Assembly (NCBI GenBank): GCA_015231755.1
Contig: JADGAZ010000001.1
Location: 124,001-188,000, forward strand
DNA length: 64,000 bases
Direction: 5' to 3'
Origin: Magnetococcales bacterium
Lineage (GTDB): Bacteria; Pseudomonadota; Magnetococcia; Magnetococcales; Magnetaquicoccaceae
Shown: in pieces, positions 1-64,000 of the stretch
How positions within the stretch are numbered: position 1 is the stretch's first letter
Layout of the letters: the number at the start of each line of letters is the position of its first letter
Notes under the pieces: model-generated
The model's database searches: none
The model's input: the letters and a program-made list of their open reading frames with translations, nothing else
Told to the model about the DNA's origin: nothing
Translations under genes and position numbers: made by a program

Positions 1-1
1 A

Positions 2-568
2 CGGGTGGCGGAGTTTTCCCGGTTGCTGGGGAGGCTGGCGGGTCTGGGGGAGGATGACCTGGAAATGTTGTGGCTGGCCGCGCCCCTGCATGATCTGGGC
101 AAGATCGGCATTCCGGAATCGATCCTCAGAAAACCCGGCGAACTCGACAGCGTCGAATGGGAGTTGATGAAGGATCACGCCCTGTTGGGGGCGCGCATGC
201 TCAAGGGATCGAACCGGCGGATTTTCCGCATGGCGGGCATCATCGCGGTGCAGCACCATGAGCGTTGGGACGGAGCGGGCTATCCGTTGGGATTGAAAAA
301 TGAGGAGATTCATCTGTTTGCCCGGATCGTCTCCCTGGTGGAGGTGTTCGACGCCTTGGCCCATGAGCGGCTCCACAAAAAGGCTTGGTCTTTGGAAAGC
401 ACGCTGGAGTTTATCCGCAGTGGTCGGGGTAAGCGGTTCGATCCCCGATTGGTGGATCTGTTTTTGGAAAACCTGGATGAGTTTCTGCGCATTCGTGCGC
501 AACTCGCCGATTTGCCATCTGTCCCGGAATCGGGGACGGAATGTGGAGTGGGGAGCAAGGGGGAATGA
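2..568 (+). CDS. HD-GYP domain c-di-GMP phosphodiesterase, C-terminal part
   Basis: This is the 3' end of a gene that runs off the left edge; the frame is open to the first base, so the start is not in the window. It shows the HD-GYP hallmarks: HDLGKIG, a later HHERWDGAGYP stretch that contains the GYP triplet, and the following RIVSLVEVFDAL helix typical of the fold. HD-GYP enzymes hydrolyse cyclic di-GMP to pGpG or GMP using a di- or tri-iron site held by these His and Asp residues. Its stop codon overlaps the start of the rhodanese gene as ATGA, which indicates translational coupling. Any N-terminal receiver or sensor domain lies outside the window. Confidence 0.9.
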   Translation, partial: RVAEFSRLLGRLAGLGEDDLEMLWLAAPLHDLGKIGIPESILRKPGELDSVEWELMKDHALLGARMLKGSNRRIFRMAGIIAVQHHERWDGAGYPLGLKNEEIHLFARIVSLVEVFDALAHERLHKKAWSLESTLEFIRSGRGKRFDPRLVDLFLENLDEFLRIRAQLADLPSVPESGTECGVGSKGE

Positions 569-1407
569 GCGGCAGCAAGGAAAGAGTACCTTTTTTCGTG
601 GATGGGGCTTGGCTTCAGGCCCGTCTGGAAGGAGCGGGATTGCGGGTGGTGCAGGTGGGAGGGGAGCGGGATTATCCCCGTTTGCATGTGCCGGGTGCGG
701 TGCTGGTCTCTTATGCGGCGTTCACCACCCAGCGGGATGGCCTGCCGGGCATGCGGCCCGAGGATGAGGATCTGGCGCCTTTGTTGGGTCGGTTGGGGAT
801 TACGTTGGATACCCCGGTGGTGGTGTACGATCTGTCGGGGGGGACCGACGCGGCCCGGTTCGCCTGGACTCTGGCCACGTTGGGACATCGGGCCGGCTGT
901 GGGGTTTTGAATGGGGGCTTGTCGGTCTGGTATCACGAACAGCGTCCTCTTGAATCCCGTGTGCCGACGGTGACGCCGGTGGTGTGCGTGCCGGAGCCGG
1001 ATGAGTCGTGGCTGGCGGAGCGGGATGCGGTGCTGGCTTTGACCCAGGGACAAGGCGAGGCCCAACTGCTCGATACCCGTTCCCGCAACGAGTATGTGGG
1101 ATTGACCCTGCGCGCCCCCAGAGGACATCTCCCCGGCGCTTTGCATTGGGACTGGATGGATGCCCTGGTGGGACGCCAGGATCCCCGCTTGCAGTCGGTG
1201 GAGCGGTTGCGTGCCCAGTGTGGTGCCCTGGGATTGGAGGATCCGGGACGCGAGGTGATTCTGTATTGCGAAACCGCGCACCGTGCGGCCCATTCGTGGA
1301 TTTTGTTGCGTCATCTGGGCTGGGAGCGGGTTCGTCTGTACGACGGTTCCATGGCCGAATGGCGTTTGTGCGATCTGCCGGTAGTGGCCGGCGACACCCC
1401 CCGTTAA
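565..1407 (+). CDS. sseA: Two-domain thiosulfate/3-mercaptopyruvate sulfurtransferase (rhodanese)
   Basis: A 280-residue protein with two tandem rhodanese domains. The first carries VVVYDLSGGTDAAR with no active-site cysteine. The second has the catalytic loop YCETAHRAAH, whose cysteine would form the persulfide. This layout and length match the SseA/TST family, which moves sulfane sulfur from thiosulfate or 3-mercaptopyruvate to thiol acceptors such as cyanide. The ATG at 565 is preferred over an ATG at 541 because it follows a GGGGGA ribosome-binding site and overlaps the upstream stop. The loop sequence does not by itself decide between thiosulfate and mercaptopyruvate as donor, so the symbol is approximate. 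Confidence 0.85.
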   Translation: MSGSKERVPFFVDGAWLQARLEGAGLRVVQVGGERDYPRLHVPGAVLVSYAAFTTQRDGLPGMRPEDEDLAPLLGRLGITLDTPVVVYDLSGGTDAARFAWTLATLGHRAGCGVLNGGLSVWYHEQRPLESRVPTVTPVVCVPEPDESWLAERDAVLALTQGQGEAQLLDTRSRNEYVGLTLRAPRGHLPGALHWDWMDALVGRQDPRLQSVERLRAQCGALGLEDPGREVILYCETAHRAAHSWILLRHLGWERVRLYDGSMAEWRLCDLPVVAGDTPR

Positions 1408-1428
1408 GTCAAGGTTTTAGGATTGCCC

Positions 1429-2826
1429 ATGTTTGATTCTCTCTCCGACCGTCTCGAAGCGGTCTTCAAGAAGCTCAAGGGACAAGGCTCCCTGAACGAG
1501 AAAAACATCCGCGACGCCATGCGGGAGGTGCGCATGGCCCTGCTGGAGGCGGATGTCCATCTGGACGTGGTCAAGTCCTTCATCGCCCGGGTGCGGGAGA
1601 AGTCCCTGGGTCACGAGGTGATGGGTTCCTTGACGCCGGGTCAGCAGGTGATTCATCTGGTTCACAAGGAGTTGATCCAGGTGATGGGTGGGGTGAACGA
1701 GCGGTTGAATCTCGCCGCCCAACCTCCGGTGGTGGTGGTGATGGTGGGTCTGCAAGGATCCGGCAAGACCACCACCACGGCCAAGTTGGCCAAGCGTCTG
1801 CTGGAAAAGGATCGTCGCAAGCCTCTGCTGGCTTCGTTGGATGTCTATCGTCCCGCGGCCATGGATCAGCTCGCCACGGTGGGCGCGGCGGTGGGGGCCA
1901 AGGTGATGCCCACCCTGCCTAGCGAAAATCCCCGGGAGATCGCCAAACGGGCCTTGCAGACCGCCCGCACCGGTGGTTTCGATGTGCTGCTGCTCGACAC
2001 CGCCGGTCGTCTGCACATCGACGCGGAGTTGATGACCGAACTGGTGGATGTGGCCGAACTGGTCAAACCCACCGAGATCCTGCTGGTGGTGGACTCCATG
2101 ACCGGTCAGGACGCGGTGCATGTGGCCCGCAATTTTGACGAGAAACTCAATATCACCGGGGTTATCCTCACCAAGACCGATGGTGACGCCCGCGGGGGCG
2201 CGGCCCTGTCGATCCGTCACGTCACCGGCAAGCCCATCAAGTTTTTGGGTACCGGCGAAACCCTGGATGGATTGGAGCCGTTCCATCCGGACCGGGTGGC
2301 CTCCCGGATTCTGGGCATGGGGGATATTCTCTCCTTGGTGGAAAACGTCATGGAGAAGGTGGATCTCCAGGAGACCTCCAAGCTTCAAGAAAAGCTCATG
2401 ACCTCCGCCTTCACCCTGGAGGATTTCCTGGCCCAGATGCAGCAGATCAAGAAAATGGGACCGTTGGATGAGTTGATGGCCATGATTCCCGGAGTCAAGC
2501 AGGCCATGAAGGGCCGGGACATGAACGTGGACGAACGCCACTTGAAGCGGGTCGAGGCGATCATCCTCTCCATGACACCGGTGGAACGGCGCAAGCATCA
2601 ACTGCTCAACGCCTCCCGCAAAAAGCGTATCGCCATGGGTTCCGGAACCAGTGTGCAGGAGGTGAATCAACTGCTTAAACAGTTCATCCAGACCCAGACC
2701 ATGATGAAACGGTTCGGCAAGCTGGGTAACAAGGGATTCATGCGGGGCGGTTTCCCCGGACTGGGAGGCGGTGGATTTCCGGGCGCGGGTCTGTTCGGCG
2801 GCGGCAAACCCCCTGGTCTTTCCTGA
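1429..2826 (+). CDS. ffh: Signal recognition particle GTPase Ffh (SRP54)
   Basis: A 465-residue full-length Ffh. The N-terminal helical bundle is followed by the G domain, with the P-loop GLQGSGKTTTT near residues 107-117, DVYRPAAMDQL, DTAGRLHID and TKTDGDARGG, and then by the methionine-rich M domain. The C-terminus ends in a Gly/Pro/Phe-rich tail (GGFPGLGGGGFPGAGLF). Ffh binds 4.5S RNA and signal sequences of nascent membrane proteins and delivers ribosomes to FtsY at the inner membrane. An in-frame TTG at 1423 is rejected in favour of the ATG at 1429, because MFDSLSDRL is the usual family N-terminus. It follows the rhodanese gene after 21 bases. Confidence 0.97.
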   Translation: MFDSLSDRLEAVFKKLKGQGSLNEKNIRDAMREVRMALLEADVHLDVVKSFIARVREKSLGHEVMGSLTPGQQVIHLVHKELIQVMGGVNERLNLAAQPPVVVVMVGLQGSGKTTTTAKLAKRLLEKDRRKPLLASLDVYRPAAMDQLATVGAAVGAKVMPTLPSENPREIAKRALQTARTGGFDVLLLDTAGRLHIDAELMTELVDVAELVKPTEILLVVDSMTGQDAVHVARNFDEKLNITGVILTKTDGDARGGAALSIRHVTGKPIKFLGTGETLDGLEPFHPDRVASRILGMGDILSLVENVMEKVDLQETSKLQEKLMTSAFTLEDFLAQMQQIKKMGPLDELMAMIPGVKQAMKGRDMNVDERHLKRVEAIILSMTPVERRKHQLLNASRKKRIAMGSGTSVQEVNQLLKQFIQTQTMMKRFGKLGNKGFMRGGFPGLGGGGFPGAGLFGGGKPPGLS

Positions 2827-2879
2827 GTTTGTATTCATCAACATGATGGAATCGTTAGTTCAAAATATCTTAATAAGGA

Positions 2880-2908
2880 TTGACTTATAGAGTTGATGAT
2901 GTTACAAT
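2880..2908 (+). promoter_or_regulatory. Sigma-70-type promoter for the antiporter gene
   Basis: TTGACT at 2880-2885 and TACAAT at 2903-2908 are separated by exactly 17 bases, one mismatch each from consensus. They lie in an AT-rich 124-base gap between ffh and the antiporter gene. The predicted transcript would have a leader of about 35 bases and an AAGGA site at 2936-2940. This is one of the clearest promoters in the window. Confidence 0.7.
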
Positions 2909-2950
2909 TTGTGATCTTCAACCAATCAGCTTCATAAGGATCGCTCAGCA

Positions 2951-4309
2951 ATGAAACGATATCTGTTGATCTTGTTTGCTGTTCTTTTGCTTCCCTTGAA
3001 TGCCTGGGCCGGATCCGGCGTTGCCCCTGAGGGGCCGACAGTGTTTGGCATTCCGGTGGATTTCGTCCTGTTCGCCCTGGTTTTGGTGGGTGTGGCCCTG
3101 TTTCACAACAACACCCTCCAGGTGGCGCTGACGGGTGTGACCACCATCATTGTCTACAAACTGATCTTCACCGGCTTCAAGCATGGTACGGGTCTGACCG
3201 GTCTGGCCCTCCATTTCCAGCACGAGTGGGTGATTCTGGCCAACCTGCTGTGTCTGCTCATGGGATTCGCGTTGCTTTCCAACCATTTCGAGCACAGCAA
3301 AGTGCCGGATCTTCTGCCCAAGTTTCTGCCCAGTGGCTGGATGGGTGGTTTTGTGCTGCTGTTTTTGATCGGGGTGCTTTCCAGTTTTCTGGACAACATT
3401 GCCGCCGCCTTGATCGGTGGCAGCATTGCCAACGTGGTGTTCCGGGGCAAGGTGCATGTGGGGTATTTGGCCTCCATCGTCGCCGCCTCCAATGCCGGGG
3501 GATCCGGGAGCGTGGTCGGTGACACCACCACCACCATGATGTGGATCGCGGGGATTCAGCCTTCGGCCGTGTTGCACGCCTATGCGGCGGCGGTGGTGGC
3601 CTTGGTGCTGAGCGGCATTCCGGCGGCCATGCAACAACACAAATATTCCCCGATCAATGCCAATCCCCCGGAAGGCATCAAGATCGATGGCGCCCGTGTG
3701 GCCATCGTGGCCTTCATTCTGGTCATGGCGATTACCGTCAACATCATCATCAACGTGAAATACAACGAAGTCTCCGATACCTTCCCCTTCATCGGGGTGG
3801 CGGTCTGGGTGGCGTTGCTGCTGTCGGCACCGGTACGCAAACCCGATTGGGGCTTGATGCCGGAAACCTTCAAGGGGAGCATTTTCCTGCTGTCGCTGGT
3901 GGTGTGCGCCTCGCTGATGCCGGTGGAAAAATTGCCCCTGGCCTCCTGGCAGACCGCCTTCGGATTGGGATTCGTCTCCGCCGTCTTCGACAATATCCCC
4001 TTGACCGCTTTGGCCATCAAGCAGGGGGGGTATGACTGGGGCGTGCTGGCCTATTCCGTCGGATTCGGTGGCTCCATGATCTGGTTTGGCTCCTCGGCGG
4101 GCGTGGCCATCTCCAACAACTTCCCCGAGGCCAAATCCGTGGGCAACTGGTTGCGTCACGGCTGGCATGTGACTGTGGCCTATATCATCGGTTTCTTCGT
4201 GATGCTTTCTTTGGTGGGTTGGCACCCGACGGTGGATCGTTATCACGCCGACGGCGCCTCCGCCCCTGCCAGTCATGCTTCTGTCGCTCCTGCCAAAACG
4301 ACTCACTGA
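2951..4309 (+). CDS. nhaD: NhaD-type Na+/H+ antiporter (ArsB/NhaD ion transporter family)
   Basis: A 452-residue polytopic inner-membrane protein with an N-terminal cleavable-looking segment (LLILFAVLLLPLNAWA) and about ten further hydrophobic segments. Two similar motifs lie in the two halves: SSFLDNIAAALIGGSIA (about residues 142-158) and VFDNIPLTALAIKQGG (about 345-360). They match the paired DN-containing re-entrant loops of the ion transporter superfamily. NhaD proteins exchange cytoplasmic Na+ or Li+ for protons and help in salt and alkali tolerance. The magnetosome protein MamN belongs to the same superfamily, but no other magnetosome gene is nearby. The gene has its own promoter and a possible terminator after it. 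Confidence 0.8.
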   Translation: MKRYLLILFAVLLLPLNAWAGSGVAPEGPTVFGIPVDFVLFALVLVGVALFHNNTLQVALTGVTTIIVYKLIFTGFKHGTGLTGLALHFQHEWVILANLLCLLMGFALLSNHFEHSKVPDLLPKFLPSGWMGGFVLLFLIGVLSSFLDNIAAALIGGSIANVVFRGKVHVGYLASIVAASNAGGSGSVVGDTTTTMMWIAGIQPSAVLHAYAAAVVALVLSGIPAAMQQHKYSPINANPPEGIKIDGARVAIVAFILVMAITVNIIINVKYNEVSDTFPFIGVAVWVALLLSAPVRKPDWGLMPETFKGSIFLLSLVVCASLMPVEKLPLASWQTAFGLGFVSAVFDNIPLTALAIKQGGYDWGVLAYSVGFGGSMIWFGSSAGVAISNNFPEAKSVGNWLRHGWHVTVAYIIGFFVMLSLVGWHPTVDRYHADGASAPASHASVAPAKTTH

Positions 4310-4324
4310 TTCTTTTCCGATTGA

Positions 4325-4369
4325 CCGCTCGCCCCGCCTTTTCGGGTCTGTCCGGGGCGGGGCGAGCGG
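4325..4369 (+). terminator. GC-rich hairpin after the antiporter gene
   Basis: CCGCTCGCCCCG at 4325-4336 pairs perfectly with CGGGGCGAGCGG at 4358-4369 across a 21-base loop. It lies 16 bases after the antiporter stop codon. No good T-tract follows, so it may be a weak or rho-assisted terminator, or an RNA-stabilising 3' hairpin. Confidence 0.45.
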
Positions 4370-4515
4370 ATCGGTTTCGGTGCATGCAAAATAACGCCTT
4401 TACTCCGGCGGCTTCCTGATGGAAAATGATGTGTTTAGCCGGTCGTCTCCCTGGATTCTTTATTTTCTTGGGCGTCCGGCGCAAAGCGTCCAGACTTGAA
4501 CGAGGAGTGCGGGCC

Positions 4516-5649
4516 ATGGCGTGGAACGATAATGGAGGGGGACAGCAAGGCCCCTGGGGACAGGGAGGGGGCGTGCCGCCTCAGCCCCCCGATATCGATC
4601 AGATCGTGCGGGTGTTGAAGGAACGAATGCACAATAATGCCCCGGTCGCCAAATTCTGGCCTGTCCTGATCGTGATCGCGCTGGTGGTGTGGATGGGAAC
4701 CGGCATCTATGTGGTGGGCCCGGACGAAAACGGGGTGGTGTTGCGGTTCGGTCGTCATGTGGAGACCACCTCCCCTGGACCCCACTGGCGTCTTCCCTAT
4801 CCCATCTCCTCGGTGTTGATGCCCAAGGTCACCAAGGTCGAACGGATCGAAATCGGCTACCGTTCCCGTGCCCGCACCGATGGTCGCTCCTCCGGTGACG
4901 ATGTGGATGTGCCCGCGGAATCCTTCATGTTGACGGGCGACGAAAACATCATCGACATCGACATGAGCGTGCAATACCGCATCAAGGATGGTGGCGCGGC
5001 CAATTATCTGTTCAATCTGCGCAATCCCACCGGCGATCGCCACAAGGTGGTGCGTGACGCCGCCGAATCCTCCATCCGGCAGGTGATCGGACGCAACGAA
5101 ATCGATAGCGCCTTGACAGCGGGCAAGGAGAAAATCCAGTCCGATGCCAAGCAGACCATGCAAAAGATTCTCGACAGTTACAACAGCGGCATCCTCATCG
5201 TCGCCGTGCAACTGCAAAAAGTCGCGCCGCCACCGGAAGTGGTGCATGCCTTCAAGGATGTGGCCAGCGCCCGGGAAGACCGGGAACGGGCCATGAACGA
5301 AGCCCAGGGTTATGCCAACGACATCCTGCCCAAGGCCAAAGGCGACGCGGCCAAGGCCATTCAGGAGGCGGAAGGCTATCGGGCCGCCAAGGTGACCCGG
5401 GCCCAGGGTGATGTCCATCGTTTCCTGGCCATCTTGAAAGAATATGAAACCGCCAGGGATGTCACCGAAACCCGGCTGTATCTCGAAGCCATGGAAGAGG
5501 TCATGAGTGGGGTCAACAAGGTGATCGTCGATCCCAAGGCGGGACACAACCTGCTGCCGTATCTGCCGATTCCGGTTCCTGGCCGTGGAGTCCGGGGGGA
5601 TGCCGTCTCGAAAGGCGACGCCTCCCCAGGCAAGGGAGACGCCCCATGA
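4516..5649 (+). CDS. hflK: FtsH protease activity modulator HflK
   Basis: A 377-residue member of the SPFH/band 7 family. It begins with the typical Gly/Gln-rich cytoplasmic segment (MAWNDNGGGQQGPWGQGGG), followed by one membrane helix (FWPVLIVIALVVWMGTGIYVV), the band 7 domain and a long Ala/Glu-rich helix. HflK and HflC form a large membrane-anchored cage around FtsH and control its proteolysis of membrane proteins. The frame is open back to 4426, but the ATG at 4516 has an AGGAG site and gives the family N-terminus. Its stop overlaps the hflC start, so the two are coupled. Confidence 0.95.
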   Translation: MAWNDNGGGQQGPWGQGGGVPPQPPDIDQIVRVLKERMHNNAPVAKFWPVLIVIALVVWMGTGIYVVGPDENGVVLRFGRHVETTSPGPHWRLPYPISSVLMPKVTKVERIEIGYRSRARTDGRSSGDDVDVPAESFMLTGDENIIDIDMSVQYRIKDGGAANYLFNLRNPTGDRHKVVRDAAESSIRQVIGRNEIDSALTAGKEKIQSDAKQTMQKILDSYNSGILIVAVQLQKVAPPPEVVHAFKDVASAREDRERAMNEAQGYANDILPKAKGDAAKAIQEAEGYRAAKVTRAQGDVHRFLAILKEYETARDVTETRLYLEAMEEVMSGVNKVIVDPKAGHNLLPYLPIPVPGRGVRGDAVSKGDASPGKGDAP

Positions 5650-6527
5650 ACAAAAATCTTTCGGTGGGTTTCACCCTGATGGGTGTGGCCATTCTGGTGA
5701 TTTTGTCCCAGTCCCTGTATACCGTTTCCCAATGGCGTCAGGCCCTGGTGGTGCAACTGGGCAAGCCGGTGGAACCGGCCATTCACGAACCGGGATTGCA
5801 TTTCAAGATTCCATTCCTGCAAGAGGTTCACTTTTTCGACCGCCGTTTGCTGGAGTTCGATCAGGAACCCCAGGAGATCCTGTCGGCGGACAAGAAAAAT
5901 CTCAAGGTGGACAGCTACTCCCGCTGGCGGATCGTGGATCCTTTGAAATTCTATCAGACCGTGCGGGACGAAAACGGGGCGGCGGACCGCTTGAACGACA
6001 TCATCTATTCCAACATCCGCGAGGTGCTGGGACAGTTCACCATGATGGAGATCGTCTCGGAGTCCCGGGCCGATCTGACCTTGCGCATCCGGGAGCAGAC
6101 CAACACCCAGGCCAACAAGTACGGCATCGAGATCGTGGATGTGCGCATCAAGCGGACCGATCTGCCCATGGAAAACTCCAAGGCGGTCTTTAGGCGCATG
6201 CAGACCGAGCGGGATCGGCAGGCCAAGCAGTATCGGGCCCAGGGTGAGGAGGAGGCGGTGAAGATTCGCTCCAAGGCGGTGCGGGAGCGGGAAATCCTGC
6301 TGGCCGAAGCCTACAAGACCGCCCAACAGATCCGGGGCGCCGGGGATGCGGAGGCCACCAAGGTCTATGCCGACGCCTATCGTCAGGATCCGCGCTTTTT
6401 CGAGTTCACCCGTACCCTGGAGGCCTACACCAAGTCCCTGGGCAAGGATTCCACCACGGTGGTGATGGAACCCACGGGCTTTTTCCGGTATCTTCAGGCT
6501 CCAACCCCGACTCCGGCTCCCCGCTGA
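5646..6527 (+). CDS. hflC: FtsH protease activity modulator HflC
   Basis: A 293-residue SPFH/band 7 protein. It has one N-terminal membrane anchor (about residues 6-24), then a band 7 domain containing PGLHFKIPF and FDRRLLEFD. The C-terminal helical part has the HflC-like VYADAYRQDPRFFEFTRTLEAY segment. It is the obligate partner of HflK in the FtsH-controlling complex. The ATG overlaps the hflK stop by four bases, so production of the two subunits is probably balanced by coupled translation. Confidence 0.96.
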   Translation: MNKNLSVGFTLMGVAILVILSQSLYTVSQWRQALVVQLGKPVEPAIHEPGLHFKIPFLQEVHFFDRRLLEFDQEPQEILSADKKNLKVDSYSRWRIVDPLKFYQTVRDENGAADRLNDIIYSNIREVLGQFTMMEIVSESRADLTLRIREQTNTQANKYGIEIVDVRIKRTDLPMENSKAVFRRMQTERDRQAKQYRAQGEEEAVKIRSKAVREREILLAEAYKTAQQIRGAGDAEATKVYADAYRQDPRFFEFTRTLEAYTKSLGKDSTTVVMEPTGFFRYLQAPTPTPAPR

Positions 6528-6547
6528 CAGCAATACAGAGAGTACCT

Positions 6548-6736
6548 ATGCGGGATTTTTTGAGTGCCTTGGGGCTGGTGTTGATTCTGGAAGGGGTGCC
6601 CTATTTCCTGGCACCGGGTCGGATGCGGCAGTGGGTGGCCAGCATCACGGAGTTGCCCGACTCCATGTTGAGACGCACCGGCTTTTTTCTCATGGCCTTG
6701 GGATTGTTGGTGGTCTATCTGGCGCGGGGAGGGTGA
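6548..6736 (+). CDS. DUF2065 (YjeT-like) small membrane protein
   Basis: A 62-residue protein with two predicted membrane helices (FLSALGLVLILEGVPYFLAP and TGFFLMALGLLVVYLA) joined by a short polar loop. This matches the DUF2065/YjeT family, which is commonly encoded directly after hflC in proteobacteria, as it is here 20 bases after the hflC stop. The biochemical role is unknown; the context suggests an association with the HflKC-FtsH complex. Its stop codon overlaps the GTG start of the next gene. Confidence 0.85.
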   Translation: MRDFLSALGLVLILEGVPYFLAPGRMRQWVASITELPDSMLRRTGFFLMALGLLVVYLARGG

Positions 6737-7362
6737 GCGTGGAGGATCGGTTTGGGAGCCTGGAGGATGTACGGTTCTTGGCTGAGCCGCGCTGGGGCGA
6801 ACTGGGTGAATCCCCCCGTGACTTGAGCGCGGTCACTTTGGAGTTGGGCAGCCTGGTGGGTCGCTCCACCCTCTGGACTGCGGCGGGCATTCTGGTTCCT
6901 GTGGCCATGGAGGAACTCGCCCAGGTGGGTACGGTGGATGGCCCGATTGAAGTCCATGTCGAGGCCAGACCGATCCAACGGGCGGGTCGGGTGCGGGTGC
7001 AGGTGCGGGGCCATTGCCGGGGGGTGATGCGCTTGAGCTGTGTCCGTTGTCTGGTGGAGTTTCCGTTGCCGCTTGCCGCCCGTATCGACGCCATCTTCGC
7101 CGTGGGTCCGGACCCGGCCATGAAGAACAAGAACTGGCGCATCGAAGAAGATTTGGAGTTTCTTCCCGACGGATTGCTCAAGATCCGGCATCTCGTCGAG
7201 GAAGAGTTGTTGCTCGCCCTGCCCATGAACCCGATTTGCGTCTCCGGGTGTGCCGGTCTGTGTGCCGGATGCGGGGTGGACCTGAATCGCAACCCCTGTG
7301 GTTGCCGTGCGACGGTGTCAAGCGGCCCATTCGCGGTTCTGAAAACTTTGCAATCCACCTGA
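6733..7362 (+). CDS. yceD: YceD/DUF177 family protein (23S rRNA accumulation)
   Basis: A 209-residue DUF177 protein. The C-terminal part carries the family Cys pattern, with CVSGCAGLCAGCGVDLN followed by CGC, which suggests zinc binding. An internal CVRC pair is also present. YceD is required for normal 23S rRNA levels and is almost always encoded just before rpmF, as here. The GTG at 6733 is chosen because it overlaps the upstream TGA and follows a GGGGAGGG site. Upstream in-frame codons only translate the membrane-protein gene out of frame. Confidence 0.88.
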   Translation: MSVEDRFGSLEDVRFLAEPRWGELGESPRDLSAVTLELGSLVGRSTLWTAAGILVPVAMEELAQVGTVDGPIEVHVEARPIQRAGRVRVQVRGHCRGVMRLSCVRCLVEFPLPLAARIDAIFAVGPDPAMKNKNWRIEEDLEFLPDGLLKIRHLVEEELLLALPMNPICVSGCAGLCAGCGVDLNRNPCGCRATVSSGPFAVLKTLQST

Positions 7363-7428
7363 ACCCCTTGGACGCGGTGGTTCGGGAGTCAACGTTGCTG
7401 AATATCAATCTGGTGAAGGAGAAGATCC

Positions 7429-7608
7429 ATGGCAGTTCCCAAAAAGAAAGTTTCACCCTCCCGTGGCGGCAATCGGCGTTCTCACAACGCCTTGACCCCT
7501 CCGGCCCTGTCGCTGTGTTCCAATTGTCAGGAACCCCGTCCGCCCCATCGGGTTTGCCCCCATTGTGGCTGGTACAAGGGCAAGGAGGTCATGGCGGTCA
7601 AGGAGTAG
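7429..7608 (+). CDS. rpmF: 50S ribosomal protein L32 (zinc-binding form)
   Basis: A 59-residue protein starting [20 protein letters not shown], the conserved L32 N-terminus. It contains CSNC and CPHC pairs that form a zinc ribbon, so this is the Zn-containing (C+) paralogue. A GAAGGAGAAG site precedes the ATG. It lies between yceD and plsX, the classical arrangement linking ribosome and phospholipid synthesis. Confidence 0.97.
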
Positions 7609-7639
7609 TCCCCGGTTCGTCGGGAGAGGATGGCGCATC

Positions 7640-8659
7640 GTGACCATTCGTATTGCCTTGGATGCCATGGGGGGTGATCGTGCCCCTGGCTCCCCCATCG
7701 AAGGGGCGGTGATCGCCCTGGAACAACATCCCCAGTGCGCCTTCACCCTGGTCGGTCAGCCCGATGTGATCCAGGGTGAATTGGCGCGTGTTGGCGTGGG
7801 GCCGGATCGGTTTGTGATCCATCCGGCCAGCGAAGTGGTGGGCATGGCCGAAAAACCCTCCGTCGCTTTGCGTACCAAAAAGGACTCCTCCATGCGGGTG
7901 GGGGCCAATCTGGTCAAAAGCGGCGAGGCCCATGCCTTTGTCTCCTCGGGCAACACCGGGGCGTTGATGGCAACAGCCCGGTATGTGCTCAAAACCTTGC
8001 CGGGAGTGGACCGTCCCGCCATCGTCGCGGTCATGCCTTCCATCACCGGGCAAACCCTCATGCTCGACGTGGGGGCCAATGTGGACTGCACGGCGGATCA
8101 CCTGTGCCAGTTCGCCTTGATGGGCCGCATCTACGCCACCGCGGTGCTGGGCATTCAAAAGCCCCGCATCGGCCTGCTCAATATCGGCGAGGAGGAGATC
8201 AAGGGCAATGAAGTGGTCAAGGAGGCGGCGGAACGGCTCAGGTTGACCGGTGGCGAAGGGTTCATCGGCAACGTGGAGGCGTCGGACATCTTTACCGGTG
8301 GCGTGGATGTGGTGGTGTGTGACGGTTTTGTGGGCAATGTGGCCCTCAAGTCCACGGAAGGAATGGCCCGCATGCTGACCCATTTCCTCAAAGAGGCCTT
8401 CAGCGGTTCCATCTGGACCAAACTGGGCTATCTGGCGGCCAAACCCGCCTTGACTGTCTTTCGTTCCCGTGTGGATCCGCGCAAATACAACGGGGCCATT
8501 CTGTTGGGACTGAACGGGATCGTGGTCAAAAGTCATGGATCCGCCGACCCGTATGCTTTCAGTCGTGCCATCGATGTGGCGGTGGGATTGGCGGCCAACC
8601 GGGTCAACGACAAGATCCGTCGTGACATCGCGGCGTCTGCCGCCCCTGTGGGAGAGTGA
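7640..8659 (+). CDS. plsX: Phosphate acyltransferase PlsX
   Basis: A 339-residue enzyme that makes acyl-phosphate from acyl-ACP, the acyl donor for PlsY in phosphatidic acid synthesis. Family motifs include the N-terminal [34 protein letters not shown] and the C-terminal [12 protein letters not shown]. The start is a GTG at 7640 preceded by GGGAGAGGA; the in-frame codons upstream belong to rpmF sequence. fabH follows after four bases, so the two are co-transcribed. Confidence 0.97.
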
Positions 8660-8663
8660 ACGC

Positions 8664-9647
8664 ATGTCCAGATTGAGTGCCCGCATCATCGGAACCGGGT
8701 CTTATCTTCCGGAAAAACGCCTTCTCAATCAGGATCTGGCCCGCATGGTGGAGACCTCCGACGAGTGGGTCTTCTCCCGTACCGGCATCCGCGAGCGGCG
8801 CATCGCCGCGGATGGGGAGTTCACCTCGGACCTGGCGGTGGCGGCAGGTCGCAACGCCTTGCAGGCTGCCGGCATTCCCGCCGAATCCCTGGATCTGATC
8901 ATCGTGGCCACCACCACGCCGGACCTGATTTTTCCCTCCACCGCCGCCATCGTGCAGCACAAACTGGGGGTTTCTGCCACCCGCATGCCCGCGTTCGACG
9001 TGCAGGCGGTGTGCGCGGGATTTTTGCACGCCTTGTCGGTGGCGGATCAATACATTCGCACCGGCACCTGTTGGCGGGTTTTGGTCATCGGCGCTGAAAC
9101 CACCTCCCGCATCCTGGACTGGAGTGACCGGGGTACCTGCATCCTGTTCGGGGACGGGGCCGGAGCCGTGGTGCTGGAAGGGGAACTCAGCGGTGAACGG
9201 GGGATTCTGTCCACCCATCTCCACGCCGACGGCTCCCAGATGGAACTGCTGCTCACGGATGGGGGCATCTCCAGAGGCGTTCCCGCCGGCGGGGGCATGG
9301 GGGTGATCCGTATGCAAGGCAACGAGGTGTTCAAACAGGCGGTCAAGGCCATGGAGTCTTGCGTGGACGAAACCCTGCTGGCCAACAATTTGGCCAAGGA
9401 GCAGATCGATTGGCTGGTTCCCCATCAGGCCAACATTCGCATCATCCAAAGTACCGCCAAACGCCTCGGCATGCCCATGGAACGGGTCGCCGTCACCGTG
9501 GATCGCCATGGCAACACCTCGGCGGCCAGTGTCCCTCTGGCTCTCGACGAGGTGGTGCGGGCCGGACAGATTCATCCGGGACACCGGGTGCTGATGGTGG
9601 CTTTTGGCGGCGGGTTTACCTGGGGATCGGCCCTGGTCCGATGGTAA
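8664..9647 (+). CDS. fabH: 3-oxoacyl-ACP synthase III FabH
   Basis: A 327-residue ketosynthase that condenses acetyl-CoA with malonyl-ACP to start fatty acid elongation. The catalytic triad is visible: Cys117 in DVQAVCAGF, His in [10 protein letters not shown] and Asn in [10 protein letters not shown]. The protein also has the N-terminal [16 protein letters not shown] and the terminal [10 protein letters not shown] motifs. It begins four bases after plsX, completing the yceD-rpmF-plsX-fabH cluster. Confidence 0.97.
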
Positions 9648-9663
9648 CAAGGATCCTGTGGTC

Positions 9664-10518
9664 ATGAGTCATACGCCTTCGGAAATCATCTTTCTCGGCC
9701 ATTGTCCGGATCAGGTTGGACTGGATGCCCGCATCACCGGATTTTTCGCCGGGGAGCTGTTCAATATTCTCGATCTCTCCCAGCATTCGGAGCGGGGACG
9801 TTTTTTTATCCGCATCGAAGGCAGCGAGGAGGGGGAACGGCAATCCATTCAGACCTGGACCGAGAAATTCTTTCCCATCGCCCGGGAACTGGATATGGAA
9901 TATTCGTTTCATGATCCCATGGAACGGCCTCGGGTAGTGATGTTGTGTTCCAAGACGTTGTCGTGTCCCCTGGAGATCATCTCCCGTTGGCTCAGCGGGG
10001 ATTTGCGCATCGATCTGCGGGCGGTGATCAGCAACCATCTGGATATCGATCCGGTGGTGCGAAAGCTCGACATTCCGTTTCATCATGTTCCCACCCGGGA
10101 AAAGACCGTTGACTTCGAGCAGCATCAACTGCGCATTCTGGATCGCTACAGCCCGGATCTGGTGGTGCTGGCCCGCTACATGAAAATCCTCTCCGGTTCG
10201 TTCCTGGAGGAGGCCCGGGTTCCCATCCTCAACATTCATCACTCCTTTCTGCCCTCCTTTATCGGCAACGACCCTTACGAGCAGGCCTATCTGCGTGGCG
10301 TCAAGCTCATCGGGGCCACGGCCCATTTTGTCACCCGGGAACTGGACGAAGGCCCCATCATCCATCAGGATGTGGTGCGCATCGGTCATCAGTTCTCCGT
10401 GTCCGACATGAAGCAGGTGGGGGCCGATATCGAAAAACAGGTGTTGGCTTCCGCCTTGCGCAAATTCATCGAGCGCAAAATCATTCAATGGCAGGGCCGC
10501 ACCGTGGTCTTCCACTGA
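9664..10518 (+). CDS. purU: Formyltetrahydrofolate deformylase PurU
   Basis: A 284-residue enzyme that hydrolyses 10-formyl-THF to formate and THF and so supplies formate and balances the one-carbon pool. An N-terminal ACT domain (residues 1-85, with CPDQVGLDARITGFF) precedes the formyltransferase-like domain with VISNHLD, NIHHSFLPSFIGNDPY and DEGPIIHQDV; the His and Asp are catalytic. The ATG lies 17 bases after fabH, so it is probably the last gene of that operon. Confidence 0.95.
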   Translation: MSHTPSEIIFLGHCPDQVGLDARITGFFAGELFNILDLSQHSERGRFFIRIEGSEEGERQSIQTWTEKFFPIARELDMEYSFHDPMERPRVVMLCSKTLSCPLEIISRWLSGDLRIDLRAVISNHLDIDPVVRKLDIPFHHVPTREKTVDFEQHQLRILDRYSPDLVVLARYMKILSGSFLEEARVPILNIHHSFLPSFIGNDPYEQAYLRGVKLIGATAHFVTRELDEGPIIHQDVVRIGHQFSVSDMKQVGADIEKQVLASALRKFIERKIIQWQGRTVVFH

Positions 10519-10551
10519 AACGTCCGGGAAGTATGATCCGTTAATCAAATT

Positions 10552-10567
10552 TGGCATGAGATGTGCT
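10552..10567 (+). promoter_or_regulatory. Sigma-54-like promoter element
   Basis: TGGCATG, four bases, then GTGCT match the sigma-54 consensus TGGCAYR-N4-TTGCW except for one base in the -12 part. The GG and GC dinucleotides are the required 12 bases apart. It lies 60 bases upstream of a small orphan gene. An overlapping sigma-70 reading (TTGGCA, 18 bases, TTTAAT) is also possible. Chance occurrence is not excluded. Confidence 0.3.
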
Positions 10568-10626
10568 TGGTTTGTTTAATCGGATGGTCGCAAGACCTCA
10601 CCCTTGACGCATTAGGAAGATTCACC

Positions 10627-10986
10627 ATGCAACTCATGTCCCACAAGCAACCCCTTCCCGTTCGTCCTCCGCCGTCGATGCGTCATGCCATCTTCGACGC
10701 GGAGCATCGGACAGCCGACAACGAAAATGCCCGTCGTCTCTGGGCTGCGGTCCTGGAACGGGCCATTCTGGATCTCCAGGAACAAACCACCCGGGCCGAG
10801 GCCATGGAGTGGGTCAGTTCCAACCGGCGGGGCGTTGGTTCTTTTCAATGGATCTGCCAGCAGTTGGATATGGATCCCAGTTCGGTCAAGCACGCCCTGA
10901 TCAACATGTACGCCACCCAAACCATCCCGAAACGGGCCGCGCTGCGGTCGGGAGTGGGCCAGGGCGTCGTTTTGTCAAACCCCTGA
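10627..10986 (+). CDS. Uncharacterised 119-residue protein
   Basis: The frame begins earlier, but the ATG at 10627 has an AGGAAG site and the upstream codons look non-coding. The product has a disordered basic N-terminus and then a helical region with ARRLWAAVLERAILDLQEQ, AMEWVSSNRRGVGSFQWIC and LDMDPSSVKHALIN. The spacing of Trp, Arg and the final helix recalls small helix-turn-helix-like accessory proteins seen near prophages, but I do not recognise the family. It is preceded by a sigma-54-like element and followed by another small gene with a similar element. Confidence 0.65.
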   Translation: MQLMSHKQPLPVRPPPSMRHAIFDAEHRTADNENARRLWAAVLERAILDLQEQTTRAEAMEWVSSNRRGVGSFQWICQQLDMDPSSVKHALINMYATQTIPKRAALRSGVGQGVVLSNP

Positions 10987-11009
10987 CACGCTCGGGGTTG
11001 CCAAAATCC

Positions 11010-11025
11010 TGGAGCGATTCTTGCT
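11010..11025 (+). promoter_or_regulatory. Second sigma-54-like promoter element
   Basis: TGGAGCG, ATTC, TTGCT keeps the invariant GG and GC at 12-base spacing and an ideal -12 TTGCTA, but it deviates at two bases of the -24 part. It lies about 65 bases upstream of the 72-residue orphan gene. Confidence 0.28.
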
Positions 11026-11090
11026 AATTGGAGAGACAATGGCGGAATCCTTTGGATTCCATCCACTCTTCAATCGGCAAGGATCGTCCC

Positions 11091-11309
11091 ATGAACGTCA
11101 CCAGCAGTCTTATGACCGATATCAGCAGCATGAACGTGGTTCGTGCCCGCGAAGCCTCTCAGAAAATTTTCCAGAAGGTCCAGAATCAATCTGCGGCCAC
11201 CCTTCAGGTCATCAATCAACAAAACTCTGTGCCCAGCTACATGGCCTCCAAGGCTTATGTGGTCAGCATCTCCCCGCTGGCGGTGCAAAAAGGGGCCGCC
11301 CACTCCTGA
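11091..11309 (+). CDS. Small uncharacterised protein, possibly YjfB-like
   Basis: A 72-residue helical protein without cysteine or membrane segments. The N-terminus NVTSSLMTDISSMNVVRARE and a central helix (ASQKIFQKVQNQSAATLQVIN) faintly resemble the short YjfB-type putative motility proteins, but the similarity is too weak to name it. The frame is open from 11028; the ATG at 11091 is preferred because earlier codons overlap the candidate sigma-54 site. There is no strong ribosome-binding site. Codon use is like that of its neighbours. Confidence 0.5.
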   Translation: MNVTSSLMTDISSMNVVRAREASQKIFQKVQNQSAATLQVINQQNSVPSYMASKAYVVSISPLAVQKGAAHS

Positions 11310-11442
11310 TCTTTCACTCGGGCCGACCCGGCAGACGTGTGGCCACTCCTTGGCCTGCGTGATTTCTCTTGAGCTTTACACGTCATCCCCCTAGGATCGT
11401 CGGTATTGCTTCAGATCGTCATCATGTCTTTAAGGAGAGATC

Positions 11443-13317
11443 ATGGCCAAATACACGCTGCCCCCCAGGCTTACGGATTGGAAACAGTATCTCAAGTCCG
11501 GTGACCGGATTTTCATCGGCTCGAACGCCGCCTGTCCCCACGCCTTGACCGATGATCTCGTCAAGCACGCCGGCGACTTTCGTGATCTGGAGATGGTCCA
11601 TATTCTCATACTCGGTCCCCATCCGTGGACCGAAGCCAAATATGGCCGAACGTTCAACGTCAACTCCCTGTTTCTTGGCCCCGGCACCCGCAAGCCGGTG
11701 GCCTCCGGAGTGGCGGATTACACGCCCTGTTTCCTGTCCGAGATTCCTTCCCTGTTCACCGACGGGGTATTGCCCATCGATGTGGCCCTGATCCAGGTTT
11801 CGCCGCCGGATCAGTACGGCTACTGCTCTCTGGGACCGTCGGTGGATATCGTCGCTTCGGGCTGGAAATCCGCCCGGTGCGTCATTGCCCAGATCAATGC
11901 CCAGGTTCCCCGCACTCTGGGTGAGAGTTTCATCCATGTCAGCTCCATTCATGCTTGCATCGAAGCCGATCTGCCCATGCCGATGCTGGCCCCCCCGGAA
12001 CTGGATGACACCGCCATTCGCATCGGCCAATACGTGGCCCAATTGATCGAGGATGGCTCCACCTTGCAAATGGGCATCGGACGCATTCCGGATGCGGTGC
12101 TGCGCGCCCTCCCGGGACACAAGAATCTGGGTATCCATACCGAAATGTTTTCCGATGGGGTGATCGACCTGTTTCGCGCCGGGGTGATCAATAACGCGCA
12201 GAAAACGCTGCATCCAGGCAAGATGATCGTTTCGTTCTGCATGGGAACCCAAAAATTGTATGATTTTGTGGATAATAATCCGCATGTGGAGTTTCACCCC
12301 TCCGAGTATGTCAACAATCCCGCCATCATCGCCCGCAACCATAAAATGGTGGCCATCAACAGTGCCATCGAGGTGGATTTAAGCGGTCAGGTGGTTTCGG
12401 ACTCGGTGGGACGACGTTTCTACAGCGGCATCGGCGGACAGGTGGATTTCATTCGGGGTGCGGCCATGAGTCCGGGGGGACGACCCATCATCGCCTTGCC
12501 CTCCACCGCCAAGAACGGCACCATTTCCAAGATCGTTCCGTTTCTGACCGAAGGGTCGGGGGTGGTCACCTCCCGGGGGGATGTCCACTATGTGGTGACC
12601 GAATACGGTATCGCCACCCTGCGGGGGAAAAGCATCCGGGAACGCGCCCTGGAACTGATTCAGGTGGCCCATCCCGATTTCCGGGATACGTTGCTCTCCC
12701 AGGTGCGCACCCAGCACTGGGTTCCGGATTACCAGATTGCCCAGCCCAGTCGGATCGAGGAGTTGGGGGATCCCCAGGTGGTCAAACTGCGTCTCAAAGG
12801 CGGGGTTTACCAGATGCGACCGTTGCGGGCCGCGGATGAGCGGATCTATCAGAATTTCTTCTATTCCCACGACGACGAAACCGTGTTGCAACGCTATCGG
12901 TACCGCCCGGACGGCATGTCCCGTCAGAAGGCCAGTCACATGGTCAACGTCAATCAAAGTCGCGATCTGGCGTTATGCATCGTGCGGCGCAAGGGGCCGC
13001 ATGAAGCCATTCTGGCGGTGGGGCGTTATTTCTGGATGGAGTCGGAGAATACCGGGGATGCCAGCTTTGTGGTACGGGAGGGCAATCGGGCCAAGGGGAT
13101 GGCCAGCAGTCTGCTCAAGACCATGATCGATATCGCCCGCTCCCGCTCTCTGGTCGCTTTGAGTTGCGTGGTGCGGGTGGACAACAAACCCATGCGCAAG
13201 CTGTTGGAGAAGTTCTCCTTCGAGACCCACGCCGGCGGCGAACCCATGGAGTTGAAAATGGTGCTGTCTCTGACTCCCGGACCTACTCCTGGGGAGTGTC
13301 CGTCAACCCCGGAGTGA
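11443..13317 (+). CDS. Acetyl-CoA hydrolase/CoA-transferase fused to a GNAT acetyltransferase domain
   Basis: A 624-residue fusion. Residues 1-430 form a class I CoA-transferase of the acetyl-CoA hydrolase / 4-hydroxybutyrate CoA-transferase family, with the catalytic Glu in GIHTEMFSDG, the oxyanion region GIGGQVDFIRGA, and YVVTEYGIATLRGKSIRERA. Residues about 450-605 are a GNAT domain with YQMRPLRAADE and the acetyl-CoA loop REGNRAKGMASSLL. The first part should move CoA between short acyl groups and the second acetylate an unknown acceptor, perhaps a protein lysine. AAGGAGA precedes the ATG. The last 35 bases overlap the 3' end of the opposing diguanylate cyclase gene. Confidence 0.88.
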   Translation: MAKYTLPPRLTDWKQYLKSGDRIFIGSNAACPHALTDDLVKHAGDFRDLEMVHILILGPHPWTEAKYGRTFNVNSLFLGPGTRKPVASGVADYTPCFLSEIPSLFTDGVLPIDVALIQVSPPDQYGYCSLGPSVDIVASGWKSARCVIAQINAQVPRTLGESFIHVSSIHACIEADLPMPMLAPPELDDTAIRIGQYVAQLIEDGSTLQMGIGRIPDAVLRALPGHKNLGIHTEMFSDGVIDLFRAGVINNAQKTLHPGKMIVSFCMGTQKLYDFVDNNPHVEFHPSEYVNNPAIIARNHKMVAINSAIEVDLSGQVVSDSVGRRFYSGIGGQVDFIRGAAMSPGGRPIIALPSTAKNGTISKIVPFLTEGSGVVTSRGDVHYVVTEYGIATLRGKSIRERALELIQVAHPDFRDTLLSQVRTQHWVPDYQIAQPSRIEELGDPQVVKLRLKGGVYQMRPLRAADERIYQNFFYSHDDETVLQRYRYRPDGMSRQKASHMVNVNQSRDLALCIVRRKGPHEAILAVGRYFWMESENTGDASFVVREGNRAKGMASSLLKTMIDIARSRSLVALSCVVRVDNKPMRKLLEKFSFETHAGGEPMELKMVLSLTPGPTPGECPSTPE

Positions 13318-15037
13318 AGTGGCAGACCTGATTGCGTCCCTTTCTTTTGGCGGTATAGAGGGCCAGGTCCGCAGCCTTGAGCAAGGCTGCGGACCCCTCT
13401 TTCCCCGCCTCGGGGAAGATGGCCACGCCGATGCTCACGGTGACTTTCAGGTCATCGATCACCATTCTTTCGATACTTTGGCGCAACCGTTCCGCGGACC
13501 GGCCCACGCCGGCCTGTCCTGTGCTGGGCATGATGACGCAAAACTCTTCGCCGCCATAGCGGCAGGGGTAATCCACGGAGCGGAAATGCCCCTGCATCAC
13601 CTGGGCGATCCCTTTGAGGACACGATCCCCCTGATCGTGTCCGTGTTCGTCGTTGAACCGTTTGAAGTGGTCCACATCAAACAGCAGCAAACCCAGAATC
13701 AGGCCATAACGCTTGGCCCGGTCGTACTCCTCCACCAAGGCGGTGTCGAAGCGGCGGCGGTTGTAGAGTCCGGTCAGGGCGTCGGTATTGGAGAGTTTGC
13801 GCAGTTCGTCTTCCAGGGCTTTTTCCCGGGTGACGTCGCGGATCATGGCGGCGGATCCGATGGGGGCACCATGGGAATCGATAATGGTCGCGGCATGGGT
13901 TTGCAGCATGCGGTTGTTGAACCAGGCCAGTCCCGGCAGTTCGTGTGCGTGATCTTTGCACAGGGCCTGCATGTGTTCCGGATCGTTGAACAGTTGCAGG
14001 AATCCTTCCGCGCGGATTTGATCCGATGATTTGCCCAGCAGTCGTTCGGCAGCCGGATTGACCAGGGCCACCTGTTCGAGGCGGTCGGTCACCACGATGC
14101 CCTCCTGGGAGCCGAGGACGATGGTGTTGAGTTTGTCGTGTTCGCCCCGCAGGTTGTCCCAGGCGGTGCTCAACTGGGTGGTCATCTGGTTGAAGGCGGC
14201 GGCCACCTGACGGAATTCGGCGCATCCCTCTTCGGGGATGGCCCGGCTCAGGTTGTTGTTTTCGGGAGTGGTCAGGATGCGGGCCATGCGTTCCAGAGGA
14301 GTCACCGCCGAACGACGTACCGCCAGATGGATGATCGTCATGACCAAAGCGGCGATCAGGGTGCCGAAACCGAAGATCCACCAGCGGGCCTTTTCCACAT
14401 CCTCCCGTGCCTTGGCCAGGGACATGGTGAGCTTGATCACGCCCCGGAGTGGTTCGGTTTGACCATGGCAGGCACGACACTCCTCCTGGGAGGGGATCGG
14501 GGCGACAAAGGTCAGCAGTGGGGTGCCCTTGGCGGGATCCTGTTCGTAGAGCGGAACCTCGCGACCCGTGGTGAGCACCTTGCGCAAGGCTTCGGAATCC
14601 TTGGCCAATACCTGAACTTTATTTTCTTTTTTGCGCAGGGGGAAACGGTCGCCTCCGAGACGGCCATTGACGATGCGGATGGTGTCGTTGGTGAGGAACG
14701 CTTCGCTGCCATCGTGACGCAGAATGCGGAAATCCACCACGTCTGCCACACTTTCCAGATTTTTGATGAAATCAGCCGCAATTTCCGCGTCGCCGGCGAG
14801 CATGATGGTGCGCAATCCGCTGGCCACGCTTTTGGTGACCAACAACACGGCCCGTTCGTTTTGGCTCATGATGAGGTGTTCGTGGATCCGGGAGACCAGG
14901 GCCGACAGACCCAGCCAGCCGACAATGAAGGTGACTCCCACATAGACCAGGATCCGACCCCCCAGCCGGTCCATGATGCCATTCATCTGTCCGGTAACCG
15001 GGAAGATTTTTGGGAAGCGTGACAACCAAGTGATCAT
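13283..15037 (-). CDS. Membrane diguanylate cyclase with a haem-c type periplasmic sensor, HAMP and PAS
   Basis: A 584-residue protein. Two membrane helices (about residues 30-50 and 219-240) flank a periplasmic domain ending in CRACH at 187-191, a canonical c-type haem attachment motif. HAMP (about 241-295), PAS (about 300-405) and GGDEF (about 415-575) domains follow. The active-site motif is GGEEF (495-499), and an RxxD inhibitory site sits five residues before it (486-489). It should make c-di-GMP in response to a periplasmic signal sensed through haem, such as redox state or a gas ligand. Similar CxxCH-bearing sensor domains are known from Geobacter chemoreceptors. The 3' end overlaps the convergent CoA-transferase gene. 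Confidence 0.88.
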   Translation of the reverse strand: MITWLSRFPKIFPVTGQMNGIMDRLGGRILVYVGVTFIVGWLGLSALVSRIHEHLIMSQNERAVLLVTKSVASGLRTIMLAGDAEIAADFIKNLESVADVVDFRILRHDGSEAFLTNDTIRIVNGRLGGDRFPLRKKENKVQVLAKDSEALRKVLTTGREVPLYEQDPAKGTPLLTFVAPIPSQEECRACHGQTEPLRGVIKLTMSLAKAREDVEKARWWIFGFGTLIAALVMTIIHLAVRRSAVTPLERMARILTTPENNNLSRAIPEEGCAEFRQVAAAFNQMTTQLSTAWDNLRGEHDKLNTIVLGSQEGIVVTDRLEQVALVNPAAERLLGKSSDQIRAEGFLQLFNDPEHMQALCKDHAHELPGLAWFNNRMLQTHAATIIDSHGAPIGSAAMIRDVTREKALEDELRKLSNTDALTGLYNRRRFDTALVEEYDRAKRYGLILGLLLFDVDHFKRFNDEHGHDQGDRVLKGIAQVMQGHFRSVDYPCRYGGEEFCVIMPSTGQAGVGRSAERLRQSIERMVIDDLKVTVSIGVAIFPEAGKEGSAALLKAADLALYTAKRKGRNQVCHFTPGLTDTPQE

Positions 15038-15432
15038 GGCGACAATCTGGATTGGGGTGGCTGACAGTCCGGGCTACGAGGCAAGCCTGGGACGGAAAAA
15101 AAAGGGTGTATGACGCGCTTTATGCCAACGATCAAGTATGCATGATAATTTGGCAGGATCAAGGAGTATTTCCGCGAGTACCGGCAGTATCGAAATTTGA
15201 TAACCATTTAAAAATGGTGCATATTCAGAAGAAGAAGAGCATGAATTCTTGACTGGTGGGTTGCCTGGAGAGGGGTGGACCCTGCGCGCATGGTGAAAGA
15301 GTCGCAGAAAAATTCGGTTGGAAGGCGGGGAAGAGCAGGGGTGAGGAGCCTGGATTTCGGTGGGGATTCATGACGCCCGGTTTCCTTGAGCGGGATTTTT
15401 TGCTATGATCCCGGCTTAAGGGGAGATCATGC
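15038..15432. other. Divergent intergenic region with a candidate promoter
   Basis: About 395 bases between the divergent cyclase and histidine kinase genes, with no convincing gene. The middle (15,100-15,245) is AT-rich and holds an ACCATTT-AA-AAATGGT hairpin or operator-like repeat at 15203-15218. An extended -10 element, TGCTATGAT at 15401-15409, lies 24 bases before the kinase ATG. I saw no clear -35 partner. Confidence 0.5.
15401..15409 (+). promoter_or_regulatory. Extended -10 element for the histidine kinase operon
   Basis: TG-C-TATGAT fits an extended -10 promoter, which can work without a good -35 hexamer. It lies immediately upstream of the kinase gene and its GGGGAG ribosome-binding site. 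Confidence 0.35.
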
Positions 15433-18204
15433 ATGAATCAACACATCGCCGTGCCATCCGTTCGTTTGCCCGTTCGTCAGCGTCTCTCTTACCGTCAGGC
15501 CCGGACAGCCGTACTCGTCGGATTGTGTGTGGGACTCTTGCTCGGCCTGGGGCAGGTGGCGGTGGATCTGTTCAAGGAACGGCAACGTATCCGCGCCAAC
15601 ATTGCCCAGATGATGGAGATCATCCGTGATTCGGCGGCCCAGGCCACCCATCATCAGGATTCGGTGCAGGCAGAAAAAGTGCTGGCGGGTCTGTTTCATT
15701 GCCAGGGGGTCCATCAGGCCCATTTGCACACCTCCGGTGGGCTGTCGTTTTTGCAGAAAATTCGTCCCCGTCCCATGACCGGTCTGTTGCGTTGGATGGC
15801 TTCCGGATTGTTGGATGAGGATTTCACCGTCACCTTACCTTTGATCTTCAATGACCAGCCAGCCGGCGATCTGACCATTGGCGTGGACGCCTCCGCGAGT
15901 GCCCGGGATTTTTTGATGCGTGCGGGCTTTACGTTGTTGGGAAGCCTGATTCAGGCCATTTTGCTGGCCACAATCCTGACCTTCATTTTTCACCGTCTGC
16001 TCACCGGCCCCATTTTGAGCCTCGGACGCCAGTTGGCCAGCGTGGATCCCGCCCAACCTGCCCGTCAGCCCATCACCGTGCCTCCCGGACACGCGGGGGA
16101 TGAACTGGGTCTGCTGGCTGCGTTCATCAATCAGGCTTTGGCCCTGTTTGACAATGCCTTGCAGGTTCACAAGGAGACCGATCGGCTGCTGAAACGGACC
16201 CAGTTCAGCGTCGATCAGGCCGCCGACATGATCTGCTGGGTGGAACCCAATGGCCGGTTCATCTATGTCAACGAGGCGATGTGCAAAGCCATGGAGTATT
16301 CCCGAGCCGAACTGCTCGCCATGAACATTGCCCAGATTCACGACGACTGGTCGGCGGCACAATGGGATGAACACCGACGGGACCTGGAAATGGCCCGCAT
16401 CCGCTGCATGGAAACCGTGGTGCGTACCAAGAGTGGCGTCATTCTCCATCTGGAGGTGCAAACCACTCTGCTGGAGATGGAAGGCCATCAGATTCATTGC
16501 AATTTCGCTCGGGATATACGTCCCCGCAAACAGGCGGAACGGGTGATCCGTCGGGCCAATCGTACCCTGTTGACCTTGAGCCATGGCAACGAAACCATGA
16601 TCAAGGCCACCTCGGAACAAGAACTCCTGAAACGGATCTGTCGTTTGATCGTGGAGGAGGGGGGCTATCGCATGGCCTGGGTGGGATTCGCCACCGCCGA
16701 CGGTCGGATTCTGCCCGCGGCCCAGTACGGTTTCGACGATGGTTATCTGGACAACCTGGACATCTCCTGGGACGACGCGGAAAAAGGACGGGGTCCCACC
16801 GGTACGGCGTTTCGGACCGGCAAACCGATTCTGGCCCGGGAGATCCGGTCGGATCCCAATTTCGCTCCCTGGCGTCAGGAGGCCACACGGCGGGGTTACG
16901 TCTCCTCTTTGGCCTTGCCTTTGCCTGTGGATGATCTGTTGCCCCTGGGAACCCTCAACATCTACAGCAGTGCGTCGGACGCCTTCGATCCCGAGGAGAT
17001 CCAACTGCTGGAAAATCTCGCCAACAATCTGGCGTTCGGCATTCTCAAGTTTCGCGAGGCGGAGGAGCGGCGTCGGGCGCAACGGGCCATGCAAATCTCC
17101 GAAGAGAAACTGCTGACCCTGTTTCACCACTCCCCGGACTGCCTCATGACCCTGGATCGGGAAGGATCGGTCCAGTTCACCAACCGGACCGGCTCCCAAC
17201 ATCCCCTCGACTTTTTCCCCCGGGTGCGACTGCCTTATCTGCGGGAACGGATCGCCGAGGTGTTTCAGACCGGTCAGGCGGTGGAGTTTCCCTTCACGGA
17301 CAGCGAATCCGCTTGGTGGGAGGCCCGGTTGGCCCCGATTTTCCACGACGGCAAGGTCTCCGAGGTGTTGGCCGTCTGTCAGGATGTCACCGAAAAACAT
17401 ACCCTTCAGGCCCAGAATCTGCGCAATGCCCGTCTGGCCTCCCTGGGGGTGCTGTCCGCCAGTGTGGCCCACGAGATCAACAATCCCAACAATGCCATCC
17501 AGTTCAATGTGCCGATTCTCTCGGCGCTCTGGGAGGACGCCCGTCCCATTCTGCTCCATGCCCACGAGGCGTCCGGGGCGTTTTATCTGGGTGGCATGCC
17601 GTGCGACGAGGCCATGGAGGTGGTCCCGCGTCTGCTCGACGGCATCCGCATGAGTTCCCAACGCATCCAGGCCATCATCGCCGGACTCAAACACATGGCC
17701 CGTCACGACAAAGGCATCCTGACCCAGAAAATCAATATACAGGATCCACTGCGTTCCGCCCTCATGATCCTGCAAAACCAGATCCGGGAAGCCACCGATC
17801 ATTGCCACTTCAATCCGGCGCCGGCGCCTCTCATGGTGCGGGGCAATGCCCAGCAGTTGGAACAGGCCTTTATCAATATTTTGCAAAATGCCTTGCACGC
17901 CCTGGAAAACCGGTGCCAGCGGGTGGATATCTCCGTGATCCCGGAACCCGATCAGACCCATCTCAAAGTGATGTTCCACGATCAAGGCTGCGGCATCGCC
18001 CCGGAACATCTGAACAAATTGACCGATCCATTCTTTTCCACCAAGACCGAGGCCGGGGGTATGGGTCTGGGTTTGTCCATCACCAAAACCATCATCGAAA
18101 ACCATGCGGGCGTTTTGTCTTTCGAGTCCGAACTGGATCGGGGCACCACCGTGACCGTGCGTCTGCCCCTCGATGTCGAATCCTTGCGCGGAGATCCAAC
18201 ATGA
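15433..18204 (+). CDS. Membrane histidine kinase with PAS, GAF and PAS domains
   Basis: A 923-residue sensor kinase. Two membrane helices (about residues 26-46 and 164-187) enclose a periplasmic region, followed by a HAMP-like linker, PAS (about 255-370), GAF (about 385-545), a second PAS-like domain (about 555-660), and a dimerisation/phosphoacceptor domain with His680 in VAHEINNPNNAI. The ATPase domain has the N box (FINILQNALHAL), HDQGCGI and GMGLGLSITKTII. The HEINNPNN box is typical of NtrB-like kinases that pair with sigma-54 activators. Its stop overlaps the start of such a regulator as ATGA, so the two form a coupled two-component system. The input signal is unknown. Confidence 0.93.
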   Translation: MNQHIAVPSVRLPVRQRLSYRQARTAVLVGLCVGLLLGLGQVAVDLFKERQRIRANIAQMMEIIRDSAAQATHHQDSVQAEKVLAGLFHCQGVHQAHLHTSGGLSFLQKIRPRPMTGLLRWMASGLLDEDFTVTLPLIFNDQPAGDLTIGVDASASARDFLMRAGFTLLGSLIQAILLATILTFIFHRLLTGPILSLGRQLASVDPAQPARQPITVPPGHAGDELGLLAAFINQALALFDNALQVHKETDRLLKRTQFSVDQAADMICWVEPNGRFIYVNEAMCKAMEYSRAELLAMNIAQIHDDWSAAQWDEHRRDLEMARIRCMETVVRTKSGVILHLEVQTTLLEMEGHQIHCNFARDIRPRKQAERVIRRANRTLLTLSHGNETMIKATSEQELLKRICRLIVEEGGYRMAWVGFATADGRILPAAQYGFDDGYLDNLDISWDDAEKGRGPTGTAFRTGKPILAREIRSDPNFAPWRQEATRRGYVSSLALPLPVDDLLPLGTLNIYSSASDAFDPEEIQLLENLANNLAFGILKFREAEERRRAQRAMQISEEKLLTLFHHSPDCLMTLDREGSVQFTNRTGSQHPLDFFPRVRLPYLRERIAEVFQTGQAVEFPFTDSESAWWEARLAPIFHDGKVSEVLAVCQDVTEKHTLQAQNLRNARLASLGVLSASVAHEINNPNNAIQFNVPILSALWEDARPILLHAHEASGAFYLGGMPCDEAMEVVPRLLDGIRMSSQRIQAIIAGLKHMARHDKGILTQKINIQDPLRSALMILQNQIREATDHCHFNPAPAPLMVRGNAQQLEQAFINILQNALHALENRCQRVDISVIPEPDQTHLKVMFHDQGCGIAPEHLNKLTDPFFSTKTEAGGMGLGLSITKTIIENHAGVLSFESELDRGTTVTVRLPLDVESLRGDPT

Positions 18205-19649
18205 CCGAGCCGATCAAAAAAAGTCTCCCCATTGTGCTGGTGGATGACGAGGAGGCTGTGCTGTTCAGCTCGAAGATCCTCCTGAGGACCGCCGATGTCT
18301 CTCCGGTGGTCACCATGACCGATGGACGCACCCTGATGGCGTTTCTGGAGGAGAATGGCGCGGCGGTGGTGGTATTGGATCTGGTGATGCCCTTCACGCC
18401 GGGCACCGAGTTGCTGCCCCGGATCAAGGAGCGGTTTCCGGAGATCCCGGTGATTGTCATGTCCGCCAACCAGGAGGTCAACATCGCGGTCCAGTGCATG
18501 AAGGATGGCGCTTTCGACTATCTGGTCAAACCCACGGAAAACAGCCGGTTCATCTCCTGCGTCAAGCGGGCCATGGAGGTGCGCTCGTTGCGTCGGGAGT
18601 TGGGCACCCTCAAGCAGTATCTCCTCGAAGACTCCTTGCAACACGCGGAAGCCTTTTCCGCCATCATCACCCACAGCCGCAAGATGCGGGCGGTGTTTCA
18701 GTATGTCGAGGCCATTGCCCCGTCCTCCGAGCCGGTTTTGATCATCGGCGAGACCGGCGTGGGCAAGGAGTTGCTGGCCCAGGCGATCCATCAGGTGAGC
18801 CATCGCAGTGGGCCGCTGGTGGCCCTGAATGTGGCGGGATTGGATGACAACATGTTTTCCGATACCCTGTTCGGCCATCGCAAGGGGGCCTTCACCGGCG
18901 CCAACGACAACCGGGAGGGCATGATCGCCGCCGCCGCCGGAGGGTCCCTGTTTCTGGACGAGATCGGGGATCTCAAGGAGTCGTCCCAGGTCAAGTTGTT
19001 GCGTCTGTTGCAGGAGCGCAAGTACTACCCCCTCGGCTCCGACGGCTACATGAAAACCGATGCCCGCATCATTTGCGCCACCAACCGGGATCTGAAATTC
19101 ATGATGGTCGAAAAGACCTTCCGTTCCGATCTGTATTTTCGGCTCTCCTCCCACCAGGTGCGCATTCCACCCCTCAAGGAGCGCAAGGAGGATCTGCCCC
19201 TCTTGACCACCCACTTCATCGAAGAGGCGGCCCAGGCCATGGGCAAGTCCCCCCCGATTCCGCCACCGGAACTGTTTCATCTGCTCAACACTTACGACTT
19301 TCCGGGCAATGTGCGGGAGTTGCGTGCGATCGTCTTCGACGCCGTGGCCCGCCATCACTCCGGAGTGCTCTCTTTGGAGCGGTTCCGGGAGAGCGTCTTG
19401 AGCAATGGCGCTTCCGAAGACACCCTGTCCGTGGATTTGCTGGAAAATCCTTTCAAGCGCTTGAGCGGCAAGCTGCCCACCTTGCGGGAGGCGGAAATCC
19501 TGTTGCTGGAAGAGGCGTTGGAACGGGCCCAGGGCAACAAGAGTCTGGCGGCGACCTTGTTGGGAGTCTCCCGTCAGACCCTCAATTACCGTTTGCAGCA
19601 GTTGAAGAAAAGCGCCTCTTCCCCCCCTGGATTAAACGGGACCCCCTAA
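18201..19649 (+). CDS. NtrC-family sigma-54-dependent response regulator
   Basis: A 482-residue regulator. The receiver domain has DDEEA, phosphoacceptor Asp60 (VVVLDLVMP) and a VKPTEN lysine. The AAA+ domain has Walker A GETGVGKE, the sigma-54-contacting GAFTGA loop, Walker B LFLDEIGD and an arginine-finger region with FRSDLYFRL. A Fis-type helix-turn-helix ends the protein (LAATLLGVSRQTLNYRL). When phosphorylated by the upstream kinase it should hydrolyse ATP to open sigma-54 promoters. Two sigma-54-like elements occur at 10552 and 11010, but there is no evidence they are its targets. Confidence 0.95.
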   Translation: MTEPIKKSLPIVLVDDEEAVLFSSKILLRTADVSPVVTMTDGRTLMAFLEENGAAVVVLDLVMPFTPGTELLPRIKERFPEIPVIVMSANQEVNIAVQCMKDGAFDYLVKPTENSRFISCVKRAMEVRSLRRELGTLKQYLLEDSLQHAEAFSAIITHSRKMRAVFQYVEAIAPSSEPVLIIGETGVGKELLAQAIHQVSHRSGPLVALNVAGLDDNMFSDTLFGHRKGAFTGANDNREGMIAAAAGGSLFLDEIGDLKESSQVKLLRLLQERKYYPLGSDGYMKTDARIICATNRDLKFMMVEKTFRSDLYFRLSSHQVRIPPLKERKEDLPLLTTHFIEEAAQAMGKSPPIPPPELFHLLNTYDFPGNVRELRAIVFDAVARHHSGVLSLERFRESVLSNGASEDTLSVDLLENPFKRLSGKLPTLREAEILLLEEALERAQGNKSLAATLLGVSRQTLNYRLQQLKKSASSPPGLNGTP

Positions 19650-19795
19650 CCTTGGTGATAGGTGATTTTTTTTCGCCCGGCCCCGGGATGTAAAAAAAAT
19701 CTCCACCCCCTTTTATTAGGTTGATAAATATCCACTTCGCTTTATTGCGCTGCGGCATTGTTCCGGATTCACCTGATTCGACGTTTAAAATTTTG

Positions 19796-19833
19796 CACCT
19801 CCTTGCATTGCGGTATGCGGGAGGTGTCTTTTT
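19796..19833 (+). terminator. Rho-independent terminator-like hairpin
   Basis: CACCTCC at 19796-19802 pairs with GGAGGTG at 19820-19826, followed by TCTTTTT. It lies about 150 bases after the response-regulator gene and would isolate the downstream array from read-through. The 17-base loop is long. Confidence 0.5.
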
Positions 19834-19872
19834 ATGTATTTGATTTTGAAATATTTTTTGTTAATTTCAGAG

Positions 19873-19898
19873 TTGGCGCGCATCTTGATATATATAAA
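19873..19898 (+). promoter_or_regulatory. Candidate promoter for the hairpin array
   Basis: TTGGCG at 19873-19878 and a run of overlapping TATATA/TATAAA hexamers at 19889-19898 resemble a -35/-10 pair, though the best -10 registers give 14-16 base spacing. It is the only promoter-like sequence between the upstream terminator and the array. Confidence 0.3.
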
Positions 19899-19981
19899 AC
19901 GAACACGGACGAGAGCACGAGATACGGATGTCAGGTGATGTGAGTCGTGCAACATCAAAGTTGTGGTCGTTTGGTAGTACT

Positions 19982-20049
19982 GGTCATGTTGTCACATGAC
20001 CGGATCAAGGGTTGGATACCCTCCCCCCCATCCAACCCTTGATTTTTTA
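19982..20049 (+). repeat. Hairpin module 1
   Basis: First hairpin: GGTCATGT-TGTC-ACATGACC (19982-20001), a perfect 8 bp stem. Second hairpin: ATCAAGGGTTGGAT (20004-20017) pairs perfectly with ATCCAACCCTTGAT (20030-20043). The loop is ACCCTCCCCCCC and a T6 tract follows. Confidence 0.7.
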
Positions 20050-20070
20050 TCTTTCAGTGATTTTCGAGAC

Positions 20071-20135
20071 GGGACGCTTGCGTCCCTGACCAAGGGTCCG
20101 GCCTCCCCCCCCCTCAAGCCGACCCTTGGTTCTTT
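20071..20135 (+). repeat. Hairpin module 2
   Basis: First hairpin: GGGACGC-TT-GCGTCCC (20071-20086). Second hairpin: 20089-20102 pairs with 20118-20130 apart from one bulged C. The loop is about 15 bases, CT, nine C, TCAA. TCTTT follows. Confidence 0.7.
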
Positions 20136-20143
20136 ATCATAGC

Positions 20144-20227
20144 CGGGACAGGGATGTGGATCAAACCACGTCTCCCGCCAGGGGTCCGACCTCCCCCCCC
20201 CTCAAGTCGGACCCCTGGTCATTTTTT
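20144..20227 (+). repeat. Hairpin module 3
   Basis: First hairpin: CGGGA/TCCCG with an inner GTGG/CCAC stem (20144-20177). Second hairpin: CCAGGGGTCCGAC (20178-20190) pairs perfectly with 20206-20218. The C-rich loop is the same as in module 2, and a T6 tract ends at 20227. Confidence 0.7.
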
Positions 20228-20249
20228 GATTGGGTTTCTTCGCTCAACC

Positions 20250-20330
20250 GAGATGGGACGTAGGCTTTGCCGCGTCTCAGGCCAAGGGCTCGACACCACC
20301 CTCCCCCGGACGTCGGCCCTTGGTCTTGAA
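20250..20330 (+). repeat. Hairpin module 4
   Basis: First hairpin: an imperfect GAGA/TCTC-based stem (20250-20278). Second hairpin: 20282-20294 pairs with GTCGGCCCTTGG (20312-20323) apart from one bulged T. The 17-base loop contains CTCCCCC. The T-tract is weak. The module ends a few bases before the stop of the opposing rnhB. Confidence 0.6.
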
Positions 20331-20336
20331 TTCTTC

Positions 20337-20948
20337 TCAATTTCCGTGGATCAGTCGTGCGACAGGCGCGTAGCTTTTGCGGTGGATGGGCGTGACGCCC
20401 AGGGTTTCCATGGCCCGGAGATGTTCGGCTGTGGGATATCCGGCGTTGCGTTCCCAGCCGTAACCGGGATGGCGGATGGCCCATTGGGCCATGAGGGCAT
20501 CCCGATGGGTTTTGGCGAGGATCGAGGCGGCGGCGATGGAGGCGGAGAGTTGATCCCCTTTGATCACGGCTTTGGCGGGACACGGGAGCGCGTCGGGCAG
20601 ATCCCGTCCGTCGATGAGGATGAAATCGGGTCGGATCCATTCGGTCCGGGGGGCGGATGGGGAAGAAGCCTGCCGGGTGGCGCGTAGCGCCGTGATGGCC
20701 CGGGACATGGCCAGCAGGGTCGCCTGTCGTATGTTGATGCGGTCGATTTCGTCGGGATCGGCCAAGGCGATGCCGGTGGCCAGGGCGTCACGCTGAATGC
20801 TTGAGGCCAGGGAGGCCCGTTGGGACGGGGAGAGACGCTTGGAGTCGTCCAGCCCGATGAGAGAGGCGGGCAGGGAGTCCCCCGGAGGCAAAATCACCGC
20901 GGCAGCCACCACAGGTCCGCACAACGGACCGCGACCGACTTCGTCCAC
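20337..20948 (-). CDS. rnhB: Ribonuclease HII
   Basis: RNase HII cleaves RNA in RNA-DNA hybrids and at single ribonucleotides. The protein shows DEVGRGPLCGPVVAAAV with catalytic Asp and Glu, LDDSKRLSPSQR, and DALMAQWAIRHPGYGW. The GTG at 20948 encodes the Val of GVDEVGRG and would remove the first beta strand, so the real start is probably upstream. The frame is open without a stop into the end of rplS, where a CTG at 20993 (giving LEKEQIAAGFSTICG) is one candidate; no ATG, GTG or TTG fits. It is the last gene of the rpsP operon, next to the hairpin array. Confidence 0.9.
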   Translation of the reverse strand: MDEVGRGPLCGPVVAAAVILPPGDSLPASLIGLDDSKRLSPSQRASLASSIQRDALATGIALADPDEIDRINIRQATLLAMSRAITALRATRQASSPSAPRTEWIRPDFILIDGRDLPDALPCPAKAVIKGDQLSASIAAASILAKTHRDALMAQWAIRHPGYGWERNAGYPTAEHLRAMETLGVTPIHRKSYAPVARLIHGN

Positions 20949-21028
20949 GCCACAGATGGTGGAGAAACCGGCCGCGATCTGTTCTTTTTCCAGGGTGAGG
21001 CCGGGAAGGCTTCCGGCGCGGGATCTGG

Positions 21029-21376
21029 CTACCAGTCCCGTTTCTCCCGGATACGTGCGCCCTTGCCGGTACGATCACGGAGATAATAGAGCTTGGCGCG
21101 GCGCACATCACCTTTGCGCAGCACTTCGATCTTTTCCAGTTTGGGGGAGTAGAGCGGGAAGAGACGCTCGACGCCTTCGCCGAAGGAGACTTTGCGCACC
21201 GTGAAGGTGGAACGATTGCCGGCGTTGCGGCAGGCGATGCATACCCCTTCAAACATCTGGATGCGTTCCCGGGTGCCTTCGATGACCCGAACATGGACCC
21301 GCAGGGTATCCCCGGCCCCGAACTTGGGGGGCTCGGACTTGATCTGAGACTGTTCAAACAACTGTAATTCGTTCAT
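21029..21376 (-). CDS. rplS: 50S ribosomal protein L19
   Basis: A 115-residue L19 with the conserved [23 protein letters not shown] and [20 protein letters not shown] motifs. L19 lies at the 30S-50S interface. Its ATG overlaps the trmD stop by four bases. This is the usual rpsP-rimM-trmD-rplS order. Confidence 0.98.
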
Positions 21377-22194
21377 AATTCCTTTTTCCCATCAAGCGAT
21401 TCCAAGAAATCCCCGTTCGTGCGGGGGTCCCCGTTGTGTTCCATGGCCTCCAGATCCTTGGCCAACTCTTCGATCACCCGGCGTTCCTGACGACTCCAGG
21501 AGATGCGTTGCAAAAGCTCCGGGCGTCGGATCAGGGTGCGCAGCATGGATTGGCGTCGCCGCCATGCTGCCACGGCCCCGTGATTGCCCGAAAGCAGCGT
21601 GGCCGGAACCGGTTGTGCTTCACTGCCACGAAGCGGTTGCCAGATTGCGGGTCTTGTGTAGTGGGGGTGATCGAACAACCCCTCGCCGAAGGACTCCGCA
21701 ATCGCGCTTTCGTCGTCTCCCAGTACGCCGGGGAGCAGTCGGGCCACGGCATCCACCATGACCATGGCGGGCAGTTCCCCGCCGGTGAGTACGAAGTCTC
21801 CCAAAGAGAGTTCCTCGTCCGCACCGTGTTGCACCCACCGTTCATCCACCCCTTCGTAATGACCACACACCAAAATCAGGTGGGGCAGTGTGGCCAAGCG
21901 ACGGGCATCCTCCTGGGAGAAGGTTTTGCCCTGGGGTGACAGCCAGATCACCCGACCCGGTTGTTGGTTTCGGACCTGTTCCACGGCCCGGTCCAGCACA
22001 TCGGGTTTCAAGACCATGCCCGGACCGCCGCCAAAGGGGGCGTCATCCACCCGTTGATGTTTGTCCAGAGCGAAATCCCGGAGTTGCACCAATCGCGATT
22101 CGATCACTCCCCGTTTGATCGCCCGTCCCAGGATGGAACACTCCAGGATGGGGGAAAACATTTCGGGGAATAGGGTCAGAATCGAAAAGCGCAT
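21373..22194 (-). CDS. trmD: tRNA (guanine-N1)-methyltransferase TrmD
   Basis: A 273-residue SPOUT-class enzyme that methylates G37 of tRNAs and prevents frameshifting. Trefoil-knot motifs are present: [13 protein letters not shown] and [14 protein letters not shown]. The protein begins [13 protein letters not shown] and ends in a helical C-terminal domain that is slightly longer than average. It lies 42 bases after rimM and overlaps rplS. Confidence 0.97.
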
Positions 22195-22235
22195 ACGTGT
22201 GTTGATTCCTCGTTATGCCCGCCGGGTGTGTTCGG

Positions 22236-22838
22236 TTACAAACCGGGCATCAGTCGGACCAGGATTGTTTTTTCCGGCTCGTTCACCCGCAGGATGGTAT
22301 CCTGGATGAAAGGGAGCAGGCGATCTTCTCCGGAGGGTTCCCGTACCACCAGCACATCGTTGGATCCTGTGGCCATCAGGCTGTCCACCACCCCCATCTC
22401 CCAGGTCGTATCCGGAGGCGCGTTTTCCGGGGAAACCGTTTCGTCCGGAGCGACCAGGACACGCATACCGATCAGGCGGAACCAGTAGTGACGATTGGCC
22501 CCCAGGTTCGGCAGGGATGATTCGGGCAGCCACACCTTCAAACCGGCCAACCCCTGGATCTGTTCCCGATTTTCGAGTCCCTGGAGACGCACCAGAAGTT
22601 CATCCCCATGGCGACGACCGGACAGGAGAGTGACTTCGTGTTGCGGCGGGCTGTGTGATCCCAGCCACCACAGAGGTTGCCGGGTCAGCCAATCCCCATC
22701 CATGTCCGCTTCCGGGCCAGGGTCCGGAAGGATGCGGGCGATGGGATGAGATACAGGCACGACCCGAATCTCGCCGCGCACGCCGAACGCCCCCTTGAGG
22801 CGTCCGAGGACCACCCAGGGGGTGGCCTCGTTGGACAT
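22236..22838 (-). CDS. rimM: 16S rRNA processing protein RimM
   Basis: A 200-residue RimM with an N-terminal RimM beta barrel (VVLGRLKGAFGVRGEIRVVP) and a C-terminal PRC barrel (MGVVDSLMATGSNDVLVV). It binds S19 and helps mature the 30S head. It starts one base after the rpsP stop, so translation is tightly coupled. Confidence 0.95.
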   Translation of the reverse strand: MSNEATPWVVLGRLKGAFGVRGEIRVVPVSHPIARILPDPGPEADMDGDWLTRQPLWWLGSHSPPQHEVTLLSGRRHGDELLVRLQGLENREQIQGLAGLKVWLPESSLPNLGANRHYWFRLIGMRVLVAPDETVSPENAPPDTTWEMGVVDSLMATGSNDVLVVREPSGEDRLLPFIQDTILRVNEPEKTILVRLMPGL

Positions 22839-22839
22839 G

Positions 22840-23088
22840 TCAGGCCGTGGCCTCTTGGACCTGTTTGATCAAACGGCCCACCGTGTCGGAGGGAAGGGCG
22901 CCGACGCCGATCCAGTGGTTGATCCGTTCCATGTTCAGAGAAACCCGGTCGGTCTCCTTGAGCGGATTGAAAACACCCAGTTTTTCCAGGAAACGTCCAT
23001 CCCGGGGCATCCGGGAGTCGGCCGCGACCACTGCGTAGAAGGGCCGTTTTTTGGATCCTCTGCGTTGCATGCGAATACGTACCGCCAT
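22840..23088 (-). CDS. rpsP: 30S ribosomal protein S16
   Basis: An 82-residue S16 starting [26 protein letters not shown], with [13 protein letters not shown] and a C-terminal [12 protein letters not shown]. It is the first gene of the rpsP-rimM-trmD-rplS-rnhB operon and follows a strong promoter about 90 bases upstream. Confidence 0.98.
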
Positions 23089-23173
23089 GGATTGTGCCTC
23101 TTTTGGTCTTTATTGAAAGTGAGTCAGTGTAACCGTTGCCTCATGGAGGGGCATCCGGAACGAAAAACAACAT

Positions 23174-23201
23174 ATTCTATGCAATTCGCACGAATAGTCA
23201 A
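23174..23201 (-). promoter_or_regulatory. Sigma-70-type promoter of the rpsP operon
   Basis: On the minus strand TTGACT (23196-23201) and TAGAAT (23174-23179) are 16 bases apart, each one or two mismatches from consensus. The transcript would start about 80 bases before rpsP. Confidence 0.7.
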
Positions 23202-23282
23202 GCGATTGCTACGCCACGTCGCAAGAAATCCCTGCCGTGTCATCTCCCATCCGGGGTGGTTGCCTTTTTGGAAGGGGGCACT

Positions 23283-24359
23283 TTACCCGGAACTCTCCTC
23301 GGGCGCAAGTTGCGCGAGGGGGGAATTCACCAGATCCGCGTCTCCCGCCAGTTGACCGCAGGCCGCCCCCACATCGCCGCCTCGGCTGTCGCGGATGATG
23401 GTGACCAGTCCGGCATTGGCCACGATCTCTTGGAAGCGCAGCATGGTCTCTTGAGACGACGGGGCGTAGGGGGCGCCGGGCCAGGGGTTGAAAGCCAGCA
23501 GATTGACCTTGGAGGGGATCCCCTTGAGCCAAGCCACCAGTTCCCGGGCGTCTTGTTCCGAGTCGTTGACCCCGTCGAGCAGCACATACTCCCAGGTGAT
23601 GCGACCCCGACCCCGCAGCGGCCAGGCCAGTGCTGCCCGTTTCAGCGCCGCCAGATTGAACTTGCGGTTGATGGGCACCAGTTGATCCCGCACCGCGTCC
23701 CGCACGCTGTGGAGGGAGATGGCCAGATTGACGTTGAGATTCTTCCCCGCCTCTTCCATGCGGTTGACCACCCCGGAGGTGGAGAGGGTGAGCTTGCGAC
23801 AGCCGATGGCCAGGCCATTGCCATCCATGATGATGCTCACCGCCCGGGTGACCGCCTCCAGGTTGTACAGGGGTTCTCCCATGCCCATCAGCACCACGTT
23901 GGTCACCCGGATTCCCCGTGCCGCCAGGGTGCCGCGCACGAAGGTCACCTGTTCGACGATTTCGGCGGCGGTCAGGTTGCGCCGCATGGGCAGGGTGCCG
24001 GTGCGACAGAATGGGCAGGCCAGACTGCATCCGGCCTGGGAGGAGATGCAGACCGTGCCCCGGTTGGTCTCCGGGATGAACACCGTCTCCATGTTCACCC
24101 CGTCTGCGCAGGCCAAAACCCATTTTTCCGTGCCATCCGCCGAGACCCGGTGGGAGATGGCTGGGGGTCTCAGCGGCGCGATTGCGGCGGCCAGACGGGC
24201 GCGGAACGGTTTGGACAGATCGCTCATCTCCTCCACCGAGGAGGCGAGTTTCACGAACACCCAGGACCAGACCTGCTGTGCCCGATAGGGCTTTTCGCCC
24301 CATTGGACCATCAGGTCGGTCAACTCCCCGCGGGTGAGGCCGGTCAGACGCAGTGGCAT
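23283..24359 (-). CDS. rlmN: Dual-specificity RNA methyltransferase RlmN
   Basis: A radical SAM enzyme that makes C2-methyladenosine at A2503 of 23S rRNA and A37 of some tRNAs. It carries the cluster motif CSLACPFC, EKWVLACADGVNMETVFIPE near the start, VVLMGMGEPLYN, and a C-terminal segment in RDSRGGDVGAACGQLAGD with the conserved Cys. With the ATG at 24359 it has 358 residues. A TTG at 24371 would add four residues; neither start has a good ribosome-binding site. It follows ndk after 21 bases and is probably co-transcribed with it. Confidence 0.95.
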   Translation of the reverse strand: MPLRLTGLTRGELTDLMVQWGEKPYRAQQVWSWVFVKLASSVEEMSDLSKPFRARLAAAIAPLRPPAISHRVSADGTEKWVLACADGVNMETVFIPETNRGTVCISSQAGCSLACPFCRTGTLPMRRNLTAAEIVEQVTFVRGTLAARGIRVTNVVLMGMGEPLYNLEAVTRAVSIIMDGNGLAIGCRKLTLSTSGVVNRMEEAGKNLNVNLAISLHSVRDAVRDQLVPINRKFNLAALKRAALAWPLRGRGRITWEYVLLDGVNDSEQDARELVAWLKGIPSKVNLLAFNPWPGAPYAPSSQETMLRFQEIVANAGLVTIIRDSRGGDVGAACGQLAGDADLVNSPLAQLAPEESSG

Positions 24360-24380
24360 GGTGGTGGACAAGGCTTGATG

Positions 24381-24806
24381 TCAGCGGGGACAGATTTCCA
24401 TTTGATTGAAGAAAAAGGCAATCTCCTGGGCAGCGGTCTCCGGGGCGTCGGAACCGTGGACCGCGTTGGCTTCGATGCTGTCGGCGAAGTCGGCACGGAT
24501 GGTACCCGGCGCGGCCTTGGCGGGATTGGTGGCGCCCATGACTTCACGATTTTTGGCGATGGCTTCTTCCCCTTCGAGAACCTGGGCCATGATCGGTCCG
24601 GAACTCATGTAGGCCACCAGATCGTCATAGAAGGGCTTGCCCTTGTGGACGCCGTAAAAAATACCCGCTTCCGCCGGGGTCAGATGGAGCATCTTGGATG
24701 CCACGATCCGCAGTCCGGCGGCCTCGAAACGGGAATAAATGGCACCGATGACATTTTTGGCCACAGCATCGGGTTTGATCATCGAAAGGGTGCGTTGAAC
24801 GGCCAC
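24381..24806 (-). CDS. ndk: Nucleoside diphosphate kinase
   Basis: A 141-residue Ndk that transfers gamma-phosphate between NTPs and NDPs through a phosphohistidine. [27 protein letters not shown] and the active-site [20 protein letters not shown] are intact. The frame extends further, but the GTG at 24806 follows AAGGAGAG at ideal spacing and gives the family length. Confidence 0.97.
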
Positions 24807-24892
24807 GGCGGTACTCTCCTTGAGTTTTGGGTTTGCTGACGTTTGGGGTTGGGCATGGGCACACGCGAGGTTCGGGGCCGGATGCCGGATCG

Positions 24893-24930
24893 TGTATAGC
24901 TTGATTTTTGGCTTCCCGCCAAGATATATT
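24893..24930. promoter_or_regulatory. Overlapping divergent promoters between ndk and the secreted-protein gene
   Basis: On the + strand TTGATT (24901-24906) and TATATT (24925-24930) are 18 bases apart. On the - strand TTGGCG (complement of 24917-24922) and TATACA (complement of 24893-24898) are also 18 apart. The two pairs interlock, so polymerases could exclude each other. Confidence 0.4.
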
Positions 24931-24978
24931 GATCGGGATGAGCTTCGATTCGACCCATTGTCCACAAGGGGGGTGTTG

Positions 24979-25839
24979 ATGTCCATGATTCGTTTTTCCC
25001 TGACGGTCGTGCTGGCGGCATTTTTTCTTCTGACTCCGGCCCAATCCCGGGCCGCCACGTGGTATACCTCCCCCTTCGCGGCTGACATCCTGATGATCAA
25101 TCCGGTGGACGACAAGGATCGGGCGGCGGGCAAGCTGTTCGTGGGTCCGGATCGTTTTCGGGCCGAGGGGATCTATCAGGGCACCAAAAAGGTTTTGATC
25201 GTCAATCTGGCGGATCGCAAGGCGTTCACCCTGTTTCCCGACAAAAAAGAGTATTATGACGGTCTGAGCGAGGCGTTGATGCCCCCCAAGCCCGATGTGG
25301 AACGGATGCCGGATGATCCCAAGGGGCCGTGCAAGACCGATCCGCAATTGTCTTGCACCCGGGAAGGGGACGAGACGGTTCACGGCATCCAGACTGAAAA
25401 GTGGACCATCAGGGCTTCCGGAAAAGAGGGAGCCAGTCATGTGGTTTCGATCTGGGTCGATTCCCAGCGGCGTATCGTGATGCGTCAGCAACCCGAGAAC
25501 GGTCCTGTCATGGAGCGCAAGCTCCTGGGCGTCGAAAAGATCGATGGGCGGGATACGGAAAAGTGGGAATTCAGCCACAGTTTCAAAGAACAGCGCAACC
25601 GTTATCTCCAATGGATCGATGTGGCCTTGCGCCTGCCGGTGCGCATGGGGGAGGGGCGACAGGCCACCATGGAGTTTTCCGCCATTCGTGAAGGGGCGCA
25701 GGATGGGGCCTTGTTTCAGGTTCCGGCGAACTTCAAGCTGGTCAATCCGCCACCGTTGCCCCCGGCCCTGGGTCCGGAAGGCCCGGTCACCCCCCCGCCG
25801 CCTCCGGCGGATCCGAAAAAGGGGGTGCGTTATCAATAA
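24979..25839 (+). CDS. Secreted protein of unknown function, LolA/DUF4412-like
   Basis: A 286-residue protein with a clear signal peptide ([25 protein letters not shown], cut before ATWY). The mature part is beta-rich: [42 protein letters not shown], and repeated strand segments such as [16 protein letters not shown]. It ends in a Pro-rich tail. This pattern resembles periplasmic proteins with the half-barrel lipoprotein-carrier fold, but no specific LolA residues stand out. A Cys pair (CKTDPQLSC) could form a disulfide. It stands alone, divergent from ndk. Confidence 0.75.
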
Positions 25840-26024
25840 TGGGTTTGTCAATGGGCGGTTGATGGCTGGAATGTTTTCATGTCGGTGACGCCATGATTAC
25901 CGGGTGGGTGATGTGAAGGGGGCGCGGGGAGCAGCCTGATTGGATTGGGATCGTTTGGGCACAGACATGTGTTTTACGCTTCTCCATCTATCCTGTGGCG
26001 GTTTGGCAAGGAGTGTGACCGGTT

Positions 26025-26879
26025 ATGGAAAAGGCGTTACAGAATCATGCGAGTGTGATGGACATCCTGCATCGCGCCGTTCGCGAGAGCGTATTGCTGG
26101 AGGTGCGGATCGATGGGGAGGAAAAATTGTATGGAGCCCGTCTTCTGACCCTCTCCGAAGATGTGGAAAGTCTGAAAAAACAGGCCGCCGACCTGTTGCT
26201 TTCCCGTTATGCCGCCCAGGTGCAGTCGGCTCCCGGGGAGAGTGCCTCCAGTCCGGATCAGGATGAGCGGTGGATTCTCATCACCCCTTTGGAGCCGCCG
26301 GAAGGCAACATGCGTATTCGCAAGTCCGCCAAGGTGGTGATCGGTTTTTGTTTGGGATTGGAATTGTTTCGTACCGTGGTGACCTTTCGCAAGGTTCAGC
26401 GGGTGGAGACGGGGCAGGCGATAGAGCTTTCCTGGCCTCCGGCCTTTCAGAGTTCCCCGAAGCGTCAACAGCATCGGGTTGATATTCCAAAGGATATGAA
26501 TCTGGAAGTGCAGGTGCAAAAACGTGGTGCCGAGGCTTTTACCGCTCGGATCGTGGATATTTCTCCTGGTGGTTTGTCTTTTACCTGTGATGCGCTTTCC
26601 ATTCCTTTGGAAAGTGGGGACAAGGTGGGGCTTTCCATTCGGGGTGAGATTTTGATGGGTACGCCGATCATCACGTTCGGCACCATCACCTCCATGACCA
26701 AGGCGCGGGATTCCAAGGATGTGCAGGTTTCCCGGCAGCTTTATGGGGTGCAGTTCAAGATGTTGTCGGTGGCGGATGCCATGTCGGTGGATCGTTTGGT
26801 GGAGGCGGTGGAGACCATTACCAAGGGCAGCAGCAGCAGTGGTGCGGGCCGTCCGAGCCGCAAACGGATCAGCGTTTAG
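26025..26879 (+). CDS. PilZ domain c-di-GMP-binding protein, YcgR-like
   Basis: A 284-residue cytosolic protein. The N-terminal half (residues 1-140) is a YcgR-N-like beta domain. The C-terminal PilZ domain carries RQQHR (the RxxxR motif, about residue 147) and DISPGGLSF (the D/NxSxxG motif), the two c-di-GMP-binding signatures. YcgR-type proteins act as a flagellar brake or tune secretion when c-di-GMP is high. The C-terminus is a Ser/Gly/Arg-rich tail. The gene is monocistronic and followed by a terminator. Confidence 0.88.
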   Translation: MEKALQNHASVMDILHRAVRESVLLEVRIDGEEKLYGARLLTLSEDVESLKKQAADLLLSRYAAQVQSAPGESASSPDQDERWILITPLEPPEGNMRIRKSAKVVIGFCLGLELFRTVVTFRKVQRVETGQAIELSWPPAFQSSPKRQQHRVDIPKDMNLEVQVQKRGAEAFTARIVDISPGGLSFTCDALSIPLESGDKVGLSIRGEILMGTPIITFGTITSMTKARDSKDVQVSRQLYGVQFKMLSVADAMSVDRLVEAVETITKGSSSSGAGRPSRKRISV

Positions 26880-26909
26880 ACCAGACAACCATTGAAAAAA
26901 AGAGCGGGT

Positions 26910-26945
26910 CTGGGAGATTCTTCTCCCAGGGTTTTGCCTTTTTCC
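26910..26945 (+). terminator. Rho-independent terminator after the PilZ gene
   Basis: CTGGGAGA and TCTCCCAG form an 8 bp stem with a TTCT loop, followed by the T-rich GGTTTTGCCTTTTTCC. It lies 30 bases after the stop codon. Confidence 0.65.
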
Positions 26946-26996
26946 TTTTGTCTTTAACGAGCGATTTTCAAACAAGCTTTTTGAGGATGTTTGATT

Positions 26997-27067
26997 GGGG
27001 CGTTGCCCCAAACCCCACCAAGGGCTTCGCCCCTGGACCCCACCAGGGGGATAATCCCCCTGGACCC
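26997..27067. repeat. REP-like G/C palindromic repeat element
   Basis: Three consecutive hairpins are present: GGGGCGTTGCCCC, AGGGCTTCGCCCCTGG and CCAGGGGGAT-A-ATCCCCCTGG, separated by AACCCCACC- and ACCCC-type spacers. Elements with this GGGGC-TT-GCCCC / CCAGGGGG pattern are dispersed between genes in many proteobacterial genomes. It lies between the converging PilZ and ftsK genes and may also help terminate both. Confidence 0.6.
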
Positions 27068-27110
27068 GTGATGGTGGTGTAATCTTCCGGAAAACGCAGC
27101 TCTGTTCGTG

Positions 27111-30100
27111 TCAGCGTCCTCCGGAATTGGGGGCCAAAACCTCCCGTTTTCCGGCATGATTGGGTTCGGAGATCAAACCATCCAGGGCCATGCGTTCCAC
27201 AATGCGCGCTGCGCGGTTGTACCCGATCTTGAAATGACGTTGCACCATGCTGGTGCTCACCTTGCCCGCCCGGATCACCACCGCAGCCGCCTGATCGTAC
27301 AACGGATCGTATTCGTCGGACATGGGATCCCCCAGGCCGTCATCCCCGTCATCCCCCAGACTGCTTTCCAGGATCGAGTGATCGTATTCCGGTCGCCCGG
27401 TGGATTTGAGAAATTTCACCAACTTGTGGACTTCGCTGTCCGACACGAACGGAGCATGGATCCGTTGCAGATGGGTGGTGCCGGGAGGTTGGAACAATCC
27501 ATCTCCCATGCCCAACAGCCGATCCGCCCCCATGGAGTCCAGAATGGTGCGCGAATCGATTTTCGATGAGACCTGAAACGCCAATCGGGTCGGGAAATTG
27601 GCCTTGATCAATCCGGTGATCACATCCACCGATGGCCGCTGGGTGGCAATGATCAAATGCAAGCCGGCAGCCCGGGCCATCTGGGCCAGACGGGCAATGG
27701 CGGGTTCCACATCCTTGCCCACCTGGATCATCAAATCCGCCAGTTCGTCGATGATGATGACGATCAGGGGTTTTTTCTCCAGGGGGATCGGCTCTTCCTG
27801 CTCCACCGGTCTTCCGGTTTCGGGATCGAAGCCCACCTTGACCCGGCGGGTCGGCTCTTCTCCGGCGATCAGGCACTCCTGGATGCGCTGGTTGTAACCC
27901 GAAAGATTGCGCACCCCCAGTTCCGACATCAGACGATAGCGTTCCTCCATCTCCGCCACCGCCCACTTGAGCAGGGTGGCCGCCTTGTTGACATCCGTGA
28001 CCACCGGGGCCAACAGATGGGGAATGCCTTCGTAGATGGATAGTTCCAGCATTTTGGGATCCACCATCAGGAACCGTACCTCCTCGGGACGGGCCGAGAA
28101 AAGCACCGAGCAGATCATGGCGTTCACCGCCACCGATTTGCCCGATCCCGTGGTCCCCGCCACCAGCAGATGAGGCATCTTGCCCAGATTGCCCACCACC
28201 GGACGACCGTTGATGTCCGAGCCCAAGGCCATGGCCAGGGGACTCTTGACCTGTCGGAAGGTGTCGGAGTCGAGAATCTCCCGCAGATAGACCGTGCGAC
28301 GCACCTGATTGGGGATTTCGATGCCGATGACGTTCTTGCCGGGAATGTTGCCCACCACCCGCACCGAAGCCGCCGAAATGGAGCGGGCCAGATCATCCGC
28401 CAGTCCGATCACCTTGGCGGCCCGCAGACCCGGAGCCGGATCCAACTCATAGGTGGTGATCACCGGGCCGGGATGGGCGTCGATGATCTGGCCCTTGACC
28501 TTGAAATCCTCCAGTTTCTGTTCCAGCAGGCGGGCCGTGGTGTGCAACTCCTCCCGGTCCGGGCCAAGATAGCCGGTATCCTCGGGAAGCCCCAGAATCG
28601 ACAGGGGCGGCAGCGGGGAAGAGTCGTGTTCCAGAGGCGGCAGATAGGACTCTTCGTCCGGGTCGTTGCCTTCGTCCAGATCCAGGGTTTCATCCAACTC
28701 CAGATCCGGATCCGGTTCTTCTTCCAAACCGGGTTTCGGCGCCGGGGACACGGAGTCGGGTGCCGGCCGGGGCGGTTGGGAAAAGACAGGGGGCGCGTCG
28801 GTGGCTGGCCGATCTGCGGGGGGGTGCCGCGGCTCCGGGGCAGCCCGACCCACGCCAAAAATCACCCCCGCCCGGGGACGACTGGAGATGGATTCAGTCG
28901 GCTCCACCGGCATGGGAGCGGTATCGGAGGCGTCATCCGGATCGAGTTCCACCGGCATGGGAGCCTCATCCGTGAACCGGGGAGTCTGAAAGGGGGATGG
29001 CTCCTTTGCTGGCGTGGCCTCGATGGCAACGGATGGGAGTTGGAAGCGGGAGGGTTCTTTCTCCACGGGTTCCGGGGCCTTGGTCAGGAAGGAATCATGA
29101 ACCGGTTTGTTTGTCTGACCCATTCCAGCATCCGGCATGGGGGACGTTGCTGTGGCCGGTGGGGAGGGGCTTTCCTCCGGTTGCCAACGGGTTGGTTCGG
29201 GAGCCGGTTCGTCTTTTTTGTGAAACAGGCCATCCGGTTGCCGGAACGATGGCGCGGTGGCCTGGGCAGGTTTGGACGTTTCGAGGGTGACTGGTGCAAC
29301 CGGTTCAGCCTTCGGGGTGAATCCGAGGGGTGGAGAGACCTCCGGCGGCGGAGAAAAAGGGGGGGGCGCCGGCATTTTGGTTTCGGAGGCGGGTGGAACC
29401 GGTGCATCATTCCCCAGTGGGCGGGGGGGCAGGGGAGCCGGCACGTCGATGACCGGTTCCAGACGCACTTCGTGGGAGTCGGAATGGTCCGAGGGGGGCC
29501 GGTGATCGGTTTTTTTCCCCGGGGGGACGAGTTTGCCGATGGCCTCCCGGATCCGGGGCAGGTAACGGATCAGCAGGGCGGGCACGATGGCCAGCAGGGC
29601 GGCGGAGGCCAGAAGCACCTTGCTGCCGATTTCGAGGCTGCGGGAGAGGTGGTTGGCGCTGGATTGCAGAATCGCCTCTTTGGATTGCTGCAAAGGGGGT
29701 GGTTTGGGCAGACGAAACTCCCCGGCATCGTTGTGGAATGAATCGGCGATAGCGGAAAGAGAGACCCGCAGCAGCACCATCAGGGCCAGCAGGGCCAGGG
29801 GTGCCAGCAGCAGAATTCCCCCCCACAGGCCAAAGGCGTGACGCATGGCTTCCGACAGCAAGGTGCCCAGGACTCCCCCCGGTCCGGTGGGGGGAAAGGT
29901 GTCGGGACCCGGAGAGGTGGTGGTCAACAAGGAGATCAGGGTGGTGGTGACCAGGGCCAACACCGGGGAGGCGATGAGGCGGTCCAGATAGAACTCTTCT
30001 TCGGGCTTGGCCCGCAACAGCCGATAACCGGGCACCAGCAGGAAGATCACCGGCCACAAGGCGCCATAGCCCAGGGCCTGATACAAGGCATCGGAGAGCA

Positions 30101-30317
30101 GGGCGCCGGTTCGTCCCGCCAAGTTGTGGACCGCCGCGTTATCACTGGCATAGTTGAACGAAGGGTCTTCGGGATTGTGGGACAGCAGCGTCAGCAGCAG
30201 GAAGGCCCCGAGAAACAGCAGGACCACACCCAAAGCCTCCCGCACGATCACCAGACCGTATTGGGGACGAGGCTCCGGTTCCTTTTGGGGGGAGGGATGG
30301 CGCCGTTTGGGAGTCAT
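27111..30317 (-). CDS. ftsK: DNA translocase FtsK
   Basis: A 1068-residue septal DNA pump. Four to five membrane helices fill the first ~190 residues. A long Pro/Glu-rich linker (about 250-560) follows, then the RecA-like motor with Walker A GTTGSGKS, Walker B VIIIDELADLM, and the C-terminal gamma winged helix (VQRHFKIGYNRAARIVERM) that reads KOPS/SRS sites. It anchors at the division site, moves chromosome dimers to dif and activates XerCD. The linker is long compared with many 750-850-residue homologues. It follows the rnj stop after three bases. Confidence 0.96.
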   Translation of the reverse strand: MTPKRRHPSPQKEPEPRPQYGLVIVREALGVVLLFLGAFLLLTLLSHNPEDPSFNYASDNAAVHNLAGRTGALLSDALYQALGYGALWPVIFLLVPGYRLLRAKPEEEFYLDRLIASPVLALVTTTLISLLTTTSPGPDTFPPTGPGGVLGTLLSEAMRHAFGLWGGILLLAPLALLALMVLLRVSLSAIADSFHNDAGEFRLPKPPPLQQSKEAILQSSANHLSRSLEIGSKVLLASAALLAIVPALLIRYLPRIREAIGKLVPPGKKTDHRPPSDHSDSHEVRLEPVIDVPAPLPPRPLGNDAPVPPASETKMPAPPPFSPPPEVSPPLGFTPKAEPVAPVTLETSKPAQATAPSFRQPDGLFHKKDEPAPEPTRWQPEESPSPPATATSPMPDAGMGQTNKPVHDSFLTKAPEPVEKEPSRFQLPSVAIEATPAKEPSPFQTPRFTDEAPMPVELDPDDASDTAPMPVEPTESISSRPRAGVIFGVGRAAPEPRHPPADRPATDAPPVFSQPPRPAPDSVSPAPKPGLEEEPDPDLELDETLDLDEGNDPDEESYLPPLEHDSSPLPPLSILGLPEDTGYLGPDREELHTTARLLEQKLEDFKVKGQIIDAHPGPVITTYELDPAPGLRAAKVIGLADDLARSISAASVRVVGNIPGKNVIGIEIPNQVRRTVYLREILDSDTFRQVKSPLAMALGSDINGRPVVGNLGKMPHLLVAGTTGSGKSVAVNAMICSVLFSARPEEVRFLMVDPKMLELSIYEGIPHLLAPVVTDVNKAATLLKWAVAEMEERYRLMSELGVRNLSGYNQRIQECLIAGEEPTRRVKVGFDPETGRPVEQEEPIPLEKKPLIVIIIDELADLMIQVGKDVEPAIARLAQMARAAGLHLIIATQRPSVDVITGLIKANFPTRLAFQVSSKIDSRTILDSMGADRLLGMGDGLFQPPGTTHLQRIHAPFVSDSEVHKLVKFLKSTGRPEYDHSILESSLGDDGDDGLGDPMSDEYDPLYDQAAAVVIRAGKVSTSMVQRHFKIGYNRAARIVERMALDGLISEPNHAGKREVLAPNSGGR

Positions 30318-30320
30318 GGA

Positions 30321-32003
30321 TCACATCTCCATGACGAGAGGGAAAACCGCTGGCCGGCGTCCAAGGCGTTTTTTGAAAAAACGACGCAAGGCACGCTGGG
30401 CGATTTCCGCGGCTCCCGCCACTTCGTCGTCGGCGAAGTCCATGCCTTTGGAACCCAGGGCCAGGGCGGCTTCCACCGCGTCTTTGGCCTCTTCCAGGAG
30501 GTCGAGGTTTTCGTCTTCGTAGACCACGCCGCGGGTGAGCAGTTCGGGTCTTTGGAGTACCTCGCCGCTGGCTTTGGAGATGACCAGCAGCACCACGGCC
30601 ATGCCGTCCTCGGACAGATGCAACCGGTCCCGCAGCACGATATCTCCCACATCTCCCACGCCTTTGCCATCGACAAAGACACGACCACAGGGAATGGTGC
30701 CGTCCAGACGCAGGGAATCCCGGCTCAATAGAGCGCGGTCGCCGTTTTCCAGCACCAGGGAGTGTGTTTCCGGGATGCCCAGGCCCAGGGCCAGATCCCG
30801 ATGGTTTTGCAGATGACGCCGTTCCCCATGGATCGGAATGAAGAATTTGGGACGGGTCAAAGCCAGCATCAGTTTCAGATCCTCCCGGGGGGCGTGTCCG
30901 GAGACATGGACTTCCGGCAGGATTTTTTCGTGGATCACCTCGGCGCCACGCTTGAACAGCAGGTTGATCAGCGACCAGATGGTGCGTTCGTTGCCGGGAA
31001 TGAAACGGGAAGAGAGGATCACCGTGTCACCGGGACGGATCTGGATTTCCTGATGTTCTCCGGAGGCGATGCGCACCAGGGAGGAGTTGGGTTCCCCCTG
31101 ACTGCCGGTGGAGATCACCACCACCTGATCCCGGGGATAGTTGTCGAGTTTGCGTATGTCGATCAGGATGTCGTCCGGGATGTCGATGTAACCGAGTCCC
31201 CTGGCCACGTTGACATTGGCGATCATGGAGCGGCCATTGAGCAGCACCTTGCGCTTGACCGCCGCCGCGGCGTGCATGACCTGCTGGATGCGCTGGATGT
31301 TGGACGAGAAGGTGGCCACCACCAGCAGTCCCTTGGCCCGCGGGAACAGTTTGGTGAACACGTCGCTGACGGTCTGTTCCGAGATGGTGGCCCCGGGGCG
31401 GTTGATGTTGGTGGAGTCCGACAACAGGGCCAGAACCCCTTTTTCCCCCAGATGGGCGAAGGTGTACAGATCGGTGGGCAGATCGTTGACCGGGGTGTGA
31501 TCGATCTTGAAGTCACCGGTATGGACAATGGTGCCCAGAGGCGTGCGGATGGCCAACGCCGAGGAGTCCACGATGGAGTGGGTCACGTGGACAAAGGTGA
31601 TGTTGAACGGCCCCACCTGCAACGGCTGCCGATGTTTGGTTTCGATCATGTCGGCCTGACCCAGCAGACCGTGTTCGCGGAATTTGCCTTCCAGCAGGCC
31701 CAGGGTCATGGCGGTGCCGTAGATCGGAACCTGGAGGATGGGCCAGATGTAGGGCATGGCGCCGATGTGGTCTTCGTGGCCATGGGTCAGGACCATACCC
31801 ACCACCCGTTCCCGGTTTTCCACCAGAAAGCGGGCGTCGGGAATGATGAAATCCACCCCCGGGGTGTCCGGGGAGGGAAAGGTCAGGCCGCAATCGACCA
31901 CAAGCAGTTTGTTCTCATAGCCATAGACCATGAGGTTCATGCCGATTTCACCCAGTCCCCCCAGTGGCATGATCTCCAGGGGAGCGGGGGGTTGTCGGTT
32001 CAT
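30321..32003 (-). CDS. rnj: Ribonuclease J family exo/endonuclease
   Basis: A 560-residue metallo-beta-lactamase/beta-CASP nuclease. Zinc motifs HGHEDHIG, HVTHSIVDS, HTGDFKID and SDSTN are present. The beta-CASP part has STGSQGEPNSSL, and the terminal motif is SGHAPREDLKLM followed by IPIHGE. RNase J degrades and matures mRNA and rRNA from the 5' end; it is usual in Firmicutes and alphaproteobacteria. Its ATG overlaps the tatC stop, and ftsK follows directly. Confidence 0.95.
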   Translation of the reverse strand: MNRQPPAPLEIMPLGGLGEIGMNLMVYGYENKLLVVDCGLTFPSPDTPGVDFIIPDARFLVENRERVVGMVLTHGHEDHIGAMPYIWPILQVPIYGTAMTLGLLEGKFREHGLLGQADMIETKHRQPLQVGPFNITFVHVTHSIVDSSALAIRTPLGTIVHTGDFKIDHTPVNDLPTDLYTFAHLGEKGVLALLSDSTNINRPGATISEQTVSDVFTKLFPRAKGLLVVATFSSNIQRIQQVMHAAAAVKRKVLLNGRSMIANVNVARGLGYIDIPDDILIDIRKLDNYPRDQVVVISTGSQGEPNSSLVRIASGEHQEIQIRPGDTVILSSRFIPGNERTIWSLINLLFKRGAEVIHEKILPEVHVSGHAPREDLKLMLALTRPKFFIPIHGERRHLQNHRDLALGLGIPETHSLVLENGDRALLSRDSLRLDGTIPCGRVFVDGKGVGDVGDIVLRDRLHLSEDGMAVVLLVISKASGEVLQRPELLTRGVVYEDENLDLLEEAKDAVEAALALGSKGMDFADDEVAGAAEIAQRALRRFFKKRLGRRPAVFPLVMEM

Positions 32004-32764
32004 TTTCCGGCCTCTTGTGTGGGGAGTGAGCGTTCTTGTTCGCGTTTGCGTTCGATGCCGCGACCCAGAAAGATCGCGATTTCATACATCAGACACATGG
32101 GTACGGCCAGCATGATCTGGGAGATGGGATCCGGCGGCGTGATGATGCCCGCGATCACGAAGGAGAGTACGATGTTGTAGCGTCTTTTGTCGGCCAGCGT
32201 CCGGGTGCTGATCGCGCCGGTTTTGATCATCAGCAGCAGCCCCAGGGGCATTTCAAACACCAAGCCGAAGGAGAGCATCAGCAGCATGATCAAGCTGACA
32301 TACTCCGAAATCGACGGCATGGCGGCGATATCCGGGGTGGCGAAGCTTAGGAAATATTTGAAGGCCATGGGGAAAACAAACACATAGGCCATGGATGCCC
32401 CCAGAAAGAACAGGGCGGGGGTCATCAGCAGAAACGGCAGAAACGATTTTTTTTCCGTTTCGTACAGTCCCGGAGCCACAAAGAGCCACAACTGGGAGAG
32501 GACCACCGGCAAGGCCAGCACGAATCCGGCGAAGGCCGACACCTTCAGATAGGTGAAAAACGCCTCGTGCAGGCCCGTGAAGATCATCTTGTCGTTCGGC
32601 CCCATGAGTTCTTTCAAGGGACGGATCAGAAACGCGAAAATCTCTTCGGAAAAGCCCCAGCAGATCAGAAATCCGACCATGATGGCCAACACCGAGATCA
32701 TCAGGCGGTTGCGCAGTTCGGTCAGATGCGACAAAAGGGGGGCGGTATCGTTGGGTCCCATCAT
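32000..32764 (-). CDS. tatC: Sec-independent translocase TatC
   Basis: A 254-residue six-helix protein with LSHLTELRNRLMIS at the N-terminus (the twin-arginine-binding Glu region), FEMPLGLLLMIKTG and FVIAGIITPPDPISQIMLAVPM. It is the receptor of the twin-arginine translocase for folded proteins. It overlaps tatB and rnj by four bases each. The FecR-like lipoprotein at 49293 has a fitting Tat signal. Confidence 0.96.
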   Translation of the reverse strand: MMGPNDTAPLLSHLTELRNRLMISVLAIMVGFLICWGFSEEIFAFLIRPLKELMGPNDKMIFTGLHEAFFTYLKVSAFAGFVLALPVVLSQLWLFVAPGLYETEKKSFLPFLLMTPALFFLGASMAYVFVFPMAFKYFLSFATPDIAAMPSISEYVSLIMLLMLSFGLVFEMPLGLLLMIKTGAISTRTLADKRRYNIVLSFVIAGIITPPDPISQIMLAVPMCLMYEIAIFLGRGIERKREQERSLPTQEAGK

Positions 32765-33117
32765 GGGCGGGCCGGATCGTTTTTGTTGGGGGTCGAAGGT
32801 GTGGGATCCGCAGGCGCGACGGTCTGTCCGGTGACGGGCGGTTGGGGGTCGGCGGGTCGGATGGGCGCCATGGTGGCGGGAGTCGACTGGGGCAGGGTCG
32901 GAGGCGGTGGTGGGGGAGGCGTATAGTGGGAACTCTCCCGCATTTTGGCTTCCAGGTCTTCCATGTGGATGCTGTCCCGGACATCGTTCACGATCCGCTG
33001 GAACTGTCGGATCACACGGGCCAGACCCCGGGCCACCTCCGGCAGTTTGTCGGGTCCGATGACCAGCAGGGCAACCACCAGAATGACGAAAAATTCAAAC
33101 CAGCTGAGTCCAAACAT
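32761..33117 (-). CDS. tatB: Twin-arginine translocase subunit TatB
   Basis: A 118-residue protein with one N-terminal helix (FGLSWFEFFVILVVALLVIGP) and the LPEVARGLARVIRQF amphipathic helix. The Pro-rich C-terminal tail is disordered. TatB sits with TatC in the substrate receptor complex. Confidence 0.92.
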   Translation of the reverse strand: MFGLSWFEFFVILVVALLVIGPDKLPEVARGLARVIRQFQRIVNDVRDSIHMEDLEAKMRESSHYTPPPPPPPTLPQSTPATMAPIRPADPQPPVTGQTVAPADPTPSTPNKNDPARP

Positions 33118-33144
33118 GGAGCTTCACTCCGTTGCATACGGCTT

Positions 33145-33375
33145 TCAGGAGGCGTCCCGTTTGGCCTGGCCCTCGATGGTCTGAGTGGAGGCGGCGGCGA
33201 TTTTTTCTTCGGGTTTGTTGGGATCTTCCGGGGGATCCTTGTCGCCGCTCATGGCATCCTTGAAGCTTTTGACCCCTTGTCCCAGATCACGCATCACCGA
33301 AGGAAGTTTGCCAGCCCCGAAAACCACCAGGACGATCACCAGGATGATCAATAAGTGAGAAGTTCCCAATCCCAT
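33145..33375 (-). CDS. tatA: Twin-arginine translocase subunit TatA
   Basis: A 76-residue protein with one membrane helix ([20 protein letters not shown]) followed by the amphipathic helix [15 protein letters not shown], then a charged tail. TatA multimers form the transient Tat pore. AAGGAG precedes the ATG. It is the first tat gene after ccmI. Confidence 0.95.
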
Positions 33376-33530
33376 GAAGAGGCACTCCTTGGTGTGAATG
33401 GTTGAAGATGATGTGGCGCGGAATCCGGCATGGATTGACGCTGATGATTGTGTCGCACATGCGAATCCTTTTCATGATACCCGAACAGGGAAGCGGGCAC
33501 CAGGATTCCTCGCACAACGGTTGCAGCCGC

Positions 33531-34412
33531 TTACGGAGCGCCGGCCTGGGCGATGGCCTGTTCCACGGTTTGCAGAGCCTGGGAACCGGGAGGCAGCAGG
33601 GTTTTGAGTTGGTTCCAATAGCCCAAAGCCTTGCTCCGGTCCCCCACCCTGAAGGCGGCGCCACCCAGCAGCCACAGGGCCTCGGGATGATCGGGATGTT
33701 TGGTCAGCAGGGCTTGCAACCGGTCGATGCCACCCTGGTTTTTGGTCGGATCCGGGCTTTGCAGTTCCAGTTCACCCAGGGCCACGATGGCGTCTGCCGA
33801 GTCGGGCTGGCGGGTGAGGATATGGGCATAGGCGGTCATGGCGTCGTTCGGACGGTCCATCACCACGTAGGAGCGGGCCAGACGCATCCAGCCGGGAATG
33901 TCGTCGGGGGTGGATTTGAGCCGTTGGGCGGCCTGTTCCACCATGGTGGCGATCTCCCGGGAGGTGAGCGCCTGCCCGCTGGCCGGGGCGATCTCCCGGG
34001 GGGTGCCCATCAGCAGATACATTACGCCGACGATCAGACTGATGCACAGCATGGCCACAATCGCCATGGCCAAGTCCAGGGGACTTCTGGAAGTCGGGGG
34101 GGCGGTGATGGCGCCCCGACTGGAAGCGGGCAGGGGTTGTTTGGGTGCCAGGGCGTCCAGGCGGGTCAGCAGTTCCGCCAGCTCCTGTTCCAGGGAGGCG
34201 CGGGTGAGCCGGGTCATGGGGTCGGAGACTCCTTCCAGCTCGATCTCCTTGATTTGCATCAGCAGCCCATCCCGTTGGGCGGTCAGTTCCTGTCCCGGAT
34301 CCCCCTCCAGACCCGCCGGCAAGGGAGCTCCCCCTCGCCGGGAAAAAACGGGGTAAAACACGCCGGCCAACGCGGTGACCAACAGGGCGGGAAGGATCCA
34401 GATCCAACTCAT
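33531..34412 (-). CDS. ccmI: CcmI-like cytochrome c biogenesis TPR protein
   Basis: A 293-residue protein with an N-terminal membrane helix (WIWILPALLVTALAGVFYPVF), a short coiled linker with AQRDGLLMQIKEIELEG, a second helix (AMAIVAMLCISLIVGVMYLLMG), and three to four TPR repeats (about residues 165-290, with PDDIPGWMRLARSYVVM). This two-helix plus TPR plan is that of CcmI/CycH, which binds apocytochrome c for haem ligation. No other ccm gene is in the window, so the assignment rests on architecture alone. Confidence 0.72.
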   Translation of the reverse strand: MSWIWILPALLVTALAGVFYPVFSRRGGAPLPAGLEGDPGQELTAQRDGLLMQIKEIELEGVSDPMTRLTRASLEQELAELLTRLDALAPKQPLPASSRGAITAPPTSRSPLDLAMAIVAMLCISLIVGVMYLLMGTPREIAPASGQALTSREIATMVEQAAQRLKSTPDDIPGWMRLARSYVVMDRPNDAMTAYAHILTRQPDSADAIVALGELELQSPDPTKNQGGIDRLQALLTKHPDHPEALWLLGGAAFRVGDRSKALGYWNQLKTLLPPGSQALQTVEQAIAQAGAP

Positions 34413-34584
34413 GGGTGTGTCTCTTGCGCGTCTTCTAAATAGAGAAAGGGGAAACCGGTCCGGGGGTGACGTTACTTGGTATAAAAAAATGGAGGAGCCG
34501 GTTTTCTCGATGCGATAGGGGCAGACTACCCCTTTTCGTCCGATCCGGCAAGTTTCCGTTCCGTCTCCCCAGTGCCTGATGGTG

Positions 34585-35283
34585 TCATCGTGGCGCCGGG
34601 GACATGGCCTGGATCCGTTCCAACTCCTCCAGGCTGCCCAGCAGCAAGAGACGGTCTTCGGCCCGCAGACGGGTTTCCGGTGGCGGATTGAGCAGCACCG
34701 GATCCCGGGGGTGTTGGCTGGAGCCGTGATCCCGGGCCGGGCGAATGCCGATCAGGCTGACTCCGTGACGGGTGCGCAGCGCCAGACCTCCCAGGGTGTG
34801 ACCGGCGAATGGCGTCGGGCAGGGGATGTCGATCAGGGCCGCGTGGTTGCCCAGGGGGATGTGTTCCGCCAAATCCGGGTGCATCAGCCGGTTGGCGATG
34901 CGCAAGGCCATGTCCCGCTGGGGAAAGATCGCCTCCGTGGAGCCCAAGGCCCGGATCGCTTCGGCTTCGTTGTCCGAATCCACCTGGGCCAGAATCCGCG
35001 GCACCCCGTGTTTGTGCAGGGCGTGGGTGGCCAGCACCGTGATGTCGAAATGACGCCGGATGGCCACGATGGCGCAATCCACGTCATAGGCGCCGATGGA
35101 GTGCATGGCGTCGTCGTCCAGGGTATCGCAGCAGATCGCCCGGCTCACCCGATCCCGCACCCGGTTGACCCGCTCTTCGGAGCAGTCCACCGCCAACACT
35201 TCGGCGCCCCCTTCCGCCAGGGCCAGGGCCGCCTGCCGCCCGAAGGTCCCCAGTCCCACCACCAGAAAATTTTTCGTGATCAT
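34585..35283 (-). CDS. ktrA: Potassium uptake regulatory subunit (KtrA/TrkA-like)
   Basis: A 232-residue RCK protein. RCK_N has the Rossmann motif VVGLGTFGRQAALALAEGGAEVLAVD, and RCK_C ends with RLRAEDRLLLLGSLEELER. Such subunits form octameric rings on the cytoplasmic face of KtrB or TrkH and gate K+ uptake by ATP/ADP or NAD(H). A single RCK_N/RCK_C unit points to the Ktr type. It follows ktrB after 16 bases. Confidence 0.9.
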   Translation of the reverse strand: MITKNFLVVGLGTFGRQAALALAEGGAEVLAVDCSEERVNRVRDRVSRAICCDTLDDDAMHSIGAYDVDCAIVAIRRHFDITVLATHALHKHGVPRILAQVDSDNEAEAIRALGSTEAIFPQRDMALRIANRLMHPDLAEHIPLGNHAALIDIPCPTPFAGHTLGGLALRTRHGVSLIGIRPARDHGSSQHPRDPVLLNPPPETRLRAEDRLLLLGSLEELERIQAMSPAPR

Positions 35284-35299
35284 GTTGTTGACCTCCTGG

Positions 35300-36700
35300 T
35301 CAACCGAGGTTGACCGGTTCTTCCGGATAGGAGTAGCGCACCTGTCGGGTCTCTCCGAGCAGGACCGTGGCCACCAGCAGCGGTCCCAGGCGACCGATGA
35401 ACATCAGTGCGATCAACACCCCTTTGCCGGCTGCGCTCAACGACGGGGTCAACCCGGTGGAAAGCCCCACGGTTCCCAGGGCCGAAACCGTTTCAAACAG
35501 ATAGGCCAAAAAAGGATTGCCCGTGGTCTCTTGAAAGGAGCGTCCGCCCCCTTCGCTCAGTTGCAACAGAAAAAAACCGCAAGCCGTCACCAGTAGATAA
35601 CCGGTGACGATCCACACCGCCCTCGATACCGTCTCGTCGGAGAGGCTGCGTTGCAGGCATTCGACTTTGGGCCGGTTGCGGGCGCGGGAGCGCAGCAGGG
35701 CGTGACAGACCGCCAGGGTGGTGGTTTTGATGCCGCCGGCGGTGGATCCGGGGGAGCCGCCGATGAACATCAACACGATCACCAGCAACAAGGTGGTGTT
35801 GGTGAGTTGATCCATGGCCACGGTGTTGAACCCGGCGGTGCGGCTGGTGACCGAAAGAAACAGGCTTTCCAGGAGTTTGGCTTCCGCCGTGGTTCCCATG
35901 GCCCGGGGGTTGCCCCATTCCGCCAGCAGGATGGTTCCACACCCCAGCAGGATCAATAACAGCGAGGTGCGCAACACCAGTCGGGAGTGGAGGGAAAGAC
36001 GGCGCGGTGTGCCCGCCAGCCGGGTCTTGAGATGACCCAGCAGATCCGCCACCACCACGAAACCCAATCCCCCCAGCACGATCAGGCCCATGATCGCCCC
36101 ATTGACCCCCCAGTCGCCCCGATAGCGCATCAGGTTGTCTTCCAGCAGACCGAATCCGGCGTTGCAGAAGGCGGAAACCGCGTGGAACACCGCCATCCAC
36201 AACGCCTCGGCCCCGGGAAAGTCCTGGGCGAAGCGTTGCCATAACATCAAAGTGCCCACCAGTTCCGCCACCAGGGTGAAAACCAGGATGATCCCCAGCA
36301 GACGATGGGGCGGAATCTGGGCCAATTGGCCATGGGCAGTTTCCACCAGCAGGCGTTGGGAGATTTCCACCCCGCTGCGTCTGCTGCGCAGCCGGGTGAT
36401 GAAAAAGGTGGAAAAGGTCAGAATGCCCAATCCGCCCACCTGAATCAACAACAGAATCACCCCTTGTCCGGTTGCGGAAAAGGTGGTGCCCGTGTCCACC
36501 ACGCTCAATCCGGTGACGCAGACCGCCGAGGTGGCGGTAAACAGGGCGTCGATCCACGAAACCAGCACCGGTTCACTGTGGCGGCTTAAGGGCAGATGGA
36601 GCAGCACCGCTCCCAGAAGGATGGTCCCCAGAAACGACCACAACAAAAGCCGGGCCGTGGTGTAGGCGTTGGCCGGCGGGGTGGGAGTGGCGCGATCCAT
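35300..36700 (-). CDS. ktrB: Potassium uptake channel subunit (KtrB/TrkH family)
   Basis: A 466-residue membrane protein with four M1-P-M2 repeats. Each P-loop keeps its filter glycine: AVCVTGLSVVDTG, AFCNAGFGLLEDN, SRTAGFNTV and SALGTVGLSTG. It forms the K+ (Na+-coupled) translocating dimer. Its partner ktrA is the next gene. Confidence 0.93.
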   Translation of the reverse strand: MDRATPTPPANAYTTARLLLWSFLGTILLGAVLLHLPLSRHSEPVLVSWIDALFTATSAVCVTGLSVVDTGTTFSATGQGVILLLIQVGGLGILTFSTFFITRLRSRRSGVEISQRLLVETAHGQLAQIPPHRLLGIILVFTLVAELVGTLMLWQRFAQDFPGAEALWMAVFHAVSAFCNAGFGLLEDNLMRYRGDWGVNGAIMGLIVLGGLGFVVVADLLGHLKTRLAGTPRRLSLHSRLVLRTSLLLILLGCGTILLAEWGNPRAMGTTAEAKLLESLFLSVTSRTAGFNTVAMDQLTNTTLLLVIVLMFIGGSPGSTAGGIKTTTLAVCHALLRSRARNRPKVECLQRSLSDETVSRAVWIVTGYLLVTACGFFLLQLSEGGGRSFQETTGNPFLAYLFETVSALGTVGLSTGLTPSLSAAGKGVLIALMFIGRLGPLLVATVLLGETRQVRYSYPEEPVNLG

Positions 36701-36717
36701 GGGGATTTTCCGGGGAA

Positions 36718-36930
36718 TTACCAGGAGATCCGGAACCGCTTCAGTCCCGCGTTCAACGGAGCCAGCAGCTCGGCGGGCTCCGGTCGTGGGGGTGAGCCGT
36801 TCCAGGGGCCAGGGGCCAGCAGGGCGGCAATCTCCGGGGCATCGGTCTCGAAGAGTTGTCGCGCCAGCCGTTCCCGCAGAGCGTCCCGGGTTTCCGGCGA
36901 CGGGGAGGAGGGGAGGTGGATGTGGTTCAT
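36718..36930 (-). CDS. Small uncharacterised protein (70 residues)
   Basis: A 70-residue product with no cysteine, membrane segment or recognised domain. The middle reads SPETRDALRERLARQLFETDAPEIAALL and is probably helical. Its ATG overlaps the stop of the large upstream gene, and ktrB follows after 17 bases. Translational coupling to the 816-residue protein supports it being real. I do not recognise a family. Confidence 0.6.
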   Translation of the reverse strand: MNHIHLPSSPSPETRDALRERLARQLFETDAPEIAALLAPGPWNGSPPRPEPAELLAPLNAGLKRFRISW

Positions 36931-39374
36931 TCCGTCATCAGATCCATTTCCAGTTGCCGGGGGATGGGGGTTGGTCGTCGGTGCCCGGAACGACGGGGGG
37001 GCTTCAGCTTGAAGGCCCGGTCCAGCAGATAACCCAGGACCGCCGGTCCCCGTTGACCGAATTCCGTGGGAGCCAGGGTTTCCAGCAATCGGTTGCGGGT
37101 CTCCCGAATGGCGTTTTCGTCTTGGGGCGAGCGCATTTCATCCCGCAGCCGGGCACGCAGTTCCCGCAGCAGCTTGTTTTCCAACGGCTTGGGAATCCGG
37201 GCCGGGGAGAGGGGCACGCTGCGCAACGGATCAAAGGGTTGCCGATCCGCAGGGATGGCCAGCAGGGTGTGAATCATGGCCGCGGTGGCGGGATCCTTGT
37301 CCTGGATTTCCTCCTTGGCCGCCAGCAGACGTTGGAAATCGTCGTCCAGGAGTCGCCAGGGCTGGTTTTCGCATTGGCCCCTGGCCCGGTAATAAATGAA
37401 AACCGGTTCATCCGGCCACCGTTTTTCCGCGACCCGGGCGTACAGGGCCAGCAGGGCATGGCGACGGGTCAACGACAGGGCCTCGCAGAGCAGCCGGCTC
37501 TCCCCGGGGTCGAAGGTCAGTTTGGCCCCGGCCCGGAAATAACCGGAAAGCAGGGTGATGGCCTCGCTGGTGGCGTCCGGCTGGGTGGAAAAGGAGCGGG
37601 TGATGATGCCCGCCAGAGTCACCAGTTCATCCCGGTTGGGAGCCAGTCCGTCGCAGCGGATCAGGTCACGGCGGAACCCGTCCAGAATCAGCGGCGGCAC
37701 CCGCAGAATGGAGGCCTCCAGGAAGGCCTTGACCGCGTGAACCGCCTTTTGCAACGCCTGCTGGCGTCCTTTTTCCAGGATTTCCTCCCCCCGGTCCGGA
37801 TCCCCGGCGAGGAACTCCAGCATGGCCGCCAAAAGCCCCAGGGGTTGGGATCCTTCCGCCCGCAGCCGTTCGGCCCGCAGCAGTTCGCGACGGGCCACGG
37901 CGAACTCCCCTTCCAGAATTCGTTTGCGGGCGTGTTGCAGATGGGCGCTCAAGCGGGTGGCGAGAATGTCGTCATGGCCGGGATTGAGGGTGTGGATGCG
38001 ACGCGCCATCCCGGACGCCTTCTTGAAACTGCCCTTTTCCATGGCCGCCGCCATGGCGAAGGCCAGAATGCCTTCGTCGTCGGGAAAACGTCGCGCCGCC
38101 TGATCCGCCAGCCGGTGGAACGTGGCCCGCTCCCGTCCCAGACGGTTGCGGGTGTGGAGCAGTTCCTGCCAGGTGGGTTTGTGGTCCGGATCGTATTCCA
38201 GGCTCTTTTCCAGATATTGGAGAATCTGGGGCGTGGAAGGATGGGCCTCCCGCTGTTCCAGTTGGGCCATGCGCCGGTACAGCAGAGCGATTTTGAGCCG
38301 GTTTTCTTCGGTTTCCGGGCTGTTTTCCAGCAACGAAAGATACTTGCGCCAATAGCCCACCGCCTTGGCGAAGGAGCGTTGCCGCTCGTGATGCAACGCG
38401 AACAGCCGTTCCCGTTCCCACTCTTCCAAAGGCCCGAGTTTTTTTTCAAAGGAGCCACGGGATTCCAGGCTCTCCGGCAGCAGATTCAGGCAGGCGGCCC
38501 GGGTCTGGACCCGGGGCAGCAACTCCGCGTGGCTCAACAGCAGCTCCAGCAGTCGTCCTGGCGGCGTGGTGCGCTCCAGCTTGAGCAGCAGCTTGATCCA
38601 TTTTTCCTGGGCGCCGCACAGACGCGCCCCTGTGGCCCGTTCTTCTGTCGGCAGGTCCAGCAGCAGCGCCACCCGCTGTTCGGGGGGCAGGGCGCGGGCA
38701 CGGGCCAAAGCCGCCAAAGGCGCGAAGGGGGAAGAGTCGGGGATCTCCGCCAGCAGACCCAGAATCCGTTCCGGAGCCTGGGTGGAGATCATCAGGCTTT
38801 CCATGACGCGGCGACAGGCCAGAAATGGGGAATCCACCCCGATGGGGGTCAACAGGGTCTGGACCATCAGTTCCTCCCCTTGCTTCAGGGCCTGCATGGC
38901 CTGATGCAAGGTGGTGGCGTGGTGCCAGGGGGGGAGATTCCAGGGAGGCAGCAGTCGGGATTCCGGGTCGGCGGTGAGGGCAGCTGCGGCAAACAGTTCC
39001 CGGGTCAAAGACCACAACGCCGGATGATCGTAGCGCAGCACCGATTCGTGGGTCATGAAATGGCGCGCACCCCTGGGATACTGCCGGGCGTTGATCATCC
39101 ACACCAGCGGGGTGGCCGGATGCAGAGGGGTCGCGTTCCCTTGGCGGCTGGCCCGCTCCCACAACAGCAGCGCCTCTTTGAACATCCCCTTGGCGGCGAT
39201 CTCCCGCGCCCGGTCCAGGGTGGATTCGTTTGGCTCCACAGAGCGCGCCGGCGGGAACTCTTCCGGAGCGCGGGCGCGTTTGCTCAGGGTCTTTTTGGCC
39301 ATGGGCCGGCTTTCCGGGTGGAATGGATCACGCTCCGGATGCAGGCCTTGGGGTACGGTCGGGTTGGTTTCCAT
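36927..39374 (-). CDS. Large uncharacterised TPR/alpha-solenoid-like protein
   Basis: A protein of about 816 residues (ATG at 39374; the frame is open to 39488, and an ATG at 39302 with a GGAAAG site would give 792). It is almost wholly helical, with recurrent TPR-like segments such as LFALHHERQRSFAKAVGYWRKYLSLLEN, YLEKSLEYDPDHKPTWQELLHTRNRLG and LAFAMAAAMEKGSFKKASGMARRI. There is no signal peptide, membrane helix or catalytic motif. The N-terminus is basic and disordered. It is coupled to the 70-residue gene and precedes ktrBA, but a link to K+ transport is not shown. Confidence 0.8.
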   Translation of the reverse strand: METNPTVPQGLHPERDPFHPESRPMAKKTLSKRARAPEEFPPARSVEPNESTLDRAREIAAKGMFKEALLLWERASRQGNATPLHPATPLVWMINARQYPRGARHFMTHESVLRYDHPALWSLTRELFAAAALTADPESRLLPPWNLPPWHHATTLHQAMQALKQGEELMVQTLLTPIGVDSPFLACRRVMESLMISTQAPERILGLLAEIPDSSPFAPLAALARARALPPEQRVALLLDLPTEERATGARLCGAQEKWIKLLLKLERTTPPGRLLELLLSHAELLPRVQTRAACLNLLPESLESRGSFEKKLGPLEEWERERLFALHHERQRSFAKAVGYWRKYLSLLENSPETEENRLKIALLYRRMAQLEQREAHPSTPQILQYLEKSLEYDPDHKPTWQELLHTRNRLGRERATFHRLADQAARRFPDDEGILAFAMAAAMEKGSFKKASGMARRIHTLNPGHDDILATRLSAHLQHARKRILEGEFAVARRELLRAERLRAEGSQPLGLLAAMLEFLAGDPDRGEEILEKGRQQALQKAVHAVKAFLEASILRVPPLILDGFRRDLIRCDGLAPNRDELVTLAGIITRSFSTQPDATSEAITLLSGYFRAGAKLTFDPGESRLLCEALSLTRRHALLALYARVAEKRWPDEPVFIYYRARGQCENQPWRLLDDDFQRLLAAKEEIQDKDPATAAMIHTLLAIPADRQPFDPLRSVPLSPARIPKPLENKLLRELRARLRDEMRSPQDENAIRETRNRLLETLAPTEFGQRGPAVLGYLLDRAFKLKPPRRSGHRRPTPIPRQLEMDLMTE

Positions 39375-39484
39375 GGTCGATTCGGCAAACCGTCTTTTCG
39401 AGTTGGAATGACACCAAGTCACCTGGTTCCCTTGGGTGAGGGAGGTCTTGAGAAAAACGTGCCAATCTGGATGAACAGAGGGTT

Positions 39485-39622
39485 TCAAGGGGCGTTGCGG
39501 TGCTGCGGCATGTCTTGGGAAAAGTCCAGCAGATCATTCAGATGTTCGTTAATGATTGTGACAGGGATGGGAGAGTGGACTGCTTGATCGTTATGAATGG
39601 CGATGTTTTTGAAGCCCACCAA
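39485..39622 (-). pseudogene. Remnant of a HepT/DUF86 (HEPN) toxin, C-terminal part
   Basis: The minus strand encodes about 45 residues reading LVGFKNIAIHNDQAV, then INEHLNDLLDFSQDM. This is the C-terminal part of the HepT/DUF86 family, whose RNase motif is R-x(4)-H in GFRNIAVH. Here the Arg is Lys. The N-terminal two thirds are missing. It lies directly after a broken nucleotidyltransferase, as expected for a HEPN-MNT module. Confidence 0.6.
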
Positions 39623-39657
39623 TGGGTTGCTGCGCCAGGGACAAGGCGGGATCGATG

Positions 39658-39812
39658 TCAGCGGATCGATGCGGGTGGGGTCAGAATCGCCAGATCCAGA
39701 TCGCTTTCATCGTCCGCCCCGCCGGTCACCCGGCTGCCGAAACCATACCACAGACCGCCCACACATGGGGGATGCGGTCCAGCAGTCGGGTGACCAGCGG
39801 GGTGGGATCCAT
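39658..39812 (-). pseudogene. Remnant of an MNT nucleotidyltransferase (antitoxin), frameshifted
   Basis: Starting at the ATG at 39812 the minus strand reads MDPTPLVTRLLDRIPHVWAV. After a frame change it reads YGFGSRVTGGADDESDLDLAIL, which contains the GSR and D-x-D active-site signature of minimal nucleotidyltransferases (MntA antitoxins). The two parts need a frameshift near 39755 to join, and the frame then stops at 39658. A further frame change gives continuing family-like residues. Confidence 0.6.
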
Positions 39813-39825
39813 GGGGTGTGGAATC

Positions 39826-40455
39826 TCAGGCTAGAAAGAGTTGACCGTCTCGCACCACCGAGGGGATCACCTCCAGGCCCGCGCCGCCCTGGGGCTCCAC
39901 GCAATGGCCCGTGGCCAGATCAAAGGTCCAGTTGTGGACCCGGCATTCCACCGTGGTGCCGTGATCCGTGCCCCGGCACAAGTTGGCCTTGGAGTGGGGA
40001 CAACGGGCGCTGTAAACCGTGGCGCTGTCCGCCGTGGTTCGGTACACGATCAGATTGGCTTCCGGGCGTTGCAGACCATGCATGCGTTGCAGGGGGAACT
40101 CTTCCAGGGCGCCGAGCCGCTTATCGGCGTTGACGGTCGGGGCCGCGTCCGGGGGTTCGGGCAGCAGATCCATCTCCCGCATGATGTCGATGGCGTCGAG
40201 GACTTTATTGAGTCCGGCCGCGGGAAAGGCCATCAGCACGGCGTCCAGGATCTCTTCGCGGCTGGCGCCGGCCTTGAGGGCTTTGGGGGCGTATTGGCGC
40301 AAACCGCGCTCGGTTCCGACCGTCACCTTGGTGACGATCTGGATCAGATGACGGGTCTTGTCGTCTAAGGCCTGGACGCTGTGTTTGTAGAAACCAAGCA
40401 GATGGGTGGCCGCCTCGGGTCGGGTCTTGGCCAGATAGGTGAGGGCTTTGGACAT
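39826..40455 (-). CDS. Carboxymuconolactone-decarboxylase-like domain fused to a Rieske [2Fe-2S] domain
   Basis: A 209-residue two-domain protein. Residues 1-105 resemble the AhpD/CMD fold (KTRHLIQIVTKVTVGTERGLRQYAPKALKAGASREEILDAV) but lack the redox CxxC of AhpD. Residues about 110-205 are a Rieske domain with CPH and CRVH ligand pairs 17 residues apart (CPHSKANLC, VECRVHNWTFD). The Rieske part resembles small NirD/ferredoxin-like electron-transfer modules. The combination suggests a soluble electron carrier bound to a CMD scaffold; the substrate is unknown. No oxygenase gene is nearby. Confidence 0.8.
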   Translation of the reverse strand: MSKALTYLAKTRPEAATHLLGFYKHSVQALDDKTRHLIQIVTKVTVGTERGLRQYAPKALKAGASREEILDAVLMAFPAAGLNKVLDAIDIMREMDLLPEPPDAAPTVNADKRLGALEEFPLQRMHGLQRPEANLIVYRTTADSATVYSARCPHSKANLCRGTDHGTTVECRVHNWTFDLATGHCVEPQGGAGLEVIPSVVRDGQLFLA

Positions 40456-40553
40456 GAGGAATGATTCCTTCCGGATGATGGAGAATGAAAGAGTGAAGAT
40501 TGATCCGGATCAAGATTAACCCGGATGGGTGTAGCGGTCAACGCGGGTGTGGT

Positions 40554-41813
40554 TCACCCCGGTTGTCGTCCCGGCTCCACCACCAGCCAGTGGGCCGAGC
40601 CCGACTTGGCCGCAGCCGGCGAGGTGGCCAGAGTCAAGGGAATGCCCGCCTCTCCATTCCGGGGTCCGCCGATGGGGGGGTGCAAGGCTTTCAGAGCCTC
40701 GCTGGCTTTGGGGTTCAGGGCCAGATCCTGGGTATTGCCCTCCCGGTCGATGCAGGGAGGAAGCCTGGACAGAATGTCCACGCCGGATTTCTTGAACTCC
40801 AGCACCCGCAACTCCTGGAAATAACGGAAAGCTCCCAGGTGCAACGGCGCCACCAGTCCCTCGAACAGGGAACGGGGATCCGGGGCTTCCACATCCGGCT
40901 GGGCGCTGCGGAACCGGTAGAGCTTTTCCACCACGGCTTTGGTGAGGGCGTGGACCAACTCTTCGGGGGTGTCGGAACTGGCCATGAGGGTGGCCCGCAG
41001 TCCCAGGGTGGGAGTGTCGTTATCCAAGCCGGGATACAGGCCGCCGGGAATCACCGACTTGACGTAATGGCGTGTTTTGGCCAACAGGGGTTCCAGACAA
41101 CTGCCGGTCAGGGGCACCAGGGTCAGGGCCTCGGAGGAGGCGAGATTCCAGACCCGTTCATCCGGATGGCCCACCACGAACAGATGGGCCTGGATCTGTT
41201 GGTTCTTCAAGGCCGTGGCAATGGCTTCGTGGGCCAGTGGCTGGAAGATGGTCTCTTCGGGTTTGAATCCGCAGGCGTTCAGGATCTCCCGGGCCGTGTG
41301 TTCCAGGGTGGGATCCGACAGCCCCAGATGCAGGGGTTTGCCCTTGAGGTCGTCCAGGGTTTTGATGCCCGCCTTGGCCGGGACCGCCAGGGTGAAGGAT
41401 TCGGTGTACAAGGTGATCACGCTGCGCAGGGATTTGATGGCGCGGGGGAAAGGGGTGTTTCCCTCCCAGGCGTTGCGAATCGCGTCGGAGTGGGCCATGG
41501 CCAACTCCACCTCCCGGTCCGCCAGGGCGGTGAGATTGTCCGTGGATCCGGATGAAGGCTCCACCCCGCAATGCAGATGCTGGATTCCGGCCTGAGCGCT
41601 GTTTTTCAGCAGCGCCCGGCAGATGGCTCCGGCGGTGGGGTAGAACAGTCCGCCGATCTCCCCGGAGGCGATGGTGATCAACGGGTGTCCGGGTTTGATC
41701 TCCCGGAGCGGGGCATTGCCGGCGGGGGTCGTTCCCGGCAGTGGCTCGGCCCCGACGGCTGTGGCCAGCAGCAAAACCAGCGACACGAAAGCGATTCTGT
41801 TCACGTTGCGCAT
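40554..41813 (-). CDS. TAXI-family TRAP transporter solute-binding protein
   Basis: A 419-residue exported protein. The ATG at 41813 has a GGGGAG site and starts a signal peptide (MRNVNRIAFVSLVLLLATAVGA). The mature part has ITIASGEIGGLFYPTAGAICRALL, VEPSSGSTDNLTALADREVELAMAHSDA, and GVKTLDD-like GIKTLDDLKGKPLHLG, the core signatures of TAXI binding proteins, which usually bind glutamate-like or dicarboxylate ligands. Residues 330-419 extend beyond the usual fold. No TRAP membrane subunit is encoded nearby, so it may be an orphan receptor or use a distant permease. Confidence 0.85.
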   Translation of the reverse strand: MRNVNRIAFVSLVLLLATAVGAEPLPGTTPAGNAPLREIKPGHPLITIASGEIGGLFYPTAGAICRALLKNSAQAGIQHLHCGVEPSSGSTDNLTALADREVELAMAHSDAIRNAWEGNTPFPRAIKSLRSVITLYTESFTLAVPAKAGIKTLDDLKGKPLHLGLSDPTLEHTAREILNACGFKPEETIFQPLAHEAIATALKNQQIQAHLFVVGHPDERVWNLASSEALTLVPLTGSCLEPLLAKTRHYVKSVIPGGLYPGLDNDTPTLGLRATLMASSDTPEELVHALTKAVVEKLYRFRSAQPDVEAPDPRSLFEGLVAPLHLGAFRYFQELRVLEFKKSGVDILSRLPPCIDREGNTQDLALNPKASEALKALHPPIGGPRNGEAGIPLTLATSPAAAKSGSAHWLVVEPGRQPG

Positions 41814-41857
41814 GCTATCCGGACTCCCCTGATTGCCGATCCCGTCCATTTCAGCCC

Positions 41858-43555
41858 TTATTGACCGATTTGTTGGCCGTTGTCCCATTGCCCGCGCAAC
41901 CGCAGGCCGTTGGCGAACGTGATGGTTCCCACCCCGTGTTTTTTGTTGAACTGCCAACCACCGTCGTACTGTTGGCCATTCTGAAAGCGGTAGCTCCCCT
42001 GGCCGTGTTTCTGGTTGTGCTGCCACTCTCCGGAGTAGCGGTCACCGCTGGTGAAGATGTAGGTTCCCAGACCGTGCCGGTTGCCGTTGGACCAGGCGCC
42101 GGAGTAGTGGTCGCCGCTGGGATAGATGTACACCCCCTGGCCGTTTTGGCAATCCCCTTGAACACAGCCGGTCTTGTTTTGCAACCGTGCCTGTTCCACG
42201 GATTGGCGCTGCTCTTCGGCGATTCGGGCCTGCTGTTGTTCCGCCTCGGCCCGTTTTTCTTCCAGTTCGGCGGCCTGTTGCTGTCTGGCGAGGTGATCGG
42301 CGAACACCAGATGTCGGGTGCCGTGTCCATAGCGTTTGTCCTGACGCCACTCCCCGACATATTTGTCCCCGTTGGCCTGAATCAGGGTACCGGAGCCGTG
42401 GCGCTGATTGCCGCGCCACTCCCCTTCGTAGCGGCTGCCGTCCTTGTAGTAAAAGGTTCCTTGCCCTTCCATCTGGTCGAGACGCCAAGAGCCGCTGTAT
42501 TTTTCCCCTTTGGCGTAGGTGTAGGTTCCGGTGCCGTGGCGTTGACCGGAACGCCAGTTGCCCTGGTATTCGTCCCCGTTGTCAAAGCGGAAATGTCCGG
42601 TGCCGTCGCGACAATTGCCGCTGAGACAGTGGTTTTTGGGGGGATCTTTGGGTTTGGTTGTCTGGGTGGCGCGCTGGGACTCCTCCCGGGACTTGAGACG
42701 TTCTTTTTCCTGCTCTTGTTCGAGTTGCCGCTTGTGTTCCTGGTCGCGCTCCCGGCGGATTGCCAGAATGGCCCGATCGGCCTCCCGGATGTATTGGGCC
42801 CTTCGCACCACCTCTTCGGCCCAGCGATCGATTTCCGCTTGTTGCCGGCGGGTCTCTTCTCCCAGAGGATCGGCTGTCGGAGCGGGAAGCGCGCTCTCCC
42901 TGGCGGCCTCGGTTTTGACTCCCGGGGGGGCGGAGGGGGATGGGGGGGGGAAAAAGGGGGACCAGGCCGGGGCCAGAAAGTGGATGGCCACCGCCAGCAT
43001 TCCGCCCAACCCCAGTGCCAGTCCGACCAAACGTAAGTTGCCTCTTGGCTGTGGAGGGGGTGGGGCGGAGGGGGATGCCGGTTCCGGTTTCGGCAGGGGC
43101 GGAGGGGGTGCCGGGGGGGAGGCGCGCAAAGCGGAAAGGGGATTGGCGCGGATCCACTCGTGTTGGGTCAGCAGTTCGTAGAAGCGGTACAAGGAGTCAT
43201 GGATGGCGTCTGTTTCCTGGCGGGAGGGGCCCGTGCGGATTTCCTCTAAATACAGTGTCAGATCCGGTTTGGTGGCGTTGGCCAGGGTTTTGTGGTGGGA
43301 TCGGAGCCAGGATTCCAGGGCGGTGAGGTGTTCCAGTTCGGTTTTGACCGCCCGGGCCGGAGTCGCCTGTTTGCAATGCAGCAGAAAAAAGCTCAATTCT
43401 TTGGAAAAATGTTCCGGATAGTACTCGTCGGCTCTCCACAGGACGAGGGGTTCCCGGCATAACGGGCACGGGGAAGGACGGCCATGAGCCGGTACATGAT
43501 CGGTCAGGGTTTTGAATTTGGCTTTGCAATGGTGACAGGCGACGATGGTTTTCAT
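41858..43555 (-). CDS. MORN-repeat membrane protein with a zinc ribbon and integrase-like N-terminal region
   Basis: A 565-residue mosaic. Residues 7-33 form a zinc ribbon (CHHC and CPLC). Residues about 55-145 resemble the SAM-like core-binding domain of tyrosine recombinases (LEHLTALESWLRS, LTLYLEEIR, LYRFYELLTQHEWIRANPLSAL) without any catalytic domain. A Pro-rich stretch and a membrane helix (174-194) follow. Then come two arrays of four MORN repeats (motif G-x-Y/W-x-G-x-W, e.g. GDEYQGNWRSGQRHGTGTY) separated by a Gln/Glu-rich coiled coil. MORN repeats bind lipids or proteins. The function is unknown; it may scaffold at the membrane. Confidence 0.8.
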   Translation of the reverse strand: MKTIVACHHCKAKFKTLTDHVPAHGRPSPCPLCREPLVLWRADEYYPEHFSKELSFFLLHCKQATPARAVKTELEHLTALESWLRSHHKTLANATKPDLTLYLEEIRTGPSRQETDAIHDSLYRFYELLTQHEWIRANPLSALRASPPAPPPPLPKPEPASPSAPPPPQPRGNLRLVGLALGLGGMLAVAIHFLAPAWSPFFPPPSPSAPPGVKTEAARESALPAPTADPLGEETRRQQAEIDRWAEEVVRRAQYIREADRAILAIRRERDQEHKRQLEQEQEKERLKSREESQRATQTTKPKDPPKNHCLSGNCRDGTGHFRFDNGDEYQGNWRSGQRHGTGTYTYAKGEKYSGSWRLDQMEGQGTFYYKDGSRYEGEWRGNQRHGSGTLIQANGDKYVGEWRQDKRYGHGTRHLVFADHLARQQQAAELEEKRAEAEQQQARIAEEQRQSVEQARLQNKTGCVQGDCQNGQGVYIYPSGDHYSGAWSNGNRHGLGTYIFTSGDRYSGEWQHNQKHGQGSYRFQNGQQYDGGWQFNKKHGVGTITFANGLRLRGQWDNGQQIGQ

Positions 43556-44136
43556 GCGGGTTTGGCTTCTTTCGTAACGCTGTCGAATGGTATGTCCGAT
43601 GGTTGTTAATCTAACAGATTGTCGGGTGTGATGCGAGTCCGTATTGCGTGACAGGGATTTTTTTCACGCATGGGACCAGAGGTGATTTTATATGCTTATA
43701 AACATTCACAATTATTTTTTGATGGGGGTATTTTCCTCTTTGTTTTTGTAAGGTTTTTGAATTTTTCGATTCCTTTAGAAATAGTATAAAATAGATAATA
43801 GCATAAAAAAATTATAACAACACGTTTTTTATTATTTTTTTATGAATAAAAATAAATGAGAAAAACTCATGTCAAACTTTGATTTTTTTGTGTGTTGTGT
43901 AGAAAAGAGATTGACCCCGCGTGATTCATGGTCTTATGCTGCATCGCGAAGAAGGATTAATGCAATGCAGGACCACTCTCAAATCCGGGGGGAGATGGGG
44001 GGTGTGGGATTCGTTTCTGGGAAGGTGGAGGTGTGCCGTGGAGCTGATCCGCAGGGATGTTTCCAATGGGGTACCGTTCGGCTGTTGGTCGAAGGTCCGG
44101 GGCAGGTCGCCCCTTGTCGCCCGAGATGAGGGGAAA
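43556..44136. other. AT-rich intergenic region
   Basis: From about 43,640 to 43,910 the sequence is strikingly AT-rich, with poly-A and poly-T runs, a TATAAA near 43787 and a small ATGAG-AAAAA-CTCAT hairpin near 43856. The rest (43,910-44,136) is GC-rich and open in more than one frame. I see no convincing gene in it. Confidence 0.5.
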
Positions 44137-44364
44137 ATGGAAACCGAGACCGAATTGCCGATGGGATTGACCCCCGATTTCTTGCTCGGTTTGTTCCAGT
44201 ATCACATGAGCTGGTTGAGTCGGGTTTCCGGCGTCACCGAAGACGAGGCGAAAAGACGGGTGGTGGTGTTGCTGAAGTCGGGCCGGATCGGTTACATGGA
44301 CGAGGCCGGCAACAAGCGCACCTTGCCCAGCGATGCGATTCATTGGGTGAACCGTCACGCCTGA
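44137..44364 (+). CDS. Small uncharacterised protein (75 residues)
   Basis: The ATG at 44137 follows a GAGGGGAA site. The product reads MGLTPDFLLGLFQYHMSWLSRVSGVTEDEAKRRVVVLLKSGRIGYMDEAGNKRTL from residue 9 on, an ordinary helical globular sequence ending in a small beta-like part. There is no recognised family. It ends 21 bases from the stop of the convergent GspE-like gene. Codon use is host-like and the charged, well-structured sequence supports translation. Confidence 0.6.
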   Translation: METETELPMGLTPDFLLGLFQYHMSWLSRVSGVTEDEAKRRVVVLLKSGRIGYMDEAGNKRTLPSDAIHWVNRHA

Positions 44365-44385
44365 CCCTTTGTGGGGTATGGATTT

Positions 44386-46233
44386 TCAGCTCAATACATC
44401 CAGATGGGCGGTGGCTTCGCTCAAGGGGATGGTCCCCGCCAGAACCTTGCCGATTCCGCTGGCGATCAGGGGTAGAAAGCCCTGGGTTCTGGCGGCGGCC
44501 CGTAGCGCGGAGGCGCTTTCGCGACGGGCGATCATGCCCCGCAGTTCGTCGTCGATGGGCAGAAATTCATGGAGCACGGTACGTCCCTTGAATCCGGTGC
44601 GGTTGCAATCCCCGCATCCCACGGGATGCCACAGGGTGGTCGGTGTGGGGCCGTTCCACCCCATGGAGAGCAGCCATTGCTGTTCTTCCGGGGTGATGGG
44701 AGCCGGACGGCGGCAGTGGAGGCACAAGAGTCGAGCCAGTCTTTGGGCGATTACCAAGGTTATTGCTGAAGAGAGCAGATAAGGCTCCACCCCCATATCC
44801 AGCAGTCGGGCCACGGCCCCCGGGGCGTCGTTGGTATGGAGGGTGGTGAGCACCAGATGGCCGGTGAGGGCGGCCTGAACCGCGATGCGGGCGGTTTCTC
44901 CATCCCGGATCTCCCCCACCATGATCACGTCCGGATCGTGGCGCAGAAAGTGTCGCAAGGCCCGGGCAAAGGTGAAATCGATTTTCTCATGTACCCTGAC
45001 CTGGGTGATGCCGTCCATCTTGACCTCCACGGGATCTTCCACGGTAAGGATGTGGCGGTTGCCCTGGGAGAGAATGTAATCCAGCGCCGCCCGCAAGGTG
45101 GTGGATTTGCCGCTGCCCGTGGGGCCGGTGAGCAGAATCAGGCCGTGGGGCAGGCGTAACGCCCGGCGCAGTTGTTCCCGGTCTGGGGTGTCGAAGCCCA
45201 GTTCCTCCAGTTTGACGATGCCTACTTGCATATCCAGCAGCCGCAACACCACCGCTTCCCCCCGCACCGCAGGGAGTACCGATACCCGCAGATCCAGCTC
45301 CCGGTCCGCCAGACGGGCGCGGATGGCTCCATCCTGGGGCAGACGACGCTCGGAAATATCCAGACCCGCCAGCACCTTGATGCGTGACACCACGTGTCCG
45401 GCCAGATTGAGGGGGATGGTCGTCTGGGGTTGGATGGCGCCGTCCAGGCGGAAATCCACCCGCATGGCCCGGGAGTCGGGCACCAGATGGATGTCGCTGG
45501 CTTTCATGCGGGCCGCGGCCAGCAATATCCGGTTGATCAGGGTGGTGGCGTCGGATCCTGAGATGGCCGGTTCCCCCTTGTCGAGGGCACCCCGCAGATC
45601 CAGTTCTTCGGACAGGGTGTGCTCTTGGCGTCCTTTCGGCCCCCCGTACCACAGGTCGATGGCCTGGAGAATGGTGGAGGCGGGAGCGACGCCCACCCGC
45701 ACCGGATGATCCATGAAAGCCGTGGCCTCTTCGATGTCGATGCGCCGAGGATCGGTTGTGGCCAGCAGCAGCACGCCTCCTTGAAAACGGGCCGGAAAGG
45801 CCCGCCAGGAAAGGGCGGTTTGGGCATCGAGACGCCGGGTTGCGGTGCTGTCGGCGGTTTCGGGCTTGAAGGCGAAAAAGGAGAGTCGGGAAACCGCCGC
45901 CAGTCCCATGGCCAGGGCCACTTCTCCCAAAGAGCCGGACTCCACCAGGGCGTCGGCCAAAGAGAGGTCGTTGCGGGTGCGTTTGCGTTCTTTGGCGTTT
46001 TTCATCTCCTCCGGGGAGATGAGTTGGGTCTGGGTCAGAAACTGGACCAGCCCGACCTCCTCTTCGGTGAGGGGGTGACCCAACAGACGGGCCAAGGTGC
46101 GGGGTTCCACCAGATCATGGCGCGCCAGATGATCCCGCAATCCTTGATATCGGGGTTCGGAGAGCAGGCGCTGATCGCTGGGAGGCGGCGTGGGGGTGCG
46201 GACAGGATGGGTGGCGTCGTTTCCCTGGCTCAT
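44386..46233 (-). CDS. GspE/PilB-type secretion ATPase
   Basis: A 615-residue type II secretion / type IV pilus assembly ATPase. An N-terminal GspE_N-like domain (about residues 35-200) is followed by DIHLVPDSRAMRVDFRLDG, Walker A GPTGSGKSTT, the Asp box VEDPVE, Walker B IMVGEIRDGETA, the His box HLVLTTLHTNDA, and a zinc-binding CLHC...CGDC region. It powers pilus or pseudopilus assembly at the inner membrane. No gspF/pilC or prepilin is adjacent, so the system it serves cannot be told. The N-terminal domain is only loosely conserved. Confidence 0.9.
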   Translation of the reverse strand: MSQGNDATHPVRTPTPPPSDQRLLSEPRYQGLRDHLARHDLVEPRTLARLLGHPLTEEEVGLVQFLTQTQLISPEEMKNAKERKRTRNDLSLADALVESGSLGEVALAMGLAAVSRLSFFAFKPETADSTATRRLDAQTALSWRAFPARFQGGVLLLATTDPRRIDIEEATAFMDHPVRVGVAPASTILQAIDLWYGGPKGRQEHTLSEELDLRGALDKGEPAISGSDATTLINRILLAAARMKASDIHLVPDSRAMRVDFRLDGAIQPQTTIPLNLAGHVVSRIKVLAGLDISERRLPQDGAIRARLADRELDLRVSVLPAVRGEAVVLRLLDMQVGIVKLEELGFDTPDREQLRRALRLPHGLILLTGPTGSGKSTTLRAALDYILSQGNRHILTVEDPVEVKMDGITQVRVHEKIDFTFARALRHFLRHDPDVIMVGEIRDGETARIAVQAALTGHLVLTTLHTNDAPGAVARLLDMGVEPYLLSSAITLVIAQRLARLLCLHCRRPAPITPEEQQWLLSMGWNGPTPTTLWHPVGCGDCNRTGFKGRTVLHEFLPIDDELRGMIARRESASALRAAARTQGFLPLIASGIGKVLAGTIPLSEATAHLDVLS

Positions 46234-46385
46234 GCTGGCCTGCTGAGGGGAAGCGGTCGATCCGGATGGAAAATTCTGTCTTGTTTGGGCATTTGTCTTT
46301 AGACTGTTTTGGCAAGGGAGTGGAGCGATCCGTCCCGATGGATGGGTGGTTATTGTGTGAGCACGAAAAGATTATCATTTATGGA

Positions 46386-47054
46386 ATGGGTGGTTCAATG
46401 AAGAATGGTCCAGGTGTCGCCCGCCCGGATCCGGATGGGCTTTTGGGGGTGGATTGGGGGGCCGGGGTGGCGCGTTGGGGAGGCGAGGCGGCCTATCGGA
46501 AGGCGTTGCTCGGTTTTGTGCGTCGTCATGCCCAGGATGGGGCGTTGGTCCGTGGGGCCGTGGAACGGGGGGATCGGGAGGGGGCCAGGGGCGTGGTCCA
46601 CGCGATCAAGGGGGGAGCGGCCGCCGTGGCGGCGGTCGGGTTGGAAAAAGCGGCCCGGGAGTTGGAATCGGCGTTGAATGTCGATATGATCACCACCGAG
46701 TGCTCCCCCGAGGGGCTTGCTTTCCGGATCGCGGCGTTCGAGTCGGCCTTGCTTGGCATGGTCGGAGCGTCGGGGGGGTGGAGGCGGCATGAGGCGGCAA
46801 TCAGGGAGTCGGAGCGGTGCGGGGGGAGCGTGCCGAATCCGTTGGATCGGGAGGCGAACGTGGGGATCGGAGAGATGATCGATCGTTTGAGGTTGGGACG
46901 GATCCAGGGGGTGGAGGAGGGATTGTGCGCGTTGAGCGGTGCGGGTGTGGTCTCCCGGGTCGATCTGGCGCGCTGGCTGGAAATGTTGGAGGATCTGGAA
47001 TTGGAATCCCTCCTGGTGGCGTTGCGACGGATCAATCCGGGAGGGTCATCTTGA
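46386..47054 (+). CDS. Histidine phosphotransfer (HPt) domain protein
   Basis: A 222-residue protein (a second start, ATG 46398, is possible). The HPt domain covers about residues 20-125, with phosphoacceptor His72 in VVHAIKGGAAAVAAVGLEKAARELESAL. The C-terminal half is a second helical region (RLRLGRIQGVEEGLCALSG) without a His of the same type. HPt proteins relay phosphate between hybrid kinases and regulators. Its TGA overlaps the TTG start of the next gene, a receiver-kinase, which is the likely partner. Confidence 0.8.
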   Translation: MGGSMKNGPGVARPDPDGLLGVDWGAGVARWGGEAAYRKALLGFVRRHAQDGALVRGAVERGDREGARGVVHAIKGGAAAVAAVGLEKAARELESALNVDMITTECSPEGLAFRIAAFESALLGMVGASGGWRRHEAAIRESERCGGSVPNPLDREANVGIGEMIDRLRLGRIQGVEEGLCALSGAGVVSRVDLARWLEMLEDLELESLLVALRRINPGGSS

Positions 47055-48196
47055 ACAGGCGCCACACGATCTTGCTGGTGGATGACGAAGCCACCAATCT
47101 GCAACTGTTGCGGGAGATTTTATGGTCCGAACACGATCTGGTGTTCGCCAAGAGCGGTCCGGCGGCTTTGGAGTTGGCGGCTGCCTCCCCCCAACCGGAT
47201 TTGATTCTGTTGGATATCCTGTTGCCGGGTCTGGATGGCTACGGGGTGTGCGAGCGGCTCAAGGCCGATCCTCGCACCAGCGCTATTCCGGTGATCTTCG
47301 TGACCGTGCGCACCAGCGAGGAGGATGAAACCCGGGGGTTGGATCTGGGAGCGGTGGACTATCTCACCAAGCCGGTGAGCGGACCCATCGTGCGGGCCCG
47401 GGTGCGGACCCATCTGGCGTTGCGTCAGGCGCAGCGGGAACTGGAACGGCGCAATGCGGAACTCAAGGAGGCCGCCTTGCAACGGGAAGTGGTGGATCAG
47501 ATTTTGCGCCATGATCTCAAGAGTCCCCTGAACGCCATCGTGGCGGCACCGGAGATTTTGTTGCACGAATTGCAGCTTTCCAGCCATCAGGAAAAGTTGC
47601 TGCGCATGGTGGCCGAATCCGGGTATTTGTTGCTCGAACAGATCAACCGTACCCTGGATCTGTACAAGATGGAACGGGGCGACTACGTTTACGAGCCGGT
47701 GGCTGTGGATCTGGTGGAGTTGTTGGAAGGCATTCGTCTCGAAATCGTGGATGCATTGCGGCAACGTTGTTTGCGATTCGAGGTGCGCCTGGGAGAAAAA
47801 GTGCTGGAACGCAATGGGGAACAACGGTTCATGGTGGCGGGAGATCCGTTGTTGCTGCGGGCCATGGTGTCGAATCTGATCCGCAACGCCGTGGAAGCCG
47901 CGACTGCCGAAGGGGTGGTATGGGTCTCGCTGGAGCGTCGGGAACCTTGGAATGTGATCGGCGTGGGCAATCCCGGGGAGGTGGCTTTGGAAATTCGTGA
48001 GCGATTTTTCAATAAATTTTCAACATTTGGCAAAAAACGCGGCACTGGACTGGGGACCTATTCCGCCCGGCTCATCGCCTTGACTCTGGGGGGATCCATC
48101 CGCCTGGATCTCTCCCGACCCGGTTGGACCCTGGTGGAAACCATTCTGCCCATGCACGACCTGGATCGGGTTGTTCCGCCAACAAGGTCGGTGTGA
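47051..48196 (+). CDS. Response regulator fused to a soluble histidine kinase
   Basis: A 381-residue cytosolic protein. The receiver domain has DDEATN, phosphoacceptor Asp55 (LILLDILLPG) and Lys108 (LTKP). A coiled linker and a HisKA domain with His154 in ILRHDLKSPLNAI follow. The HATPase has N box VSNLIRNAVEAA and GTGLGTYSARLIA, but the usual D-x-G-x-G is reduced to GVGNPGE. The domain order (receiver before kinase) implies the kinase is controlled by an upstream phosphodonor, probably the coupled HPt protein. The TTG start at 47051 has a GGGAGGG site and overlaps the upstream stop. Confidence 0.88.
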   Translation: MNRRHTILLVDDEATNLQLLREILWSEHDLVFAKSGPAALELAAASPQPDLILLDILLPGLDGYGVCERLKADPRTSAIPVIFVTVRTSEEDETRGLDLGAVDYLTKPVSGPIVRARVRTHLALRQAQRELERRNAELKEAALQREVVDQILRHDLKSPLNAIVAAPEILLHELQLSSHQEKLLRMVAESGYLLLEQINRTLDLYKMERGDYVYEPVAVDLVELLEGIRLEIVDALRQRCLRFEVRLGEKVLERNGEQRFMVAGDPLLLRAMVSNLIRNAVEAATAEGVVWVSLERREPWNVIGVGNPGEVALEIRERFFNKFSTFGKKRGTGLGTYSARLIALTLGGSIRLDLSRPGWTLVETILPMHDLDRVVPPTRSV

Positions 48197-48346
48197 AGGG
48201 ATGAAAATCTTGTTTACCTGGGGTGGTGATTGTGTTATATATATAGTCTGAGTCGGCAGTCGTATCGAGAGCAAAGCCTTACCCGCATGCTGAAGGATCG
48301 TTCTGCCAAAATGTTTAGCAACCATCAGGAGTGAAGTGAGAGTACC

Positions 48347-48559
48347 ATGGCAGATCGTGAGACTGGAACCGTCAAGTGGTTCAACGAAGGTAAGGGGTTT
48401 GGCTTCATCGAGCGTGCTGGCGGCAAGGGGGACATCTTCGTCCACTTCAGCGCCATTTCCGGCAGCGGATTCCGTACCCTGGCCGAAGGTCAGCGGGTGG
48501 AGTTCAATGTCGTCGCCGGTGACAAGGGTCCCAAGGCGGAAAACGTCGTGACCCTGTAA
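48347..48559 (+). CDS. cspA: Cold-shock family RNA chaperone
   Basis: A 70-residue CSD protein with both RNA-binding motifs: [14 protein letters not shown] (RNP1) and DIFVHFSAI (RNP2). It keeps RNA single-stranded at low temperature or acts as an antiterminator. The upstream ~150 bases are AT-rich around a TTATATATATA stretch (48235-48245), which probably holds the -10, and leave a leader of about 100 bases, a common place for cold-shock mRNA thermosensing; no fold was tested. Confidence 0.95.
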
Positions 48560-48894
48560 GCTTTGCGGGTGACCGGCGGGATTCGGTTCTGAGGTCTTGT
48601 CGGTCACCTTGCGTTTTGAATCCGGATGGGCCGCAAGCAGGCGGTGATATATTTTTTGAGGGTCATATAGTTGACTGGTTGGTTTTTTAAGGGATTGGCC
48701 TCCTTTTGAATCGGCTTGTAAACAACTCTTTACGCGAGCATGGGCAAAACGGTATGATCAATCGCAGTTGAAATGGGGTGGTGTGCGGTTGTTGAAGGTG
48801 CGGGTTTCCGGTCATGATGTGATTTTTTTGTTTCAATACGGATGGGGATCAATCGGGCCGTGTCCGCCCGGCACCAAAAAATAAAGGGGGTGTG
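48560..48894. other. Intergenic region after the cold-shock gene
   Basis: It holds a terminator-like hairpin at 48568-48608 and otherwise mixed sequence with several T-rich runs. I see no gene and no convincing -35/-10 pair for msrB. Confidence 0.5.
48568..48608 (+). terminator. Terminator-like hairpin after the cold-shock gene
   Basis: GGTGACCG (48568-48575) pairs with CGGTCACC (48601-48608) across a 25-base loop and is followed by TTGCGTTTT. The T-tract is weak. Confidence 0.35.
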
Positions 48895-49296
48895 ATGAGT
48901 CGCAATCGTGAGCAAACCGAGGAGGAGTGGCGTCGGTCTCTTGCCCCTGAGCGCTACGAGGTGTTGCGGTGCGAGGGAACCGAACATCCCTTTTCCAGTC
49001 CCCTCAATGGGGAGCGCCGCCCCGGACGTTTCGTGTGTGCCGGATGCGAACAGGAACTGTTCACCGCCTCCATGAAATACGACAGCGGCACGGGCTGGCC
49101 CAGTTTCTTCCAGTCCATTCCCGGGGCTTTGGAGACCCGTACCGACTACAAGTTGTTCATCCCCCGCATTGAATACCACTGCGCGGCCTGTGGGGGGCAT
49201 CAGGGACATGTGTTCAACGATCCGGGGTCGCCATCGGGAAAACGTTATTGCAACAACGGGTTGGCGCTGATGTTCGTGCCGGAGGAGGCGGGTTGA
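48895..49296 (+). CDS. msrB: Peptide-methionine (R)-S-oxide reductase MsrB
   Basis: A 133-residue MsrB that repairs R-methionine sulfoxide. Zinc-binding CAGC and CAAC pairs, SGTGWPSFFQSI, GGHQGHVFNDP and the catalytic Cys in RYCNNGLALMF are present. The family usually has RYCINS here, so N-N-G is a small deviation. The ATG at 48895 is preferred over the GTG three bases earlier. The gene is coupled to the FecR-like gene by a TTGA overlap. Confidence 0.93.
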   Translation: MSRNREQTEEEWRRSLAPERYEVLRCEGTEHPFSSPLNGERRPGRFVCAGCEQELFTASMKYDSGTGWPSFFQSIPGALETRTDYKLFIPRIEYHCAACGGHQGHVFNDPGSPSGKRYCNNGLALMFVPEEAG

Positions 49297-50009
49297 ACGG
49301 TCGGGATTGTTCGAGGCGGCTTTTTTTGTTGCAGGGCGTGCTTTTGGGGGTGGCCTTGGGACAGGGGGGATGCGCGCCGTTGCCGATTCGCCAGGGGGTG
49401 CGGCGGATCGAAGGGGAGGCTCGCCTGGATGGGGGACCGTTGGGAGTCGATGGCCTGGTTCGACCCGGGGATACGGTGACCACCGGACCCAAGGGTCGGA
49501 TGGTGCTGGTGATGGGTGAGGATGCTTTTTTGCTGGGGGAGAATACGGTTCTTTCCTTTCACGCCGAGACGCTTGCAACCCCCACACCCACCCCGGAGCC
49601 GGAATCCCGCTCCACCCCGCAGAAACCAGCGCAAGCGGATCCGATGTCCAGGACAACGGGTTTCACCCTGCGCTCCGGTCGCGCCTTGTCGGTGTTCGGC
49701 GCCGGCTCCCGGACCTTGATCACTCCCACCGCCACCATTGGGATTCGGGGTACCGGTTTGTTTCTGCATGTGGCCCCGGAGCAGGATTACCTGTGTTTGT
49801 GTTACGGTCGGGTGGACATCCGCATGCATGCCTCCCCCCGCGTCGCCGAAACCCTGGAAGCCCGTCATCATTCGGCCCGTTATCTCTCCCCGGACGCCTC
49901 GATCCGCAAAGGCCCCATGATCAACCATACCGACGAGGAGCTTTTCATGCTCGAAGCCCTGGTCAACCGTCGACCCCCGTTTGCCGAGGATGGCAAGACC
50001 GGGTATTGA
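49293..50009 (+). CDS. Tat-exported FecR-domain lipoprotein
   Basis: A 238-residue protein starting at a TTG that overlaps the msrB stop and has a GGAGGAGG site. The N-terminus contains SRRLFLL, a twin-arginine motif, then a hydrophobic run ending in a lipobox (GQGGC), so the mature protein should be a lipoprotein exported by Tat. The body is FecR-like: VDGLVRPGDTVTTGPKGRMVLVM, LRSGRALSVFG, and TPTATIGIRGTGLFL. FecR domains usually sense or stabilise envelope components, though no sigma factor or receptor is present here. A Pro/Thr-rich linker (about residues 105-125) splits the domain. Confidence 0.8.
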   Translation: MNGRDCSRRLFLLQGVLLGVALGQGGCAPLPIRQGVRRIEGEARLDGGPLGVDGLVRPGDTVTTGPKGRMVLVMGEDAFLLGENTVLSFHAETLATPTPTPEPESRSTPQKPAQADPMSRTTGFTLRSGRALSVFGAGSRTLITPTATIGIRGTGLFLHVAPEQDYLCLCYGRVDIRMHASPRVAETLEARHHSARYLSPDASIRKGPMINHTDEELFMLEALVNRRPPFAEDGKTGY

Positions 50010-50175
50010 CCCTGTGGGACGTTGCGCCATCTTGATCCGGGGGGTGCCCCTGTGAGAAGATCGTTCAAAGATGATCTTGAAATCAGGACCTGCTGTGTAT
50101 GGGTATGGTAGATGACAGCCCCTCAGGCCGGATTCGACTGTACTGCCGACCGTATGAGACCACCAGGGGACAGGC

Positions 50176-50556
50176 ATGTATGAAGAACGGGAAAGACCGG
50201 TTGCCTCTTCGCGACGGCGGCATGAGCGGGTTTGGTTCCGGTACAAGGCTGAACTGGTGCTGTCCGGGGGGCATGCGGTTTCCGGGACCACCCAGGATCT
50301 CTCCTTGAAAGGTCTTTTCCTGATCACCGCCGGTCAACCTGCCGGGGTTGCGGTCGGTGATACCGGCACCCTCCGGTTTTCCGTGCTCAATCTCCGCAAG
50401 GAGTTCTCGTGTCGGGTGGTCCACCTCCAGTCCAATGGCATGGGTCTGGAAGTTCAAGACTCCGATGAGTCCCTCGAAACCGTGTTGACCGATCTCCAGG
50501 CTGGAGATGTCGCCAGCCCCGTTCCTCCAGGCTCCTCCGACTCAAGGGTAACGTGA
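50176..50556 (+). CDS. PilZ domain protein
   Basis: A 126-residue protein that is almost only a PilZ domain. The N-terminal RRRHERVWF gives the RxxxR motif and TQDLSLKGLFL the (D/N)xSxxG motif, so c-di-GMP binding is likely. It ends in a disordered Pro/Ser tail. The stop overlaps the start of a second PilZ gene (TGATG). The pair look like a duplication. Confidence 0.85.
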   Translation: MYEERERPVASSRRRHERVWFRYKAELVLSGGHAVSGTTQDLSLKGLFLITAGQPAGVAVGDTGTLRFSVLNLRKEFSCRVVHLQSNGMGLEVQDSDESLETVLTDLQAGDVASPVPPGSSDSRVT

Positions 50557-50957
50557 TGAAATCCCATTCGTTTGGCCCGAAATTCCAAGCGGGCGCTACG
50601 GCATCCCGGAGCAATCGCTTCCAGAAACCTTCCAATCAGCGGCGTCACGAACGCTATGGCATGCAGTTTCCGGTCACCCTCAGCCTCGATGATGGAGAAA
50701 CGCTGCAAGGATACTCGGAGGATGTCAGCCTGACCGGCTTTTTTGTCGTCATGCGCCCCGGAAGCGTCGTCTATGTGGACCGGTGCGGCAAGGGGACCAT
50801 CCAACTTGGCAAGGATCAATACACCTTCCAATGCCGCGTGACCCGCCAGACCCCCACCGGAGTCGGCGTGCTGCTCACCAAGGATTGTGCCATCCTGGGT
50901 TATGCCATCACCAACTACGTCTTCAATGAAATGTCCTCGACCCATTTGGGTTCTTAG
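50556..50957 (+). CDS. PilZ domain protein, second of a coupled pair
   Basis: A 133-residue protein with a basic, Gln/Ser-rich N-terminal tail and a PilZ domain: RRHERYGMQF (RxxxR) and SEDVSLTGFFVVM (DxSxxG). It differs clearly from its upstream neighbour outside the motifs, so any duplication is old. The ATG overlaps the upstream stop by one base. Binding partners are unknown. This is the last host-like gene before the glycan island. Confidence 0.85.
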   Translation: MKSHSFGPKFQAGATASRSNRFQKPSNQRRHERYGMQFPVTLSLDDGETLQGYSEDVSLTGFFVVMRPGSVVYVDRCGKGTIQLGKDQYTFQCRVTRQTPTGVGVLLTKDCAILGYAITNYVFNEMSSTHLGS

Positions 50958-51633
50958 GTCGTGTTGACATTGGATCCATGTCCTGTCTCCCAGGAGGTGA
51001 TGCTATCAGCCTTTTGATAAAATTTAAATCATTTGGTATGCTGTTGCCATTGAACCTGACAGGAGGGAGAGATGGCGCTGGGCAGATGGGTGGGAAATAG
51101 AAGGAGAGAAACGGTTTTATCAACGGACTGTTAGGGTTGGTTTCCATCCATCCTACCAGAAACGTCAGATTAAGCCTTGCCTATTACAGATCCTGGGGGA
51201 CAAGCTCAAATTGGACATCCTGGCTACTCATTTCAATGAAGGCAGCCAAACTGGTGTTCGGCATCCTGGATTTTCGATTCTACGCCCTGGCGGATGGTGT
51301 CTGGGAAGTCTGTGCCCGATATCCAAAGCGTGGACCGATCTCGGCAGCGTCAGAGAGCAGCAAGATGGCCTTCGATTTTGGGTGAAAATTTTTGGGGAAA
51401 GTCCTGAATTTAAGCTCTTGACTTCTTTGCCCTAAAGGTGCTAATATCGTGCTGTTCCTGGTGGATTTTTGGGCTTTTTCTGAGGGAAGCGTATCTGGAG
51501 TGATTCTGGTACGCTTCCCTCAGAAAAAGCTTGATGTTGGCAGAACCGGATCAGATAATTTTTTTTACCATTTTTACCGGAAGATCTTATGTTATTAGTT
51601 TGTTGTGAACAAACATGAAGAAAAGGATTGAAG
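50958..51633. other. Left boundary of the glycan island, with a decayed reading frame
   Basis: From about 51,027 to 51,434 one + frame is open and protein-like (e.g. KRFYQRTVRVGFHPSYQ, LDILATHFNEGSQTGVRHPGFS) but has no start codon or ribosome-binding site before 51211. I do not recognise the family. It may be the end of a truncated gene. A perfect inverted repeat follows at 51473-51530. GC content falls from this point on. Confidence 0.4.
51473..51530. terminator. Perfect 21 bp inverted repeat, bidirectional terminator
   Basis: The arms 51473-51493 and 51510-51530 are exact reverse complements, with a 16-base loop. The outer part of the stem is GCTTTTTC on the left arm and GAAAAAGC on the right. 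The T and A runs inside the stem fit a bidirectional intrinsic terminator insulating the glycan genes. A mobile-element end is the alternative. Confidence 0.6.
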
Positions 51634-52896
51634 ATGGCGGATCTAAGTGTAGAGTTGTTGCAAATGTTGCAGGGAGAGTTCGACGCCCGGCGCCGTACGG
51701 AGGCCGCAAATCGCCCGGAGGGTTGGATCAGCGTAGGTTGGCCTGCCTATGACATTGGTGAGGTGAAAGCTGGTTTACAATGTCTGCTTGATTTGCGCTT
51801 GACCCAGGGCTATCATACCAAAACATTTGAAAAGAGTTATGCTAGCCACCTGGGAATGCATACATCTGTGGCGCTCAATTCGGGATCATCGGCCAATTTT
51901 TTGGCGCTAGCCAGTCTATTAGAAAGCGGAGAGGTTAAATCTGGAGACGAAGTCATTTGTCCTGCAGCCACTTTCGCCACTGTCTCTTCGCCGATCTACC
52001 AGCTCGGGTTGGTGCCCGTTTATGTTGATTGTGACACACGGACTTGGTGCATAGATCCGAACGAGGCGGAATCGGCAATCGGTGCGCGTACCCGAGTTGT
52101 GATGCCGGTGCATAACCTTGGGTTTCCGGCTGATATGCCGGCATTATCCAGCTTGTGCAAACATCGGGGTATGGTCTTGCTGGAAGATTGCTGTGAGGCT
52201 CATGGAAGCCAGTCTCAAGGGCGCAATGTCGGCACATATGGTCAGTTGAGCACCTTGAGCTTCCATGTAGCCCATAACATTACTACCGGAGAAGGGGGCA
52301 TGGTCTTCGCCGAAAGCGAAGAGCGGGCCGTGGTACTACGCTCCCTGCGGGAATTTGGTCGTTGGATGGGATCTGGGGATCGCTACCTCAGCGTGGGAAA
52401 CTTGGTAGATTATGACGTGCGCTATCTTTTCACTCGACTTGGCTTCAACATGCGAATGACCGATATCACGGCGGCCATCGGTTTGGTTCAACTTGGAAAA
52501 CTTGATGCCTTAAACGAAGTACGTCGTGCGAATGCAGCTCAACTGGATGCCATTCTGTCTCCCTTTGCCCAGTGGGTCTATCCTTGGCAGCCATTGCCTG
52601 GGGATCTGTGCGGATACTATGGCTATCCTATTATGGTCCAGAAAGATGCTCCGTTTAGTCGGCGTTCTCTCTGCGAATTTCTGGAGAAGCACAACATTGA
52701 GACCCGTCCCATGATGGGGGGGTGCTTGCCTGATCAACCCGGGTACGTCGGACTCCACCATCGCATCCATGGAGATCTACCTGTATCTAAGTTAATTCGG
52801 GACCATTGTTTCTTTATTGGATGCCACCCTTCTGTCGGGATGCAAGGGTTGAATCACATTGCTGAAATCTTCTCGGCGTTCATGAGGAACTTCTGA
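51634..52896 (+). CDS. DegT/RfbH-like PLP enzyme with His replacing the PLP lysine (probable sugar 3-dehydratase)
   Basis: A 420-residue fold-type I enzyme of the DegT/DnrJ/EryC1/StrS superfamily. PLP contacts are kept: LNSGSSANFLAL near residues 81-92 and Asp185 in LLEDCCEAHGS. In the internal-aldimine motif, where aminotransferases have S-F-x-x-T-K-N, this protein has SFHVAHNITTGEGG, with His214 in place of Lys. The same change defines the 3-dehydratases RfbH/E1 and ColD, which use PMP to remove the sugar 3-hydroxyl. The Cys cluster that binds the [2Fe-2S] centre of RfbH is absent from the matching region (REFGRWMGSGDRYLSVGNLV). A role in deoxysugar synthesis for surface glycan is inferred. 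The start is the ATG at 51634 after AAGGA. Confidence 0.82.
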   Translation: MADLSVELLQMLQGEFDARRRTEAANRPEGWISVGWPAYDIGEVKAGLQCLLDLRLTQGYHTKTFEKSYASHLGMHTSVALNSGSSANFLALASLLESGEVKSGDEVICPAATFATVSSPIYQLGLVPVYVDCDTRTWCIDPNEAESAIGARTRVVMPVHNLGFPADMPALSSLCKHRGMVLLEDCCEAHGSQSQGRNVGTYGQLSTLSFHVAHNITTGEGGMVFAESEERAVVLRSLREFGRWMGSGDRYLSVGNLVDYDVRYLFTRLGFNMRMTDITAAIGLVQLGKLDALNEVRRANAAQLDAILSPFAQWVYPWQPLPGDLCGYYGYPIMVQKDAPFSRRSLCEFLEKHNIETRPMMGGCLPDQPGYVGLHHRIHGDLPVSKLIRDHCFFIGCHPSVGMQGLNHIAEIFSAFMRNF

Positions 52897-53241
52897 TCCT
52901 TGCTTTTTACCCGGTTTGGCATCGCCATAGTACGAATAATAATGAATTTCAGATCACTAACTGAATGCTGGTGATCTGAAATTCGGGGGACCGACCGTCG
53001 GTTGAATCGAGAGACGAATGCCATCATTTTCCCGCCAATGCCACAGAGCAATGGCTCTTTCCCTCTGTAAGCAGTCTACTTTTTGTGCCTGTTCGCAGTA
53101 GGCTTGACCTCTGCCGATGGTGAGAGCAGTTGCCGTCTTCAAGTGATCAGCATCCCAGAATTCGCTTTGAGCGGCTTACAAGAACAAACACCTCGGCTTT
53201 GATGGGAATGTTTCAATTCATTTTACTTAGGACTCTAAACA
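52897..53241. other. Intergenic region with a perfect hairpin and possible relic
   Basis: A perfect 14 bp inverted repeat lies at 52944-52984. The minus strand between 52,985 and 53,170 is open and protein-like (GRGQAYCEQAQKVDCLQRERAIALWHW) but has no recognised family, and the hairpin cuts into it. It may be a fragment of an inserted element. Confidence 0.4.
52944..52984 (+). terminator. Perfect hairpin after the dehydratase gene
   Basis: GAATTTCAGATCAC (52944-52957) and GTGATCTGAAATTC (52971-52984) pair perfectly across a 13-base loop. No T-tract follows, so termination is uncertain; it may stabilise the 3' end. Confidence 0.4.
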
Positions 53242-54564
53242 ATGTATGACACGATCGCCGTGATGGGAATGGGATATGTCGGGATGACGTTAGCAGTAAT
53301 TCTGGCAGAGATCGGTTACAATGTCTATGGTATTGAGATCAATTCATCGGTTGTAACGCAACTTCGTCAGGGGAATCCCCATTTCTTTGAAGAAAATCTG
53401 GATGTTCGGTTGCGGCATCAGTTGGCCAGAAAGACGTTGCATATTGAATCGGGCGTCCCGGATATTCCCATAGATATCTTTGTGATCTCCGTCGGTACGC
53501 CATTGTTGCCCGGACAACATATCCCTAACTTAGACCACATCCAAGAAGTGGTAAAGGATGTGGGCAAACACTTGAAGAAGGGTGCCATGGTGTTAATACG
53601 TTCCACGGTTCCCATGGGACTCAGCCGCAACATTGTGTTACCTTTGTTGGAGCGGATATCTGGTCTGAAAGGGGGGGAGGATTTCTATTTAGCCTTCACC
53701 CCGGAACGGACCATCGAAGGCAAGGCGTTGACCGAGTTGCGCAATAACCCCCAGGTAGTGGGGGGACTGACTACCGGCTGTACCGAAAAGGCCGCCATTT
53801 TCTTCCAGCGTATGACACCGGCAGTGATCCATCTCTCATCCCTTGAAGCGGCAGAGATGTGTAAGTTGATCGATAATACCTATCGGGATGTACGTTTTGC
53901 GTATGCAAACGAAATGGCACAGGCGGCAGAGGCACTTGGTCTGGATATCCATGAAATAATCTGGGCGGCCAATATCCATTATCCGCGCAATAGCATTCCG
54001 GTACCTTCACCAGGGGTAGGCGGGGCGTGTCTATCTAAAGACCCCTACATCTTGATGGATACGACCAGCCGTCATGGATATCCTCTGCAATTGATTGCCA
54101 AGGCTCGGGAGATTAACGAAGGCTATCCCGGTTTGATCGTCAGGCGGATACAAACCGAGATGGTACGGTTGGGAAGCGATCTAAACCATGCCAAGGTGCT
54201 GGTGATAGGTTTCGCCTTCAAGGGAGATCCGGAGACGGCGGACCTGCGGGACTCTACCACCCTATGGTTGCTGCGGGAGTTGAAGGCCTATGCACCGCAA
54301 TGTCGAATCCAGGGATACGATGCGGTAGTGATGGATTCTGAAATATCTGCTTTGGGTGTGGAGCCAGTAGCCCTTCCGCAGGGCTTTGACGGGGTGAATG
54401 TGGTAATTATTGCAAACAATCATCCGTCTTATCGCAAGTGGGATCTGCTGGACATGGCAGAACGCCTAGCACGTCCAGCTTTGGTGTATGATGGATGGCG
54501 CATACTGGACAGGGATAGCGTGATGACGTTAGATGGTGTGGGCTACATGGGAGTAGGAATATGA
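53242..54564 (+). CDS. UDP-glucose/GDP-mannose dehydrogenase family (UDP-sugar 6-dehydrogenase)
   Basis: A 440-residue NAD-dependent four-electron dehydrogenase that oxidises C6 of a nucleotide sugar to a uronate. It has the N-terminal Rossmann motif MGMGYVGMTLAVILAEIG, STVPMGLSRN, FTPERTIEGKAL, the catalytic Cys263 in GVGGACLSKDP, and the C-terminal GFAFKGDPETADLRDSTT. The TPERTIEG and FKGDPETADLRDS segments are most like the WecC/WbpA branch, which acts on UDP-HexNAc, rather than UDP-glucose dehydrogenase. The next SDR gene overlaps by four bases. Confidence 0.88.
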   Translation: MYDTIAVMGMGYVGMTLAVILAEIGYNVYGIEINSSVVTQLRQGNPHFFEENLDVRLRHQLARKTLHIESGVPDIPIDIFVISVGTPLLPGQHIPNLDHIQEVVKDVGKHLKKGAMVLIRSTVPMGLSRNIVLPLLERISGLKGGEDFYLAFTPERTIEGKALTELRNNPQVVGGLTTGCTEKAAIFFQRMTPAVIHLSSLEAAEMCKLIDNTYRDVRFAYANEMAQAAEALGLDIHEIIWAANIHYPRNSIPVPSPGVGGACLSKDPYILMDTTSRHGYPLQLIAKAREINEGYPGLIVRRIQTEMVRLGSDLNHAKVLVIGFAFKGDPETADLRDSTTLWLLRELKAYAPQCRIQGYDAVVMDSEISALGVEPVALPQGFDGVNVVIIANNHPSYRKWDLLDMAERLARPALVYDGWRILDRDSVMTLDGVGYMGVGI

Positions 54565-55547
54565 GAACTCTGATTACGGGAGCCGCTGGATTTGTCGGCT
54601 ATTGGCTGGCTAGATCACTGGTGGAAGATGGACGCAAGGTAATTTTGGTCGATAATTTTAAGCGAGGACGTCATGATCAGGATTTTGAAGGTTTGCTGGC
54701 CCATCCGGCCGTCACCTTTCACACGGTAGATTTGACGACCCCAAATCCTTTGGCTATGATTGATCCAGACAGTATCGGAGAGATCTACCATCTGGCAGCC
54801 ATCAACGGTACCGAAAATTTTTACAACATTCCGGATCAGGTGCTTAAAGTCAATGTTCTCGGAACGCTTAACGTGCTGGATTATGCCCGAGATCATGGTA
54901 ATATTAAAGTTCTTTATGCCTCATCCTCTGAGGTATATGCAGGCACTGTGGAGATGCAAGGGAGTAAATTTATCCCCTCCGGGGAGGATATTCCTCTATG
55001 CATTCAGGATATTACTAATCCCCGATGGTCCTATGGGGCCAGCAAGTTGTTGGGCGAGAGCGCCTGCGTCTCCTATGATAAAGCTTATGGTCTGCCCTTC
55101 TGTATTTTTCGATTTCACAATATTTACGGTCCGCGCATGGGTTTTGAGCACGTTATTCCTCAGTTCATGCAGCGTATACATCGTGGGGAAGTTCCTCTGA
55201 ACGTGTATGGAGTCGATCAAACTCGTGCCTTTTGCCATGTTTCCGATGCCGTAGCAGGAATCCGGCTGCTGATGGAAACCAGTGGAACTTCGGGGATCTA
55301 CCACGTGGGAAACGATCTGGAGGAGATCCGGATTGACGATTTGGCCCGTTTGGTGCTGAGAACCGTGGGTCGCAAGGAGGAAATCATCCCTCATGAGGCT
55401 CCTTCGGGTTCCGTTAGTAGGCGATGTCCCAAACTCGATAAGCTACGTATTCTTGGCTACACGCCCAAAGTTCCGCTCGCAGAAGGGTTGAAATCAACGT
55501 GGGCATGGTACAAATCCTATTTTGATCAGATCAGCGGGGTATGCTGA
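54561..55547 (+). CDS. NAD-dependent sugar epimerase/dehydratase (extended SDR)
   Basis: A 328-residue extended short-chain dehydrogenase. TGAAGFVGYWLARSL binds NAD; Tyr158 and Lys162 (WSYGASKLLGES) are the catalytic pair, after SSSEVY. The C-terminal half (FHNIYGPRMGFEHVI, RAFCHVSDAVAGI) is the sugar-binding part. UDP-glucose 4-epimerase or UDP-glucuronate decarboxylase chemistry are both possible. It is coupled to the upstream dehydrogenase by an ATGA overlap, so the two probably act in sequence on one nucleotide sugar. Confidence 0.85.
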   Translation: MRTLITGAAGFVGYWLARSLVEDGRKVILVDNFKRGRHDQDFEGLLAHPAVTFHTVDLTTPNPLAMIDPDSIGEIYHLAAINGTENFYNIPDQVLKVNVLGTLNVLDYARDHGNIKVLYASSSEVYAGTVEMQGSKFIPSGEDIPLCIQDITNPRWSYGASKLLGESACVSYDKAYGLPFCIFRFHNIYGPRMGFEHVIPQFMQRIHRGEVPLNVYGVDQTRAFCHVSDAVAGIRLLMETSGTSGIYHVGNDLEEIRIDDLARLVLRTVGRKEEIIPHEAPSGSVSRRCPKLDKLRILGYTPKVPLAEGLKSTWAWYKSYFDQISGVC

Positions 55548-56238
55548 GGTATTAAAAAACGCGATGGTTTGCTAACAGTAATAAAGCATAGAAGATTTAA
55601 AAAATCTCTTAACGTTTTAAAAAATACAACTTGATAGGAGAATTGGACATATATCGTCACAAGGATATTATCATTTTTCTGTCGTATTGTGCGATAGATG
55701 ATTTTTTGTATGACATTGTTTGGCTCTTATCGCCATCGTTAGGCTAAAGTTGAGACTAGGAGGCGCAAATTGTGCTCCTAGATGCAGCGTGTGGTGCTGT
55801 TGGAGGAGCGGTTGCGGCAGAGCGTGCGCAACTCGTCGAGGTCACCGTCTGGCGATGGGCCTACCGCCCGGAAAGCAGAACAAGTCGCCCAATGGCCGCA
55901 GCTTCGAGGAACGGATCATGACTGTGGCTGCCACTTGTCGCCAACAGCAACGCACAACGTCCTTAAATTCCTGATGCGGGCAATCGATGCGGATTTACGA
56001 GACAAGCCCGCCCTCCTTCCTAGATAGACTGTTTTGATGTTTCAATGTTTAAATCCGCCTGAAGCATTTTATCGGGTTGAACGGTTACCAATTGCCGATG
56101 GTGAGAGAGACACGGGATTCAATGGGGTGTGTGGCGGCATTCCACGGTTTAGTTTAGCTTTTTTGTCCGAAGAGCATCAGGTTCATTATGCATAACATAT
56201 CAAAATTATTCAGTTCATTCTTTATCTCCGGGGAGAAA
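55548..56238. other. Intergenic region with an insertion-sequence relic
   Basis: AT-rich at both ends. The centre (about 55,781-55,960) is more GC-rich and encodes an IS66-like transposase fragment (separate entry). The remainder shows no gene. Confidence 0.5.
55781..55960 (+). pseudogene. IS66-type transposase relic, N-terminal fragment
   Basis: The + strand encodes LLEERLRQSVRNSSRSPSGDGP, then KAEQVAQWPQ. This resembles the N-terminal LEERL..N-SRNSSRPPSSDGP segment of IS66-family TnpC proteins, after which the frame breaks up. No start or inverted repeats are seen. Confidence 0.45.
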
Positions 56239-56268
56239 ATGTCCGGTTTCCGATTGGCTTGGTCATGA
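56239..56268 (+). promoter_or_regulatory. Nine-codon leader reading frame
   Basis: GGGGAGAAA precedes an ATG at 56239 that encodes MSGFRLAWS and stops at 56266-56268. The stop overlaps the ATG at 56265 of the next gene. The larger gene has no ribosome-binding site of its own, so translation may depend on this leader. Confidence 0.4.
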
Positions 56269-57248
56269 CGGGTTCTCTGGCTATGCAGAGGGTTCTTCTT
56301 ACTGGAGCCACCGGTTTCGTGGGACAGGCTATAGCGCGTGCCCTAGTGCGGGAAGGATGTCGAGTCATGGCTCTGGTGCGTAACCCGCAAGCGGCAAAGA
56401 TCCTTCTGCCCGACGACGTGGCGTTTTTCTCCTGCAACCTAGAGGACCGAGGGACCGTTGTTGAACTATTTCCTTTGGCGGATATCTGTATACATTTGGC
56501 CAGTGTCAAGTTTAACTATAAAGTTCATACCGAACAGGCGCTGATGGTAGCGGAACGAAACTTGGAAATCCATCGCAATCTAATCGAGGGATGTCGAGCG
56601 CGTGGCATCCCGAAGGTAATGTTCTTGAGCAGCGTGGTGGTTTACGAGGATTTGGCGCACCATCTTTTGACCGAGCGATCTCCTGTGCGCTTTGTGGATA
56701 CCCCCGACGGCTACGCATGGTCTAAACTGGTCATGGAAGGTTTGTTCCGGTTTTTAACACGTGAGACCGGCATACAAAGCATTTGTGTCCGGGCAGACAA
56801 TACCTACGGACCGGGTGACAGCTATGCCGTGCAGGGTATGCAGGTCATTCCATCCATAGTGCGTAAGGCGCATCAGGACAATCCTCTGATAATCTGGGGA
56901 TCAGGGATGCAGAAGAGGACTTTTCTATATGTGAATGATCTGGTACGTGGATTGTTGGCGTTGTTGGGCATGGAGCGGAATATTCCGGAGGTGATCAACC
57001 TTTCGTCTTCCCAGGTAGTTACTTTAATGAATGTCGCCCAGGAGGTGGTGCGTCAGACGGGTCGTGAAGTGGAAGTCGTGGTAGATACCGATCAGCCGGA
57101 AGGCAACGCTTGGCGCTGCATGGATAACAGCCTTTTCCTGAAAACTGTAGGCCGGGATTTTTTGTTTACTCCGTTGCAGGAGGGACTGAATGCTACAATT
57201 AGAGATTTTCGTACTCGATTTACAGAGCATGATGGACTCCAGATTTAA
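56265..57248 (+). CDS. NAD-dependent sugar epimerase/dehydratase (extended SDR), second copy
   Basis: A 327-residue extended SDR with NAD motif LTGATGFVGQAIARAL, SSVVVY, catalytic Tyr150/Lys154 (GYAWSKLVMEG), and the C-terminal RTFLYVNDLVRGL. It is distantly related to the SDR at 54561. The start may be the ATG at 56265 (overlapping the leader) or MQRVLLTG at 56283. The reaction cannot be named from motifs; it probably completes a deoxy- or amino-sugar for the surface glycan. Confidence 0.82.
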   Translation: MTGSLAMQRVLLTGATGFVGQAIARALVREGCRVMALVRNPQAAKILLPDDVAFFSCNLEDRGTVVELFPLADICIHLASVKFNYKVHTEQALMVAERNLEIHRNLIEGCRARGIPKVMFLSSVVVYEDLAHHLLTERSPVRFVDTPDGYAWSKLVMEGLFRFLTRETGIQSICVRADNTYGPGDSYAVQGMQVIPSIVRKAHQDNPLIIWGSGMQKRTFLYVNDLVRGLLALLGMERNIPEVINLSSSQVVTLMNVAQEVVRQTGREVEVVVDTDQPEGNAWRCMDNSLFLKTVGRDFLFTPLQEGLNATIRDFRTRFTEHDGLQI

Positions 57249-57663
57249 AGTTCTGCAAAAACTTAAAAAAATCGGCTTCTTGCTGTTTCATGTGGGGAGG
57301 GTAAAGTTTAATCTCTATGCGCAAGATTAAATCCACAACCTTTAACCGGTATCTGGACTTCCAGTCCGCAAGCCCAACTCGCCGGGTTTAGATTGTTTTT
57401 CTTTAGTTTGGTGCCGATTATGAATATTGCGGTAATGAGGTGCGTTAGTCGCCAACGAGATCTACGAGCGTGTTTTCAACCACTATGCAATGCGGTCAGG
57501 CCAGCCTTGTTTGAGGCTCGTTGCAAATAAGGAAGGCTCTCTCATCTTATGAAAACGTACCTTTGTGAAAAGTAGCATGAACATGTGTCGTTCCAAAAGA
57601 GACGTACCCGATGTGTTTAGTCCCGGAGTGTGATGGGTTGGATCAAGTCTGAACCGTTCAGGT
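57249..57663. other. Intergenic region upstream of the IS481 relic
   Basis: About 415 bases of low-GC sequence with frequent stops in all frames. I see no gene, repeat or clear promoter. Confidence 0.4.
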
Positions 57664-58592
57664 TCAGTTGTCCATACTTTTGAGGCTTTTCAGTCTTTTG
57701 GCGTGGTTATAGGCCATAAGGAAGGCGTTTAAATGCTCTGTGAGTTGGGCGTGTGAGGCATAGTGATACCTCCTTGACCGTGGTCTCCTTGAGTGTTCTA
57801 TTCATTCGTTCAACCTGACCGTTGGTCCAAGGATGGTTAGGTTTTGTCAGGAGATGCTCAATACCTGGGCTTGACATGTTCGGTCAAAAGGGTGCTCCCG
57901 TAGGTGGGTGGTTGCTCCGGTTCGGTTTCTGGGCAGTTCCGTGAACTGGATGCCGTTGTCGGTAAGCACCGTATGGATCTGATAAGGGACGACCTCGATC
58001 AATGTCCCGAGGAATGAAGCCGCTGTCTTGCGATTGGCGTTTTCGTGGAGTTCGGCATAGGCGAACTTGCTGGTTCGGTCAATAGCCACGTAGAGATACA
58101 GTTTGCCCTCCTCGGTGCGACTTCATCGATATCAACATGAAAATAGCCTATAGGGTAGGATTTGAATGTCTTTTTTGAATTTTTATCGCCCTTGATTTTC
58201 GGAAGACGGCTGATACCATGGCATTGGAAACAACGGTGCAGTAAAGATCGAGTCAGTACCGGGATCATGGCCTGTAAGGCGTAAAGACAATCATCTAGAG
58301 GAAGCACGTGTGCCTGCGGAATGCAACGATTATCGCTTCCTGTTCGGCTGTCAGTATGGTTGATCGCCGCTCTTTCGGCCCCATGGGCATATCGTGAATA
58401 AAATCACGCTTGCGCCATTTCATGACCGTCTTGTGGTTGAGATCGTACTGTTCAGCAAGCTCCTGGATCGTAGCTTGCGATCGTTGTATTGCAGTTCGGA
58501 TGGCGTACGTGGTCTTTGGCGCTGCCGTGCAGTATCATTGCAGTTCGGATGGCGTACGTGGTCTTGGCGCTGCCGTGCAGTATCTGGCTCAT
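57664..58592 (-). pseudogene. IS481-family transposase, frameshifted
   Basis: On the minus strand the pieces of an IS481 transposase appear in order but in different frames: MSQILHGSAK at 58592 with an intact AGGAGG site, LPLDDCLYALQAMIPVLTRSLLHRC, SYPIGYFHVDIDEV, AIDRTSKFAYAELHENANRKTAASFL, VLTDNGIQFTELP, HLLTKPNHPWTNGQVERMN and NAFLMAYNHAKRLKSL. At least four frame changes are needed, one of them caused by a 48-49 bp tandem duplication near the start. The DDE core is therefore interrupted and the element is dead. Confidence 0.85.
58488..58584. repeat. Tandem duplication of 48-49 bp inside the IS481 relic
   Basis: Copy one (58488-58536, 49 bp) and copy two (58537-58584, 48 bp) start with ATTGCAGTTCGG and end with GTGCAGTATC. 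They differ only by one T in a short T run. The duplication doubles the HGSAK...VRHPNC coding segment and shifts the frame. Confidence 0.85.
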
Positions 58593-58734
58593 AAATCCTC
58601 CTGTGATGGAATGTCAGTATACCATCCATCACACGTTGGGACCAGACACCGATCTGATTCGGACTGTCATGGCTCAAGCCGCCAACCGGGCGGGGATCAT
58701 GCCCATCAGGATCAGCTTCAAGGGGGCGATGCAA

Positions 58735-58959
58735 CAAATGGACGCTTTTGCGCACCGGGTCGCCATCGGCGATCAACAAGCCCGTCTTGTGGACGAACTG
58801 TTGCGCGCCATTGCGTACTATCGAATCGGCATCGACCTGGACGTGTAACCTTGAGCCGTAAAACGCCGGCCAAAGGCTTATCGACGCCTCAGCCAACCAA
58901 GGGCAGAGGCTAGATTATTCCTGGAGAAATATGAGGTTGCGGCTAACTAAGCGCCATTG
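58735..58959 (+). mobile_element. IS4-type transposase relic, left inverted copy
   Basis: From about 58,656 the + strand encodes DLIRTVMAQAANRAG, then QQMDAFAHRVAIGDQQARLVDELLRAIAYYRIG and, in another frame, an SRKTPAKGLSTPQP tail. This is the C-terminal end of an IS4-like transposase. From 58,735 to 58,959 it matches the right copy in reverse orientation, ending in GGCTAACTAAGCGCCATTG. Frameshifts inactivate it. Confidence 0.7.
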
Positions 58960-59019
58960 CCCTATGGTCTTTGTGTATGGGTTTAATCAACAATCAGATC
59001 GGTTAAACAAAGCATCAAA

Positions 59020-60048
59020 ATGAAAAACATCCTTATTGATCCGTCTTATCCGGTTTTTAATAATAATAAATTGTTTGATCTTCAGGATCCAATTTTGAAC
59101 CATGATAATCATTTGTTGCAGTTACATGTTCTAAAGGAAAAATTAACGCGTCAAAATATCTCGATCAATACGGCTGATCTGTGGCAGGAAAGCTCCAAGA
59201 CTTCTGGTATTCTGTATCGCTATATTTCTCTTGGAATGATGGAAAATATTAAGAGATTTGAAAAGCAGGAATCAATAGTGCTGGATTCATTTGTGATCAT
59301 GGAACCACCCATTGTGGCACCCGCTCTGTATGACGCCTTGCCACTGTTGACAGATAAATTCAAATATGTTTATATGCACAATGTAGAAGGCAACGGTTAC
59401 TCCCTGTCTGGTGTTGATCGGAAAAAACTTCGCAGGTTTTATTGGCCGATTCCCTACAACACGGTGCTGGATGCTGTCTGGAGTCATGAAAATCGTGAGC
59501 ATCGTATTGTTGTTATCAACGGCAATCATCGACCCAGATTACGATTCCAGGAACTTTACAGTCTGCGTATTCAGGCGATGTGTGCGTTGGCTGAATTGCA
59601 GGCTGTAGATCTGTATGGCAGAGGATGGGAACGCTGGTGGTCGCGCGAGTCCATGTGGTTACCGTATTGGATGCATCGAAAAAAGCTGATGACGATTTAC
59701 AAAGGGTCTTGTGTGTCAAAATTCGATATATTAAAAAAGTATCATTTTTGTTTATGTTTTGAAAATATGGCTATGACTGGTTACATTACTGAGAAAATAT
59801 TCGATTGCCTGTATGCGGGAACGGTTCCATTATATCTTGGGGCGCATGATATTGAAAAATATATTCCGTCAGAGGTGTTTATTGATTGCAGACAATATGA
59901 AACTTGGCAAGATATGTGGAGAGATTTAAGAACAATATCTCTACAGAAAATCAGACAAATCAAAAAGGCAGGAAGAGATTTCTTGCATTCGGACATGTCA
60001 AAACCTTTTTATCGCTCCATGGAAAACATTATCTTTGCCAGGGAATAG
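59020..60048 (+). CDS. Glycosyltransferase family 10 (fucosyltransferase-like)
   Basis: A 342-residue protein without signal peptide. The C-terminal half has the GT10 donor motif FCLCFENMAMTGYITEKIFDCLYAGTVPLYLG followed by YIPSEVFIDC, as in bacterial alpha-1,3/1,4-fucosyltransferases that use GDP-fucose. The N-terminal half (acceptor side) is not conserved. It is the most AT-rich gene of the window, has little ribosome-binding site, and lies between inverted IS4-type relics, so it was probably acquired. The sugar and acceptor are not known; decoration of LPS or capsule is inferred. Confidence 0.8.
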   Translation: MKNILIDPSYPVFNNNKLFDLQDPILNHDNHLLQLHVLKEKLTRQNISINTADLWQESSKTSGILYRYISLGMMENIKRFEKQESIVLDSFVIMEPPIVAPALYDALPLLTDKFKYVYMHNVEGNGYSLSGVDRKKLRRFYWPIPYNTVLDAVWSHENREHRIVVINGNHRPRLRFQELYSLRIQAMCALAELQAVDLYGRGWERWWSRESMWLPYWMHRKKLMTIYKGSCVSKFDILKKYHFCLCFENMAMTGYITEKIFDCLYAGTVPLYLGAHDIEKYIPSEVFIDCRQYETWQDMWRDLRTISLQKIRQIKKAGRDFLHSDMSKPFYRSMENIIFARE

Positions 60049-60057
60049 GCCATGATC

Positions 60058-60287
60058 CAATGGCGCTTAGTTAGCCGCAACCTCATATTTCCTCAGGGAT
60101 AATCTAGCCTCTGTCCTTGGTTGGCTGAGGCGTCGATAAGCCTTTGGTTGGCGTTTCACGACTCGAGGTTCCGCACGTCCATGTCGATTGCCGATTCGAT
60201 GGTACGCAATGGTGCGCAATAGTTCGTCCACAAGATGGGCTTGTTGATCGCCGATGGCGACCCGGTGCGCAAAGGCGTCCATTTGTT
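60058..60287 (-). mobile_element. IS4-type transposase relic, right inverted copy
   Basis: On the minus strand it reads MDAFAHRVAIGDQQAHLVDELLRTIAYHRIG, then RVVKRQPKAYRRLSQPRTEARLSLRKYEVAAN and a stop. This C-terminal part is in one frame, unlike the left copy. The element end CAATGGCGCTTAGTTAGCC begins at 60058, nine bases after the GT10 gene. Sequence similarity to the left copy stops near 60,290, where another relic is joined. Confidence 0.75.
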
Positions 60288-60562
60288 TCTTTCCCTCCCA
60301 GAAAACCCACCGGCCCGATTTTGGCTCTTTTCAACTGGCCTTTGGGCGTTGGATTTCGCTGGATAGTAAGGCCAATTACAGCGCCGGGTTCAATCTGGGG
60401 CTTTTGATGCGGCATCTGCCGGGGTATGGCACACCGAAGGAGCGGGCGAGTGCTCGTTACCTTTTTGTCCTCCTGCTGACCGATGGAGATGTGCTGCTTT
60501 TGGGTGTCGGTCTGGCTGTCTGCGGTGAAATCTCTGCTCGTGATTTTCCTTTCCGAAACTGA
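60288..60562 (+). pseudogene. Transposase relic, possibly IS1182/DDE type, C-terminal fragment
   Basis: The + strand encodes SLDSKANYSAGFNLGLLMRHLPGYGTPKERAS, then a hydrophobic tail. The FNLGLLMR-x5-GTP pattern is found near the C-terminus of IS1182-like DDE transposases. No upstream domain is present. Confidence 0.4.
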
Positions 60563-60821
60563 ATCAGATTACAAAAGGTATATAATCCGTTTCCATTGGT
60601 CATCACGCAGTCACATCGATCCATAGCATCACCTCCTGCGAGACAGGATGGGGATCAAATTATTGAATGTCGACATACTCTGGTGCTTTTTTTAAGGTGA
60701 AACGGGCCAATGCACGGTTTGACGCGGGGGATGCAGGTCTGATACACTTGGTTACAGGAGCGGTATGGGTTGATTCGGGGCATGGCCTGCCTCTTTCATG
60801 GACCGATGGTGGGAGAGATCG
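60563..60821. other. Right boundary of the glycan island
   Basis: GC content and codon pattern return to host-like here. No gene is supported. A GGGAGAGA site lies directly before the GGDEF-EAL gene, and no clear promoter hexamers were found. Confidence 0.4.
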
Positions 60822-63407
60822 ATGCGTGGTGTACGCAGAATGCGACTTCTGGTCGCTTTTGGTCTGCTCTCCTTCATGATCATGGTGGGCCTTGTCGGTT
60901 TGTGGCATCGGCAGGCCATGATCGCTCAACTGCTCGCCCAGGGTCAAACCGGTCTCACACTCCTCTCCCGCGTCGTGGTTTCCGACCTCGGACCGGACCT
61001 CTCCGCGCTCCTGGCCACCCCTTTGGAGCGTGAGGCCACTGTGGAGCCTCCGCCCGAATTCTCCAGACTCGACACGCGGCTCGCCCCCCATCTGCGCGCA
61101 TACGCCATTTCCCATGTCACCGTTTTCAATCTTCGGGGTGAGGTGCTGTTTTCCACCGACTACCGGTACGCGGTCGGTCAGGATCACTCCGGCGACGAGG
61201 CGGTCAAGGCGGCTCTCGCCGGACGCATCACCACCGCGCTCGATGCCGGGGCGTCGGTCCTCGGTCTGGATGGGGGCACGACGGATCGTTTCCTGCTCAA
61301 GAGTCATCTGCCCCTGACCCGTGAGAGCGGATCGGCGGTCGAGGGGGTGTTCGAGTGGCATCAGGATGTGACCCCCTTCGTGGAGCGGATCCGGGTTTCG
61401 TTGTGGCAGGAGATGATCACGGTGGGTCTGTTCATGGCCCTGTTCGTGGGCCTGTTCAGCCTGGTGGTGCGGCGTCTGATGCGGCACATCCGTGCCCACG
61501 AACAGAACCGCTTGCAGTTCATGCAACAGATCCAGCAGGACAAATCCGAACTGGAACGACGTATTCAGGATCGCACCCGGGAGCTGACACGCACCAATCA
61601 GGCCCTCCAGATCGAAGTCCAGGTGCGGCGTCAGACCGAAGTCGAACTCTGTCTGGCCGCCAGCGTCTACCAGAATACCACCGAAGGGATCATGGTCATG
61701 GATCCCAAGGGGATCATCGAATCGGTCAATCCGGCATTTGTGGCCATCACCGGCTATTCGGAAGACGAGGCGATCCATCAGTCCATGAGTATGCTTTACT
61801 CCACCCAGCACGACGCCTCCTTCCATCGGCAGATCGAACAGCAACTCGCCGCCCACGGCTGCTGGCGGGGGGAGATGTGGAGTCAGCGCAAGAACGGGGC
61901 GATCTATCCGGAGTTCGCCAATATCAGCGCCATCCGGGACGGGGATGGGACGATCCGTCAATTCGTCAAGGTGTTCACCGATCTTTCCGGCATCCGCAGT
62001 TCGGAACAACAGCTTCATTTCCTGGTGCATCACGACTCCCTCACCGGACTGCCCAACCGCTTGCAGCTCAAAGACCGGATGCGGCAATCCTTCTCCTACG
62101 CGGTTCGGTTCAATCAGATCGTCGGGGTATTGTTTCTGGGCATCGACCGTTTCACGTTGATCAACGAGGCGGTGGGACGCAATATCGGGGATCGCATTTT
62201 GCGGGATGTGGCCTTGCGGTTGACCCAGTGTCTGCGGGATGAGGACTCTTTGGCCCGGGTGGGAGGTGACGAGTTTGTGGTGATCGCCACCGGTCTGCTG
62301 CAAGGAGGCAATGCCGGACGTATCGCCCGCAAACTCCTCGCCACCCTGAGCGAACCTTTTTTGGTGGAGCAGGAGCGTTATTATCTGTCCGCCAGCATCG
62401 GCATCACCCTGTTCCCCCTGGACGAAGGGGACGAGGACAGCCATCTCAAAAAAGCCGAGTCCGCCATGCGCCGCGCCAAGGAGCAGGGGGGCAACGCCAT
62501 CCAGTTTTTCACCAAGGAGATCGACGCGGTTTCATCCAAGCGTATGGCCATCGAGAATGGTTTGCGGCTGGCCCTGGAGCGCAAAGAACTTTTTTTGCAC
62601 TATCAGCCCCAAATCGATGTGGTCACCGGTCGTCTCATGGGGGTGGAGGCCCTGGTGCGCTGGAAGAGTCCCGAACTGGGATTGGTTTCGCCGGTCAATT
62701 TCATTCCCATCGCCGAAGAGAGCGATCTGATCGCCGCCATCGGGGAATGGGTGTTGCGGACCGCCTGTGAACAGAACATGCGCTGGCAGGAAGAGGGGTT
62801 CGCCCCCATTCGCATGGCGGTCAATCTGTCGGCGCGCCAGTTCCAGAATCCGGATTTGCCGGCGAGAATCACCCGGATCCTGAAAGATACCGGGATGGAT
62901 TCCCACTATCTGGAGCTGGAATTGACCGAAGGTATGTTCATGCGGGATATCGACGAAACCGTCTCTACCTTGCATACCCTCAAGTCCATGAATCTGCAAT
63001 TGTCCATCGACGATTTCGGCACCGGTTACTCTTCTTTGAGTTATCTGAAGCGTTTTCCCATTCACACCCTCAAGATCGACCGGGCGTTTGTGCGGGACAT
63101 CATCGCCGATCCCGATGACGCCGCCATTACCAAGACCATTGTTTCCATGGCCAAAAACCTGAATTTGCAGGTGGTGGCCGAAGGGGTGGCCGCCCCGGAT
63201 CAGTTGGAGTTTCTCCGTTCCTTGGGCTGCGATCTGGTGCAGGGATTTTTGTTCAGCCAGCCGGTTGCGCCGGAGGAGATCGCCTTGTATTTGGAAGAAG
63301 ATCGCATGTATGGCCAAAAACCCTCTTTTGCGCCCAGATTGCATTCCGGCGGCGCATCGGTGATTATTTTTCCGGAGGCAGTCAAACAACAAGAAGGGAT
63401 TGATTGA
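60822..63407 (+). CDS. Membrane GGDEF-EAL protein with PAS domain
   Basis: An 861-residue c-di-GMP enzyme. Two membrane helices (about residues 7-28 and 195-217) enclose a periplasmic sensor domain of the double Cache/CHASE type. A coiled linker, PAS (about 280-395), GGDEF (about 405-565) and EAL (about 575-835) follow. GGDEF is intact (RVGGDEF) with an RxxD inhibitory site (RDED) five residues earlier. EAL is intact (GVEALVRW), with NLSARQF, ELTEGMF, DDFGTGYSSL and KIDRAFV, so both synthesis and hydrolysis look possible. The ATG at 60822 has a GGGAGAGA site. It overlaps the chemoreceptor gene by one base. Confidence 0.92.
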   Translation: MRGVRRMRLLVAFGLLSFMIMVGLVGLWHRQAMIAQLLAQGQTGLTLLSRVVVSDLGPDLSALLATPLEREATVEPPPEFSRLDTRLAPHLRAYAISHVTVFNLRGEVLFSTDYRYAVGQDHSGDEAVKAALAGRITTALDAGASVLGLDGGTTDRFLLKSHLPLTRESGSAVEGVFEWHQDVTPFVERIRVSLWQEMITVGLFMALFVGLFSLVVRRLMRHIRAHEQNRLQFMQQIQQDKSELERRIQDRTRELTRTNQALQIEVQVRRQTEVELCLAASVYQNTTEGIMVMDPKGIIESVNPAFVAITGYSEDEAIHQSMSMLYSTQHDASFHRQIEQQLAAHGCWRGEMWSQRKNGAIYPEFANISAIRDGDGTIRQFVKVFTDLSGIRSSEQQLHFLVHHDSLTGLPNRLQLKDRMRQSFSYAVRFNQIVGVLFLGIDRFTLINEAVGRNIGDRILRDVALRLTQCLRDEDSLARVGGDEFVVIATGLLQGGNAGRIARKLLATLSEPFLVEQERYYLSASIGITLFPLDEGDEDSHLKKAESAMRRAKEQGGNAIQFFTKEIDAVSSKRMAIENGLRLALERKELFLHYQPQIDVVTGRLMGVEALVRWKSPELGLVSPVNFIPIAEESDLIAAIGEWVLRTACEQNMRWQEEGFAPIRMAVNLSARQFQNPDLPARITRILKDTGMDSHYLELELTEGMFMRDIDETVSTLHTLKSMNLQLSIDDFGTGYSSLSYLKRFPIHTLKIDRAFVRDIIADPDDAAITKTIVSMAKNLNLQVVAEGVAAPDQLEFLRSLGCDLVQGFLFSQPVAPEEIALYLEEDRMYGQKPSFAPRLHSGGASVIIFPEAVKQQEGID

Positions 63408-64000
63408 TGATCAATATGAGCTTTTTCCGGGATTTGCCGATTGGCCGCAAGCTGGGGATCGCGTTCGGGATCACCGGGCTGTTTTTTTTGAGTGTGGTCT
63501 GGCAATTTCACGACGCCCTGTTCGACTCCCTGGACTCTTATGAATTTCTGCAAAGCGAATACGGGGATCGCAAGGACCATTTTCTGAACATTCATCGGTA
63601 TCTCCTGGAAGCCCGGCGGGGCGAGAAGGATTTTCTGGCCCGCAAGGAGGTCAAGTATGTGGAGCGGGTGACCCACTATGTGGGCCTGGCCCAAAAGGAG
63701 GCCGAACAACTGAGCCGGTTGAAAGAGCCGGTGGGGGGCATGACCGGTGTGCAGATGGCCGAAAAGGTCCGGGGGCTGATCGGGCAGTATCATACGGCAT
63801 TCCTGGAAATCGTCGAAGCCTGGAAAATCCAGGGGTTGGATCCCGGATCCGGCTTGCAGGGACGGTTCCGCAAGTCTGCCCACGATATGGAAAAGATCCT
63901 CAACGATTTCGATCTGGATCAACTGGTGGTGGAACTCGGGGAGATGCGGCGCAATGAAAAGGATTTTGTGGTGCGGGGCAAGGCCAAATACGTCACCCAG
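63407..64000 (+). CDS. Chemoreceptor or sensor with HBM ligand-binding domain (5' part)
   Basis: The first 198 codons of a gene that continues past the window. A membrane helix (about residues 18-33: FGITGLFFLSVVWQFH) leads into a helical bimodular (HBM) periplasmic domain. Its two modules are visible as repeats: ARRGEKDFLARKEVKYVERV and RRNEKDFVVRGKAKYV. In known HBM chemoreceptors this domain binds small organic acids such as TCA intermediates. The output domain lies outside the window; methyl-accepting chemotaxis protein is most likely, histidine kinase possible. The start overlaps the upstream stop. Confidence 0.8.
   Translation, partial: MINMSFFRDLPIGRKLGIAFGITGLFFLSVVWQFHDALFDSLDSYEFLQSEYGDRKDHFLNIHRYLLEARRGEKDFLARKEVKYVERVTHYVGLAQKEAEQLSRLKEPVGGMTGVQMAEKVRGLIGQYHTAFLEIVEAWKIQGLDPGSGLQGRFRKSAHDMEKILNDFDLDQLVVELGEMRRNEKDFVVRGKAKYVTQ

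Follow-up and report, generated by a model that had tools for sequence, protein, structure and literature searches.

The window, a stretch of 64,000 nucleotides from the genome of an uncultured Magnetococcales bacterium (contig JADGAZ010000001.1), contains on its + strand a two-gene operon followed by an array of hairpins. The upstream gene (positions 15433-18204) is an open reading frame for a membrane histidine kinase of 923 amino acids with the domain order PAS-GAF-PAS and Pfam matches to HATPase_c, GAF and PAS. The downstream gene (18201-19649), which overlaps it by 4 bp, encodes an NtrC-type sigma-54 response regulator of 482 amino acids with REC, AAA (GAFTGA) and Fis HTH domains, 97% identical to that of Magnetococcales bacterium nW5bin1, the closest named relative found. 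An intergenic gap of about 690 bp separates the end of the regulator gene at 19649 from the convergent rnhB (ribonuclease HII; 20337-20948, - strand), which is outside the system. The array fills the second half of this gap (+ strand, 19979-20326) and comprises four units, each with a small hairpin followed by a longer hairpin with a C-rich loop.

The small hairpin of unit 1 is found at 19979-20003 and its C-loop hairpin, with loop ACCCTCCCCCCC followed by T6, at 20002-20045. Units 2 and 3 have small hairpins at 20071-20086 and 20145-20176 and C-loop hairpins at 20088-20131 and 20177-20219, respectively, and the two loops are identical (CTCCCCCCCCCTCAA). Unit 4 consists of a small hairpin at 20250-20279 and a C-loop hairpin with ACCACCCTCCCCCGG at 20280-20326; part of its C tract is able to pair, and the unit is more degenerate than the other three. 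All these features are on the + strand. The four tandem two-hairpin units and the identity of loops 2 and 3 had been described in a first-pass annotation made from the sequence alone, and both observations stand. The stems of the long hairpins, given there as 12-14 bp, are somewhat longer, 14-16 bp in units 1-3 and 19 bp with a bulge in unit 4. The T-tracts noted after the first three units are present as T-rich stretches, but a strong intrinsic-terminator tail is found after unit 1 only and there is none after unit 4.

The predicted fold is far more stable than that of shuffled sequences. A region of 446 nt has a fold energy of -189.8 kcal/mol compared with -150.4 +/- 6.6 in dinucleotide shuffles (z -6.0, 0/100). 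Among five orthologous unit 3 copies, compensatory changes affect 5 of 14 pairs and 95.7% of the cells are paired, compared with 19-50% in slid controls; compensatory counts from the mixed-register groups g1_u1 and g2_all were left out. The earlier description of a selected RNA array with covarying stems is borne out. A descriptor of the C-loop hairpin gave 2 imperfect matches in 400 kb of the window genome and 0 in 400 kb of a genome from another family (f8; G024).

A sigma-54 promoter, TTGGCGCGCATCTTGAT, is located at 19873-19889 (+ strand). The same -24/-12 pattern, TGG and then TG ten positions on, is conserved, with no change in spacing, at every one of the 24 array loci that were inspected. 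A promoter belonging to the array had been placed near 19,890; it is there, but it is of the sigma-54 and not the sigma-70 type. Further upstream, AAAATTTTGCACC (19787-19799, + strand) is a candidate activator site of the TTTTGCAC type, a motif that precedes the promoter by 82-84 nt in six genus members and by about 191-196 nt at six loci of the f13 group. The predicted transcript, with a start deduced from the promoter, would begin with a 5' leader (19900-19978, + strand) that has a hairpin region with GGA. In G001, G002, G004, G005 and G009 the GGA is located in the loop of a leader hairpin (e.g. GAGACAAGGATGTCTC) and resembles a CsrA site. The window leader also has GGA (19920-19950), in a hairpin less clear than in those genomes.

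Array and regulator occur together. Both are present in 9 of the 11 genus members and both are absent from two incomplete ones, and a regulator ortholog (about 85% identity or more) is found in exactly the nine members bearing the array. Within the genus no genome has more than one array locus, its place and orientation 3' of the promoter are fixed, and the related modules expected near rnhB in sister genomes are conserved. Among the regulator paralogs examined there is one array per genome. In the window genome (G000; C1, C2, C4, C11, C19 and C25) the sigma-54 response-regulator family has seven close members, and only one of them has an array. No array was found at the six other paralogs, and among 80 loci the regulator homologs from beyond Magnetococcales, those of Geobacter included, had none either. 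From its position and this co-occurrence, the window regulator is presumed to be the activator of the array promoter. In the regulator tree the array-bearing regulators fall into two clades and the label changes at least three times, so the link between regulator and array either is old and has since been lost in places, or arose on two occasions.

Matches to the array by DNA similarity were confined to the genus (9 of 41 genomes). Of the 48 genomes from the order, 25 were found to have arrays, distributed over four families and five genera; several genomes are incomplete, which makes absences soft. The arrays of g2, g9 and g13 have the same anatomy with unrelated stems and were found by reading 3' of more distant regulators. 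One g2 hairpin, for example, has loop CCCCCCCCCTCTAA between the stem strands GTCGAGCCGACCAGGAG and CTCCTGGTCGGCTTGGC, and one g9 hairpin has loop TCTCCCCCCCCCTCTT between ACCAGGAACCCGGTGGCC and GGCTACCGGGTTTCTGGT. A covariance model (R1), seeded by unit 3 of the window and built from five units, detected further arrays in six genomes of f13, where they lie apart from the regulator and have other neighbours. These f13 arrays retain the sigma-54 promoter, the upstream TTTTGCAC-type site and a T-tailed terminal hairpin. The first-pass annotation had included neither the sigma-54 nature of the promoter nor the adjoining regulator, nor the fact that other genera have such arrays with stems of unrelated sequence.

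Some variants were also recorded. G001 (L013) and G002 (L014) have longer arrays of 5 and 6 C-loop units with other kinds of hairpin interspersed, which indicates unit gain. Near LysR-like genes in f13 (L166 at about 2095; L169 and L170, - strand, at about 2122 and 2212) there is an additional hairpin, also conserved, whose loop is CTCCCCCCCCCTCTGA; no sigma-54 site is evident immediately 5' of it, and it is a candidate for a second C-loop RNA or a regulatory element. In family f6 an isolated hairpin (L171, - strand, at about 2189) has the stem strands TTTCAAGGTG and CACCTTGAAA and a loop, CCTCCCCCCCCTCAAA, nearly as in the window.

The loops are conserved and the stems are not. Of the 745 loop letters in 56 hairpins, 71.5% are C and only 6 (0.8%) are G. 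The C-run is 5-10 long (mode 9; 6 to 10 in 48 of the 56) and usually followed by TCAA or TCTA, on stems of 12-20 pairs. The number of units varies between genomes. The array stems were not alignable across genera (MAFFT and RNAalifold, all genera), and structure-anchored tables took the place of an alignment; paired C7 runs, searched for as a pattern, gave too much noise. Because the stems have been replaced while the loop has been kept, the function most likely lies in the loop, which is exposed, rich in C, free of G and presented several times over. C-rich, G-free loops on replaced stems constitute a clean case of loop-only selection.

Pairing of such loops with Shine-Dalgarno regions, as suggested earlier, is plausible, although the accompanying statement that many genes have GGGGAG sites was too strong. 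In the Shine-Dalgarno windows of 282 predicted genes of the window genome, with starts predicted by a simple hexamer model, GGAG is present in 91, GGGGAG in 8 and a run of at least six G in 4. Since G6 runs are rare there, a C8-C9 loop would suit a few genes with G runs rather than generic Shine-Dalgarno sites. Compared with coding sequence, initiation regions show only a weak enrichment of loop pairing, which counts against the antisense reading given below. The window genome has 61 GAGGGGGGG sites, and the 30 loci examined are mostly within or antisense to genes, with few at starts.

The target ranking covers about 12% of the window genome and 400 kb of G024. The strongest loop pairing among the 282 initiation regions of the window genome is with GGGAGGGGGGGAGTGCAACATG of an Rrf2/IscR-type regulator gene (-25.8 kcal/mol), the neighbours of which are a ThiF-like gene and cysK, named by eye from translation. 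This gene is a candidate target of the array RNA. In two families its ribosome-binding site has a run of 6-10 G. Within the genus, 6 of the 10 genomes checked have a run of at least six, up to G10. Family f8 is independent of the choice of this gene; the run is present in 3 of 5 f8 genomes with diverged leaders, and the pairing there (G024 -22.1, G042 -22.4, G037 -24.1) is in each case better than that of every one of the 254 genes that served as background in G024. Despite their arrays, f12 and f13 lack the run, as do nearly all g2 genomes and the genus members G005, G009, G001 and G002. Targets may thus vary by lineage, or the Rrf2-type candidate may be a coincidence. A second candidate, flhG, was rejected because its G-run is kept in the genus only and failed outside. 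In G028 (L025, reverse strand, at about 2900) a G9 run, TGAGGGGGGGGGTG, directly 3' of the regulator stop codon complements the C-loop of the same genome and is possibly a feedback site.

The preferred reading, at a probability of about 0.62, is that the locus encodes a two-component, sigma-54-controlled tandem antisense RNA that acts on G-rich initiation regions, and the array probably yields a small RNA silencing genes with guanine-rich ribosome-binding sites. The kinase would sense a signal and phosphorylate the response regulator, which would then bind 5' of 19873 and turn on the sigma-54 promoter. The transcript, starting at about 19900, would comprise the leader and the four two-hairpin units, with the long stems keeping the C-rich, nearly G-free loops open. 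The loops could then pair with G runs in a few mRNAs, either at the Shine-Dalgarno site or close to it, and block translation, and their repetition would give higher dosage or avidity. The T-tracts and terminator-like stems may give rise to nested or processed forms of the RNA. Sequence establishes the array, its promoter, its linkage to the regulator, its recurrence and the conservation of its loops; transcription, control by phosphorylation, loop pairing and the targets are inferred.

A rather unlikely alternative, and the one that survives best, is a protein sponge. In this reading the RNA is still under two-component and sigma-54 control, but its repeated loops would sequester an RNA-binding protein, either a binder of C-rich loops or CsrA through GGA. 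Titration of this kind is known from CrcZ, which titrates Crc/Hfq, and from CsrB, which titrates CsrA, and the repetition of identical loops would fit it. CsrA is encoded in 46 of the 48 genomes. In most f1 transcripts GGA is about twice as frequent as in mononucleotide shuffles, so binding by CsrA could play a part, and several genomes have the leader hairpin with GGA in its loop. Many of the GGA copies sit in paired stems, however, and the f8 arrays are depleted in GGA (3 compared with 12.6 expected in G037 and 0 compared with 3.4 in G041) yet have kept their C-loops, which rules against a CsrA sponge as a general explanation. Hfq (PF17209) was found in 28 of 30 genomes of other families but was not detected in any of the 18 family f1 genomes (G000-G017), several of which are at least 95% complete; this also counts against a sponge and, beside the B11 precedent described below, in favour of the antisense reading. 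The layout of a sigma-54 regulator followed by an RNA gene resembles cbrAB-crcZ (PMC8871633) and fits a sponge. One specific form of the idea is that the C-loop units bind a protein recognizing C-rich loops, so that a phosphorelay via sigma-54 would control a global RNA-binding protein with a multivalent decoy, its copy number tuned by gain and loss of units. This form is doubtful, and slightly more so than sponging in general; we know of no poly(C)-loop-binding protein in these bacteria.

It is very improbable that the hairpins are a cluster of terminators between convergent genes (regulator +, rnhB -) with no regulatory function, and this reading is disfavoured. The flanking genes are indeed convergent, T6 ends unit 1, and the last units are good terminators in f13 and in some g2 genomes. 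A conserved sigma-54 promoter is nevertheless found 5' of every array inspected, the f13 arrays have different neighbours, and the loops exclude G, which is not a requirement for termination. The R1 search of the 3.84 Mb window genome gave no match beyond the array, which excludes the scattered terminators that the first-pass annotation had named as a possible refutation. Least credible of all is a mobile or repetitive element (REP/BIME-like) with palindromes that have no RNA role, since the tandem palindromes and differing copy number that would suit it are opposed by the one fixed locus per genome in the genus, by covariation together with loop conservation across genera, and by the lack of scattered copies in the window genome.

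If the antisense reading is correct, the locus joins the sigma-54/two-component control of Qrr and CrcZ to a multivalent antisense RNA with C-rich loops like 6C/B11 and NfeR1, a combination not found in the literature searched, in which no described sRNA was found for these magnetotactic-lineage bacteria either. Much of the range of the array is the family without detectable Hfq, and the locus therefore bears on antisense RNA action without that chaperone.

Several known systems share part of this design. CcsR1-4 (the cuckoo RNAs of Rhodobacter) are, like the array, tandem and homologous, four sRNAs with C-rich motifs, but they have another motif, derive from the ccaF1 3' UTR by RNase E processing (PMC8625941) and have no reported sigma-54 promoter. 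The link to CcsR proposed earlier is not upheld, since CCUCCUCCC is absent and a separate sigma-54 promoter site precedes the array, which follows a response-regulator gene instead of originating in the 3' UTR of a ccaF1 (DUF1127) mRNA. LhrC1-5 of Listeria are comparable in being multicopy and induced by a two-component system, with redundant CU-rich loops that include the terminator loop, and Hfq is dispensable for their regulation of lapB (PMC4132741). They differ in that each copy is a gene of its own with a LisR-dependent promoter, in their UCCC motif and in their occurrence in Firmicutes. The type of control predicted for the array is that of Qrr (LuxO) and CrcZ (CbrB), sRNAs turned on by a sigma-54 response regulator (PMC10162802), and crcZ is located 3' of cbrAB (PMC8871633). 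The RNA architecture of both differs from that of the array, and CrcZ sequesters Crc/Hfq.

The RNA itself is most similar to two other groups. No Rfam family reached its gathering score in the window and no bacterial family was significant, consistent with the new family suggested earlier. The best bacterial match below threshold was the 6C RNA (RF01066), over its full length in unit 3 (23.7 bits compared with a gathering score of 47, E 0.82). The 6C RNA, which includes mycobacterial 6C/B11, has two stem-loops, each with six C or more in the loop, similar to those of the array, but is found in Actinobacteria, whereas the array has up to six C-loop units, a sigma-54 promoter and a two-component neighbour. 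In M. abscessus, which has no known Hfq, either C-rich loop of B11 represses eccB4 through a 5' UTR with six G (PMC10470900). The ar14/NfeR1 RNAs of alpha-rhizobia resemble the array in having several hairpins with divergent stems and an identical loop motif, in their case an anti-Shine-Dalgarno one, and NfeR1 silences ntrB via these loops (PMC10746234). B11 and NfeR1 are direct published precedents for loop pairing of the kind proposed here. Their ultraconserved CCUCCUCCC, present in three hairpins, is absent from the window array, which has no Rfam match to them. The best reading of these comparisons is that the array, although it belongs to no Rfam family, would work in the manner of 6C/B11 and ar14/NfeR1.

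Follow-up and report, generated by a model that had tools for sequence, protein, structure and literature searches.

A putative Fe-S-free sugar 3-dehydratase of a Magnetococcales bacterium, possibly acting on a 4-keto-pentose, and its relatives in bacteria, archaea and viral contigs

Three sugar 3-dehydratases are listed as well characterised in PMC8987622, and their substrates are 4-keto-6-deoxy or 4-keto-2,6-dideoxy hexoses. The mechanism given in the same source for E1, ColD and SpnQ starts with a Schiff base between PMP and the 4-keto sugar; a His then removes the C4′ proton, and the C3 hydroxyl is expelled. ColD goes on to hydrolyse the product and restores PMP with the help of glutamate, whereas E1 and SpnQ use electrons delivered via a [2Fe-2S] cluster (PMC8987622). 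4-Keto-pentoses arise in the CalS9 and ArnA-ArnB pathways, where a uronate decarboxylase supplies the sugar and a PLP enzyme acts on it next (PMC10338323). That PLP enzyme transaminates, and ArnB has the Lys, whereas the enzyme described below is of the His type.

Here we analysed a protein encoded in a 64,000-nucleotide stretch of Magnetococcales DNA (this whole stretch is called the window), along with its relatives and neighbouring genes. On balance, the comparisons favour an Fe-S-free, PMP-dependent, ColD-like C3-dehydratase that would act on an NDP-4-keto-pentose and belongs to a clade of its own. ColD-like chemistry is the likely part of this proposal, and a pentose as substrate is somewhat better than an even guess.

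His214 and the cluster-ligand positions

The window protein (Table 1) matched the PF01041 profile with an E value of 7.4e-86 and 289 bits, exceeding the gathering score of 19.8, and scored 322.2 bits against the NCBIfam RfbH model NF011936, below its cut-off of 423 bits. Its open reading frame, from the ATG to the end of the stop codon, has the coordinates given in the preliminary description; an alternative TTG start is possible two codons upstream. The nearest solved structures by sequence were E1 dehydrase (220 bits), then 9WVY and ColD. The AlphaFold2 model was well folded (pLDDT 94.3), and its fold neighbours were E1 dehydrase (Z 55.5) followed by ColD and GDP-perosamine synthase (Z about 51), a ranking of a predicted model that does not discriminate chemistry.

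Table 1. Features of the window discussed in the text
Feature	Position	Strand	Basis
PMP-dependent sugar 3-dehydratase-like DegT-family (PF01041) protein, 420 aa, predicted	51634..52896	+	PF01041, alignment, PDB matches, AlphaFold2
Codon of Cys187, aligned with E1 Fe-S ligand C193	52192..52194	+	active-site column alignment
Codon of His214, replacing the PLP lysine	52273..52275	+	aligned with E1 His220; His in 30/30 clade members
Segment GRWMGSGDRYLSVGNL, counterpart of the E1/RfbH stretch with the other three cluster Cys; Cys-free	52357..52404	+	alignment
Nucleotide-sugar (UDP-glucose/GDP-mannose type) 6-dehydrogenase, 440 aa	53242..54564	+	PF03721/PF00984/PF03720; TIGR03026 351 bits
SDR1, UDP-glucuronate-decarboxylase-type extended SDR, 328 aa	54561..55547	+	sequence, signature, model
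SDR2, second extended SDR, possible 4-keto reductase (inferred)	56283..57248	+	PF01370; best PDB matches GDP-L-fucose synthases
Glycosyltransferase family 10 gene, possible sugar user, link uncertain	59020..60048	+	PF00852

His214 aligned with His220 of E1 and His188 of ColD, numbers that agree with named mutants. In E1 we take C193, C251, C253 and C261 (numbered by PDB chain position) to be the ligands of the [2Fe-2S] cluster. The segment GRWMGSGDRYLSVGNL of the window protein, aligned to the E1 stretch holding C251, C253 and C261, contained no Cys, whereas the first ligand position, C193, was retained as Cys187 (in the motif EDCC).

We compared the active-site columns over 113 rows, from which 9WVY was excluded as a long branch. 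E1 position 220 was His in every row of the clade to which the window protein belongs (the query clade, 30/30), of the Fe-S clade (17/17), of the ColD side (33/33) and of an Omnitrophota-type group (21/21), and Lys in 12/12 Lys rows. All four ligand Cys were present in 17/17 Fe-S rows, and a Cys at E1 position 251, 253 or 261 in 0/30 query-clade rows; some other Cys lay within the ligand segment in five of the 30, and three Cys in none. Since neither the His214 site nor the 251/253/261 segment was among the search patterns that gathered the relatives, this combination of His and absent Cys is not due to chance, whereas the conservation of the octapeptide EDCCEAHG, itself a search pattern, is biased by the search. 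Cys187 says little, because most relatives lacking the ligand set also have a Cys there (31/33 ColD-side and 21/21 Omnitrophota-type rows). All 30 query-clade members, viral ones included, retained both His214 and D185, the PLP Asp. The residue following the His was Asn in 29/30 query-clade rows and 10/12 Lys rows, and His in every Fe-S and ColD-side row.

Among the solved proteins, ColD (GDP-4-keto-6-deoxy-D-mannose 3-dehydratase; 2GMS, 3B8X) resembles the window protein in its PF01041 fold, its His and its lack of the ligand set, and since His214 is present and the ligand set absent, the ColD route with glutamate-recycled PMP would likewise be expected for the window enzyme. The two differ in clade and are 27–28% identical, with AHNITTGEGG and REFGR in the window protein where ColD has SHHIATMEGG and RAHGW. 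E1 (also RfbH or AscC; CDP-4-keto-6-deoxyglucose 3-dehydrase, 3BCX), the closest solved structure, shares the His and the Cys at position 193, but three of its four Fe-S ligands and an RfbG neighbour are missing in the case of the window enzyme. SpnQ likewise has His for Lys and removes the C3 oxygen from a 4-keto sugar, and is set apart by the four-Cys Fe-S motif in its description (PMC8987622). 9WVY, titled 'putative NDP-4-keto-6-deoxyglucose-3-dehydratase', has the His, EDCC and a Cys-free ligand segment in common with the window protein, but is 33% identical to it and forms a long branch joining the Fe-S clade (SH-aLRT 92, quick tree); a search by title term found no paper on this entry in the open-licence PMC literature.

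Phylogenetic position and distribution of the clade

A careful tree was built from 66 sequences, namely 65 of the 114 rows of a quick tree and L248, a viral locus described below. In it the query clade comprised 30 sequences with a support of 100/99 and was recovered in 100% of 200 bootstrap trees. The other groups were the Fe-S rows with E1 (9 rows, 100/100), the ColD-side rows with ColD (15 rows, 100/99), the Omnitrophota-type rows (5 rows, 100/100) and the Lys rows (7 rows, 97/83), and the quick tree agreed (query clade SH-aLRT 98). Before the trees were built, L001 (the window itself), L007, L008, L075 and L080 (partial or duplicate places) were removed; L118, which has the same ORFs as L113, was dropped, and 9WVY was left out of the careful tree for its long branch. 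Query-clade members came from bacteria, archaea (L024 and L026) and viral contigs. The clade is distinct, and its Fe-S-free His-type 3-dehydratase-like enzymes are widespread yet rare.

Three assignments of the window protein were rejected: to the Fe-S RfbH clade (separate clade, three ligands absent, score below the RfbH cut-off), to the ColD clade (query and ColD-side clades separate, each 100/99) and to the Lys aminotransferases (PLP-binding Lys absent, separate from the Lys rows in the tree). The preliminary description had put a His in the place of the PLP lysine, which the alignment with E1 and ColD and all 30 clade members bear out; it had also described the protein as lacking the RfbH Fe-S cysteines, which is right for three of the four, Cys187 at the C193 position having been overlooked. 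Its idea of a ColD-like or new branch working without an Fe-S reductase stands as far as the separate clade and the three missing ligands go, a support at the sequence level, and the refuting outcome set beforehand, in which the protein would fall within an aminotransferase clade and its near relatives would have Lys, did not occur. The dead or inactive aminotransferase homologue, also suggested there, would account for the absent catalytic Lys but is very improbable: PMC8987622 names His for Lys as what chiefly distinguishes active 3-dehydratases from aminotransferases, D185 and His214 persist over very wide taxa, the model is well folded, and the partner genes turn up repeatedly in bacteria, in archaea and in viral contigs.

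Scans with the window protein covered genomes (the best 80 of 96 loci) and viral contigs (79 loci). Among the best 80 genome loci, the best matches were at most 50% identical and came from SAR86, a Bdellovibrionales MAG, alphaproteobacterial single cells, many Patescibacteria, Prochlorococcus, Chloroflexota, Omnitrophota, Nitrospira, a Methanocellales MAG and a Pacearchaeota MAG; the best viral-contig matches had 41–44% identity. Among 60 genomes from the host's genus, family, order and phylum, the matches ranking highest by E-value were 36–39% identical, compared with up to 50% elsewhere, which suggests that the window gene was most likely acquired from outside the host lineage. At E 1e-82, the window itself was the sole clade member in 398 genomes of the host phylum and G062 the sole one in 379 genomes of its own phylum, so the clade is patchy. 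The 398 genomes held, besides the window, one 39% match whose motifs EDCCEALG and SHHITTLEGG are those of the ColD side. Two partial, unclassed matches of about 250 residues in the 60 host-lineage genomes reached 42%. No obvious query-clade member appeared among the matches listed for phage records (30 of 86, best 31.5% identity) or plasmid records (20 of 958, best 36.6%).

Neighbouring genes and the decarboxylase signature of SDR1

In the window, the dehydrogenase gene follows the enzyme gene after a gap of 345 bases, which counts against a pentose substrate, and overlaps the SDR1 gene by four bases. Its best PDB match was 4r16, annotated as UDP-ManNAcA dehydrogenase, followed by CalS8 of the CalS9-type pathway, and the particular Cys, Lys and Asn that are presumably catalytic were kept throughout an alignment of 14 rows (5 full-length and 9 short). 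When ORFs round 24 loci, the window included, were clustered, the dehydrogenase was found near the query gene in the full-length form of the window in 11 loci and in a short form lacking the C-terminal domain in 5, and SDR1 recurred as well. SDR2 of the window lacked the decarboxylase signature described next.

Among distinct PDB proteins, SDR1 matched human UXS1 best (139 bits), then 8vr2 (116 bits; by title a Psychrobacter oxidoreductase/decarboxylase, on which no paper was found in the open-licence PMC literature) and 8shh (97 bits; EvdS6 decarboxylase), and UXS1 is a decarboxylase, too. Its top match elsewhere in the host genome was the host's canonical UXS, with 33% identity; the latter is 59% identical to human UXS1. 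With the AlphaFold2 model (pLDDT 89.7), human UXS chains took the first three places in Foldseek and the first in VIA-align (Z 39.8, rmsd 1.8, 307 aligned), and epimerases followed at Z 38.7, about one Z lower, which counts against reading SDR1 as a decarboxylase.

Active-site residues of UXS, ArnA and UAXS, including Glu120, Arg144, Asn176, Arg277 and Tyr147/Lys151, are tabulated in PMC12820599. Using a six-residue signature (E120, R144, Y147, K151, N176 and R277 in human UXS1 numbering), we found all six residues in the window SDR1 as E124, R155, Y158, K162, N187 and R288. All 18 SDR1 rows and all 6 UXS/ArnA rows carried the full signature, as against 0/33 other SDRs, some of which were assigned to their groups by similarity (0/10 4,6-dehydratase-type, 0/7 epimerase-type or other, 0/16 second-SDR rows). 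R277 alone gave 18/18 and 6/6 vs 0/10, 0/7 and 2/16, respectively; the SDR1 rows had been chosen by eye partly via SEVY/RxSY, which involves E120 and R144, and N176 and R277 were not used in that choice. R277 corresponds to ArnA R619, and the equivalent Arg was the mark by which CalS9, AviE2 and EvdS6 were identified as decarboxylases, although mutagenesis of EvdS6 as reported in PMC10338323 gave no evidence that it is catalytic. In Mth373, an enzyme assigned as a UDP-xylose synthase, Lys takes the place of Arg277 (PMC12820599). Two further observations count against a pentose substrate: the SDR1 rows form their own clade (99/98), which the tree places neither clearly inside nor clearly outside UXS, and SDR1 differs from UXS at A79N (17/18) and Y84F (18/18). 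In favour of one, the distances of the DegT-family proteins and of SDR1 correlated over 18 pairs (Mantel r 0.65, a value that still includes shared descent).

These matches also bear on the nature of the sugar. A 2-acetamido-4-keto sugar (a UDP-GlcNAc-derived uronate or pentose) in place of a plain pentose would fit the 4r16 annotation, the second rank of the Psychrobacter protein for SDR1, a UDP-GlcNAc 2-epimerase gene in L028 and its 44% identical relative in L115, but UXS1 is nearest to SDR1 by sequence as well as by fold and no 2-epimerase gene was found among the window neighbours scanned, and we regard such a substrate as improbable.

The neighbourhoods of the different clades were compared by HMMs for the dehydrogenase and SDR1 together with the signature check; the HMMs were built from query-clade loci and favour them, and neither the signature nor the best-hit test depends on the HMM score alone. 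Loci were about 3 to 20 kb long and differed in length between the sets, so that absences on short contigs are weak; on this basis, a dehydrogenase and a full-signature SDR occurred together in 20/30 query-clade loci and 3/75 controls (ColD-side 3/31, Omnitrophota-type 0/21, Lys 0/7 and Fe-S 0/16, the last a narrow control with all loci from the host's own order). Taken singly, the dehydrogenase was found in 22/30 and the signature SDR in 21/30 query-clade loci. An SDR with SDR1 as its best reference hit lay within 5 kb in 19/29 vs 5/67 loci (Fisher p 7.7e-9, indicative only as the loci are related to each other), three of the five control hits being weak (<100 bits). By the same best-hit test within 5 kb, RfbG (CDP-glucose 4,6-dehydratase) stood beside 11/15 Fe-S loci and a GMD-type gene beside 15/31 ColD-side loci, and neither was found in 27/29 query-clade loci; GMD was the best hit in two of these 29, and not within 5 kb of the window enzyme. 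L020 and L235, having no DegT ORF past the filter, were left out of this test (query 29, Fe-S 15), and the counts do not include the neighbourhoods of the host's own L003–L006 or those around E. coli ArnB and WecE.

Whole-genome searches found a full-signature SDR1 elsewhere for L014, L021, L027 and L030, and the copy of L013 was complete beyond the locus edge; 26/30 query-clade members thus have one in the locus, genome or record. In the genome or record searched for the other four (L010, L019, L028 and L115) it was missing, which counts against a pentose substrate. The MAG of L010 gave no SDR1 match at E 1e-30; in L019, a canonical UXS lies elsewhere in the genome, and a GMD of 54% identity is found within 5 kb; the L028 genome has a short dehydrogenase and two SDR hits that fall short of the full signature, one of them having five of its six residues; and the 38-kb record of L115 has six SDRs, none with the full signature. 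L026, which has SDR1 plus a GMD-like gene, also counts against it.

A rather unlikely alternative is a ColD-type 3-dehydratase acting on a GDP- or CDP-4-keto-6-deoxyhexose, with the dehydrogenase and SDR1 making another sugar of the same polysaccharide. The GMD-type genes beside ColD-side relatives and within 5 kb in L019 and L026 speak for it, the GT10 of the window and the GT11 of L013 (same cluster in L014 and L016) are of fucosyltransferase families and would fit a GDP-6-deoxyhexose, and the dehydrogenase-SDR1 pair can occur without a query-clade enzyme. It is opposed by the fact that the three genes are found together in bacteria, in archaea (L024, L026) and in viral contigs, by a phage record in which SDR1 is the sole PF01370 match (L110, below), and by the 27/29 loci without GMD or RfbG. 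The preliminary description had named a CDP- or GDP-4-keto-6-deoxyhexose as substrate; most neighbourhoods point elsewhere, namely to a dehydrogenase and a decarboxylase-type SDR. The query clade is mostly found beside this pair, the Fe-S loci mostly beside RfbG and about half of the ColD-side loci beside GMD, and a rule drawn from this locus set, that the adjoining maker of the 4-keto sugar tells His-type clades apart, would be useful for annotating proteins under the general name 'DegT/DnrJ/EryC1/StrS aminotransferase'.

Viral contigs and a possible route to a 3-deoxypentose

L110 is phage DNA with portal and major head protein genes, in which a glycosyltransferase, a short dehydrogenase, SDR1 and the query-clade enzyme stand in a row; no second SDR was found in its 30-kb record, which counts against a pentose substrate. 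A reverse scan of viral contigs with SDR1 turned up at least 11 loci that encode an SDR1-type protein, recognised by NF or QF together with the full signature. Among the matches listed, where the known carriers L110–L113 do not appear, one of 11 such loci has a full query-clade DegT protein (L246, on the contig of L114) and some have just a DegT-like ORF of about 200 residues. In L248 the dehydrogenase-SDR1 pair lies beside an ArnB-like Lys enzyme (32% identity to ArnB, QTVKIITCGDGG). That the pair occurs in viral contigs without a query-clade enzyme counts against a pentose substrate as well. Found with a His type in some loci, a Lys type in one and no such enzyme in several, the dehydrogenase-SDR1 pair is a module, and what varies is the DegT-family enzyme beside it. 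L248 is a natural swap between two enzyme types using a 4-keto sugar, the kind of product that uronate decarboxylases of the ArnA/CalS9 kind release (PMC10338323).

The swap in L248 raises the alternative that the window enzyme transaminates the 4-keto-pentose to a 4-amino-pentose despite the missing Lys, or yields both products, as SpnQ shows aminotransferase activity without its reductase (PMC8987622). ColD and E1 are described in that source as having no transferase activity under similar conditions, the His-type clades are apart from the Lys rows in the tree and the His is invariant in the query clade, all of which makes transamination improbable.

For the favoured 3-dehydratase on a 4-keto-pentose, we infer a route in which each reaction, the nucleotide, the stereochemistry and the fourth step are conjectural. 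The uronic acid would come from oxidation of an NDP-hexose, in the simplest case UDP-glucose, by the dehydrogenase, and SDR1 would then oxidise C4 and decarboxylate, giving an NDP-4-keto-pentose like ArnA, CalS9 and AtmS9. The PMP-loaded window enzyme would form a Schiff base at the sugar C4, His214 taking the PMP C4′ proton; the C3 hydroxyl would be lost, and hydrolysis of the enamine would give the 3-deoxy-4-keto sugar and ammonia. Glutamate would convert PLP to PMP again, making an Fe-S reductase unnecessary. Finally, C4 might be reduced by SDR2, or by the NADH form of SDR1 where a second SDR is absent, and the NDP-3-deoxypentose would be supplied to a glycosyltransferase.

Tentatively, and with slightly less than even confidence, we suggest that such an NDP-3-deoxypentose pathway through uronate formation, decarboxylation and Fe-S-free C3 deoxygenation is common to marine and groundwater bacteria, archaea and phages, and that in the three-gene viral contigs the decarboxylase, keeping its NADH after release of the 4-keto-pentose, may reduce the deoxygenated product. 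If true, this reduction by the decarboxylase's own NADH would make the cycle redox-neutral. In the open-licence PMC literature, no paper was found for 3-deoxypentose and related names, which is weak evidence of novelty, nor, among the papers listed for combined terms, one with 3-dehydrase and 4-keto-pentose terms together. A link of this clade to uronate decarboxylases would carry 3-dehydratase chemistry over from hexoses to pentoses and would predict a 3-deoxypentose as a glycan building block, and the route could be checked directly with a three-protein reaction. The GT10 gene of the window sits between nested inverted repeats.

Further dehydratase homologues

All four Fe-S cysteines were present in the RfbH that is encoded together with a CDP-glucose 4,6-dehydratase in the host genome. 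A further clade of His-type enzymes lacking the Fe-S ligand set (part of L051-L073, L077, L078 and L084), carrying the motifs AAHxICSGEG/RSHGRR and similar ones, was found in Omnitrophota, Verrucomicrobiota and archaea, and a GDP-fucose synthase-like gene was located within 5 kb in 10 of its 21 loci. Regarding the ColD-side enzymes, loci of three His-type members (L031, Natronorubrum; L040, Nitrososphaera; L076, SAR116) combined a dehydrogenase with an SDR of the decarboxylase type bearing the full signature, which may represent a second origin of the pairing of these two genes with a His enzyme.

Two loci of the window enzyme's own Fe-S-free clade, L028 and L115, formed a sub-branch in which no full-signature SDR1 (the extended SDR of uronate-decarboxylase type) was found. 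L028 has a UDP-GlcNAc 2-epimerase gene, a relative of which (44% identical) was found in L115; the substrate of this sub-branch is perhaps different from that of the remaining clade.

Short dehydrogenases and viral gene rows

The short nucleotide-sugar dehydrogenases were devoid of the C-terminal domain and retained the presumed catalytic residues. The gene row of viral contig L248 is possibly a cassette for a 4-amino-pentose. Among the five short DegT-like ORFs of the SDR1-bearing viral contigs, that of L249 was subjected to a domain scan and matched PF01041 with 62 bits.

Surroundings of the GT10 gene

The glycosyltransferase family 10 (GT10) gene of the window lies between repeats as if opposing mobile-element fragments enclosed it, resembling their cargo.

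Coordinates of features in the host genome, related loci and window
Feature	Location	Details
CDP-glucose 4,6-dehydratase/RfbH pair	G000:C18:72126-77506	host genome; ColD-like gene a few kb off
Short nucleotide-sugar dehydrogenases	L013 886-1677; L110 6190-7032; L112 9273-10076	about 255-280 aa; further examples exist
Viral gene row	L248 1359-4179	consecutive genes: ArnB-like Lys aminotransferase, short dehydrogenase, SDR1
Viral DegT-like ORFs	L247 6620-7210; L248 5318-5917; L249 11365-12036; L250 12180-12794; L257 4126-4734	~200 residues
Two nested inverted repeats flanking GT10 gene	window 58717-60303	124 nt, 89%; 115 nt, 90%
Direct repeat	window 58488 and 58537	29 nt
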